DNA of 42,542 nucleotides, from NCBI GenBank assembly GCA_005882995.1, contig VBCY01000367.1, positions 1 through 42,542 on the forward strand. Reading direction: 5' to 3'. This document shows, one piece after another, positions 1 to 42,542 of the stretch; position 1 is the stretch's first letter; each line of letters starts with the position of its first letter. The translations under genes and the position numbers were made by a program. Source of the stretch: Betaproteobacteria bacterium (GTDB taxonomy: Bacteria > Pseudomonadota > Gammaproteobacteria > Burkholderiales > Casimicrobiaceae). The notes under the pieces are model-generated. The model saw only the letters and a list, made by a program, of their open reading frames with translations. It was not told where the DNA came from and ran no database searches.

Positions 1-2433
1 CAGATCGACAATCGCGCCTTTGAGTGTGGAATCGACCTCGACATTCGACGCCGAGCCGTTGAGCGTTGCAGTCGCCCGCCAATCGGTGCTTCCGGAAACC
101 CGCGCGAGCAATGCTTTCTGGGGATATTCGCCGCGCAGCAGCGCCAGGTTCACGACGCCCTGCCCTTCGACACGTACGCGTCCTTCGGTCGTCGTGAGAG
201 AGAAGCGCGCAGGGCCGCCGAGTACCTCTCCGGTCAACCCGGGCGAGTTGAGCGAGCGATCGGTGAATGCAAGCTTGCCGCTTAGCTGGGTGACCGCCGG
301 TGCATCGCCGCCGATCACAAGGCGGTTATTGTCGAAAGTGTAGTCGCCTGCCACTGCGTTGCCCTCGGGTCTGCCGAGCGGCAAATCAAGTTTCAGCGTC
401 AGCCTGCCGTTGCCGTTGGCGCTGGCAGCATCGGTCATGTGATCGAGCCAAGCTCCGACCGGACTCTGCGCGATAAAGTGCAAGGCATCGGAAGTCGCTC
501 CAGCGCCGGAGCCTTCGATGCGCAGCATGGGATGCGCTATGCGCATGTCGGCGATTTCCACCTTGCATCGATCGAGATCGAAACCCGCGACTTTGCCTCG
601 ATGGGCATCGATGACCATCCGCGCGCTCTCGAAGCGCACATCAGCGTCGACGCCGGTGATCGGCGGCCAACGCTCCAGATAGTCGAGTGTCACCCCTTGC
701 GCCTTGACTAAGACCTGGAACTGGCCGGTCTTTCCATCCGCAAATGGAAATTCCGCCAGTCGACCCGACAGCTTCAAACGCGTATCGGTGCTTGTGCCGC
801 CGGCGAGCGCGCGGTGAAGCCATTCGCGGACATCGGCGTTGATGGTGAGAGGCACGTAGCGATACACGTGCTGTCCCGACCCTCGCGTGAGCTGGGCGGT
901 GATGTTGATTCTTCCCGGCCCTTCGGCGTCGGCGATGTATTCGCCCTTGGCGTTGCCGGCGAAGTCCTGGTTCGCGAACGACAGTTGATCGAATTCGAAC
1001 ACCAGTGCGTCGTTGTCGCGGTGCCAGCGAAGCTGTGCCTGCGCGCTGTCGAACGCAATGCGCTCGGCGAAAATCCGTGGAAAATCGATGTTGAGCGATT
1101 TGCTGTCGAGCTTGAGCGTTCCACCGCGCGGCGTCGCATCGAAGCTGCCGGAAAGGCCGCCGAGCCCGGGCGCATCGCCTTGTGCGCTGAAACCGAGTTC
1201 GATGAAGCGTCCTGAACCGCTGATCGCCTGAGGCGCGTCGGGCTCGCCCCGCCATTCCAGTGTTCCGCGCTCGAGCGTTCCGCGCGGAGCGACGCGCGCG
1301 AGATCGTCGCGCCATTTCGCGGGCAATGGCAGAAAGGCGGCCATCTGACGCAAAGGAGTGAGCTCGAGCCGTGTGAACTCGATCCTGCCTGCATTGCTGC
1401 CGCCTGCGCCATAGTTCAGAGTCAGGCGGAAATCAGTCGGCGCGAACGTTTCGCCGGTGGCGCCTGCAAAGGTCAAATGTTGCGTATAGAATTCGCGACG
1501 CTTGCCATCGTCGCTCCACCCCAGGCGGCCCGAGAGCCCGGAGAGTGTGAGCTCGGGAAGATCGGGCGCGAGACGTGTCTGCACGTCGGCAAGCACAACG
1601 TCGGCGACGATTTCGCGCGCGCGGCCCTGGTCGAATTCGGACCACACGCGCAGCGCGCCTTTGCCGCTGCGCATCGGAATCTCCATGGGCAGCCATTCCC
1701 GCCATGCGGCAATGTCGGCATAGTCGACTCTCGCATAAAAGCGGCCGTTGAGCCCGCGCCAGTCGGCGAACGAGAAGTCGCTGATGTCGCCGCGCAGATC
1801 GAGCGGCGCCGCCAGTTGCGCAGGAGGAACGCCACGGAGGCCGAAGCGGTGGTGGCCGAAGCGATCCTCCAGCCGAAGCTCGACCCGTTCCAGGACAAGC
1901 TCCGAGCTATTGGCAAGTTCGTCACGCCACACTATGGTGGCATCGTGTATGAGAATGCGTGGCTGCCTGAGGAGCCATTGAGCGAGTGGCTGGTCATCGC
2001 TGCGCAGCCCAGGCTCGAATGTCGCTCCCGCGACATGCAGGACGCCCGCCGAGTCGCGACGAACGACAAGCTGCGGCCCGTCGATGGCCAACTCCTTCAT
2101 GCGGAAGTCGACGAACAAAAAGGACGTCCACGCCACGATGAGACGAACTTGCGGCAACGAAACCAGCTCAGCCCCGTTGTCCGGATCGGTCAGTCGGAAA
2201 CCTCGAATATCGATCGTCGGATTCCAGCCGTCCCAGCCGGTGCCGAGCGTGGCGATTTCGACGGGACGGCCGATTTTTTCGGACAACAGGCGGGTCAGTT
2301 CGTCGCTGTGGGCGTCCACCCAAGGGAGCACAAGGTAACGCACACCCAGCAACGAGATGCAAAACAGAATGATTGCGCCCAATAGCACGACGCGAAGCAA
2401 GCGCCACGTCGACTGAAGCCAGAGACGAATCAC
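1..2433 (-). CDS. yhdP: YhdP family envelope protein (DUF3971/AsmA-like), C-terminus beyond window
   Basis: A single open minus-strand frame runs from a GTG at 2433 to the left edge, about 811 codons, with the C-terminus missing. The N-terminus is a short basic stretch followed by one membrane segment (about residues 10-33), then a TIGR02099/DUF3971-type periplasmic region with the motifs LSEKIGRPVEI and GWNPTIDIRGF. Family members are usually about 1200-1300 residues. YhdP is an AsmA-like protein thought to bridge the inner and outer membranes and carry phospholipid. It diverges from glnE, an arrangement I recall from other betaproteobacteria. An in-frame GTG near 2486 would add 18 residues; I prefer 2433 because it gives the short basic leader expected before the membrane segment. 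Family assignment is firm, the exact start is not. Confidence 0.85.
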   Translation of the reverse strand, partial: MIRLWLQSTWRLLRVVLLGAIILFCISLLGVRYLVLPWVDAHSDELTRLLSEKIGRPVEIATLGTGWDGWNPTIDIRGFRLTDPDNGAELVSLPQVRLIVAWTSFLFVDFRMKELAIDGPQLVVRRDSAGVLHVAGATFEPGLRSDDQPLAQWLLRQPRILIHDATIVWRDELANSSELVLERVELRLEDRFGHHRFGLRGVPPAQLAAPLDLRGDISDFSFADWRGLNGRFYARVDYADIAAWREWLPMEIPMRSGKGALRVWSEFDQGRAREIVADVVLADVQTRLAPDLPELTLSGLSGRLGWSDDGKRREFYTQHLTFAGATGETFAPTDFRLTLNYGAGGSNAGRIEFTRLELTPLRQMAAFLPLPAKWRDDLARVAPRGTLERGTLEWRGEPDAPQAISGSGRFIELGFSAQGDAPGLGGLSGSFDATPRGGTLKLDSKSLNIDFPRIFAERIAFDSAQAQLRWHRDNDALVFEFDQLSFANQDFAGNAKGEYIADAEGPGRINITAQLTRGSGQHVYRYVPLTINADVREWLHRALAGGTSTDTRLKLSGRLAEFPFADGKTGQFQVLVKAQGVTLDYLERWPPITGVDADVRFESARMVIDAHRGKVAGFDLDRCKVEIADMRIAHPMLRIEGSGAGATSDALHFIAQSPVGAWLDHMTDAASANGNGRLTLKLDLPLGRPEGNAVAGDYTFDNNRLVIGGDAPAVTQLSGKLAFTDRSLNSPGLTGEVLGGPARFSLTTTEGRVRVEGQGVVNLALLRGEYPQKALLARVSGSTDWRATATLNGSASNVEVDSTLKGAIVDL

Positions 2434-2487
2434 AACGATGAACTCGAGAATGCTCGCACGACAGGCATAATAGGAACCGCTCACGCA

Positions 2488-5217
2488 ATGTTAACCCGGA
2501 ACGGGATGCCCGCCTCGGCGGACTTGCCGACAGACCTCGCCGCCGCATTCGCGTTCAGCCGCTACGCCGAGCAATCCCGCCGCGTCTCTCCGGAACTGGT
2601 CGCCGACGTCCTGGCGGCAATCGACCATCCTTGGCGATGGAAGGCCGAGCACACGCAAGGACTCGAACAAGCGACGGATCCCGACACACTCGCGAGCGCA
2701 TTACGTTGGTTGCGGCGACGGGTTTTCCTGACTGTGCTTCTGCGCGACTTGAGCGAACGCGCCGATCTCGCGGAAGTGTGCGAAACCATCACGCGCCTCG
2801 CGGAGATCGCTGTACGGACGGTGGTGACGAGACATGGCCAATGGCTCTCGGCGATCCATGGCGATCCCATCGGCGCGCACAGCGGAGAGGCGCAAAAGTT
2901 GATCGTCGTCGCGATGGGCAAGCTGGGCGGCTCGGAGCTCAACGTCTCCTCGGACATCGATCTCGTCCTGGTGTACCCGGAAGAAGGCGTCACGGCGGGC
3001 GCTCGCCCGATCTCGAATCAGGAGTTCTTTGACCGCCTTGGGCGCCGCATCATCGCGGCGCTCGAGGCGTCCACCTCTGAAGGTTACGTGTTTCGGGTCG
3101 ACACGAGACTGCGCCCTTACGGCGACTCAGGCGCGCCTTCATCGTCCTTCGCAGCACTCGAGCATTACCTCGTCACCCAGGGACGAACCTGGGAACGCTA
3201 TGCATGGCTCAAGGCGAGACCGCTGACGGGAGACCGTGGTGAAGAGCTGATGCACTTGATCACGCCCTTCGTCTACCGCAAGTACCTCGACTACGACGCC
3301 TATGCCGGGCTGCGCGACGTCCATCGGCAGATTCGCGAGCAAGGTCGCAGACAGGATCATGCGGACAACATCAAGCTTGGACCCGGTGGAATTCGTGAGA
3401 TCGAATTCATCGTGCAGGCGCTGCAGCTGGTCCGAGGCGGGCGTGAAATGCCGCTGCGTTTGCGCGAGACGCTTGCGGCGCTGGAGGCGCTCGGCGAACG
3501 GGGGTTGTTACCTCGGGCTGCCGTCAGCGAATTGAACGCTGCGTATGTTTTTTTGCGCAATGTCGAACACCGCCTGCAGTACCGGGATGATGCGCAAACG
3601 CAGGACTTGCCAAAAAGCTCAGTCGAATGGACGGCGCTCGCGCGCGCCAGCGGTTTTGCCGATGCGGGTGCCTTTGGCAAGTCGCTGGCATTTCACCGCG
3701 CCTCCGTGGAACGGCATTTTGACGCCTTGTTCCGTGAGGCGGATATCGATGGAGAGGACGCGCTGGCGGCGGTATGGCTCGATCCAGCGCAGAGCGCAGA
3801 ACGCTCTGGGGCGTTGAGCGCCGCCGGATATCCCGATCCTGCGGCGGTCGTAGTGTCCCTGGCGCGCGTTCGCGGCAGCAGCCGCTACCTGCAGCTTCCG
3901 ACGCTGTCACGCCAACGCTTCGACGCGCTGGTGCCGCAGCTGCTTCGCGCTGCGGCCACATGGCCGGAGCCGCGAACCGTCTTCGAACGTCTGCTGGCGC
4001 TGCTCGAGGCCATCAGCGGTCGCAGCGCTTATCTAGCGCTGCTGGTCGAACATCCGCCGGTATTGCCTCGACTTGCGGAGCTGATGGCGGCCAGCGCCTG
4101 GGCAGCGGAGCATCTGACGCGGCATCCGATATTGCTCGATGAGCTGCTCGATAGCCGGACACTTTTTGCCGAACCGGACTGGACCGAGTGGCGACGGGAA
4201 TTGGCTGCATCGCTGGAGGCGCATCCCGGCGACGCCGAGGCTCAGATGGATGCCTTGCGTCACTTCCAGCACGCGCAGAGCTTTCGGCTGCTCGCCCAGG
4301 ATCTGACCGGCAGAGTCTCGGTTGAGCGCCTCGCCGATCATCTCTCGGCGCTGGCGGACATCGTGCTCGATGCCACGCTTTGCAGCTGCTGGTCGCATAT
4401 CAGCGGGCCGGACGCGTCGCCGCCGAAGTTCGCCATCGTCGGTTACGGCAAGCTGGGTGGCAAGGAGCTCGGTTATGCGTCGGACTTAGACCTCGTCTTC
4501 CTGTACGACGATGAGGACGAAGCGGCTGCCGAGCGCTACGCTCGGCTCGCCCAGCGAATGAACACGTGGCTCGCCAGCATCACCGCGGCCGGCCGCCTCT
4601 ACGAGACCGACCTGCGGCTTCGCCCCGACGGCGTGAGCGGGTTACTGGTGTCGAGCTTCGAAGCGTTCCGAAAATATCAGTTGGAGCAGGCGTGGACGTG
4701 GGAACATCAGGCGCTGACTCGTGCCCGCTTCGTGGCTGGAGATGCGTCGATCGGCGCCGCTTTCGAATCGCTGCGTGAAGCGATCCTGCGAGTGCCACGC
4801 AATTCACAGACGTTGAAGGACGACATTGTCGACATGCGCCGGCGCATGTACCTGGCGCACCCGAATCGCAGCGGAAACTTCGACTTGAAGCATGATCCCG
4901 GCGGCATGGTCGACCTGGAGTTCAGCGTGCAATTTCTGGTGCTTGCGCAGAGCCACATGCACCCGTCGCTCACGCGCAATGCCGGCAACATTGCGCTGCT
5001 TGGATTCGCTGCGGCCTTGGGACTGCTTCCCACAAAGGTCGCCGAAGCCGCGGCCGACGCCTATCGCGAATACCGGCGGCTCCAGCATCAGATCCGTCTG
5101 CAGGGAGCTCGCGAGGCGCGGGTCGACCCGCAGGCCCAAGCGGCGCGGCGCCAAGCCGTCGATGAGCTGTGGCGAACGGTTCTCGGACGCTCATGGACCG
5201 AGCCCGAGGCCGAATAA
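2488..5217 (+). CDS. glnE: Bifunctional glutamine synthetase adenylyltransferase/deadenylase
   Basis: GlnE adds AMP to glutamine synthetase and removes it, in response to the P-II protein and glutamine. At 909 residues it is near the usual length (about 945 in E. coli). Two nucleotidyltransferase modules are visible, each with a paired-Asp motif. The first has GSELNVSSDIDLVLVY near residues 147-162 (deadenylase half). The second has GGKELGYASDLDLVFLY near 655-671 (adenylylase half). Glutamate-rich GlnD-type linker motifs (GPGGIREIEF and GGMVDLEFSVQF) follow each module. The ATG at 2488 is the first start after the divergent yhdP gene. A possible -10 box (CATAAT, 2466-2471) lies just upstream, but no convincing -35 is seen. 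A P-II gene lies 13 kb away at 18644-18982. Confidence 0.97.
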   Translation: MLTRNGMPASADLPTDLAAAFAFSRYAEQSRRVSPELVADVLAAIDHPWRWKAEHTQGLEQATDPDTLASALRWLRRRVFLTVLLRDLSERADLAEVCETITRLAEIAVRTVVTRHGQWLSAIHGDPIGAHSGEAQKLIVVAMGKLGGSELNVSSDIDLVLVYPEEGVTAGARPISNQEFFDRLGRRIIAALEASTSEGYVFRVDTRLRPYGDSGAPSSSFAALEHYLVTQGRTWERYAWLKARPLTGDRGEELMHLITPFVYRKYLDYDAYAGLRDVHRQIREQGRRQDHADNIKLGPGGIREIEFIVQALQLVRGGREMPLRLRETLAALEALGERGLLPRAAVSELNAAYVFLRNVEHRLQYRDDAQTQDLPKSSVEWTALARASGFADAGAFGKSLAFHRASVERHFDALFREADIDGEDALAAVWLDPAQSAERSGALSAAGYPDPAAVVVSLARVRGSSRYLQLPTLSRQRFDALVPQLLRAAATWPEPRTVFERLLALLEAISGRSAYLALLVEHPPVLPRLAELMAASAWAAEHLTRHPILLDELLDSRTLFAEPDWTEWRRELAASLEAHPGDAEAQMDALRHFQHAQSFRLLAQDLTGRVSVERLADHLSALADIVLDATLCSCWSHISGPDASPPKFAIVGYGKLGGKELGYASDLDLVFLYDDEDEAAAERYARLAQRMNTWLASITAAGRLYETDLRLRPDGVSGLLVSSFEAFRKYQLEQAWTWEHQALTRARFVAGDASIGAAFESLREAILRVPRNSQTLKDDIVDMRRRMYLAHPNRSGNFDLKHDPGGMVDLEFSVQFLVLAQSHMHPSLTRNAGNIALLGFAAALGLLPTKVAEAAADAYREYRRLQHQIRLQGAREARVDPQAQAARRQAVDELWRTVLGRSWTEPEAE

Positions 5218-5254
5218 GCTAAAATAACAGGTTTCGGGCGTTCGGAGATCCACG

Positions 5255-6238
5255 ATGTCAATGGCGGACCGCGACGGCTTCATCTGGTACGACGGGAAGT
5301 TCGTGCCCTGGCGCGAGGCGAACACCCACGTCCTGACCCACACGCTTCATTACGGTCTCGGCGTATTCGAAGGCGTCCGCTGCTATCGGACCGCTGCAGG
5401 TCCGGCGATCTTCCGCTTGCGCGATCACACGGATCGTCTGTTCCGGTCCGCCCAGATCTTCAGCATGAAAATTCCTTACGAAAAGGATGAGATCGACGAG
5501 GCGCAAAAGGAATGCGTGAGGAGGAACAATCTGGACTCCTGCTACATTCGCCCCATCGCGTTCTACGGATCCGAGGCGATGGGGGTCGCGGCCCGGTCCA
5601 ACCCCATCAGAGTTGCCATCGCGGCGTGGCCATGGGGTGCCTATCTGGGCGCCGACGGCCTGGAAAAGGGCATCCGCGTGAAGACTTCGTCATTTACCCA
5701 TCATCATCCCAATATCACGATGTGCAACGCCAAGGCCGTGTGTAATTACGCGGTCTCGGTCCTTGCCAATCAGGAGGCGACTCACGACGGCTACGAAGAG
5801 GCGATGCTGCTCGATCCTCAGGGATTCATTTGCCAAGGCTCGGGCGAGAACGTCTTCCTGGTGCGCGATGGCAAGCTGCATACGCCTGATCTGTCCGGTG
5901 GAGCACTGAACGGGATCACGCGCGGGACGATCTTCACCTTCGCAGAGGAGCTTCGGATCCCGGTGATCGAACGCCGCATCACCCGGGACGAGTTCTATAT
6001 CGCCGACGAAGCGTTTTTCACCGGAACCGCGGCAGAGGTCACGCCGATACGCGAGCTGGACAATCGGCCGATCGGCGCAGGCCGGCGCGGCCCGGTTACT
6101 CAAAAGCTGCAAACCATGTTTTTCGATGCGGTCAACGGCCGTAGCCCGAAATATGTGTCGTGGCTGACTCCGATCAACCCAGATGCGGACTCAATCTCCC
6201 ATGCCCCAGCCCGAGGCGCGAGAGCTGCCGGTCGTTGA
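5255..6238 (+). CDS. ilvE: Branched-chain amino acid aminotransferase
   Basis: This is a PLP-dependent fold-type IV transaminase that interconverts leucine, isoleucine and valine with their 2-oxo acids. At 327 residues it is slightly longer than E. coli IlvE. The N-terminus has the family pattern IWYDGKFVPW and LHYGLGVFEGVR. The PLP lysine is Lys160 in NAKAVCNYA, and the cofactor-loop motifs GSGENVF and FTGTAAEVTPI follow. A GGAG ribosome site lies 7 nt before the ATG at 5255. It follows glnE by 37 bp and its 3' end overlaps the small zinc-finger gene, so the three may be co-transcribed. The pairing with glnE is consistent with a nitrogen/amino-acid theme but does not show shared regulation. 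Confidence 0.96.
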   Translation: MSMADRDGFIWYDGKFVPWREANTHVLTHTLHYGLGVFEGVRCYRTAAGPAIFRLRDHTDRLFRSAQIFSMKIPYEKDEIDEAQKECVRRNNLDSCYIRPIAFYGSEAMGVAARSNPIRVAIAAWPWGAYLGADGLEKGIRVKTSSFTHHHPNITMCNAKAVCNYAVSVLANQEATHDGYEEAMLLDPQGFICQGSGENVFLVRDGKLHTPDLSGGALNGITRGTIFTFAEELRIPVIERRITRDEFYIADEAFFTGTAAEVTPIRELDNRPIGAGRRGPVTQKLQTMFFDAVNGRSPKYVSWLTPINPDADSISHAPARGARAAGR

Positions 6239-6404
6239 GGTGACTGCGCGCGATCTGCCGCTGCATTGCCCCAACCCGGCGATGCCGCTATGGTCGAGCC
6301 ATCCGCGTGTGTTTCTCGACGTCGCTGCGACAGGCGAGGCGATGTGCCCCTATTGCGGAACGCGCTACCGGCTCAAGGGAGAGGTGCCGCGCAGCGGGCA
6401 TTAG
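6201..6404 (+). CDS. Small zinc-finger (zf-CHCC) protein
   Basis: This is a 67-residue protein with the zf-CHCC (PF10276) layout: LHCPNP, then a His-containing segment (SSHPRVFLD), then CPYCGTRY near the C-terminus. The Cys/His set can bind one zinc ion. Related domains occur in the complex I accessory subunit NDUFS6 and in small bacterial proteins of unclear role. The start at 6201 lies inside the end of ilvE (38-bp overlap, different frame), which suggests translational coupling. An ATG at 6183 would add six residues without conserved features. I recall the pairing with ilvE and an LPS heptosyltransferase gene from betaproteobacteria. The domain call is good; the cellular function is unknown. 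Confidence 0.8.
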   Translation: MPQPEARELPVVEVTARDLPLHCPNPAMPLWSSHPRVFLDVAATGEAMCPYCGTRYRLKGEVPRSGH

Positions 6405-6424
6405 GGCCTGTTATAGGCCCTAAT
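6400..6424. terminator. Hairpin overlapping the zf-CHCC stop codon
   Basis: A perfect inverted repeat has 9-bp arms (ATTAGGGCC at 6400-6408 and GGCCCTAAT at 6416-6424) and a 7-nt loop. The TAG stop codon (6402-6404) lies inside the left arm. No run of T follows, so it is not a textbook intrinsic terminator. It could be a weak terminator or an mRNA 3'-end stabiliser between this gene and waaF. Confidence 0.35.
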
Positions 6425-6471
6425 TCCGGCGTCCCCCGTTTCACGCGGGCATTGCAACACGCCGGCAAGCA

Positions 6472-7476
6472 ATGGTTGAGAGAATCCTTATCGTCGCGCC
6501 GTCGTGGGTCGGCGACGCGATATTGTCGGAGCCGCTGATCGCGCTGCTGCGCGAACCGCTGCAAGCGCCGCTGGTCGATGTGCTGGCGTCGCCATGGTGC
6601 GCACCCGTGTACGCTCGGATGCGCGGCGTGCGCAACATCGTCAACAATCCTTTCGGCCATGGCTCGATCAAGCTGGGCGCGCGACGTGCGCTGGCCCGCT
6701 CGCTGCGTGCCAAGCAATACACCCGAGCCTTCGTCCTGCCGAACTCTTTCAAGTCTGCACTCATACCATGGCTCGCGCGCATACCGCGGCGCGTGGGATA
6801 CATCGGTGAGGCGCGCCGCATGCTTCTCACCGATGCGCGCGTCCTCGACGTCCGGGCCGTTCCACGCCTGGTCGACCGGTTTGTCGCCTTGGCGGCGGGG
6901 CCCCAAGACATCCCCCCCAAGGCGCCGGCTCCGGTGCTCGTTCCGGACGCCGTCAACGCGGCCGACGCGATGCGGTCGCTGGGGCTGGCTACCCACCGCC
7001 CGATAGCGGCGCTTTGTCCCGGCGCCGAATACGGTCCGGCCAAGCGCTGGCCGGCCGAGCACTTCGTGACGCTTGCCCGGCGCCTCGTCGATTCCGGGTA
7101 TACGGTCTGGCTCATCGGCTCGGAGGGCGATCGCGGCGTCGCCGATCCGATCGCGGACGCAGTACCGCGTGTGCGGAACGCCTGCGGTCGAACCGATCTG
7201 GGGACCGCCATCGATCTTCTTTCACAGGCGAGCGTGGTGGTCAGCAACGACTCCGGGCTCATGCATGCGGCGGCGGCGGTCGGCCGCCCTCTGGTCGCGC
7301 TGTTCGGCTCCTCCAGTCCCGTATTCACCCCGCCCCTGTCGCCGCTCGCCCGCATTGCGCGCATCGACATCGAGTGCAGCCCATGCTTCCAGCGCGAATG
7401 TCCTCTTGGCCACTTCAGATGCATGCGCGAACTCTCGCCCAATGTTGTGTATGATCTGGCGCGCGCCATGCGATAA
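6472..7476 (+). CDS. waaF: LPS heptosyltransferase II (ADP-heptose:LPS)
   Basis: A cytoplasmic GT9-family glycosyltransferase that adds the second heptose to the lipopolysaccharide inner core. It is 334 residues long, near the usual 340-350. Family motifs are present: the N-terminal ILIVAPSWVGDAILSEP, the central CPGAEYGPAKRWP (ADP-heptose binding), and the C-terminal SNDSGLMHAAAAVGRPLVALFG followed by a Cys-rich stretch (CSPCFQRECPLGH). The ATG at 6472 begins right at the conserved N-terminal strand, which supports this start. The NTF2-like gene follows 18 bp downstream. WaaF is preferred over WaaC because of the N-terminal PSWVGD pattern and the Cys-rich end. The call indicates an LPS-bearing outer membrane. 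Confidence 0.93.
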   Translation: MVERILIVAPSWVGDAILSEPLIALLREPLQAPLVDVLASPWCAPVYARMRGVRNIVNNPFGHGSIKLGARRALARSLRAKQYTRAFVLPNSFKSALIPWLARIPRRVGYIGEARRMLLTDARVLDVRAVPRLVDRFVALAAGPQDIPPKAPAPVLVPDAVNAADAMRSLGLATHRPIAALCPGAEYGPAKRWPAEHFVTLARRLVDSGYTVWLIGSEGDRGVADPIADAVPRVRNACGRTDLGTAIDLLSQASVVVSNDSGLMHAAAAVGRPLVALFGSSSPVFTPPLSPLARIARIDIECSPCFQRECPLGHFRCMRELSPNVVYDLARAMR

Positions 7477-7494
7477 AAAGGGAAGCGCTTCGCG

Positions 7495-7938
7495 ATGCCT
7501 TCGATGCCCAAAGCCCGCACCCCTACCATCTTCACCTCGCCGCAGGACGCAGCGGTCGCGTTCTACCAGGCATTCGAGTCGAAGGACATCGACGCCATGA
7601 TGGCGAGCTGGGCGGAGGACGAGGACATTGTTTGCGTGCATCCCGGCGGACCCAGGCTGGTTGGCTATGACGCAGTGCGGACAGGATGGGAGCACATATT
7701 CTCGAGTGACGCGAAGGTGTCTTTTCGCATCGAAGAGATCGTCGTTGTGGAGACAGTGGGCATGGCGTTGCAGAGTGCCTTCGAACATTTGAGTGTCGGC
7801 GACGAGCCCAAGCCCCGCGCTACAGCGATCGCAACCAATGTCTTTCTGCGAACGCCTTCGGGATGGCGCATGGTCATGCATCACGCCTCTGCGGCACCGA
7901 CGCTTGCCTCGGTCGCGCCAGCAGGGCCGTTACATTAA
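7495..7938 (+). CDS. NTF2-like/SnoaL-like protein
   Basis: This 147-residue protein has an NTF2/SnoaL cone fold by pattern. An N-terminal helix (PQDAAVAFYQAFESKDIDAM) is followed by MMASWAEDEDIVCVHPGG, the tryptophan-containing WEHIF, and beta strands ending in GWRMVMHHAS. Such proteins bind small hydrophobic ligands or act as isomerases; many in proteobacteria have no known substrate. The start at 7495 follows the waaF stop by 18 bp with a GGGAAG ribosome site. MPKARTPTIF, three codons later, is an alternative start. The 3' end overlaps the end of the convergent VWA gene by 4 bp. No catalytic residues can be assigned with confidence. Confidence 0.85.
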   Translation: MPSMPKARTPTIFTSPQDAAVAFYQAFESKDIDAMMASWAEDEDIVCVHPGGPRLVGYDAVRTGWEHIFSSDAKVSFRIEEIVVVETVGMALQSAFEHLSVGDEPKPRATAIATNVFLRTPSGWRMVMHHASAAPTLASVAPAGPLH

Positions 7939-8990
7939 AGTATCCGGCTGAACCATAGCAGCGACAGCGCCGCTGCAAGCAACGCGATCGCCGCCGCTGC
8001 GGCGGCAAACAGCGCCGTGATCTCGGTTTCCTTTTTTTCCAGGACGACCGTTGCGTTGAGCGTTTCGTAGACTTTTTTCAGGTCCGCAGCCGTTCCAGCG
8101 TAGAAGTATTCGCCTTGAGTCAGGTTGGCGATAGTCTTGAGCGACGGCTCATCCAGACGGACTCGCATCGACCAGCCTTCCGCGCCGAGAAGCTCGCCCT
8201 TGGTGGTGCCGATGCCCACAGTGTAGATACGAACGCCGCGATCAGCCGCCATCCGCGCCGATTCGATGGGATCGGGCCCGGTCGTCGTCTGGCCGTCGGT
8301 GAGCAGAATAATTACGGCGTTGCCAAAGGACCCCGGCGGCACCGGCTTGAACGCCGGCTTGTCCGATTTCGGCACCTGGTCGAGCGAGATACCTCGTCCC
8401 GTGTCGCGCCCCGCGGAAGGTCGAGGGTTCGATGCCCGCAAATCGAACTCGATGTCCGGGAAGATGATTTTCAAGGAAACGAGGATGCCGCTGCCGACCG
8501 CGGTGCCGCGCTGCAGCTGGAACCGGTCGATTGCAGCGAGTATGTCTTCGCGATTGTCAGTCGGCGGCTGAACGACCGACGCCGTTGCTGCGAACGACAC
8601 GATGCCGATGCGCGTGCTGCCCGGAAGATCGGCGACAAAGGCGCGCGCCGCACTCTGTGCTGCCTCGAGTCGGCTGGGTTCGACATCTTTCGCCCGCATG
8701 CTTCCGGAAACATCCATGGCGAGAATCACCGTCTGATGTTGCGACGGCAACATCACCACCGCGCTCGGTCGAGCGATCGCGACGATCATCAATGTAAGCG
8801 CAGTCAAAAACAGCAATGGCGGAAGATGCCGGCGGATACGGTGACCGGAACCGATCGCGCCCTTGACCACCATCAGACTCGCATATCGCAGCGCGGCTCG
8901 CTGCCTGCGCCGCAGGACGAGCACGTAGCTGAGCACCAGCAGCGGCAGCGCGAGCAGCAGCCACAACACATCCGGCCAGAGGAAGGTCAT
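7935..8990 (-). CDS. VWA domain protein, BatA-like, membrane-bound
   Basis: The 351-residue protein has two N-terminal membrane segments (about 8-25 and 57-73), a von Willebrand A domain (about 88-310) and a C-terminal membrane segment (about 325-348). The metal-ion site is intact: DVSGSM with Asp93, Ser95 and Ser97, and a later LLTDGQTT. This is the BatA/Aer-type architecture that accompanies MoxR ATPases and DUF58 proteins, where the trio is thought to act in protein maturation or metal insertion at the envelope. It is the last gene of that module, and its ATG overlaps the DUF58 stop by 4 bp. No BatB, TPR (BatC) or BatD homologue is nearby, so the module is minimal. The substrate is unknown. 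Confidence 0.93.
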   Translation of the reverse strand: MTFLWPDVLWLLLALPLLVLSYVLVLRRRQRAALRYASLMVVKGAIGSGHRIRRHLPPLLFLTALTLMIVAIARPSAVVMLPSQHQTVILAMDVSGSMRAKDVEPSRLEAAQSAARAFVADLPGSTRIGIVSFAATASVVQPPTDNREDILAAIDRFQLQRGTAVGSGILVSLKIIFPDIEFDLRASNPRPSAGRDTGRGISLDQVPKSDKPAFKPVPPGSFGNAVIILLTDGQTTTGPDPIESARMAADRGVRIYTVGIGTTKGELLGAEGWSMRVRLDEPSLKTIANLTQGEYFYAGTAADLKKVYETLNATVVLEKKETEITALFAAAAAAIALLAAALSLLWFSRIL

Positions 8991-9922
8991 GAGTGGACGC
9001 TCAGGTGCAGTGGAAGACCACCCGCGGCGAGCTGGCTGCGACGCTTGCGCAGGTCGGCGAAACGCAGGATTGCATCGATCAGATCGCCCTCGGTGGAAAG
9101 CTCGAGCGCATCGACGCCGGCCTCGCGGAACGCGCTGCGAAGATCGGCCTCATGCTTTTCGGCAACGGCAGCGAAACGTTTTCTGAAGCCGCGGTCGTGG
9201 GTGTCGACAAACACCTGTTCGCCGGTTTCCGCATCCTGCATGACCAGCAAGCCCAGATCCGGCAAGGTCATCTCCAGCGGATCGTAGAGTCGCACCGCGA
9301 TCACTTCATGGCGCTGCGCCAGGCGAGCGAGCGGCTTCGCCCATCCAGGCGCGCTGATGAAGTCGGAAACCACGAATATGAGCGAGCGCCGCGAAATCAT
9401 CTGCAGCGCGGTGCCGAGCAGATCGGACAGCTTGGTCGCCTCCGATTGTGTCCGCTCGGGGCGCGACAGAATTGCGTGGAGAATGTGCAGCACGTGGCGC
9501 CTGCCACCCCGTGCCGGGATGACGCGATCCACGGTGTCGCCGTAGAGCATCGCGCCAACTCGATTGCCATGACGCGTGAGCAGCCGCGCGAGCAGCGCCA
9601 TGAATTCAGCCGATACGTTGCGCTTCTTGATGTCGCGCGAGCCGAAATCGACGGAAGGACTCAGATCGAGAAGTAGCCAGGCCGCGACTTCGCGCTCTTC
9701 GTTGTACTCGCGAACGTAGGGTGTCTGCAGCCGGGCCGTGACGTTCCAGTCGATATGGCGAACATCATCGTGGTACTGGTACTCGCGCAGATCGGCGAGA
9801 TCAAGCCCGTAGCCGCGAAACAGCGTCCGGTAGTCGCCGTGCAGCAGCCCATCGAGCCGGCGAATGACCGTCCACTCCAGCCGCCGCAGGATATGTTCAG
9901 GCGTCGGCGCCGACTCGGACAT
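8987..9922 (-). CDS. DUF58 domain protein of the MoxR/VWA module
   Basis: This 311-residue protein has the DUF58 signature around residues 45-75 (HIDWNVTARLQTPYVREY, then LLLDLSPSVDFGS), followed by a degenerate VWA-like fold with VVSDFISAP. No membrane segment is evident, so it is probably cytoplasmic or peripherally membrane-bound. DUF58 proteins are encoded with MoxR AAA+ ATPases and VWA proteins and are thought to bridge the ATPase and its target. The start lies inside the 3' end of the moxR-like gene (26-bp overlap), and the stop overlaps the VWA start by 4 bp, which indicates tight translational coupling. The family call is firm and the specific role is not known. Confidence 0.93.
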   Translation of the reverse strand: MSESAPTPEHILRRLEWTVIRRLDGLLHGDYRTLFRGYGLDLADLREYQYHDDVRHIDWNVTARLQTPYVREYNEEREVAAWLLLDLSPSVDFGSRDIKKRNVSAEFMALLARLLTRHGNRVGAMLYGDTVDRVIPARGGRRHVLHILHAILSRPERTQSEATKLSDLLGTALQMISRRSLIFVVSDFISAPGWAKPLARLAQRHEVIAVRLYDPLEMTLPDLGLLVMQDAETGEQVFVDTHDRGFRKRFAAVAEKHEADLRSAFREAGVDALELSTEGDLIDAILRFADLRKRRSQLAAGGLPLHLSVHS

Positions 9923-10913
9923 GCGTTTCGAGCGGCTTTTCCGGCGCCGGCACGCGCTGCATGATGCGATGGATCAGCTGATCGGGCGTCAGGCCTTCGG
10001 CCAGCGCTTCGTAAGTAAGCACCAGCCGATGGCGCAGGACATCGGGTGCGAGATCGCTGACATCCTCCGGAAGCGCGTATGTCCGTCCCCGCAGATAAGC
10101 GAGCGCGCGTGCTCCCTCGACCAGGTGAATCGTCGCACGGGGGCTCGCACCAAAGGAGATGTATTTTTGCAAGTCTGGAACACCATAGCGCTCCGGATGA
10201 CGCGTTGCCGAGGAGAGGCGCACGGCATACTGCATCAGATTGGGATCGACATAGCCGGCCCTGCATTCACGCTGGATTGCGGCGAGTTGTTCGGTGGTGG
10301 CAACCGCGGCCACGTCGGTCGCCATGCCGGTCACTCTTTCCACGATGACGAACTCTTCTTCCTCGCTGGGATAACCGACCAGCACCTTCATCATGAAGCG
10401 GTCAACCTGCGCTTCGGGCAACGGATAGGTCCCCTCGGTCTCAATGGGGTTCTGCGTGGCCATGACCAGAAAAGGCTCTGGCACCCGATGCGTCTCTCCG
10501 GCGATCGTGACCTGATATTCCTGCATGACTTCAAGCAGAGCACTCTGCACTTTGGCGGGCGCGCGGTTGATTTCGTCGGCGAGCAGCAAGTGTGTGAATA
10601 CCGGCCCCAGCGAAGTTGCGAATTCCCCTGTCTTCTGATTGTAAATTCGCGTTCCCACCAGGTCTGCGGGCACCAGGTCGGGGGTGAATTGAATCCGTCG
10701 AAAAGTGCCTCGAACGGTGCGAGCGATGGTCTTCACCGTGAGCGTCTTGGCAAGGCCGGGCACGCCTTCGACGAGCAGATGTCCCTGAGCCAGCATGGCC
10801 ACCAGGACGCGCTCGAGAAAATGGTCCTGGCCGACGACGACTTTCTTGACTTCATAGAGGATGCGCTCCATCAATGGAGCCACCTCGTGACGGCCGATTT
10901 CGGTGTCGTTCAT
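9897..10913 (-). CDS. MoxR-family AAA+ ATPase
   Basis: A 338-residue AAA+ ATPase of the MoxR group. Walker A is GVPGLAKT (residues 50-57) and Walker B is LLLADEIN with Asp113-Glu114. Sensor-1 lies in MATQNPIETEGTYPLPEAQ, the typical MoxR motif, and a C-terminal lid domain follows. MoxR proteins act as chaperone-like ATPases, usually with VWA partners, in assembly of specific enzyme complexes or in cell-envelope stress. It is the first gene of a three-gene overlapping module (MoxR-DUF58-VWA). It starts 20 bp after the stop of the S1C protease gene, so it is likely in the same transcript. The subfamily and client protein cannot be judged from sequence. Confidence 0.95.
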   Translation of the reverse strand: MNDTEIGRHEVAPLMERILYEVKKVVVGQDHFLERVLVAMLAQGHLLVEGVPGLAKTLTVKTIARTVRGTFRRIQFTPDLVPADLVGTRIYNQKTGEFATSLGPVFTHLLLADEINRAPAKVQSALLEVMQEYQVTIAGETHRVPEPFLVMATQNPIETEGTYPLPEAQVDRFMMKVLVGYPSEEEEFVIVERVTGMATDVAAVATTEQLAAIQRECRAGYVDPNLMQYAVRLSSATRHPERYGVPDLQKYISFGASPRATIHLVEGARALAYLRGRTYALPEDVSDLAPDVLRHRLVLTYEALAEGLTPDQLIHRIMQRVPAPEKPLETHVRVGADA

Positions 10914-10933
10914 GCGTCTCCCTGGATGCCGCG

Positions 10934-11893
10934 TCAGAACGGCGATATGCCTACCGCGGCGGCGGCGTTCTCGATGGGGACCGCGAAACCGATGCCGATG
11001 AATACTCGCTGCTCGGAAGGATTGAGAATGGCGGTCACGATGCCTACGACCTCGCCATCCGCGGTCACCAGCGGTCCTCCGGAGCTTCCCGGATTGACCG
11101 CCGCGTCAAACTGGATGAGGTTGGTCAGCAGACGCTTGCCTTCCGGCGATTGATACTCCCGGCGCAATCCTGAAACCACTCCGGAGGTGGCGGAGGGTCC
11201 TATACCGAACGGAAAGCCGACGGCCACGACATCATCTCCGACGGCGAGATCGGCGGTCGATCGCAGCGTCGCCGGCTGCAAATCATCCGGCAGCTGTTTC
11301 GCCTGCAACACCGCAAGGTCGTGCTCCGGCCGCGCGCCGACGATGATCGCCTCCGATTCCAGACCGTCGAAAAATTGAACCTTGATCTGCTGCGCCTCTG
11401 CAACGACGTGCAGACTGGTGAGGATCATTCCCTTGTCGACGATGACGACGCCGCTGCCGACGCTCACGCCGGTACGCTCGAAGGGGTCGCCGGTCGCGGC
11501 AGGTTGACGCTCCGGCCCGAGACCCACGACGCGCACCACCGAAGGACGGATCGCCTCGTACGCCTTGGCAGCGGTCGATGGCAGCTGAACCGTTTCGAGC
11601 GTGTGCAGCACTGCTGCGTCGATATCCTCTTGCGTGAAGACACGCGGCGCGGGCTTGAGCGTGGAATAGCCGAAAACCAGTGCGGCCGCAAAAACGGCGG
11701 TCGTGATGATCCACAAACTGGCCGCGTGCCGGCCGTGGAATCGCTGCCAACGCGCCCGCAGCGTGGGGCGCGCTTCGCTGGCGACTGGCGGGACCCGAGC
11801 TGCGGGAACATTCTGGACGCCGGTTGACGCGGAAGCACGCCGCGGCGCCCTGGCGGGCTCACGCGAGCTGCTGTAGAGCGACGCTCTTTTCAT
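10934..11893 (-). CDS. Membrane-anchored S1C serine protease, no PDZ domain
   Basis: This is a 319-residue trypsin-like protease of the DegP/HtrA clan. A cytoplasmic basic, Ala/Pro-rich tail (1-58) precedes one membrane segment (about 59-77). The protease domain follows, with catalytic triad His162 (TSLHVV), Asp192 (EHDLAVLQ) and Ser271 (NPGSSGGPL). The protein ends shortly after the protease fold, so the PDZ domain of DegS/DegP is absent. It should face the periplasm. Neighbours are tldD upstream (21-bp gap) and moxR downstream (20-bp gap), which suggests co-transcription with both. A DegS-like regulatory protease is one possibility, but lack of a PDZ domain argues against the same activation mechanism. 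Confidence 0.92.
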   Translation of the reverse strand: MKRASLYSSSREPARAPRRASASTGVQNVPAARVPPVASEARPTLRARWQRFHGRHAASLWIITTAVFAAALVFGYSTLKPAPRVFTQEDIDAAVLHTLETVQLPSTAAKAYEAIRPSVVRVVGLGPERQPAATGDPFERTGVSVGSGVVIVDKGMILTSLHVVAEAQQIKVQFFDGLESEAIIVGARPEHDLAVLQAKQLPDDLQPATLRSTADLAVGDDVVAVGFPFGIGPSATSGVVSGLRREYQSPEGKRLLTNLIQFDAAVNPGSSGGPLVTADGEVVGIVTAILNPSEQRVFIGIGFAVPIENAAAAVGISPF

Positions 11894-11914
11894 CCACTGA
11901 TTCCGTAAGCCCGC

Positions 11915-13333
11915 CTAGACCGTGCCGCCGACCGTCAAAGCGTCGATGCGCAGTGTCGGCTGGCCGACACCCACGGGCACGCTTTGGCCCTCTTTGCCGC
12001 AGGTGCCGATGCCGGCGTCGAGTGTCATGTCGTTGCCGATCATGGACACGCGGGTCAAGGCGTCCGGACCATTGCCGATGAGCGTTGCCCCTTTGACCGG
12101 ATAGACGAGCTTGCCATTCTCGATTTTCCAGGCCTCGGCCGCCGAGAAAACAAACTTCCCATTGGTGATGTCGACTTGGCCGCCGCCGAAGTTGACTGCA
12201 TACAAACCGTCATTGACGGAGGCGATGATCTCGGCGGCATCACAGTCTCCGTTTTCCATGACCGTGTTGGTCATGCGCGGCATCGGCATGTGCGCGAAAG
12301 ACTCTCGACGCCCATTGCCGGTGGGTGAGACGTTCATCAAACGGGCATTGAGCGAATCCTGCATATAGCCTTTGAGAATGCCATCTTCGATGAGCACTGT
12401 GCGTTGCGTCGGATTCCCCTCATCGTCAATGTTGAGTGACCCCCGTCGGTTGGGAATGGTTCCGTCGTCGACGACCGTCACGCCTTTTGCCGCGACCCTT
12501 TGCCCGATGCGGCCTGCGAATGCGGAAGTGCCCTTGCGATTGAAATCGCCTTCGAGGCCGTGCCCTATCGCTTCGTGCAGGAGGATGCCGGGCCATCCGG
12601 TTCCGAGCACCACAACCATTGTGCCGGCTGGCGCATCGCGCGCGCCTAGGTTGAGCAAGGCTTGATCGACTGCCTTGGCGGCGTAGTCATGACCCGCCAT
12701 GCCCTGCTCTCGACGTCCGTTCTCCTCCACGATGACGTTGAGCGACAAGCGGACCAGCGGACGCACGTCCGCGGCGATCAAGCCATCGCCGCGAGCGACA
12801 AGGATTGCCTCGAATTCGCCGGCAAGCGAGGCCATCACCTGCGTAACGCGGGGATCCCGGCTTCGAGCGATGCGCTCCAGGCGTTGCAGCACTGCAACCT
12901 TCTCTGCATCCGCAAGCGCGACCACCGGATCGGTAGGAGCGTACAACGAGCGTGCTCCGCCGACTCGGTCGAGTGCTGTTGATTGGCTCTGGCCCTGCCG
13001 GGCGATGGCGCGCGTCACGGCAGCCGCTTGTTCCAACGCGGCAAGGCTGATGTCGTCGGAATATGCGAACGCAGTCTTTTCCCCGGACACGGCGCGCACG
13101 CCCACGCCGCGATCGATGGAGAACGCCCCCGATTTGACGATGCCCTCCTCGAGACTCCAGCTCTCCAGCCTGGAGTACTGGAAGTAGAGATCGGCGTAAT
13201 CGACCCGATGAACGTGAATACCGGAAAGCACGTCCGCCAGATTGCGGAACTCCAGCGCGGCGGGCGCGAGCAGCAACTGCGTCGCCTGTTCGAGCAAACG
13301 TGGGTTGACTGCAGGAAGCGCGAGGTCGGTCAT
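11915..13333 (-). CDS. tldD: Metalloprotease TldD
   Basis: TldD forms a heterodimer with TldE/PmbA that degrades unfolded peptides and, in some bacteria, matures peptide natural products. It is 472 residues, close to E. coli TldD (481). The zinc motif [11 protein letters not shown] is intact and lies in the C-terminal half. Conserved flanking segments include [15 protein letters not shown] and the terminal [17 protein letters not shown]. No tldE/pmbA gene is in this window, which is usual since the two are often unlinked. It sits between livF (27-bp gap) and the S1C protease (21-bp gap), all on the minus strand. The start at 13333 gives a normal family N-terminus. Confidence 0.96.
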
Positions 13334-13360
13334 GGAGAGTCTTCTGCGAAGAGCTGCCCC

Positions 13361-14122
13361 TCATTGTCGCACAAGTCCGGGAGACCCCTTTGGGCCTGCA
13401 ACGACGCTCTGCCCCAGATACGTTGCCGCCACCCGCGGATTCTCGCCGAGCTCTGCGCTGGCGCCCGCGATCGCGACTTCACCGGTCTCGAGCACGTAGC
13501 CTGAATCCGAGACCTTAAGCGCTGCCCGTGCATTTTGCTCGATCAACAGGATCGACACGCCGCTCGCCTTGAGCGTCGCGATGATACTGAAGATCTCTTT
13601 GACGATGAGCGGAGCCAAGCCGAGCGATGGTTCGTCGAGCATTAGAAGTCGGGGCTTGCCCATCAGCGCGCGCCCGAGCGCCAGCATCTGCCGCTCGCCG
13701 CCGGAAAGCGTGCCGGCGAGCTGGGTGCGTCGCTCGCCGAGCCGCGGGAAGCGCTGATAAATCTCATCGCGCGTTCTGGCGATGGACTTGTCGCCCGCCC
13801 GATAGCGCTGGAAGGCTCCCAGTAGCAGGTTGTCCGCGACGCTCATCGCTGCGAACAGCTCTCGCCGCTCCGGCACCAGGCAGAGCCCCGTGGCAACGCG
13901 TTGCTCGACCGATGAACGTGCGACGGAAGCACCCGCATAGGAGATCTCACCGCGCACGGGCAAAAGGCCCATGATGGCCGCCAGCAAGGTCGTTTTGCCG
14001 GCGCCGTTGGGACCGATGACGGTGACGATGCTTCCCTCGTTGACGCGTAGCGAGACGCCATGAAGCGCCTCGACGTTACCGTAGGCGACATGCAAATCCT
14101 GCACTTCGAGCAGCGCGTTCAT
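13361..14122 (-). CDS. livF: Branched-chain amino acid ABC transporter ATPase LivF
   Basis: The second ATPase of a LivKHMGF-type importer, 253 residues from the ATG at 14122. Walker A is GPNGAGKTT, the signature is LSGGERQML and Walker B is [13 protein letters not shown]. The family-typical N-terminus ([13 protein letters not shown]) immediately follows this ATG. A GTG at 14143 would add seven residues and overlap the upstream gene; I consider it less likely. It is the last liv gene in the block and lies 10 bp downstream of the livM-livG fusion. LivF pairs with the LivG domain to power uptake through LivH and LivM in the inner membrane. Substrate specificity (branched-chain amino acids, amides or urea) cannot be read from the ATPase. 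Confidence 0.94.
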
Positions 14123-14132
14123 GGGTGTCGTC

Positions 14133-15893
14133 TCATACCCCACCGAGATAAGCCTCGAGCACGACCGGGTTTCGCTGAATGTCCGCCGGAAGTCCTTCGG
14201 CCAGTTTTTCGCCGAAGTCCATGACCACCAGCCGATCCGTCAGTCCCATGACGAAATCCATGTCGTGCTCCACAAGCAATAGGGTGAGCCCCTCCTGCCG
14301 CAGGCTGCGTAGCAATCGGGCAAGCTCCTCCTTTTCGCGGTAGCGCAGCCCCGCCGCGGGTTCATCGAGCAACAGCAACCGAGGATCAGCGGCAAGCGCG
14401 CGGGCGATCTCGACAATGCGCTGTCTCCCGAGCGGAAGCGACCCTGCCATCGCATGAAGATCGGCGGAGAGCCCGACGCGCTCCACCTGCGCTGCCGCGT
14501 CGGCGCGTGTGCGCGCCTCCTCGTCGCGATCCAGACGCAGCGCTGCGCGGGCGACGCCGGCGGTTCCACGCAAATAGGCGCCAAGCGCGACGTTGTCCAG
14601 GACCGACATCGACGCAATCAGCTTGACGTGCTGAAAGGTGCGGCCCAGACCTAAGCGTGCGATCTCATACGGTTGCCTGCTGCCAATGGATTCACCGGCG
14701 AAGCTGATGGCGCCGGCGCTTAAAGGTAGAGCGCCGCTGATCAAATTGAACATGGTGCTCTTGCCCGCGCCATTGGGGCCAATGAGTCCCAGAATCTCGC
14801 CGGAACGCAACTCGAACGAAAGATCATTGACGGCAACAAGGCCGCCGAATTGCTTACGCGCCCTGTCGACGATCAGCAAGGGGCCCGTGATGTCGCGGCG
14901 AGCGCGCTTCGCCAATGCCGGGGCCGGGGGCACGGGAGGAGCAGCATGCCGGGGCAGCAGTCGCGCGAGCCACGGCCATACGCCGTCGCGCGTTCGTTGC
15001 AGCAATAGAACCATCAGCATGCCGAAGACGACCACTTCGAAGTTGCCCGCACGTCCGAGCAAACGTGGCAGGATGTCCTGCAACAGCTGCTTCAGCAAGG
15101 TAATGAGAGTCGCACCGACTACCGCGCCCCAGACGCTTCCGGCGCCGCCAACCACTGCCATGAAAAGGTACTCGATGCCCTGGTTGATGCCAAACGGTGT
15201 CGGATTGACGAATCGCTGAAGGTGCGCATAAAGCCAGCCGGATACGCAAGCAAGCGCGGCGGCATAGACGAAGATGATGATCTTGATGCGGCTCGCATCG
15301 ACTCCGAAAGCCTCGGCCATTTCCAGGCCACCTTTGAGAGCACGAATCGCGCGACCGGTTCGGGAATCGAGGAGATTGCTCGTCATCCACAAGCTCGCGA
15401 GCGCGATCGCCCAGATCAAGTAGTAGAAGAAGCGCTCGTTGCGAAGCTCCAGTCCAAAGAAGTTAAGGGGCGGAATGCCTGTCAGGCCAGTATAGCCGCC
15501 AAGGAAATCCATGTTGCCGAACACGTAGTAGAGGCTGATGCCCCAGGCGATTGTCGCCAATGGCAAGTAATGGCCCTTCATGCGAAGAGTGATGAAACCG
15601 AGAAACGTCGCGATGATCGCGGTCAGCGCGACTCCGGTGACAACATTGAGCCACGGGGAGATGGCCGGGAAGTTGAGCGATAGGAACGCCGTGGTGTAAG
15701 CGCCGACGCCGACGAAGGCCGCCTGTCCGAATGAGGTCTGCCCGGCAACTCCTGTCAGCAGCACGAGGCCGAGCGAAACGATGCTGTAGAGCCCAATATA
15801 GTTGCCAAGCGTGATCCAGAAGGGAGGCGCGAGGAACGGCGCACTGATCAGGGCGGCGCCGAGCACTGCGATCAGCAAAGAGTCCCGCTTCAC
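14133..15893 (-). CDS. Fused permease-ATPase (LivM-LivG) of branched-chain amino acid ABC transporter
   Basis: One 586-residue frame joins a LivM permease to a LivG ATPase. Residues 1 to about 305 form the hydrophobic LivM region, with the motif [17 protein letters not shown] near 51-67 and RAIRALKGG near 181-189. A Pro/Ala-rich linker spans about 312-330. LivG starts near 338, with Walker [10 protein letters not shown] (372-380), signature [15 protein letters not shown] and Walker [12 protein letters not shown]. No stop or frameshift separates the halves. Its ATG overlaps the livH stop by 4 bp. Such fusions are known in the family but separate genes are the norm. The substrate is inferred to be branched-chain amino acids or related compounds. 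Confidence 0.94.
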
Positions 15894-16933
15894 TCTTCTT
15901 CCTCATGATGGTGTGCGGTCAGTGAGCGCCAAAGCAGCACGGGAATGATCAGGGTGAACACGATCACTTCCTTGAACGCACTCGCCCAAAAGGAGGAAAA
16001 CGACTCCAGCAATCCGACGAGAAGCGACCCTGCCGCTGCCGCAGGATAGCTCGCCAGCCCCCCGATGATGGCTCCGACGAAGCCCTTCAGGCTTATCAGG
16101 AAGCCGGAGTCGTAATAGATGGTCGTGATCGGGCCGATGAGAACGCCGGAGACTGCGCCAAGGAGCGCCGCAAGCGTGAATGTGGTGCTGCCGGCGAGCG
16201 TCGGACTCACGCCGACCAGTCGCGCGCCGACCCGATTGAGCGCGGTCGCGCGCAGCGCCTTGCCGTAGAGCGTGCGATCGAAAAAAAGATAGAGCACTCC
16301 AATGAGCACCAATGAAAAGAACACCACCAGAGCGCTCTGCCCGCTGATGGTCATGTCGCCGAGCCGCAACGATGCATTGGTGAACGCAGGAGTTCGCGAG
16401 CCCTCCGCGCCGAAGAACCATAGGCCCAGACCGAGCATGGCGAAGTGCACAGCAACGGAAACAATCAAGAGTACCAGCACAGAGGCTTCCGCCAACGGCT
16501 GATACGCGACACGATAGAGCAGCGGCCCAAGCGCAGTGACGATGCCAACGGTCAGCGCGATTTGCACCGGGAATGCGAGTGACAGGGGCGCCATGAGCTG
16601 TACCGCTCCCGCAATCAGAAGCGGCGCGCCGACGTAGAATGCCAGGCGTTTGGGGAGCCGCCGCCATTCGCGCTGTCTCAGCGCTGAGCAAAGCTCGAGG
16701 ATTCCGGCAACGAGCGCCAGACCGCTCAGCAGACCAACCGTGCCGGGCGGCTTCCCCAACTGCAACGCCGCAAGCGTGAGTGTTCCGTAAGTAACGAATT
16801 CTCCAGCGGGGACGAAAATGACGCGCGTTACCGCGAACACCAGCACCAGAGCGAGCGCAAGCAATGCGTAGATCGCCCCATTGGTGATTCCGTCCTGCGT
16901 CAGCAGCGTGGCAATCGACAAGTCCATGGCCAT
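15890..16933 (-). CDS. livH: Branched-chain amino acid ABC transporter permease LivH
   Basis: Inner-membrane permease, 347 residues from the ATG at 16933. Hydrophobic segments fill the sequence. Family motifs include [20 protein letters not shown] near the N-terminus, [15 protein letters not shown], and [19 protein letters not shown]. It is longer than typical LivH (about 290-310) because of an extra region of roughly 45 residues after the first segments (around 65-115). An upstream ATG at 16960 would place the start within the T-run of the livK terminator, so 16933 (or 16927) is preferred. It overlaps the livM-livG fusion by 4 bp, indicating coupled translation. Confidence 0.92.
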
Positions 16934-16958
16934 CGACGCGCGCGATTGCGGAGGCAAC

Positions 16959-16990
16959 AAAAAACCGGCTGCGGCGACACCGCAGCCGGT
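16959..16990 (-). terminator. Intrinsic terminator after livK
   Basis: On the minus strand an 11-bp GC-rich stem (ACCGGCTGCGG and its exact complement, with a 5-nt loop) is followed directly by a run of six T (16964-16959). It lies 17 bp beyond the livK stop and just before livH. This is the clearest intrinsic terminator in the window. It would let livK be transcribed in excess of the membrane and ATPase genes, with partial read-through. Confidence 0.88.
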
Positions 16991-17006
16991 CTCTGTCGGG
17001 CTTGCA

Positions 17007-18104
17007 TCACTTGACGAGCAGCCACTTGCCGTTGTCGATCTTCACCATGACACGTGCGCGATTGTCGAAGCCATTGTGATCGCTTGCGTTTATGTTGAAA
17101 ACGCCGTTCGCCCCGGGAACCTCCTTCGAGTTTTCCAGCGCATCGCGCAGCGCGGCGCGGAAGGCCTTGGTCCCCGGCTGCCCTTTCTTGAGCGCATCGG
17201 GAATCGCCTTTTGCAAGAGGATGTACGCGTCCCAGGCGTGGACGTATTCCGCAGCCGATTTCTTGACCGGATTGCCTTCGGGCAACTGCTCGTAAACCAG
17301 CATCGGCCCGGCCGGTAGCAGCGTTCCGTTACCGTCCGCGCCGACGACGCGCAGGAAGTCCGAGTTCGCCACACCGTGAGTCTGGTAGATCTTGCCTTTG
17401 TAGCCTCGCGCCACGAGCTCCTTTTCAGGCGTCGCTGCCGGTGTACCCGAGGCGCCGATCAGAATCGCGTCGGGTTTCGCCGCCAGAAGCTTAAGCACCT
17501 GTCCGGTGACGCTTGGATCCGCGCGGTTGTATTTCTCCTCGGCCACGACCTTGATGCCTGCGGTTTGCGCCGAACGCTTGATTTCGGCGAGCCAGCTCTC
17601 GCCGTAGGCATCGGCGAATCCGATGTAGCCCATTGTGCTCACGCCGCTGGCGCGCATGCTGATCGCCACTGCGTCGGCCATCAGCGAGTCGTTCTGCGGC
17701 GTCTTGAAGACCCATTTGGTCTTGGGATCGGCAGGATTGACGATCTGCGCCGAAGCCGCCATGGAGATCATCGGCACCTCGGCCTCGTTGACGACGTCGC
17801 GCATCGCCAGCGAATTGGGCGTCACCGTCGAACCGACGATGACGTCGACCTTGTCTTCGCTGATGAGCTTGCGCGTGTTCTTGACGGCTTCGGTCGTGTC
17901 CGACTTGTCATCGAGAACGACGAAGTTTATTTTCTGGCCGCCGATGGTCGGTGAGCCAATCAACTCGAAGGTATTCTTTTCCGGAATACCCAACGATGCT
18001 GCCGGGCCGGTTGCCGACAGCGTCACACCCACGTTGATGTCGGCGGTGGCCAGCGCGCAGAAAAAAAACGCAGCCCCGGCTGCGCAGCGCAATAGCGATT
18101 TCAT
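17007..18104 (-). CDS. Periplasmic branched-chain amino acid-binding protein (LivK-like)
   Basis: A 365-residue periplasmic-binding-fold type I protein (Peripla_BP_6). It has a signal peptide (about 1-21, ending near ATADIN) and the mature start DINVGVTLSATGPAASLG. Further typical motifs are FVVLDDKSDTTEAVKN and FADAYGESWL. It captures the substrate for the LivH/LivM-LivG/LivF importer encoded just downstream. A strong ribosome site (AGGGAGGA) precedes the ATG at 18104. It is separated from livH by an intrinsic terminator, consistent with the higher amounts needed for a binding protein. Homologues bind branched-chain amino acids, amides or aromatic acids, and the sequence does not settle the substrate. 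Confidence 0.93.
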   Translation of the reverse strand: MKSLLRCAAGAAFFFCALATADINVGVTLSATGPAASLGIPEKNTFELIGSPTIGGQKINFVVLDDKSDTTEAVKNTRKLISEDKVDVIVGSTVTPNSLAMRDVVNEAEVPMISMAASAQIVNPADPKTKWVFKTPQNDSLMADAVAISMRASGVSTMGYIGFADAYGESWLAEIKRSAQTAGIKVVAEEKYNRADPSVTGQVLKLLAAKPDAILIGASGTPAATPEKELVARGYKGKIYQTHGVANSDFLRVVGADGNGTLLPAGPMLVYEQLPEGNPVKKSAAEYVHAWDAYILLQKAIPDALKKGQPGTKAFRAALRDALENSKEVPGANGVFNINASDHNGFDNRARVMVKIDNGKWLLVK

Positions 18105-18196
18105 CCATTCCTCCCTAGAAGCCCTGAGCGGGCACCTCGCGTCGCTGCATCATGCGCCGCGGGCTGCAGCGATTCTGGCACCCGCCGTGCGGGGGG

Positions 18197-18622
18197 TCAA
18201 CGCTTGACCGCGTCTCGAATCTCGCGCAGCAACATGACCTCTTCAGGAGGAGCCGGGGGCGCGGGCGGCTCGACGCTGCGCAGGCGGTTGATCTGTTTCA
18301 CCATGAGAAAGATGATGAACGCCAGAATGAAGAAATTCACCGCGACGGTGATGAAGTTCCCGTAAGCGAACAACGGAACGCCGGCCTTGGTCAACGCCTC
18401 GTAAGTCATGGGGCCGTTGTAACCCGGAGGAGGCGGCGCCAGCATGATGAACCAGCTGCTGAAATCGAGGCCTCCCACCAGCCGGCCGACCACCGGCATG
18501 ATGATGTCCTTGACCAGCGAATCGACGATCCTGCCAAAAGCGCCTCCGATGATTACGCCCACCGCCAAATCGACGACGCTCCCCTTGACCGCGAACTCCC
18601 GGAACTCTTTTGCGAATGACAC
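18197..18622 (-). CDS. mscL: Large-conductance mechanosensitive channel MscL
   Basis: Pentameric inner-membrane channel that opens under membrane tension to release solutes during hypo-osmotic shock. It is 141 residues (E. coli 136). The N-terminal amphipathic helix is [20 protein letters not shown], followed by the pore helix with [19 protein letters not shown] Pro/Gly-rich periplasmic loop and a second membrane segment ([19 protein letters not shown]) follow. The C-terminal bundle has the typical [12 protein letters not shown]. The gene lies 21 bp downstream of the P-II gene and 92 bp upstream of livK. A small hairpin (GGTCAA/TTGACC, 18195-18209) overlaps its stop codon. Placement between nitrogen genes is notable but may be incidental. 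Confidence 0.97.
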
Positions 18623-18643
18623 GCTGTGCTCCTCTGGGGTTCC

Positions 18644-19009
<366 letters not shown>

Positions 19010-19053
19010 TCAACAAAGGTTACACCAGTTTGCAAAGGTGGGCTCGCAGCCGA

Positions 19054-20673
19054 CTATCGCAGCGGGAAACCTTCCCATTCCGACCACGCAGAGCTGATCG
19101 GATAGCGCCAATCCTTGCCAAACCCGCGAGGCGTAATGCGAATGCCTACCGCGGCCTGGCGTCGCTTGTACTCGTTCACTTTGATCAACCGAATCACTTT
19201 CGCCACGTCTTCGGAAGGCAAGCCTCGTGCTACGATCTCCGCGGGGCTCAAATCATGCTCGACATAGGCTTCGAGGATGGCATCGAGCACGTCATAGGAA
19301 GGAAGGCTGTCCTGGTCGAGCTGGTTGGCTCGCAGCTCTGCCGATGGCGCGCGGGTGATGATCCGCTCCGGAATGACATGGCCGAGACTGTTGCGGTAGT
19401 GCGCAAGTCGATAGACCAGCGTCTTGCTGATGTCCTTGAGTACCGCGAAACCGCCCGCCATGTCACCGTAGAGTGTGGCGTAACCGACCGCCATCTCCGA
19501 TTTATTTCCGGTGGTGAGCACAATCGATCCGTACTTGTTGGAAAGCGCCATCAACAGCGTACCGCGAATGCGCGCCTGAATATTCTCTTCGGTGGCGTCT
19601 TCGGGCCGGCCACGAAACTCTTGCGCGAGCGCGTGCTTGAAACCGGCCATGACGGGATCGATCGGAATCTCGTCGTAACGCACGCCAAGCATGGCCGCCA
19701 TGGCGCGCGCATCTTCGAGGCTGATCGGTGCGTTGTACACCGATGGCAGCATCAAGGCACGGACCCGGCTTGCGCCCAGCGCATCGACCGCTATCGCCAG
19801 CGTCAACGCCGAATCGATGCCTCCTGACAATCCCAGCAGCACGCCGGGGAAGCGATTTTTCTCGACATAATCGCGCACGCCCATGGTGAGCGCGGCATAG
19901 ACGTGCGGCTCGAGTCGCCGGTCGATGTCGCCACGCACGGCCTTCGGAACCGCATCGTCGAATTCGACCAGCGCAACCGTCTCCTGCCATGCCGGTAGCT
20001 GCTGGGCCAGTGCGCCCTTGCCATCGAGAACAAATGATGCTCCGTCGAAAACCAGCTCGTCCTGGCCTCCGACCCGATTGACGTAGACCACCGGCAGCTG
20101 GCATTCCGTGGTGCGCGCTCCGACAATCTCGCGGCGAAGCGCTTGCTGCCGAGTGTGGTAAGGCGAGCCATTGGGCACAACGAGCAGCTGTGCGCCGGCG
20201 TTGCGCGCGGCGAGCGCCGGGCCCGAAAACCAGACGTCTTCGCAAATGACGATCCCCACACGGATGCCGGCGACGTCGATGACGCAGGGTTCACCGCCCG
20301 GCTGGAAATAGCGTTCCTCGTCGAATACCGTGTAGTTCGGCAATTGCTGCTTGCGATACACCGCGATGGTGTGCCCGCCACCCAGCGCCGCCACAGCGTT
20401 GTAACACTTTCCGGAAGCGACCTGAGGGAAGCCGACCAGCAGCGTCGGACCCTGCACCGCCTCCGCCAGTCGTTGGATCTCGCGCGCGCACGCGTCAAGA
20501 AAAGCGGGGCGCAGCAAGAGGTCTTCCGGCGGATAGCCGCAGAGCGACAGCTCCGGTGTGACGACGAGGTCTGCGCCTGCGCGTCGGCTCGCCGCGGTCG
20601 CATCGAGGATACGCGCCGCGTTGCCCGCGAGGTCGCCGACCACCTGATTGAGCTGAGCGATGGCGATGCGCAT
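19054..20673 (-). CDS. nadE: Glutamine-dependent NAD+ synthetase
   Basis: Makes NAD+ from deamido-NAD using glutamine-derived ammonia. It is a two-domain protein of 539 residues. The N-terminal nitrilase-type glutaminase has the triad Glu41 (TPELSLCGYPPED), Lys108 (YRKQQLPNY) and Cys144 (VICEDVWF). The C-terminal synthetase has the PP-loop SGGIDS at 283-288. The frame is open for 65 further codons upstream, but that extension is unlike the family and overlaps the divergent gene. The ATG at 20673 gives the canonical MRIAIAQLNQ. An extended -10 box ends 9 bp before this ATG, so the message may be almost leaderless. The P-II gene follows. Confidence 0.96.
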   Translation of the reverse strand: MRIAIAQLNQVVGDLAGNAARILDATAASRRAGADLVVTPELSLCGYPPEDLLLRPAFLDACAREIQRLAEAVQGPTLLVGFPQVASGKCYNAVAALGGGHTIAVYRKQQLPNYTVFDEERYFQPGGEPCVIDVAGIRVGIVICEDVWFSGPALAARNAGAQLLVVPNGSPYHTRQQALRREIVGARTTECQLPVVYVNRVGGQDELVFDGASFVLDGKGALAQQLPAWQETVALVEFDDAVPKAVRGDIDRRLEPHVYAALTMGVRDYVEKNRFPGVLLGLSGGIDSALTLAIAVDALGASRVRALMLPSVYNAPISLEDARAMAAMLGVRYDEIPIDPVMAGFKHALAQEFRGRPEDATEENIQARIRGTLLMALSNKYGSIVLTTGNKSEMAVGYATLYGDMAGGFAVLKDISKTLVYRLAHYRNSLGHVIPERIITRAPSAELRANQLDQDSLPSYDVLDAILEAYVEHDLSPAEIVARGLPSEDVAKVIRLIKVNEYKRRQAAVGIRITPRGFGKDWRYPISSAWSEWEGFPLR

Positions 20674-20681
20674 CAGTGCAA

Positions 20682-20690
20682 ATTTTATCA
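20682..20690 (-). promoter_or_regulatory. Extended -10 promoter element for nadE
   Basis: Read on the minus strand the bases are TGATAAAAT, an extended -10 (TG-N-TAAAAT). The expected transcription start, about 7 nt downstream, falls at roughly 20675, only 2-3 nt before the nadE ATG. No good -35 is seen, which is acceptable for an extended -10. Confidence 0.45.
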
Positions 20691-20730
20691 CGCGAATGCG
20701 CGGCGGAGCTTGCAGAAGCGATATCGCGAC

Positions 20731-21906
20731 ATGCACAATCAACGCGACGGTATGAGTTCGCCTTCGCTTTCCATCATCGACTCCCTTGGATCGATTCCAG
20801 CAAACGACTGGAATCAGCTTGCCAGGGCGTCTCCTCTGCTGTCGCATGCCTTCCTGCACGCGATGCACGAGACCGGTTGCGCCTCCAAGCGGACCGGATG
20901 GGCGCCGCGCTACCTGATCGCGCGGTGTTCAAACGCACTGACCGGTGCCGTCCCGCTCTATCTGAAGTCTCACTCGTACGGCGAATACGTTTTCGACTGG
21001 TCCTGGGCCGATGCCTACCGCCGCCATGGCGAGCGCTACTACCCCAAACTGGTCGCTGCCGTGCCGTTCACGCCAGCGACGGGACCGCGGCTCATCGCTC
21101 GCGATGCGCAAACACGGCGCTTGCTCCTCGAAGCGGCGCTGGCACTGCTGGCGCGCGAAAAGTTGTCGTCGCTGCACCTTCTTTTTGTAGAGCCCGCCGA
21201 AGCTGAGGAGTGTGCAACGGTAGGGATGCTCCTGCGCAACAGCATCCAATTTCACTGGGCCAACCCAGGGTACCGCGATTTCGACGACTTTCTCTCGACA
21301 CTCAATCACGCCAAGCGAGCGAAGATCCGTCAGGAGCGGCGCAAGCTCGCAGCCAGCGGCACGTCGTTCACCCGGCTTAAAGGTCGCGAGATCGACTCGG
21401 CGCAGTGGCGCTTCTTTTTCCGCTGTTATGTCAAGACGTATCGCGAACATCATTCGACGCCGTATCTGTCGCTGGAGTTTTTTGAGCGAATAGGCCGCGA
21501 GATGCCCGACAACGTCCTGCTGGTCCTCGGGATGAGATTCGGCAAGCCCGTCTGCGCCGCGCTCGACCTCTTCAACGAGCACACATTGTGGGGACGATAC
21601 TGGGGAGCCACGGAGTACATACCCGGTCTGCATTTCGAGGCCTGCTATTACCAGGCGATCGAATTTTGCATCGAGCATCGCATCGCGCTTTTCGAAGGCG
21701 GTGCACAGGGCGTTCACAAGCTCGCACGCGGCTTTCTGCCCGTAGCTACACATTCCGCACACGCGATCGCCGATGCCGACTTCGCGCGCGCCATCGCAAA
21801 TTTCGTTTCGCGCGAGCGCAACGATGTCGCGCAGACGGTCGATGAACTGGAACGGGCAAGCCCGTTCCGACGGCAGGAAGCGCATGCGAACGACATCGCA
21901 GACTAA
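20731..21906 (+). CDS. PF04339 (DUF482) acyltransferase-like protein
   Basis: A 391-residue protein of the PF04339 family, related to GNAT/FemAB folds and sometimes named peptidoglycan-biosynthesis or GNAT proteins. Typical segments are IPANDWNQL with SPLLSHAFLHAMHETG at the N-terminus, YLKSHSYGEYVFDWSWADAY, LNHAKRAKIRQERRKL, and YWGATEYIPGLHFEACYYQ towards the C-terminus. The frame extends upstream across nadE, but the family match begins just after 20752. The start is either ATG 20731 or ATG 20752, and neither has a strong ribosome site. It diverges from nadE across a 57-bp gap that must hold both promoters. The acyl donor and acceptor are unknown. Confidence 0.85.
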   Translation: MHNQRDGMSSPSLSIIDSLGSIPANDWNQLARASPLLSHAFLHAMHETGCASKRTGWAPRYLIARCSNALTGAVPLYLKSHSYGEYVFDWSWADAYRRHGERYYPKLVAAVPFTPATGPRLIARDAQTRRLLLEAALALLAREKLSSLHLLFVEPAEAEECATVGMLLRNSIQFHWANPGYRDFDDFLSTLNHAKRAKIRQERRKLAASGTSFTRLKGREIDSAQWRFFFRCYVKTYREHHSTPYLSLEFFERIGREMPDNVLLVLGMRFGKPVCAALDLFNEHTLWGRYWGATEYIPGLHFEACYYQAIEFCIEHRIALFEGGAQGVHKLARGFLPVATHSAHAIADADFARAIANFVSRERNDVAQTVDELERASPFRRQEAHANDIAD

Positions 21907-21987
21907 GGCCGCGTCTCGCGATGGATGCCCTCTGGCCGCGTAGTCAGTGGGCCGACGCGCACCAGACCTTCTTCAACGACGGTTCAA

Positions 21988-22001
21988 GGAGCCCGTGCTC
22001 C
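21988..22001 (-). terminator. Short hairpin after rluB
   Basis: GGAGC and GCTCC arms with a 4-nt loop lie 3 bp beyond the rluB stop on the minus strand, followed by TTGAA. The stem is only 5 bp and the T-run is poor. It sits in the 98-bp gap between convergent genes, so a weak terminator is possible. Confidence 0.25.
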
Positions 22002-22004
22002 GTT

Positions 22005-23102
22005 TCACACCGGGTAACCCGCGCCTGGGCCATTGGGTCCGCCGCGTCCGCCATGTCCGCGCCGTCCCCGACGTCCGCGTTGGTTGGGACGCCCGCCGGG
22101 ACTTGCGAAGCGCGGCTCGCGTCCGGGATCCGGCGGCGCCCGGTTGCCGTCGACTTCGTCGACGGGCGCCTCAGTGGGCAACTCAGACCCTGGCTGATAA
22201 TCGCCGCGGTTGCCATCGATTTCGCCAAGGTTCGCATCACGTCCGGCGTGGCGCGGCTCACGTGAGCCGCCTTCGCTGGGCCGATTGCCGCGGGCCGCAA
22301 GCGATTGCATGCCAGCCATCTTGAGCAACGAGTCCAGCCCTTCGCGTTCGAGCTCCTGCGTCTGCCCGCGCTTCAACTCCGATGGCATTGCGACCACTCC
22401 GTAACGCGTTCGGATGAGGCGACTCACCATCACGCCGAGCGCTTCGAACAGCCGGCGCACTTCGCGGTTGCGTCCTTCGGGAAGCGTGAGCTTGTACCAA
22501 TGATTGGTGCCTTCGCCGCCGCCGTCTGCGAGCGACGAGACCTTCGCGGGGCCGTCGGGGAGCGGCACGCCTTCGAGCAGAGCGCGCTCCTGCTCCTCGG
22601 TGAGCGTGCCGACGATCCGCACCGCGTACTCGCGCTCGACGCAGTAGCGTGGATGCATCAGACGATTGGCCAACTCGCCGGAAGTCGTGAAGAGCAGCAA
22701 GCCTTCGCTGTTGAAGTCGAGCCGCCCGACAGAGACCCAACGGGCATGACCCAGCTTCGGAAGCTTGTCGAAAACCGTTGGTCTGCCTTCGGGGTCGCTT
22801 CGGCTGACGATCTCTCCGGCCGGCTTGTGATAAAGCAGGACGCGCACCCGCGGAGCAGCAAAGCGCAGCCTTACGAGCTCGCCGTTGATACGCACCTGAT
22901 CGTTGGGACCGACTTTTTGGCCCACTTCGGCGGGCTGACGGTTCACGGTGATCCGTCCGGCGATGATCATCTCTTCCAAGCCGCGCAGCGAACCATAACC
23001 GCACTGCGCCAGCACCTTGTGCAGGCGTTGCGGTTCGGTAAAGACGGGCTCAGTGAAGCGTCGGTGGGGGTTCTGTCGGCCGCGCTCGTCCGTCCGGCGC
23101 AT
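22005..23102 (-). CDS. rluB: 23S rRNA pseudouridine synthase, RluB family
   Basis: Converts a specific uridine of 23S rRNA (U2605 in E. coli) to pseudouridine. The 365-residue protein has an N-terminal S4 RNA-binding domain (about 24-80: [22 protein letters not shown]). The RsuA/RluB catalytic domain has Asp129 in [15 protein letters not shown] and the downstream [15 protein letters not shown]. The last roughly 90 residues are low-complexity and Gly/Arg/Pro-rich, probably disordered and RNA-binding. The frame is open upstream to 23342, but the ATG at 23102 is the first that precedes family sequence; it overlaps the end of scpB by 53 bp. The linkage scpA-scpB-rluB is common in proteobacteria. 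Confidence 0.93.
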
Positions 23103-23754
23103 CGGGTGCGCCGAGGTCGACGGGTGCGCCTGCCGGTGTGTCGAGGATCGGGCTCGCGAGCGCGAGTTCGGCCTCGGCGGCCTTTGCTGGGGCATCGGGG
23201 GGCTCCAAGAGGTGGGAAGTATCAAGCTCCGCCAGTGGCGGCAATTCGGCCAGCGAGATGAGGCCGAGGTCATCAAGAAACTGCTTGGTGGTTGCGAACA
23301 ACGCCGGGCGCCCTGGCGTCTCGCGATGGCCAATGATTTCAATCCATTGACGGTCTTCGAGCGTTTTTATGATGTTGCTCGACACCGCCACGCCGCGGAT
23401 CGCTTCGATGTCGCCGCGCGTGACCGGTTGGCGATAGGCGACGATCGCAAGCGTCTCCATCACCGCGCGCGAATAGCGAGGGGGTTTTTCCGGCGAGAGC
23501 CGATCGAGGAAAGGCTGGATCTCCGGTCGAGCCTGAAAACGCCAGCCGCTCGCCACCTGCGCCAGTTCTACGCTGCGTCCGCCCCAAGCCGCCCGCAGCT
23601 CATCGAGGAGCTTGCGGATCATCTCCGTCTCGAGCGGCGGATCGAACAGCTTCGAGAGCTGCGCGAGCGACAGCGGCTCGCCTGCAGTGAGCAATGCGGC
23701 TTCGAGCACACGGGTAATCCGGCTCAACTCTTCCATGCTGCGATTCTCAGACAT
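23050..23754 (-). CDS. scpB: Segregation and condensation protein B
   Basis: ScpB is the winged-helix kite subunit of the Smc-ScpAB condensin used in chromosome organisation. It is 234 residues from the ATG at 23754, which overlaps the scpA stop by 8 bp. Two winged-helix units are visible: the first around [26 protein letters not shown], and the second with [23 protein letters not shown] and the typical GRPALFATT segment. The C-terminal 60 residues are Ala/Pro-rich and probably disordered. An ATG at 23736 is an alternative start. No smc gene is in the window. Confidence 0.94.
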
Positions 23755-24598
23755 TTGCTTCCAGCGCGAACGCCGGATCGCCTCTGCGTTGGACGTATAT
23801 CGGCGCGTAAGGCTCCGCCTGCGCGATGTCCAGCAACCGTTCGCGCGCGAGCTCAAGTATGGCGAGGAACGTCACCACCAGGCGCGGGACGTCCACGCGA
23901 GCCTCGAACAGGGTCGTGAATTCGAAAAACCGCCCTGGCTCGAGCAGCTTGAGCAGCCGGATCATCTGGCTTCGGACCGAAAGCTGCTCCCGCGTAACGA
24001 GATGATGGCGGTTCGCGCGCGCTCTTGCAACCAGGCCGGCCCACGCCGTCCTCAGATCATCGGGACGCACCTCCGGAAGACGGGCCGAGGCGACGCGATC
24101 GAACCATACCCGAACCAGCGCATAGTCCCGTTCCGCCAGAGGCAGCTCGTCGAGCTTGCTGGCGGCCGCTTTCATCCGCTCGTAGTCGAGCAAGCGTCGC
24201 ACCAGCTCTGCCCGCGGATCTTCGATTTCCTCGCCGGGAAGCGCCGGCGGCCTGGGCAGAAGCAACCGTGATTTGATCTCGATCAACACTGCCGCCATGA
24301 GCAGGTACTCGGCCGCCAGCTCGAGCTGGGTGCGTCGCATCATCTCCACGTAACCCAGGTATTGCCGAGTGAGCTCGGCCATCGGAACGTCGAGGACATT
24401 GATATTCTGCTTGCGGATCAGATAGAGCAGCAGATCGAGCGGTCCTTCAAAGCTCTCCAGGAAGACTTCCAGCGCCTCGGGCGGAATGTAGAGATCAGTC
24501 GGCAGCTCGAGCAGCGGCTCGCCATAGACCTTGGCGACCGGCGCCCCTGCCGCTTCGACCAGATCGATGACACGCTCGTCTGCGTCGCCGGGGCTCAC
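23747..24598 (-). CDS. scpA: Segregation and condensation protein A
   Basis: ScpA is the kleisin that links Smc heads with ScpB. It is 283 residues from a GTG at 24598 whose GTGA overlaps the trpS stop, a classic coupled junction. The N-terminal kleisin segment is [23 protein letters not shown], followed by [14 protein letters not shown] and [18 protein letters not shown]. The C-terminal winged helix includes [19 protein letters not shown]. Upstream in-frame sequence to 24670 lies wholly within trpS and shows no family similarity, so it is left out. The segment before the kleisin motif (about 50 residues) is a normal betaproteobacterial extension. Confidence 0.94.
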
Positions 24599-25797
24599 GA
24601 GTAGGCGAGCCCCATCGCTTCGCGCACATCGCGCATGGTCTCCTCGGCGAGCTTGCGTGCGCGCTCGCATCCGTCGGCGACAATCGCGCGCACCAGCGAA
24701 GGATCATCCAGATATTTTTGCGCCCGCTCGTGGATCGGCTGCTGTTCTGCAATGACCGCATCGATCAACGGCTGCTTGCACTCGAGGCATCCGATCCCTG
24801 CAGTCGTACATCCTCTTTGCACCCAAGCCTGACGCACCTGATCGGAATAGATCTGATGCAGCGGCCAGACCGGACACTTTTCCGGCGTGCCGGGATCGGA
24901 ACGGTGGACGCGCGCCGGATCGGTTTGCATGGTGCGGATCTTCTGGGTGACCGACGCCGCATCCTCGCGCAGATAAATCGCGTTGCCGTAGGATTTTGAC
25001 ATCTTCTGCCCATCGATCCCTGGCACCTTGGGCGTGTCCGTCAGCAGCGGCTGAGGTTCCGGCAGAATCATCCGCCGCGAGCCTTCGAGATAGCCGAAGA
25101 GTCGCTCGCGATCGCCTAAAGCCAGGTTCTGAGCTTCGTCGAGCATGTCACGGGCGGCCTGCAACGCCGCCTCGTCTCCCTGCTCCTGGAATGCGGTGCG
25201 CAGCGCTTCGTATCGCTTGGCCCGTCTCGATCCCAGCTTCTTGATGGCCGCCTTGGCCTTGTCCTCGAAGCCGGGCTCGCGGCCATAGATATAGTTGAAT
25301 CGGCGGGCGAGCTCGCGCACCAGCTCCAGATGCGAGACCTGATCCTCGCCCACGGGAACCATGTTAGCGCGGTAGATCAGAATGTCTGCTGCCTGCATCA
25401 CGGGATAGCCGAGAAAACCGTAGTTGGCGAGATCGCGATCCGAGAGTTTTTCCTGCTGGTCTTTATACGTCGGCACGCGCTCGAGCCATCCCACCGGGGC
25501 GATCATGCCCAGCAGCAGCGTGAGCTCCGCGTGCTCGAGGATTCGCGACTGGATGAAAATCGTCGAGCGCGCCGGATTGATTCCGACGGCGAGCCAGTCG
25601 ATGAACATTTCCCAAACGCTTTCCTCGATGCGTTCCGGCGTTTCGTAATGCGTGGTCAGCGCATGCCAATCGGCTGCGAAATACAGGCATTCGTACTCCT
25701 CCTGCAGGCGTAGCCAATTCTTCAGGGCACCGTGATAGTGCCCGATGTGCATCCGGCCGGTCGGCCGCATGCCGGACAACACGCGGTCAGCGAACAT
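24595..25797 (-). CDS. trpS: Tryptophanyl-tRNA synthetase
   Basis: Class I synthetase that charges tRNA-Trp. It is 400 residues from the ATG at 25797. The HIGH motif is at 17-20 (MHIGHYHG) and KMSKS at 265-269. It is longer than E. coli TrpS (334) because of an inserted charged, helical region of roughly 65 residues (about 179-242: KAAIKKLGSRRAKRYEALR and following), which sits between the two catalytic motifs. I recall similarly long TrpS in betaproteobacteria. A GTG one codon upstream is also possible. The gene starts 23 bp after the M50 protease stop and is coupled to scpA by a 4-bp overlap. Confidence 0.96.
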   Translation of the reverse strand: MFADRVLSGMRPTGRMHIGHYHGALKNWLRLQEEYECLYFAADWHALTTHYETPERIEESVWEMFIDWLAVGINPARSTIFIQSRILEHAELTLLLGMIAPVGWLERVPTYKDQQEKLSDRDLANYGFLGYPVMQAADILIYRANMVPVGEDQVSHLELVRELARRFNYIYGREPGFEDKAKAAIKKLGSRRAKRYEALRTAFQEQGDEAALQAARDMLDEAQNLALGDRERLFGYLEGSRRMILPEPQPLLTDTPKVPGIDGQKMSKSYGNAIYLREDAASVTQKIRTMQTDPARVHRSDPGTPEKCPVWPLHQIYSDQVRQAWVQRGCTTAGIGCLECKQPLIDAVIAEQQPIHERAQKYLDDPSLVRAIVADGCERARKLAEETMRDVREAMGLAYS

Positions 25798-25820
25798 CAC
25801 TCAAGGCTCAACGAAGATCT

Positions 25821-26477
25821 TCAGAGCCCGACAAACAAGCCGATGAGATATTCGCCGGCGCGCAGCAGCGGCAGCATCAGCTCTCCCAGAATGCCGGTCG
25901 CGAGCAGAAGAATCACGATCATGAAACCGTAGGGCTCCATTCGCGCGTAGGTCGCAGCCGCCGCGCGCGGCAGTAGGCTGACGGCAAGGCGCCCACCGTC
26001 GAGCGGCAGAATGGGCAACAGATTGAGTGCCATCAGCATCAAGTTCACCTGCACGCCGGCGCGCGCCATTTCGTATACCCCATCACTGCCCAGAGAACCG
26101 CCCGAAATCGCGCCGCGCAAAAGGAACGCCCACCCCAGAGCCATGATGAAATTGGCTAGCGGCCCCGCTCCCGCGACCCAGAACATGTCCCGCTTGGGGT
26201 TCCGCAGGTTGCCGAAGTTGACCGGTACCGGCTTTGCCCATCCGAAGATGAACAAAGGCCCTCCGGTGAGCTTCGCCATCGCGATCAGAAACCCCGGCAC
26301 AGCGATCGTTCCAATGGGATCGATGTGTTTGAGCGGATTCAGCGTGACCCGGCCCAGCATCCAGGCGGTCTGATCGCCGAATTGCCGGGCGACGTAACCG
26401 TGAGCGGCCTCGTGCAACGTGATCGCGAAGACCACCGGCACCGCCCACAGCACGATGGTCGCGAGTGAAACATCCAT
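25821..26477 (-). CDS. Site-2 protease family (M50) membrane metalloprotease
   Basis: A polytopic 218-residue rhomboid-sized M50 protease. The zinc motif HEAAH (His22, Glu23, His26) lies in the first membrane segment, and the second zinc-ligand motif is NLLPILPLDGGRL with its Asp in the third quarter. There are about five hydrophobic segments. Such compact site-2 proteases have no PDZ domain. They cleave within membranes, but most bacterial members of this short class have no known substrate. A good AGGAG ribosome site lies 5 nt before the ATG at 26477. Its place between a YciO/Sua5 gene and trpS is conserved in many proteobacteria as I recall, so the role may be housekeeping. Confidence 0.92.
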   Translation of the reverse strand: MDVSLATIVLWAVPVVFAITLHEAAHGYVARQFGDQTAWMLGRVTLNPLKHIDPIGTIAVPGFLIAMAKLTGGPLFIFGWAKPVPVNFGNLRNPKRDMFWVAGAGPLANFIMALGWAFLLRGAISGGSLGSDGVYEMARAGVQVNLMLMALNLLPILPLDGGRLAVSLLPRAAAATYARMEPYGFMIVILLLATGILGELMLPLLRAGEYLIGLFVGL

Positions 26478-26532
26478 TGATCTCCTATTCTACCAGCTTG
26501 GCACCCGTGGCCGCTTCCATTGGCTCCTAGCC

Positions 26533-27168
26533 TCACGCAGAGACTGCGAGGCCGAGACGCGCCGGGTCGCCACGTCCCACGCGGATCAGCGCTGGCGGCG
26601 ATACTGCCAGATCGACCACGGTCGTTGGCTGGAGATGACAAGGGCCGCTATCGATAATCAATTCGACTGCGTGCTCGTAGCGCGCTCGAATTTCCTGAGG
26701 ATCGTTCAGCGGCTCGGTCGCTCCCGCGGGAATGAGGGTCGAAGACAATAAAGGCTCGTCGAGGTCAGCGAGCAGCGCGCGCACCACCGCATGCTCGGGA
26801 ACGCGCACGCCAATCGTGCGACGGCGGGGATGCTTTAGACGTCTGGGCACCTCGCGCGCTGCCGGTAGCAGGAACGTGTAGCTGCCGGGGATGCCTTCCT
26901 TGACGATCCGAAACTGCCAGTTGTCGAGTGAAGCGTAACGGCCGATTTCCGCGAGGTCGCGGCAAACGAGCGTCAGGTGATGCTTGTCATCGACGCCGCG
27001 CAACTGGCGGATGCGCTGCGCAGCCGCGACATCTCCCAGTGGACAGCCGAAAGCGTAGCTCGAGTCGGTCGGATAGGCGATCACGCCACCGCTGCGCACG
27101 ATGGCGGCAGCCTGGCGGATGAGCCGGGACTGAGGATTGACCGGATGAATCGCGAAGAATTGGGCCAT
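26533..27168 (-). CDS. YciO/YrdC/Sua5 family protein (L-threonylcarbamoyladenylate synthase-like)
   Basis: A 211-residue YrdC-fold protein. The N-terminal signature RQAAAIVRSGGVIAYPTDSSYAFGCPL is followed by RIRQLRGVDDKHHLTLVCRDL, PGSYTFLLPA and RTIGVRVPEHAV, and ends with STTVVDL-type sequence (PTTVVDLAVSPPALIRVGRG). True TsaC/Sua5 enzymes make threonylcarbamoyl-AMP for tRNA t6A. The short YciO branch, to which the overall layout and the trpS/M50 context point, has weaker or different activity. The frame is open upstream to 27618, but that region is antisense to the cysB-like gene. The ATG at 27168 fits the family and gives an 81-bp divergent promoter region. Confidence 0.9.
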   Translation of the reverse strand: MAQFFAIHPVNPQSRLIRQAAAIVRSGGVIAYPTDSSYAFGCPLGDVAAAQRIRQLRGVDDKHHLTLVCRDLAEIGRYASLDNWQFRIVKEGIPGSYTFLLPAAREVPRRLKHPRRRTIGVRVPEHAVVRALLADLDEPLLSSTLIPAGATEPLNDPQEIRARYEHAVELIIDSGPCHLQPTTVVDLAVSPPALIRVGRGDPARLGLAVSA

Positions 27169-27206
27169 GTGCCGTTCGAGCGGGAAGTCAAACTGGGGTC
27201 TCGCTA

Positions 27207-27212
27207 TATAAT
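27207..27212 (+). promoter_or_regulatory. Perfect -10 box (TATAAT) upstream of the cysB-like gene
   Basis: TATAAT lies 37 bp before the GTG start of the LysR-type gene, so a start site near 27219 would give a leader of about 31 nt. No clear -35 is present, which would fit an activator- or repressor-controlled promoter. The A/T-rich stretch after it (27221-27241) is a candidate binding site for the regulator itself. Confidence 0.5.
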
Positions 27213-27249
27213 CGAGCCGTATTTTAACGGATTGGTTATAAGGTCCTTC

Positions 27250-28191
27250 GTGAACCTGCAACAATTGCGCTATCTGTGCGCCGTCGTCGACCATGGGCTG
27301 AATGTATCCGTCGCGGCCGAAGCGCTTTTCACCTCGCAGCCCGGCATCAGCAAGCAGATTCGGCAATTGGAAGATGAATTGGGGGTGCCTATCTTCATCC
27401 GCCAGGGCAAACGCCTGGCAGCGCTGACGGCGGGGGGAGAAGTAGTGGTGGCGACCGCGCGGCGGGCCTTGCAGGAGCTCAACAATCTCAAACGTGTCGG
27501 CGCCGAATTCAAGGCCGAAGATACCGGGACCCTGGCGATCGCCACCACTCACACTCAGGCCCGCTACGTTCTGCCGCCGGTGCTCAAGCGCTTTGCAGAG
27601 CGCTATCCCAAGGTCCATTTGCTTTTACATCAGGGCAATCCCGTTCAGGTCGCGCAGCAGACCGCTCGCGCGGAAGTCGACGTCGGCATTGCCACCGAAG
27701 CGTTGGCGGACCTCACCGAGCTCGCGACCCTGCCCTGCTATACGTGGAACCGTTGCGTCCTCGTGCCGAAGGGCCATCCACTCAACAAAACGAATCCCTT
27801 GACTCTGGAAGCGCTTGCCCAATACCCGATTGTCACCTACGACTTCAGTTTCACGGGGCGTTCGCAAATCAACGCGGCCTTCGCCGCCAAGGGACTTTCG
27901 CCGAATGTCGTGCTCACGGCCCTCGATTCCGACGTCATCAAGACCTATGTCGCGCTCGGCTTCGGCGTGGGTATCGTGGCGCAGATGGCCTATGACCCCG
28001 TGCGTGATGCTCAATTCGAGAAAATCGAAGCAAGCCATCTGTTCGCGGCCAGCACCACACGGCTCGCATTGCGGCGCGGCGTCTACTTGCGCGGGTACGT
28101 CTACGATTTCATCACGCTGTTCGCGCCTCAATTCGATCGCTCCGCCATCGAGGCTGCGCTCCGCGGCGAAGGCGAGCAGTATGAGCTTTGA
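27250..28191 (+). CDS. cysB: LysR-type regulator, CysB family
   Basis: A 313-residue LysR-type transcription factor whose layout matches CysB/Cbl (E. coli CysB 324). The N-terminal helix-turn-helix is SVAAEALFTSQPGISKQIRQLE. The effector domain carries CysB-typical segments: ATTHTQARYVLPPVLKRFAERYP, HQGNPVQVAQ, YDFSFTGRSQI and DSDVIKTYVALGFGVGIVA. CysB activates sulfate assimilation genes and senses N-acetylserine. The start is the GTG at 27250 because family sequence begins with NLQQLRYL. It diverges from the YciO gene and is followed 25 bp later by a Bcr/CflA exporter. No cys biosynthetic gene is in the window, so CysB versus a Cbl-like paralogue is not settled by context. Confidence 0.92.
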   Translation: MNLQQLRYLCAVVDHGLNVSVAAEALFTSQPGISKQIRQLEDELGVPIFIRQGKRLAALTAGGEVVVATARRALQELNNLKRVGAEFKAEDTGTLAIATTHTQARYVLPPVLKRFAERYPKVHLLLHQGNPVQVAQQTARAEVDVGIATEALADLTELATLPCYTWNRCVLVPKGHPLNKTNPLTLEALAQYPIVTYDFSFTGRSQINAAFAAKGLSPNVVLTALDSDVIKTYVALGFGVGIVAQMAYDPVRDAQFEKIEASHLFAASTTRLALRRGVYLRGYVYDFITLFAPQFDRSAIEAALRGEGEQYEL

Positions 28192-28216
28192 ACGCGCTTG
28201 CCTCGCGTGGCGATAG

Positions 28217-29422
28217 ATGAACGAATCGGCAGGTCGCAATTGGTCGCTGGCGGCACTGCTCGCCGCCCTGGCGATGCTCGGTCCGTTCTCCGTTGACACT
28301 TACCTGCCGGCCTTTCACGACATCGGCCGCGAATTCGACGTCCCGCAGCTTGCTGTTCAGCAAACGCTGTCCACTTATCTGTTCGCCTATGCATTCATGA
28401 TGCTGTGGCAGGGTGCGCTGGCGGACTCCCTCGGCAGGCGGCCAGTCGTGCTCGCGGGGCTCGCGGTCTACGCCGTGGCCACGCTCGGCTGCGCGATCGC
28501 CGGGAACATCGAGACGCTGTGGTTGTTTCGCACACTGCAGGGACTCTCGGCAGGTACCGGTTTGGTGGTCGGACGCGCCATCATCCGCGATCGCTTTCAT
28601 GGAGCAGAAGCACAGAGATTGATGGCGCAAGTCACGCTGGTCTTCGGCATCGCTCCGGCGGTCGCGCCGGTGGTGGGCGGGATCCTGCTCAATTCCCTGG
28701 GCTGGCGGTCCATCTTCTGGGTTCTGTTCGTGCTGGTGATTGGTTTGTGGCTATGGTCGCAGCGCCAACTGCCCGAGACCCTGCCAGCTCACGGCCGGCA
28801 ATCGCTCGCCCCAGACAAACTCTTTCACAGCTACGCAGCGGTCATGCGCCATCCCGATTTCCTGCTGCTGGCGACGATTCCGGCGCTCAACTTCGCCGCC
28901 TTCTTCATCTACATCGCGAGCGCGCCGACTTTCCTCATCGATCGCCTCGGCGTATCGACCTACGGCTTCGCCTGGCTGTTCATCCCGATGATTGCCGGCG
29001 TGATGATCGGTGCGGCGATATCCGGACGCAGCGCGGGACGTCTTTCCACAGGGCGTACCGTGCGCGTCGCCTACGCGTTGATGTTTGCCGGCGTTGCCTT
29101 CGACTTGGGCGTCGCCTGGTTCGTGTCGCCGGGAGTGCCCTGGCACGTGCTGCCGATCATGTTGTTCACCATGGGCAGCAGCGTGCTGATGCCCACGGCC
29201 TCCCTGCTCCTCCTTGACCTCTTTCCAACCATGCGCGGGCTCGCCTCATCGCTGCAGAGCTTCATTCACTTTGCGCTCGCCGCGGTCAACGCGGGCTCAA
29301 TTGCGCCGCTCCTTGCACAGTCGCTGAAAGCGATGGCTCTCGGAATGGCCGGGTTCACCCTGGCGAGCCTTCTGCTGTGGGTAGCCTATCAACTACGGGC
29401 AGCGCGCCGCCATGCGCAATAG
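28217..29422 (+). CDS. Bcr/CflA family multidrug MFS exporter
   Basis: A 401-residue major facilitator with 12 hydrophobic segments. The N-terminus has the Bcr/CflA pattern AMLGPFSVDTYLPAFHDIGREF, and the antiporter loop motif is GALADSLGRRPVVLAGL. Motif-C-like VTLVFGIAPAVAPVVGGIL lies in segment five. Members export bicyclomycin, chloramphenicol, sulfonamides or cysteine/dipeptides; the substrate cannot be inferred here. E. coli Bcr can export cysteine, which would suit its position 25 bp after a CysB-type regulator, but this is inference. The 3' end overlaps the DUF192 gene by 11 bp. Confidence 0.93.
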   Translation: MNESAGRNWSLAALLAALAMLGPFSVDTYLPAFHDIGREFDVPQLAVQQTLSTYLFAYAFMMLWQGALADSLGRRPVVLAGLAVYAVATLGCAIAGNIETLWLFRTLQGLSAGTGLVVGRAIIRDRFHGAEAQRLMAQVTLVFGIAPAVAPVVGGILLNSLGWRSIFWVLFVLVIGLWLWSQRQLPETLPAHGRQSLAPDKLFHSYAAVMRHPDFLLLATIPALNFAAFFIYIASAPTFLIDRLGVSTYGFAWLFIPMIAGVMIGAAISGRSAGRLSTGRTVRVAYALMFAGVAFDLGVAWFVSPGVPWHVLPIMLFTMGSSVLMPTASLLLLDLFPTMRGLASSLQSFIHFALAAVNAGSIAPLLAQSLKAMALGMAGFTLASLLLWVAYQLRAARRHAQ

Positions 29423-29873
29423 CAGCGTGCTGCGCGGACTGTTTGTCGCGGCGCTAGTGTGGGCGTCGCCGGCTGTGCCCGCGTGCGCGCAAGAGCTCAA
29501 GACCGTCGAACTCGGCATTGCCGGCCACCGTCTCGTCGCCGAAGTCGCAGCGACGCAAGCAACGCGAACCACCGGCTTGATGAACCGTTTCAGTCTCAAG
29601 CCCGATCACGGCATGCTCTTCGTCTTTCCCGAAGAGCAGCCGATGGCCTTCTGGATGCACAACACCTACGTGCCGCTTTCCATCGCCTTCATCGCCGCCG
29701 ATGGACACATCCTCAATATCGAGGACATGGCGCCGCTCACCGAATCCACGCATCCGTCGCGCGGACAGGCGCTGTACGCCCTGGAGATGAAAAAAGGCTG
29801 GTTCGCCGAGCGCGGAATCAGCGCCGGCGCCCAGATCGAAGGGATCGACAAGGCACCGAAGGCGCGAGAGTGA
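29412..29873 (+). CDS. Periplasmic DUF192 protein
   Basis: A 153-residue exported protein with a signal peptide (about 1-26, cleavage after ACA). The mature part has the DUF192 (PF02643) core: TTGLMNRFSLKPDHGMLFVF, AFWMHNTYVPLSIAFI, and GHILNIEDMAPLTESTHPS, then ALEMKKGWFAERGI. DUF192 proteins are small beta-barrels of unknown function, found in periplasm or outside the cell. The start overlaps the exporter gene by 11 bp, so translation is probably coupled. It ends 114 bp before the convergent sppA stop, with two palindromes in between. Confidence 0.92.
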   Translation: MRNSSVLRGLFVAALVWASPAVPACAQELKTVELGIAGHRLVAEVAATQATRTTGLMNRFSLKPDHGMLFVFPEEQPMAFWMHNTYVPLSIAFIAADGHILNIEDMAPLTESTHPSRGQALYALEMKKGWFAERGISAGAQIEGIDKAPKARE

Positions 29874-29883
29874 CGCGTCCGTG

Positions 29884-29950
29884 ATTCCCGCGAACGCGGG
29901 AATCCAGTGTCTTTGCTCGAACGCCGCTGGGTCCCCGCTTGCGCGGGGAC
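29884..29950. repeat. Pair of short GC-rich palindromes between convergent genes
   Basis: Two hairpins lie in the gap. ATTCCCGCG/CGCGGGAAT has 9-bp arms and a 2-nt loop (29884-29903). GTCCCCGC/GCGGGGAC has 8-bp arms and a 4-nt loop (29931-29950). Their wording (ATTCCCGCG..GGGAATCCAG and TGGGTCCCCGC..GGGGACGACG) matches a widespread family of dispersed proteobacterial repeats. They probably also act as a bidirectional transcription barrier between the DUF192 gene and sppA. Confidence 0.7.
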
Positions 29951-29987
29951 GACGAATTGCACCGCGCCAGCAGCAAATCGGAGCGCC

Positions 29988-30926
29988 TCAGTGCCGCCGC
30001 AGCCCGCTGCTAAGCGTCGAAGCAAACGTCCGTCCCAAGGTCGCGCCGAACTTCCTCGCGACCCGCTCGGCGATGTTTTCCTGAGGAGTGAAATCGACGA
30101 CCTCCTCCGCCTTGATCACGTCGCGGGCGACCGAGCTGACGCTGCCCAGGGCGTCGGCAAGCCCCAACTCGATGCTCCGCTGTCCGTTCCATACGAGCCC
30201 GGAAAACAGCTCCGGCGATTCCTTCAGGCGTGAGCCGCGTCCCTCTTTCACCACGGCAATGAACTGCTGGTGGATCTCGTCGAGCATCCTCTGCGCGTAT
30301 TCCTTCTGCTTGTCCGGAAGCGGTGAAAAGGGATCGAGGAAATCCTTGTTTTCGCCGGCGGTGAGCACGCGTCGCTCGACGCCCAGCTTCTCGAGCGAGC
30401 CGACAAACCCGAACCCATCAATGATGACCCCGATGGAGCCAATTAGGCTCGCCTTGTCGACGTAAATCTTGTCGGCGGCAACCGCTACGTAATACGCTCC
30501 GGACGCGCACAGTTCGCCGACGACCGCATACAAAGGCGTGTCAGGATACTTGCCCCGCAAGCGGTGAATCTCATCGTTGATTGCGCCCGCCTGGACCGGG
30601 CTGCCTCCCGGGCTGTCGATCTTCAGGACAACGCCCTGAGTGCCCTTGTTTTTGAATGCCGCCTGCAGCCCGGTGATCACATTCTCGGCGCTGGCGCGGC
30701 TATCCGCGTCGAGCTCGCCCTTGATCTCCACCATGGCTGTGCACTTGTCGATACAGGTGCGCTCGGTCTCCACCAATGACGCGATCACGACGAACAGCGT
30801 GATGAAAAGAAACGCGAAGGTGAGCAGCTTGAAAAAAATGCCCCAGCGGCGGGCGCGCTGCTGTTCGAGCAGGCCTTCGGTGGCGAGGCGCTCGATGATG
30901 CGACGTTCCCAGTTTTCTTCCGGCAT
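29988..30926 (-). CDS. sppA: Signal peptide peptidase SppA, short single-domain type
   Basis: A 312-residue membrane-anchored S49 protease that degrades cleaved signal peptides. There is one N-terminal membrane segment (about 30-51). The protease domain has oxyanion-region KIDSPGGSP (102-110), nucleophile Ser142 (ELCASGAYYVA) and, 52 residues later, Lys194 in GENKDFLDPF, the spacing of the Ser-Lys dyad in single-domain SppA. It has half the length of E. coli SppA (618), which is a tandem duplication. Upstream in-frame codons to 31061 overlap the Rieske gene and are not family-like; the ATG at 30926 is right. It follows the Rieske gene by 8 bp. Confidence 0.94.
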   Translation of the reverse strand: MPEENWERRIIERLATEGLLEQQRARRWGIFFKLLTFAFLFITLFVVIASLVETERTCIDKCTAMVEIKGELDADSRASAENVITGLQAAFKNKGTQGVVLKIDSPGGSPVQAGAINDEIHRLRGKYPDTPLYAVVGELCASGAYYVAVAADKIYVDKASLIGSIGVIIDGFGFVGSLEKLGVERRVLTAGENKDFLDPFSPLPDKQKEYAQRMLDEIHQQFIAVVKEGRGSRLKESPELFSGLVWNGQRSIELGLADALGSVSSVARDVIKAEEVVDFTPQENIAERVARKFGATLGRTFASTLSSGLRRH

Positions 30927-30934
30927 GGGGTCCC

Positions 30935-31279
30935 CTACTCGCTCAGGAAAACACGACCATCGTGCTCGTGTACGGACACTGGCATCAGGCGCGCACCGCG
31001 GCACGGGCCCTCGATGCACAAGCCATCTTCGGGTTGATACACGGCGCCATGCGTCGCGCAAATCAAGTATAACTTGGCCGAGTCGAAGAACTCTCCCGGA
31101 TTCCAGTCAAGCTCGCTATCCTGGTGCCGGCATTCATTGACGTAGGCGTGGATCTGCCCACGATGCCGCACGACGAACGCCGGGAGCGACTCGCCGGCGC
31201 GTCGAAGCTCGAAGCGGACGCCAAGTCCGCCGTCAACCAACGCCTCACTTGCGCAGATCAGCCGTTCGCCGTCAGCCAT
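30935..31279 (-). CDS. Rieske [2Fe-2S] ferredoxin-type protein
   Basis: A 114-residue protein that is essentially one Rieske domain. The cluster ligands are complete: Cys50-x-His52 (VNECRHQDSELDW) and Cys74-x-x-His77 (YLICATHGAVYQ). It has no membrane segment or Tat signal, so it is a soluble electron carrier or a small ferredoxin component like those of dioxygenases or NirD. No partner oxygenase is nearby. The start overlaps the HAD phosphatase gene by 22 bp. I recall the order rluC-HAD-Rieske-sppA in many betaproteobacteria, so this is probably a housekeeping protein of unknown partner. Confidence 0.92.
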   Translation of the reverse strand: MADGERLICASEALVDGGLGVRFELRRAGESLPAFVVRHRGQIHAYVNECRHQDSELDWNPGEFFDSAKLYLICATHGAVYQPEDGLCIEGPCRGARLMPVSVHEHDGRVFLSE

Positions 31280-31923
31280 GCCCGAAGCTCCGCAATCGAA
31301 TGCAGCGTCGCGAGCGGCGCCATTTTAGCGAGGCCTTCCGGGGCATGCGCCCCATACGCGACGGCCACTGCATCGACCCTGGCGTTGCGCGCCAGTGCCA
31401 GATCGTGCGTCGTGTCGCCGATCATGAGCGTGTGTACCGGCTCGACGCCCGCGCAATCCATGAGCGCTTGCAACATGTCGGGGTGGGGCTTGGGAAAACC
31501 TTCGTCAGCGCAGCGTGAAGCAGCGAAGTGATGTGCAATTCCGTGCTGAGCCAGCGCGCGAGCGAGTCCCCGACGTGTTTTCCCCGTGGCGATTCCAAGA
31601 AGGAACCCGCGCTCGACGAGCTCGGTAAGCATTTCGCGCACGCCGTTGAAAAGGGGAATGGCCGCATCGCCCGAAAGGTAATGGACACTGTAGCGCTCCG
31701 AAAAGCTTGCATGCAATGCGGGCTCTAGATTGGGAGCGAGGTAACGGATGGCGTCGGCGTGACCGAGGCCGATGACATGCCGCGCAGCATCGTCGCAGGG
31801 TACCGGCAAGCCGAGATCGCGGCATGCTTGCTGTAGAGCGCGGGCAATAAGCCCTGTTGAATCGGCCAGCGTTCCGTCCCAGTCGAATGCGAGAAGGCGG
31901 TAATGTCGCAGCGGTTCAACCAC
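31258..31923 (-). CDS. HAD-superfamily hydrolase, phosphoglycolate phosphatase-like
   Basis: A 221-residue HAD hydrolase. Motif I is FDWDGTLADST, with nucleophile Asp14 and acid Asp16. Motif II is IATGKTRRGL, the Lys of motif III is in GFPKPHPDML, and motif IV is MIGDTTHDLALA. The helical cap between motifs I and II is of Gph/PgmB type. It probably removes phosphate from a small sugar phosphate or 2-phosphoglycolate, but HAD specificity cannot be read from this. It overlaps the rluC gene by 8 bp upstream and the Rieske gene by 22 bp downstream. Confidence 0.92.
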   Translation of the reverse strand: MVEPLRHYRLLAFDWDGTLADSTGLIARALQQACRDLGLPVPCDDAARHVIGLGHADAIRYLAPNLEPALHASFSERYSVHYLSGDAAIPLFNGVREMLTELVERGFLLGIATGKTRRGLARALAQHGIAHHFAASRCADEGFPKPHPDMLQALMDCAGVEPVHTLMIGDTTHDLALARNARVDAVAVAYGAHAPEGLAKMAPLATLHSIAELRAWLTANG

Positions 31924-32887
31924 CGGCGTCCCCGGGTGAGTCGAGCTGCGCCAGAAACGCTGAGAGCTCGGCGGGCAGCGGGGCTTCCAGCACCAGCGGG
32001 CGAGCGTCGACAGGATGCTCGAATTCCAGCCGCCGCGCGTGGAGAAACATGCGCCTCAGTCCACGCTTGGCGAGGGCCCGGTTCCACGCGAAGTCGCCGT
32101 ACTTGTCGTCGCCGGCGAGCGGAAAACCAAGATGCGTCAGGTGCACGCGAATCTGATGGGTGCGTCCGGTATGCAGCTCCGCTTCAAGCAGGCTAACCGG
32201 AGGATCGACGTTTGGCCAGACGCGCTGCCGATGGAAAACGGTGCGGGCGTGCTGACCCTGCCCGCTTTCGACGCGGACGCGTCGCTCTCCCGCGGCGGTG
32301 ATGAATTTGCTCAACGGCAGATCGACGCCTCGCTTCACATCGCGAAATTTGCCTTTCACCAGAACCACGTAGCGCTTGTCCACCTTGCCTTCGCGCAATG
32401 CTGCATGAAGAAAAATCAGCGCCGGGCGTTTTTTGGCGACCAGCAGCACGCCCGATGTATCGCGATCGAGGCGGTGCACCAGTTCGAGGAACTTGGCCTG
32501 GGGCCGCGACGACCGAAGTCGCTCGATCAATCCGAACGCGACACCGCTGCCGCCGTGAACCGCCAATCCCGCTGGCTTGTCGAGTGCGATCAATACCTCG
32601 TCCTCGAAAATGACGTGAAGCGAGGGAAGCTTGGGAGCGCTTCGCTGGACTACGGACTGCGTCGCCGTACGTATCGGAGGGATGCGCAATTCATCGCCCA
32701 CCGCCAGTCGGACGTCGGGTCCGACTCTCTTGCGGTTGAGGCGCACTTCCCCGCTGCGCAGAATGCGATAAACGTGGCTCTTGGGAACGCCTTTGAGCAG
32801 GCGAAGCAGGAAATTATCGATGCGCTGCCCGGCGGCGGCTTCGTTCACTGCAAGGCGGTTGACAGCATCCTTGCTTAAATCGTTCAT
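31916..32887 (-). CDS. rluC: 23S rRNA pseudouridine synthase RluC family
   Basis: Modifies uridines 955, 2504 and 2580 of 23S rRNA in E. coli. It is 323 residues (E. coli 319). An N-terminal S4 domain (about 21-70: QRIDNFLLRLLKGVPKSHVYR) is followed by the RluA-type catalytic domain with Asp141 in VHRLDRDTSGVLLVAKK and the RTHQIRVHL motif. The ATG at 32887, with AAGGA just upstream, is preferred to an earlier in-frame start at 32950 because family sequence begins here. It diverges from rne as in E. coli and many other proteobacteria. Confidence 0.95.
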   Translation of the reverse strand: MNDLSKDAVNRLAVNEAAAGQRIDNFLLRLLKGVPKSHVYRILRSGEVRLNRKRVGPDVRLAVGDELRIPPIRTATQSVVQRSAPKLPSLHVIFEDEVLIALDKPAGLAVHGGSGVAFGLIERLRSSRPQAKFLELVHRLDRDTSGVLLVAKKRPALIFLHAALREGKVDKRYVVLVKGKFRDVKRGVDLPLSKFITAAGERRVRVESGQGQHARTVFHRQRVWPNVDPPVSLLEAELHTGRTHQIRVHLTHLGFPLAGDDKYGDFAWNRALAKRGLRRMFLHARRLEFEHPVDARPLVLEAPLPAELSAFLAQLDSPGDAGG

Positions 32888-32898
32888 TTCCTTATAAT
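32871..32898 (+). promoter_or_regulatory. Candidate sigma-70 promoter for rne
   Basis: TTGCTT (32871-32876) and a perfect TATAAT (32893-32898) are separated by 16 bp. Transcription would begin near 32905, about 538 nt before the rne ATG. The -35 lies within the beginning of the divergent rluC gene region. The match is good for the -10 and moderate for the -35. Confidence 0.5.
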
Positions 32899-33442
32899 TG
32901 TAGACGGCAGCAACGAGTGGCGGATGGATCGCGGCCAGCCGCGCCCCCAATCCAGTGCAAGCCCCAAGGCAACGGGTGATCGCACCAGTCGTTGGCCCCG
33001 ATTCGGGGCGAACCGGTTACATCGGCTCACCGTCCGGACGCTGCAACCCGGAAAAGTAACGATCTTAATGCAATAGCGAAGTCTCCGCACCGGCCGTGGC
33101 CGATGAGCGGCTAGACGCGCGGCACATGACGCGACGAATTCTGTACCGACTGCATGAAACGATTTTTCTTGACCTGTTGTAGACGCAGTCAGCAATCCGT
33201 TTGAGCGACAACGCGAACAATTACGATCCACGCTCCGAGACGAGCCCGGCGCTTGCGCCGCAATCGATGATGCCTGATATCCGCATCGGTCCTCTCGCAG
33301 ATGGGCAGCGTACGCTGCCTGCGCGGGCGAATTCGCCTTCGCCAACTTCGCCCGCCGCCCGCTAGCCTCAAGCGCGCCTCGTCGGCGCCGCCCGCTTCAT
33401 CCGCCACAGTCCTGCCGAAGACTGGTTTGAGGGGGTGCGCCC
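32899..33442 (+). promoter_or_regulatory. Long gene-free leader of rne with several stem-loops
   Basis: No coding frame with family-like sequence was found on either strand across this roughly 540-bp stretch. Inverted repeats on the plus strand include GCCCCG/CGGGGC around 32996-33009, GGCGC/GCGCC (33248-33259), a perfect 16-nt palindrome beginning GGCAGCGT (33304-33319), and CGGGCGAA/TTCGCCCG (33324-33354). The rne ribosome site (GAGGGGG) lies at the 3' end. In E. coli a 361-nt rne leader mediates autoregulation by RNase E, so this region is a good candidate for an equivalent. Confidence 0.55.
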
Positions 33443-36055
33443 ATGAAACGTATGCTGTTCAACGCCACTCAGGCGGAAGAACTCAGGGTGGCGATCGTCG
33501 ATGGTCAGAAACTGATTGACCTTGACATCGAGTCCGCCAGCAAGGAACAACGCAAGAGCAACATCTACAAAGCGGTTATCACCCGCGTCGAGCCCAGCCT
33601 TGAAGCATGCTTCGTCGACTACGGTGCCGATCGGCACGGTTTCCTGCCTTTCAAGGAAATATCCCGCGACTATCTGCGCGATGGCGAAGGCGGCCGCAGC
33701 CGCATTCAGGACCAGCTCAAGGAAGGTCGCGAGCTGATCGTCCAGGTCGATAAGGACGAGCGCGGTAACAAAGGCGCTGCGCTTACAACTTACATTTCGC
33801 TCGCCGGCCGGTATCTGGTCCTGATGCCGAACAACCCCCGTGGCGGCGGCGTATCGCGCCGGATCGAGGGCGAAGAGCGCAATGAGCTGCGCGACACGAT
33901 CAGCCAGCTCCAGGTCCCGGATGGGATGAGCGTGATCGCTCGTACCGCGGGCATCGGCCGCTCGCTTGAAGAGCTGCAATGGGACTTGAACTACCTGCTC
34001 CAGCTCTGGCAGGCAATCGACGGCGCCGCGCAGAGCCAGACCGGCGCTTTCCTGATTTACCAGGAATCGAGCCTGGTCATCCGCGCGATACGCGACTACT
34101 TCCACCCGGATATCGGCGAAATCCTGATCGATACCGAATCGATTTATGAGCAGGCGCAGCAGTTCATGAGCCATGTCATGCCTGCCAACGTGCACCGGGT
34201 GAAGCTCTACAAGGACGACGTTCCCCTGTTCTCGCGCTTTCAGATCGAGCATCAGATCGAGACCGCGTACGCTCGCCAGGTGCCATTGCCCGCAGGGGGC
34301 GCGATCGTCATTGACCACACCGAAGCGCTGGTCTCAATAGACGTCAACTCGGCGCGGGCGACTCGCGCCGGAGATATCGAGACCACGGCCTTTCAGACCA
34401 ATCTGGAGGCCGCCGAAGAGATCGCTCGTCAGTTACGCCTGCGAGACCTTGGCGGTCTCATCGTCATCGACTTCATCGACATGGAGAGCGCGAAGAACCA
34501 GCGCGAGGTCGAGAATCGTCTCAAGGACGCGCTCAAGTACGACCGCGCCCGAGTGCAGCTCGGCAAGATTTCCCGCTTTGGGCTGATGGAGCTCTCACGC
34601 CAGCGTCTTCGCCCGGCGTTGGCGGAGTCGGCGTACATCGCCTGCCCTCGCTGCCACGGTATCGGACACATCCGCGGCACCGAATCCACCTCTCTTCATA
34701 TCCTGCGCATCCTGCAGGAAGAGGCGATGAAGGAAAACACTGCGCAAGTCGTGGCGCAGGTGCCAGTGGACGTTGCGACGTTCCTGCTCAACGAAAAGCG
34801 GGCCGAGATTCACACCATCGAGGCACGCTTCAAGGTCAATCTGTTGCTCGTTCCCAACAGGTACCTCGAGACGCCGAATTACAAATTGCAGCGACTCCGG
34901 CACGACGACCTCAATCAGGCAGAGCCGCTGCCGCCGAGCTTCGACATGGTGGAGCGACCGGAGGAAGAGGATATCGTCCAGCAGAAGAAGGAGGAGGCAC
35001 GCGAGCCGCGACAGGAAGCCGTCGTCAAGGGCATCACGCCGGTCCGCCCGGCTCCAATGCCGGTCGAGCGCGCAGCCGCGCCGGCGATACAGGAAAACTG
35101 GCTCAACAAAGTCCTTGGGTGGTTCCGTTCCAAGCCCGCAGAGGCCATAGCAGCTCCGGCTCCGGCAAGCCTTCCGCGGGACGCTCAAAGTCGCGCACGT
35201 GCGGATCGGGATCGCCGCGGACGTCGCGACGAGCGACCCGATCAGCCGCGCGATGGTCAGCGCGACTCGCGGCGGCAGCGCTCTTCTCAAGCCGGCCAAT
35301 CGCAGCAGCCGAAACGCGAGCGCGATCAGCCGCGCGACGCGCAACGCGGTGATACGCGCGATGAGCGCCGCGACGGATCAAGGCAACGTCCTCCGCGCGA
35401 AGCCAAAGCGCAGCAGGCCCAGCCCGTCACCATGGATCACAATGCGCCGGCGATAACCCAGGGTCAGCCGATTGCGCCCCGGGAAGGCGAGCGAGCTGAA
35501 GGGGGGCGCCGCAGGCGCGATCGGCGCCGCGGAGGTCGAGACCGCGGCGATCGCTCGGAACGCGCAGCTCAGGCTGAAAGAAGGCCGCAGGAGATCCGTG
35601 AAGAAGCCGCCGCGCCAGCGCCGTCCACCGAGGCGGCGGTATCAGGCGGCAAACTGGCAACGGACGATACGATTCCGAACGCGTGGACGCCTGTCGTGGC
35701 TCCGAGCGCAGCCCCGCCTCAGGAACGCGTCGACCCCGCAGCGCCGGAACCCGCGTCATCCCCGGTATCCGCTGCAACGCGCGCTGTCGTGGATACAGGC
35801 CCTCCCGCATTGGCGAGCCGCGACGAGGTCGACCTGCCTGGCAATGCGCCGGACATTCCTCGGGTATCGCTGCAACTGCCGCCAGAGTCGGATTTAGTGC
35901 TTGTCGAGACGACTCGAGAGCGCGCACCGGAAGCACTGGAGGAGGAACCTCAAATGCACCGTCGTGGGCGAGTGCGTCCGCCGCGCACCGAGATGCGCGA
36001 CGAACCCTTGCAAATGGTCGAGACGCACAAGGAATCATCGCCGCCGGGCGCTTGA
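33443..36055 (+). CDS. rne: Ribonuclease E
   Basis: Endoribonuclease at the centre of mRNA decay and rRNA/tRNA processing. It is 870 residues. The S1 domain spans about 35-125. The catalytic acidic residues are Asp300 ([10 protein letters not shown]) and Asp343 ([10 protein letters not shown]), matching D303 and D346 of E. coli. The Zn-link is Cys401-x-x-Cys404 (CPRCHGIG). The first 520 residues are therefore a complete catalytic core. From about 565 the sequence is low-complexity and rich in Arg, Asp and Gln, like the degradosome/RNA-binding scaffold, and it ends in a short acidic-hydrophobic motif ([10 protein letters not shown]). It is RNase E rather than RNase G by length. GAGGGGG precedes the ATG at 33443. 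Confidence 0.96.
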
Positions 36056-36182
36056 CGATTTATCGCTTTGGAAACGCAAGGCGGGCGTGACCCGGCTTGC
36101 GCCCATGGGAATGTGGAGCGGCTAAGGAACCCATTAAGCGTTTCCTAACTGCGTGACATCGGTTGCAATGTGGATGAGCTCG

Positions 36183-36273
36183 CCCTCACCCCAACCCCTT
36201 TCCCGCCGGGAGAGGAGTGCGCGACAGCGCGGGTGAGGGGTCAAATGTCGCTCGGTTGCGGAATTCTCAATAG
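36183..36273. repeat. Dispersed structured repeat, copy A
   Basis: Starts with CCCTCACC (36183-36190) and pairs with GGTGAGGG (36232-36239). Inside lie two hairpins: CCTTTCCC/GGGAGAGG and CGCG-ACAG-CGCG (36220-36231). A 33-nt tail (TCAAATGTCGCTC..., to 36273) matches copy B at 28 of 33 positions by eye. The tail supplies the TGA stop of the YdcF gene (36267-36269). It is in the gap between convergent rne and ydcF. Confidence 0.85.
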
Positions 36274-36914
36274 CTGCTCCCCATGGCGCGCGAAGTCCAT
36301 CGGACGAGGTTGCCGACTATTTCGTAGACGGCGTAGTAGCTGGTCCTCAATCCCCCCATGCTGGGGACGAAGTCCATCACCCTGGGCGCTTCATCGGAAG
36401 GGATGCCCGTCGGTGCGGCGAGTGTCCTGATCCCCGCTGACGCGAATTCGGCACGCGCGCGTGGCATATCGAAACTGTGCGCGACTAGCACGACGCTGCC
36501 GATGCCGGCTCGGTGGAGGATCTCTGCGGAATAGGTAGCGTTTTCGTGCGTATTTCGCGATCGGTCTTCCACCCAGCGGACATTGACGCCGAATTCGCGC
36601 TCCAGCGCGGCTTGCATCAGCTTGCCTTCCGCCTCGCCATCGAGGACCGTGCCTCCGGTCACCAACACGGGCAGATGAGTGAGCCGGGCCACACGGGCGC
36701 CGTATCGAACGCGCTCCAGTGTCAATTCAGCGAGCGTATCGCCGCCGTAGTCGGGAGCATGCCTGCGCACGCCGCCGCCGAGTATGACGATCGCTTGGGC
36801 TTCGGGTGCATGGACGATGTCGAACGGCGGGGACCGGTCAAGACTACGCACCAAGAATCCGCTTACGACGGGAAAGCAGAGCAAGAACAGAAGCACCACG
36901 CCGCTCCACGCCAT
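36267..36914 (-). CDS. YdcF/ElyC/SanA family envelope protein
   Basis: A DUF218 (YdcF-like) protein of 215 residues from the first available ATG. It has a membrane segment (about 3-20), then the DUF218 core: AQAIVILGGGVRRHAPDYGGD, LPVLVTGGTVLDGEAEGKLM, VEDRSRNTHENATYS and VVLVAHSFDMPRARAEF. ElyC affects peptidoglycan assembly in E. coli, and SanA affects the envelope barrier. The reading frame continues upstream for 40 codons without an ATG, GTG or TTG and encodes another good membrane segment (KALALPPTGLLLLAVAGLAL), as in full ElyC. An AAGGA site precedes an ATC at 37034. So the annotated start may be too short. It lies 135 bp downstream of the S1 protease gene. Confidence 0.85.
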   Translation of the reverse strand: MAWSGVVLLFLLCFPVVSGFLVRSLDRSPPFDIVHAPEAQAIVILGGGVRRHAPDYGGDTLAELTLERVRYGARVARLTHLPVLVTGGTVLDGEAEGKLMQAALEREFGVNVRWVEDRSRNTHENATYSAEILHRAGIGSVVLVAHSFDMPRARAEFASAGIRTLAAPTGIPSDEAPRVMDFVPSMGGLRTSYYAVYEIVGNLVRWTSRAMGSSY

Positions 36915-37049
36915 CGCAATGCCGGCGCGCGGAAGTCTGTGACGAAGCGCAAGACCGGCGACCGCGAGCAGAAGCAGCCCGGTCGGCGGCAGCGCCAGCG
37001 CCTTGATGATCGCCTTCAGCCAGACGACGTCGATTGCGCGTTCCTTCTT

Positions 37050-37850
37050 TCAGGGGGTTGTCTTGAGAAGGCTTTGCAAGCGGTTTGCCGGAACGGCGTA
37101 GGTAATTCCGCTCGGAGCAGTGAGGGCTGTTTCCTTCGTTCCCTTGACGAACACCATGTTAATCACGGCCAGCACTTCGCCGGTGGCCGGATCGTAAACC
37201 GGACTGCCGCTGTTGCCCGGATAAGCGGTCGCATCGAGTTGGAACACCGCGAAAGCGCCGCTCGCCAGGCGGCGGATCAGTTGCGCATCGAGGTTGCTTG
37301 CGCGAGGCTGCGCGATCGCGATCGGCGTGATGGCGGACACCATGCCGCGATGCGTTGCAGGAAAAGGACCGAGTACGGCACCTATTGGGAACCCGGTAAA
37401 CAGAATTTCCTGACCTTCCTTGACGCGATCCGAATCGCCGACCTTCAACGGCGGGAACCCCGCGCCCTGTACTTTGATGAGCGCCAGATCGGATTCCGCA
37501 TCCACGGCCATCTGCTTGGCTTCACGCCCCTGAGCCTGGTCACCGCTGTCTCTGGTTTGTCCCGGGACAAGGATCGCCAGGATCTCCTGATGCGCGGCAT
37601 CGAGCACTTTCGGCAGAACGTGGGCGTTGGTTGCGATCAGTGTTCCGTCTCCGACGGCGAAACCGGTACCGAGGAATTGAAACTGGGGCGTTCGTGTGCG
37701 CTCGAAGGTGCCGATCGCGACGACCGAGGCCTTCACGCGCTCGATGGTCAGCGAATTGTCCGCGTACGCGCCGGTCGCAGGCAGAAGCGAAGCCGTCAGC
37801 AGAGTAGCGCTTGCGAGCCAACGCAGCACTGCCGAAACGGTGCGACGCAA
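37050..37850 (-). CDS. Exported trypsin-like serine protease (S1 family)
   Basis: A 266-residue periplasmic protein with a Sec signal peptide (cleavage after AYA, about residue 30). The triad is His77 (IATNAHVL), Asp121 (ESDLALIKV) and Ser214 (YPGNSGSPV). There is no PDZ domain. The Ser motif is GNSGSP, so it is a peptidase of the HtrA-like S1 clan and not a pseudo-enzyme. It sits 15 bp downstream of the SLT gene and upstream of YdcF, within the polysaccharide block. A role in maturing or degrading exported proteins of that block is inference. It is unlike the S1C protease at 10934 in having a cleavable signal instead of a membrane anchor. Confidence 0.9.
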   Translation of the reverse strand: MRRTVSAVLRWLASATLLTASLLPATGAYADNSLTIERVKASVVAIGTFERTRTPQFQFLGTGFAVGDGTLIATNAHVLPKVLDAAHQEILAILVPGQTRDSGDQAQGREAKQMAVDAESDLALIKVQGAGFPPLKVGDSDRVKEGQEILFTGFPIGAVLGPFPATHRGMVSAITPIAIAQPRASNLDAQLIRRLASGAFAVFQLDATAYPGNSGSPVYDPATGEVLAVINMVFVKGTKETALTAPSGITYAVPANRLQSLLKTTP

Positions 37851-37865
37851 TCGGATCTTCGACTC

Positions 37866-38798
37866 CTACTGCGAAGAATCGGTGGGGCGCGAGACCACCG
37901 GCGAAGGTTCCACCGTGCGCGGATCGTAAGGATGTCTCTCGCTGGGATACAAGCGTAGCACCCGGCGCACGTAGTCGCGAGTCTCGCGATACGGCGGTAT
38001 GCCTCGATAGTGGTCGACCGCCGCCTCTCCAGCATTGTAGGCCGCCACGGCGAGCGCTACCTGGCCCTCGTAGTAGGCGAGCAGCCAGCGCAGGTAAGCG
38101 AGTCCTCCGCGAATATTCTCTTTCGCGTCCAGGCGATTCTTGACGCTGAAGCGGGTGGCGGTCGTGGCGATGAGCTGCATCACCCCCCGAGCATCCTTGG
38201 GTGAACGGGCGTCGGGCTGGAAGTTCGATTCCGTCGTAACGATCGCCAGCGCAAGCCGCGGGTCGATGGAGTAACCGGGCGCGGCCTGAACGACGAGCTG
38301 TGCAATGCGTTTCTTGTCAGGCGGCAAATCATTGATTGGATCGGCGGACGCAACTGTGGCTGCTTCGACAGTATCCGGCTGCGCCGGCAGCATGCATTCG
38401 AGCACGATCCCCTGGTCTTCACCGACAAAACGAACCATGTCGCGCGCCTGCGCGTGCCCGAGCCTAGCCGCCCGCGCAAAAAGCGAGGCCGCTATCGCTT
38501 CGTCATGCGCCACACCTCTTCCGTTGGCATACATCCAGCCAAGGCCGAACATGCCGTTGGTGTCTCCGTCACGAGCGGCCTGGCAATAGAGCTCTGCCGC
38601 CAATTTCTGATCTTTGCGCACGCCCTCGCCGTGCTCGTAAGCGATTGCCTTGGTGACGAGTTCGGTTGTCTCTGTCGCCGCCAGGCCAGGCTCGGGCTCT
38701 GCTGCAGCAAGCGTCGATACGGCCAGCGCTGCGATCAGGAATGCGCAGCGCGGCTTTGGGCCGATGGCCTTGCGATCAGGCAGCGCCTCGAACATCAT
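37866..38798 (-). CDS. Sel1-repeat lytic transglycosylase (SLT domain)
   Basis: A 310-residue exported protein. A signal peptide (about 1-33) is followed by two Sel1-type repeats (about 46-122: AIAYEHGEGV..., LGWMYANGRGVAHD). The SLT domain (about 163-290) follows, with catalytic Glu190 in LAIVTTESNF, the GVMQLIATTA motif and AYNAGEAAV. It should cleave glycan strands of peptidoglycan with formation of 1,6-anhydroMurNAc. The frame is open upstream to 39557, but that part is antisense-like overlap with the epimerase. The ATG at 38798 (or 38795) overlaps the epimerase stop by 23 bp. Its place in the exopolysaccharide block suggests making room in the wall for an export machine. Confidence 0.91.
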   Translation of the reverse strand: MMFEALPDRKAIGPKPRCAFLIAALAVSTLAAAEPEPGLAATETTELVTKAIAYEHGEGVRKDQKLAAELYCQAARDGDTNGMFGLGWMYANGRGVAHDEAIAASLFARAARLGHAQARDMVRFVGEDQGIVLECMLPAQPDTVEAATVASADPINDLPPDKKRIAQLVVQAAPGYSIDPRLALAIVTTESNFQPDARSPKDARGVMQLIATTATRFSVKNRLDAKENIRGGLAYLRWLLAYYEGQVALAVAAYNAGEAAVDHYRGIPPYRETRDYVRRVLRLYPSERHPYDPRTVEPSPVVSRPTDSSQ

Positions 38799-39879
38799 TG
38801 ACACTACGCGCGCGCTGGAAGCTGGCTTGAGCGAAGTGAGCTTCGTACCAAGGGAGCGCCTCAGACAGGCCGGCTTTGACGTCATGGGTCGGTTGGTAGC
38901 CGAGTACCCGGCGCGCTTTGGAGACATCGGCCTGAGAATGGCGGATATCGCCGGGCCGGAATGCCTTGTGAGTCGCTGCCGGGATGTGCAACCCGGTATG
39001 GGTCGCTCGGACGAGCTCGCGCATGGCGTCGTAGAGCTCGTTGAGAGACATACGACCTCCAACGGCCACGTTGAACACTTCGCCAAGGGCGGCTCGATCC
39101 TCGGTTGTGGCAGCGAGCAAGTTCGCCTGGACGATGTTGGCAATGTAGCAAAAGTCCCGTGTGGTTTCACCGTCGCCATAGATCGTGACCGGGGCACCGG
39201 ACAGCATCGCGGCGGCCCAGCGCGGAATGACGGCGGCGTATGCTCCCTTGGGGTCCTGGCGTGGGCCAAACACATTGAAGTAGCGCAGGCCCACCGTTTC
39301 CAACCCGTAGCATTGACCGAAAACCTGTGCGTAGAGTTCATCGACGTACTTACTGACCGCATAGGGAGAGAGTGGTCTGCCAATCGACTCTTCGACCTTG
39401 GGAAGTCCGGGATGGTCACCATAGGTTGAGCTCGAGCCGGCGTAAACGAATCGGTTGACGCCGGCATCGCGTGCCGCGACCAGCAGATTGAGGCAGCCGG
39501 TAGCGTTCGCTGCGTGACTGGCGAGCGGGTCCTCAATCGAACGCGGCACGGAGCCAAGCGCTGCCTGGTGAAGTACGACGTCGATGCCTTCGCACGCGCT
39601 GCGACAGGCGTCGAGATTGCCCAAGTCCGCTTCCAGGAATGTATGACGCTGCCAGGCCGAATCCCCGACCAGGGCGCGAACTTCGTCGAGGTTGCTGCGA
39701 TATCCCGTCGAAAAATTATCCAGACTTACAATGTCCTGATCGTGGCGGAGCAAGGTCTCGAGAAGATGCGACCCGATGAATCCGGCGCTGCCGGTGACCA
39801 GCCATCGCCTGCGCCGTCCAGCGAGCCGGACACGCAGCGTTGTCGGGAGCTCGGCAGCGAGCGGCGAGGCAGTGATCAT
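38776..39879 (-). CDS. UDP-N-acetylhexosamine 4-epimerase-like SDR (WbpP/TviC type)
   Basis: A 367-residue extended SDR enzyme. The NAD-binding motif is VTGSAGFIGSHLLETLL, the catalytic Tyr-Lys pair is in SPYAVSKYVDEL, and the substrate segment is RYFNVFGPRQDP. It most resembles the WbpP/TviC group that epimerises UDP-GlcNAc or UDP-GlcNAcA at C4. The ATG at 39879 overlaps the dehydrogenase stop (ATGA). Together the two would make UDP-N-acetylgalactosaminuronic acid or a related acidic precursor for a surface polysaccharide. The exact substrate (acidic or neutral) cannot be fixed from sequence. A further in-frame start at 40056 lies within the dehydrogenase gene and is not used. Confidence 0.9.
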   Translation of the reverse strand: MITASPLAAELPTTLRVRLAGRRRRWLVTGSAGFIGSHLLETLLRHDQDIVSLDNFSTGYRSNLDEVRALVGDSAWQRHTFLEADLGNLDACRSACEGIDVVLHQAALGSVPRSIEDPLASHAANATGCLNLLVAARDAGVNRFVYAGSSSTYGDHPGLPKVEESIGRPLSPYAVSKYVDELYAQVFGQCYGLETVGLRYFNVFGPRQDPKGAYAAVIPRWAAAMLSGAPVTIYGDGETTRDFCYIANIVQANLLAATTEDRAALGEVFNVAVGGRMSLNELYDAMRELVRATHTGLHIPAATHKAFRPGDIRHSQADVSKARRVLGYQPTHDVKAGLSEALPWYEAHFAQASFQRARSVNDVRGAA

Positions 39880-41165
39880 AGCCTCCACACCGTGATCCCC
39901 TGGGCGCGCAATGCGCTCGCATCGGCGTGGCATTTGACGTCCACATACAAGCCGCCTCGCTCGAGCTTCGCCACATATTCGTGCAGAGGCCGCTCTGCGA
40001 ACTGGCGATGCGCAACAGCAGCGACGATGGCGTTGGCGCGCGGCAACTCTTCCCACGCCTTGAGCTTGACGCCGTACTCTCGAAGTGCGTCCGCCGATTC
40101 CGCCACCGGATCATGAACGTGCACTTCAATGCCGTAGGAGACAAGCTCCTGGACGATGTCGATGACTCGGGTGTTGCGGATATCGGGACAGTTCTCCTTG
40201 AAGGTGAGGCCGAGCACGTTGACGTGCGCGCCCTTGACCGGAAACCCTGCCTGGATCATCTGTTTCACCGTCTGCTCGGCAACGTATTTGCCCATGCCGT
40301 CGTTGATGCGGCGGCCGGCAAGGATGACCTGCGGGTGATACCCGAGCTTGTCCGCCTTATGCGTCAGGTAATACGGATCAACGCCGATGCAGTGCCCGCC
40401 GACAAGCCCGGGGCGGAAGGAAAGAAAGTTCCACTTGGTGCCCGCCGCCTGCAGCACTTCCGTCGTGTCGAGATCCATCTTGTGAAAGAGGAGCGCGAGC
40501 TCATTCATCAGTGCGATGTTCAGATCCCGCTGCGTGTTCTCGATCACCTTTGCCGCTTCGGCCACCTTGATGCTGCTCGCGCGATGCACGCCGGCAGCGA
40601 CGATGCTGCCGTAAATGGACGCCACCTTTTCAAGCGTATCGGGTGTGTCGCCAGAAACCACTTTGGTGATTCGAGTAAGCGTGTGCTCCTTGTCACCCGG
40701 ATTGATGCGTTCGGGCGAGTAGCCGACGAAGAAGTCGCGCTTCCATCGCATGCCCGACCGCTGTTCCAGGATCGGCACGCACACCTCTTCGGTTGCTCCC
40801 GGATAGACTGTCGATTCGAATACCACGGTCGCTCCGTGCCTCAAATTGGACCCGACGGTCTCGCTGGCAGAGATCAAAGGAGCAAAATCCGGCCGGTGCG
40901 CGTCATCGACCGGCGTGGGAACGGCAACGACGATGAACTCGGCGTCGCGAAGGTCTACCGCTTCGGTTGTGAACCGGATGCCGGTCGCCGCACGGAACTG
41001 TTCCGAGCTCACCTCACGCGTTGGGTCGATGCCTTCCTTGTACGCCGCGATCTTGCTTCGTGACAGGTCGAAGCCGATCGTCGGATATTTCTTCCCGAAC
41101 TCGATGGCGAGCGGAAGTCCGACGTAGCCGAGGCCGACAACTGCAATCGTTACACTCTTGTTCAT
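39876..41165 (-). CDS. UDP-N-acetylhexosamine 6-dehydrogenase (TviB/WbpO type)
   Basis: A 429-residue UDP-sugar dehydrogenase with three domains. The N-terminal NAD site is AVVGLGYVGLPLAIEFG (residues 9-24). A middle helical region and the C-terminal UDP-binding domain follow. The nucleophile is Cys259 in GLVGGHCIGVDPYYL. Motifs VFESTVYPGATEE and GLTFKENCPDIRNTRV place it with the TviB/WbpO/WbpA group that oxidises UDP-GlcNAc or UDP-GalNAc at C6, not UDP-glucose. It is the first gene after the repeat copy B and is coupled to the epimerase. Such pairs occur in PEP-CTERM/exosortase exopolysaccharide clusters, which agrees with the TPR neighbour. Confidence 0.93.
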   Translation of the reverse strand: MNKSVTIAVVGLGYVGLPLAIEFGKKYPTIGFDLSRSKIAAYKEGIDPTREVSSEQFRAATGIRFTTEAVDLRDAEFIVVAVPTPVDDAHRPDFAPLISASETVGSNLRHGATVVFESTVYPGATEEVCVPILEQRSGMRWKRDFFVGYSPERINPGDKEHTLTRITKVVSGDTPDTLEKVASIYGSIVAAGVHRASSIKVAEAAKVIENTQRDLNIALMNELALLFHKMDLDTTEVLQAAGTKWNFLSFRPGLVGGHCIGVDPYYLTHKADKLGYHPQVILAGRRINDGMGKYVAEQTVKQMIQAGFPVKGAHVNVLGLTFKENCPDIRNTRVIDIVQELVSYGIEVHVHDPVAESADALREYGVKLKAWEELPRANAIVAAVAHRQFAERPLHEYVAKLERGGLYVDVKCHADASALRAQGITVWRL

Positions 41166-41200
41166 ATCCTGAATTTGCGTAAGCGCGCGCTAAAAGCTGG

Positions 41201-41293
41201 CCCTCACCCCCAACCCCTCTCCCGCCGGGAGAGAGGGGTGCGCGACAGCGCGGGTGAGGGTCAAACGTCACTCAGTTGCGTAATTCTCACTAG
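41201..41293. repeat. Dispersed structured repeat, copy B
   Basis: Same orientation as copy A. CCCTCACC (41201-41208) pairs with GGTGAGGG (41253-41260). Inner hairpins are CCCCTCTCCC/GGGAGAGAGGGG (41214-41238) and CGCG-ACAG-CGCG (41241-41252). The 33-nt tail (41261-41293) ends at the TAG stop of the TPR gene. It lies in the 124-bp gap between the TPR gene and the dehydrogenase gene, both on the minus strand. Confidence 0.85.
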
Positions 41294-42542
41294 ATGCCCG
41301 CGAGAAGCTTTTCCGCCTCCGCACGAACGGATGATGCCGATTCGGCCTTCGAAAGCTTCTCGAGCTCCCGTCGAGCCGATGCCTTGTCGCCCGATTTCAG
41401 CAGCGCTTGTGCGAAATGCAACCGGATCTCGTCATTCGTCGGCGCAAGATTGGATGCCACGCGCAGCAGTTCGGTGCCTTTGCCACCATCGCCGGTACGC
41501 ACCAGCGCCCAGCCGTAGGTATCGACGATGCTCGCATTGTTAGGTGCCTGCCGGAATGCACGCTCCGCATAGTCGGTGGCTCTGCGGTCGCCAAGTTCGG
41601 TGAGCGCGTAGGCGAGGTTGTTCAACACCTGCGCATTGTCCGGGTCGCGCTTGAGCGCAGCCTCGAGGGAAGCAACTGCATCCTTATAGTCCTTATTCAA
41701 GACGCTTTGCTCGCCCAGATAGATGTAAAAGGTCGGATCCTTGGGATTTTCCTTGAGCCATCGATCTGCAAGTACGCTCGCTTGCGCCTTGTTTCCCATC
41801 TTGAGCAGCGTGCTGTAGTAGCGCACTGCGACGATGGGAAGGGGCTGCCGCCTGAGCGACTCACCGTAGGCATTCGCCGCTTCAGGCCACTTCTTTTGTG
41901 CGGCGAACACTTCCGCCTCGAGCGTATAGCCCAATCCGCGATCGGGATGCTCCTTTTGCTGTTTGCGAGCCTCTGCAATCGCGTCATCGGGACGGCCGGA
42001 GAGGAAATAGACCTTCGCGAGGTTCGCCCAGGCCATCGCGTCGTCGGGTTGGATCCTGAGCGCCGACTGCAGTGAATCAATCGCTCCCTGATAGTCCTTC
42101 ACAGTCGCCTGCGCCTCGGCGAGACGCATCAGCGCGGCGGGACTCTGTGGCTGCATCTGCACCAGCTGACGGAAGCTATCGAGCGCCTGATTGGTTTCAC
42201 CCGCAGCAAGTTGTGTTGCCCCCAATGCTTCCACCATCTGCGGCTCATTGCGGAACGCTTCTTTCGCCGTCTGGGCCGCCGCCAGCGCGGATTTCCGATC
42301 GCCAAGCTGAAGGTAATACGAGACCAAGGCGAGGCGGGGTCGCACGGCGGTCGGGTTGGCCGCAATTCCTCGCTCGATGGCCGCCTTTACTTCATCGGGA
42401 GAATGCCCCGTCATGGCCAGGACCTCCGCGAGCCCCATCAGCAGCAGTTCGTCCTTGGGATTTTTCTCGAGCATGCGTTCATAGCGCTTGCGGGCGTCTT
42501 CCGGCTTTTGCTCCTCGACGTCCAGCATCGCCAGATTGCGTG
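41290..42542 (-). CDS. TPR protein resembling PEP-CTERM system PrsT, N-terminus beyond window
   Basis: The frame is open to the right edge, so only the C-terminal 416 residues or so are seen (an internal Met at 42528 is not the start). About ten TPR units of 34 residues are visible, e.g. PAALMRLAEAQATVKDYQGA, AMAWANLAKVYFLSGRPDDA and AQVLNNLAYALTELGDRRA. No catalytic domain is present. The repeat spacing and phrases such as NLAMLDVEEQKPEDARKRYE resemble PrsT (TIGR02917), a roughly 900-residue protein of PEP-CTERM/exosortase polysaccharide clusters. If so, an exosortase locus should continue to the right. A generic TPR secretion protein is the alternative. It ends at the repeat copy B. Confidence 0.75.
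   Translation of the reverse strand, partial: RNLAMLDVEEQKPEDARKRYERMLEKNPKDELLLMGLAEVLAMTGHSPDEVKAAIERGIAANPTAVRPRLALVSYYLQLGDRKSALAAAQTAKEAFRNEPQMVEALGATQLAAGETNQALDSFRQLVQMQPQSPAALMRLAEAQATVKDYQGAIDSLQSALRIQPDDAMAWANLAKVYFLSGRPDDAIAEARKQQKEHPDRGLGYTLEAEVFAAQKKWPEAANAYGESLRRQPLPIVAVRYYSTLLKMGNKAQASVLADRWLKENPKDPTFYIYLGEQSVLNKDYKDAVASLEAALKRDPDNAQVLNNLAYALTELGDRRATDYAERAFRQAPNNASIVDTYGWALVRTGDGGKGTELLRVASNLAPTNDEIRLHFAQALLKSGDKASARRELEKLSKAESASSVRAEAEKLLAGI

Follow-up and report, generated by a model that had tools for sequence, protein, structure and literature searches.

The window analyzed here is the whole 42,542-nt stretch of contig VBCY01000367.1. It holds two copies of a repeat, each of which meets a minus-strand gene exactly at its stop codon. 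The features of the two loci are as follows.

36132..36272, plus strand: copy 1 of the repeat, full-length and 141 bp, very probably an IS630-type MITE (149 bits with an nhmmer model of 20 copies)
36132..36159, plus strand: left terminal inverted repeat (TIR) of copy 1, with TATTGAGCGTTTCCTAACTGCGTGACAT common to the aligned copies
36183..36240, plus strand: palindromic core of copy 1 (CCCTCACCCC...GGGTGAGGGG), found in other genomes also without TIRs
36245..36272, minus strand: right TIR of copy 1, the "tail" of a preliminary description; read inward, each of the three frames of its consensus meets a stop
36267..36269, minus strand: element-derived TGA stop codon of the YdcF-like gene, lying inside the repeat
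36267..36914, minus strand: YdcF-like gene (DUF218; Pfam PF02698, E 6e-27)
41194..41292, plus strand: copy 2, left-truncated (model positions 45-141; nhmmer 102 bits)
41290..41292, minus strand: TAG stop codon that ends the TPR gene at the target TA, with the TGA of the TIR next to it at 41287-41289
41290..42528, minus strand: TPR-repeat gene (Pfam TPR families)

Aligned without gaps, the tails of the two copies (36240-36273 and 41260-41293) were identical at 29 of 34 positions, close to the 28 of 33 that the preliminary description had counted by eye. Both junctions are also as it reported, with the TGA within the tail ending the YdcF-like gene and a TAG directly before the same TGA ending the TPR gene. 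The extent that it gave to the repeat was too small, since the whole element runs from 36132 to 36272 and the tail is its right TIR. Nor is the tail unstructured: it base-pairs with the left arm when copy 1 is folded in silico (−57 and −54 kcal/mol on the two strands). Copy 1 lies between two convergent genes, an RNase E-like gene and the YdcF-like gene, and has CATTAAG (a mutated TATTGAG) at its left end and CTCAATA at its right end. The TGA of the YdcF-like gene is preceded by a TAT codon (36270-36272) built from the target TA and the first T of the element. Copy 2 lacks model positions 1-44 at its left end. A search of window positions 36000-41400 against the curated families of Rfam gave no match at E ≤ 1, and plasmid BLAST of the rne region returned nothing beyond rne-like matches among the five matches listed.

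A 101-bp query over the tail had at least 42 matches in its own genome (best non-self E 1e-31), a lower bound that reflects the scoring of 40 of 91 first-look candidates. When the flanks of 30 copies were extended, the repeat emerged as a 141-bp unit with inverted ends (TATTGAG...CTCAATA), namely TATTGAGCGTTTCCTAACTGCGTGACAT at its left and, in the inward direction, TATTGAGAATTACGCAACTGAGTGACGT at its right. The TIRs are 28 bp long and imperfect, with identity at 21 of 28 positions between left and right 28-mers, and they enclose a GC-rich, palindromic core. End patterns with up to three mismatches found 47 left and 35 right ends, compared with 0 for the reversed-pattern controls. A profile search of 53 fetched pieces (221 kb) gave 58 matches of at least 35 bits, and thus at least 56 elements in the 5.29-Mb genome once two elements, in C104 and C285, each split by an insertion, had been merged; this count retains C20/C399 and C31/C308, which have shared flanks and could each represent one locus counted twice. 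Matches below 35 bits or overlapping a better match were left out, a fragment in C373 among them. The left end in C373 was considered as a possible parent and rejected, being a fragment that adjoins ordinary genes. The element is therefore short (141 bp), noncoding, with stops in three frames from each end, and present in many copies, and it is bounded by TIRs, as is characteristic of MITEs. The insertions that split the elements at G000:C104:3146-3557 and G000:C285:4201-4543 are similar to each other, about 200 to 280 bp long, and have TAAGGAACCTCTGAA-like ends; they represent a further repeat family.

Among the 36 two-ended elements, 24 were bounded by TA on both sides and 12 on one side. 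The base outside the element was a pyrimidine (C/T) in 42 of the 43 left ends and a purine (A/G) in 43 of the 45 right ends, so that the target is YTAR, which reads TAA or TAG on either strand. Among strict two-ended elements, 29 of 31 had YTAR, and an empty site would hold a single TA. The pattern recurred in G016, a genome of the same family, where Y preceded 25 of 26 ends and three gene stops all lay in the same frame. This target is CTAG-like, and a preference of IS630 for CTAG is stated in the title of Tenzen and Ohtsubo 1991 as given in the reference list of PMC2170065; in the accessible part of PMC2170065, ISY100 is described as inserting almost only at TA.

A genome of the same order (G110) carries 1101-bp IS elements with ends TATTGAGAATTACATAAC and two overlapping frames, one with DDE_3 and the other with HTH domains. 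Beyond the TA, the MITE ends were identical to these IS ends at 18 to 19 of 26 positions, compared with a mean of 6.4 (standard deviation, 2.2) for 3,758 TA-starting stretches, a null set that still held a few element ends and reached a maximum of 22. In the window genome itself, a single DDE_3 gene was found (G000:C98); it has TACTGAG ends 1,109 bp apart, which were detected by an inverted-repeat script where a strict end pattern had given 0 matches. Its likeness to the MITE ends is moderate (13 to 17 of 26) and thus weaker than that of the G110 IS; no exact helper transposase was found in the window genome. The same script found no such ends at L177, the DDE_3 locus of G001. At L111:935-2043 and L168:1501-2601, IS630-type elements encode their HTH and DDE_3 portions in separate frames that overlap, which suggests frameshifting.

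The window element thus resembles IS630/Tc1-mariner IS (IS630 and ISY100) and their MITEs in having TA at both ends, and it resembles such IS in its CTAG-like target and in that elements with similar ends encode a DDE_3 transposase. Unlike the autonomous IS, it has no transposase inside. We consider it very probable that the repeat is a non-autonomous IS630-type (Tc1/mariner-like) MITE of ~141 bp and that its link to stop codons is a by-product rather than an RNA 3′-end function.

Read inward, the consensus has the first stops of its three frames at positions 4, 15, and 23 from the left and at positions 4, 23, and 30 from the right, and all three frames stop within 32 bases from either end. 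Both ends start with TTGAG after the TA, and the frame of the struck stop codon ends first, as TAT-TGA. A gene ended exactly on the target TA at 13 of the 56 elements (seven via the left end and six via the right), which bears out the earlier claim that the repeat supplies stop codons. Nine of these genes use the TGA of the element after one codon, eight as TAT-TGA and one as CAT-TGA, while the other four end in TAG or TAA formed by the TA and a changed third base. All 13 stop in the TA frame, and no called gene stopped in either of the other two frames at any of the 56 elements. The opposite end was intact in eight of the 13 cases, and the rebuilt ancestral codon was TAA or TAG in all eight; in the other five it could not be rebuilt. 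Orthologues of both window genes lie on the same contig in G006. The TPR orthologue there ends without an element at the matching residue (KLLSSL-stop versus KLLAGI-stop in the window), and the YdcF orthologue has a TAG end no more than 4 residues from that of the window gene, and the next 260 bases are free of the element. The first TIR base after the TA was changed to A or G in four of the 13 stop cases (window positions 41290-41292 and the elements in C104, C465, and C587) versus 5 of 81 other ends (P = 0.019, from few and partly degenerate ends).

Taken together, these junctions are real, repeated, and mechanistically clear, and they are what is expected of an IS630-type MITE with TTGA ends inserted at TAA or TAG. 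An IS630-type transposase probably moved the MITE in trans, a DDE_3 copy with similar ends being present in the genome. Insertion would take place at the TA within YTAR, including TAA and TAG stop codons, and the first letters of the element would turn a struck stop codon into TAT-TGA, at the cost of one added tyrosine and with survival of the gene. Insertions inside genes would be lost by selection, leaving intergenic insertions and those at stop codons. Junctions with stop codons would then arise because the target sequence (YTAR) and the TTGA end sequence combine. Such an account explains the joins between repeat and gene without a 3′-end function, makes TAA and TAG sites nearly cost-free, and cautions against taking repeat-supplied stop codons for regulation.

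The share of elements in stop codons was close to the share of sites available. Outside the elements, the same pieces contain YTAR sites inside called genes (n = 131), between genes (n = 153), and in stop codons (n = 34). Stop codons thus make up 34 of 187 non-interior sites (18%) versus 13 of 56 elements (23%; P = 0.21), relative to a null drawn from the pieces around elements rather than from the whole genome. Special targeting of stop codons is therefore not needed. With smaller denominators, the binomial P value for the 13 stop cases was 0.15 (n = 53), 0.11 (n = 50), and 0.053 (n = 45), the last of which leaves room for a mild extra preference. An active preference for stop codons beyond YTAR, through termination coupling or a longer target motif, for example, would fit the higher share among elements and the value obtained with only 45 of them. 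We consider it improbable, given the lack of significance with all 56 elements and a CTAG preference of IS630 that is already in print, by the title cited in PMC2170065, and suffices. No element (0 of 56) lay inside a called gene, compared with 131 of 318 YTAR sites, which we read as selection; gene calls for these statistics came from our own codon-usage caller, and an insertion-broken gene could escape calling.

The preliminary description had proposed a mobile 3′-end module acting on the minus strand, with a hairpin that terminates transcription or protects mRNA and is hence kept at gene ends. The mobile and stop-supplying parts of that proposal stand, but a dedication to gene 3′ ends does not. 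The very stable fold on either strand, the 13 genes that end in an element, and the 12 of 56 elements found between convergent genes are all compatible with such a module. However, eight of the 56 are flanked by divergent genes, a setting in which no gene ends, 43 of 56 lie outside stop codons, both orientations are used by the genes that end on elements, and the share in stop codons is near that of available sites. Neither window copy has the GC hairpin followed by a T-run of an intrinsic terminator, and consensus scans found no terminator-like or promoter-like site inside either copy; the one terminator-like match (36082-36094) is outside. A role in termination or mRNA protection is thus very unlikely.

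Orientation is biased in the direction opposite to minus-strand action. Of 23 elements between tandem genes, 19 have the plus strand as sense strand (P = 0.0026), and copy 2 (41194-41292) is one of the four exceptions. When genes were called more strictly or the distance was limited, the ratios were 13:4, 13:4, 12:3, and 8:3 (P = 0.05, 0.05, 0.04, and 0.23, respectively). Gene 3′ ends were faced by left ends at a ratio of 30:12 and by right ends at a ratio of 14:28 (Fisher P = 0.0009). The trend was alike in G016 but not significant (3:11 versus 6:5; P = 0.115). One guess is that the bias may reflect a polarity of the minus-strand transcript.

Other MITEs and repeats offer parallels to a MITE of the IS630 type with stops at its ends. 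RUP of Streptococcus pneumoniae is a TA-flanked sequence of ~107 bp, proposed as a MITE of IS630-Spn1, with stops in all six frames (PMC2229807). It is like the window element in being short and TA-flanked and in having stops in its frames, but it differs in sequence and host, and insertion into stop codons is not mentioned for RUP in the accessible part of PMC2229807. For the BOX elements of S. pneumoniae, the accessible part of PMC3049150 gives 36 annotated genes with a BOX-encoded stop and no clear truncation. The likeness to our elements lies in repeat-encoded stop codons without clear gene truncation, whereas BOX elements are modular and unrelated in sequence, with TIRs proposed to be ISSpn2-like (PMC3049150).

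That the repeat is instead of the REP/BIME type and depends on a RAYT transposase for its movement, with incidental flanks, is hardly credible: its core is a REP-like palindrome found alone in many relatives, but what is repeated in this genome is the complete 141-bp element, including its TIRs and terminal TA (on both sides in 24 of the 36 elements with two ends), and there is no GTAG tag at the ends. By eye, the window core also has no 20- to 40-bp palindrome with one end tagged by GTAG or CGTC. As far as the accessible text of PMC3733652 goes, GTAG REP ends often supply the stop codon of flanking open reading frames, and some REP dimers lie inside longer palindromes. Both traits have counterparts here, and the principle is accordingly not new. 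The difference is that the shell here is an IS630-type TIR pair around a window core without either tag at its ends. Among the open-license papers that our searches listed, no title or abstract opening described this shell or the rescue from YTAR to TAT-TGA.

Cores and shells are separable, since the CCCTCACCCC core is frequent without TIRs and similar shells occur with other cores. Clear TIRs were found in 1 of 29 core loci from relatives (G006). At 28 stand-alone-core loci (L114-L141), the best scores for TIR remnants were within the range of random windows; the null reached both top scores (16 for the left end of L118 and 15 for the right end of L137). In G016 and in G079, a genome of another family, similar ends surround another core, which consists of two CGTC-tagged palindromes placed head to head. 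The pattern TGAC-17 bases-CGTC (up to 1 mismatch) occurred 50 times in G016, 45 times in G005, and 15 times in G079, compared with rough chance expectations of 12.6, 7.3, and 1.1, respectively, for which the numerator allows a mismatch and the denominator does not. Counts in G118, G032, and G014 (37, 23, and 20) were near expectation (24.5, 18.4, and 13.8). The bare 13-base REP head was found 248, 144, and 22 times in G016, G005, and G079, respectively.

It is possible, although we offer it tentatively, that IS630-type TIR shells act in these bacteria as general-purpose carriers for REP-like hairpins, with the CCCTCACCCC core in one case and CGTC REP dimers at 17-nt spacing (G016, G005, and G079) in the other. 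If so, the shells would provide a vehicle for CGTC REPs, their ends would make stop codons harmless landing sites, and element orientation would then be sorted by transcription. CGTC REPs are reported without a dedicated transposase, and what moves them is a stated open question in the accessible text of PMC3733652, on which REP dimers inside IS630-type shells would bear. IS630-type end repeats around CGTC REP dimers, at a constant spacing of 17 nt, were seen at L217, L202, and L213 (G016) and at L182 (G079), and in G005 by pattern. A dense cluster of CCCTCACCCC-type cores, with at least about 15 matches in ~3 kb, was also observed at G083:C1 (~2,064,900-2,068,200).
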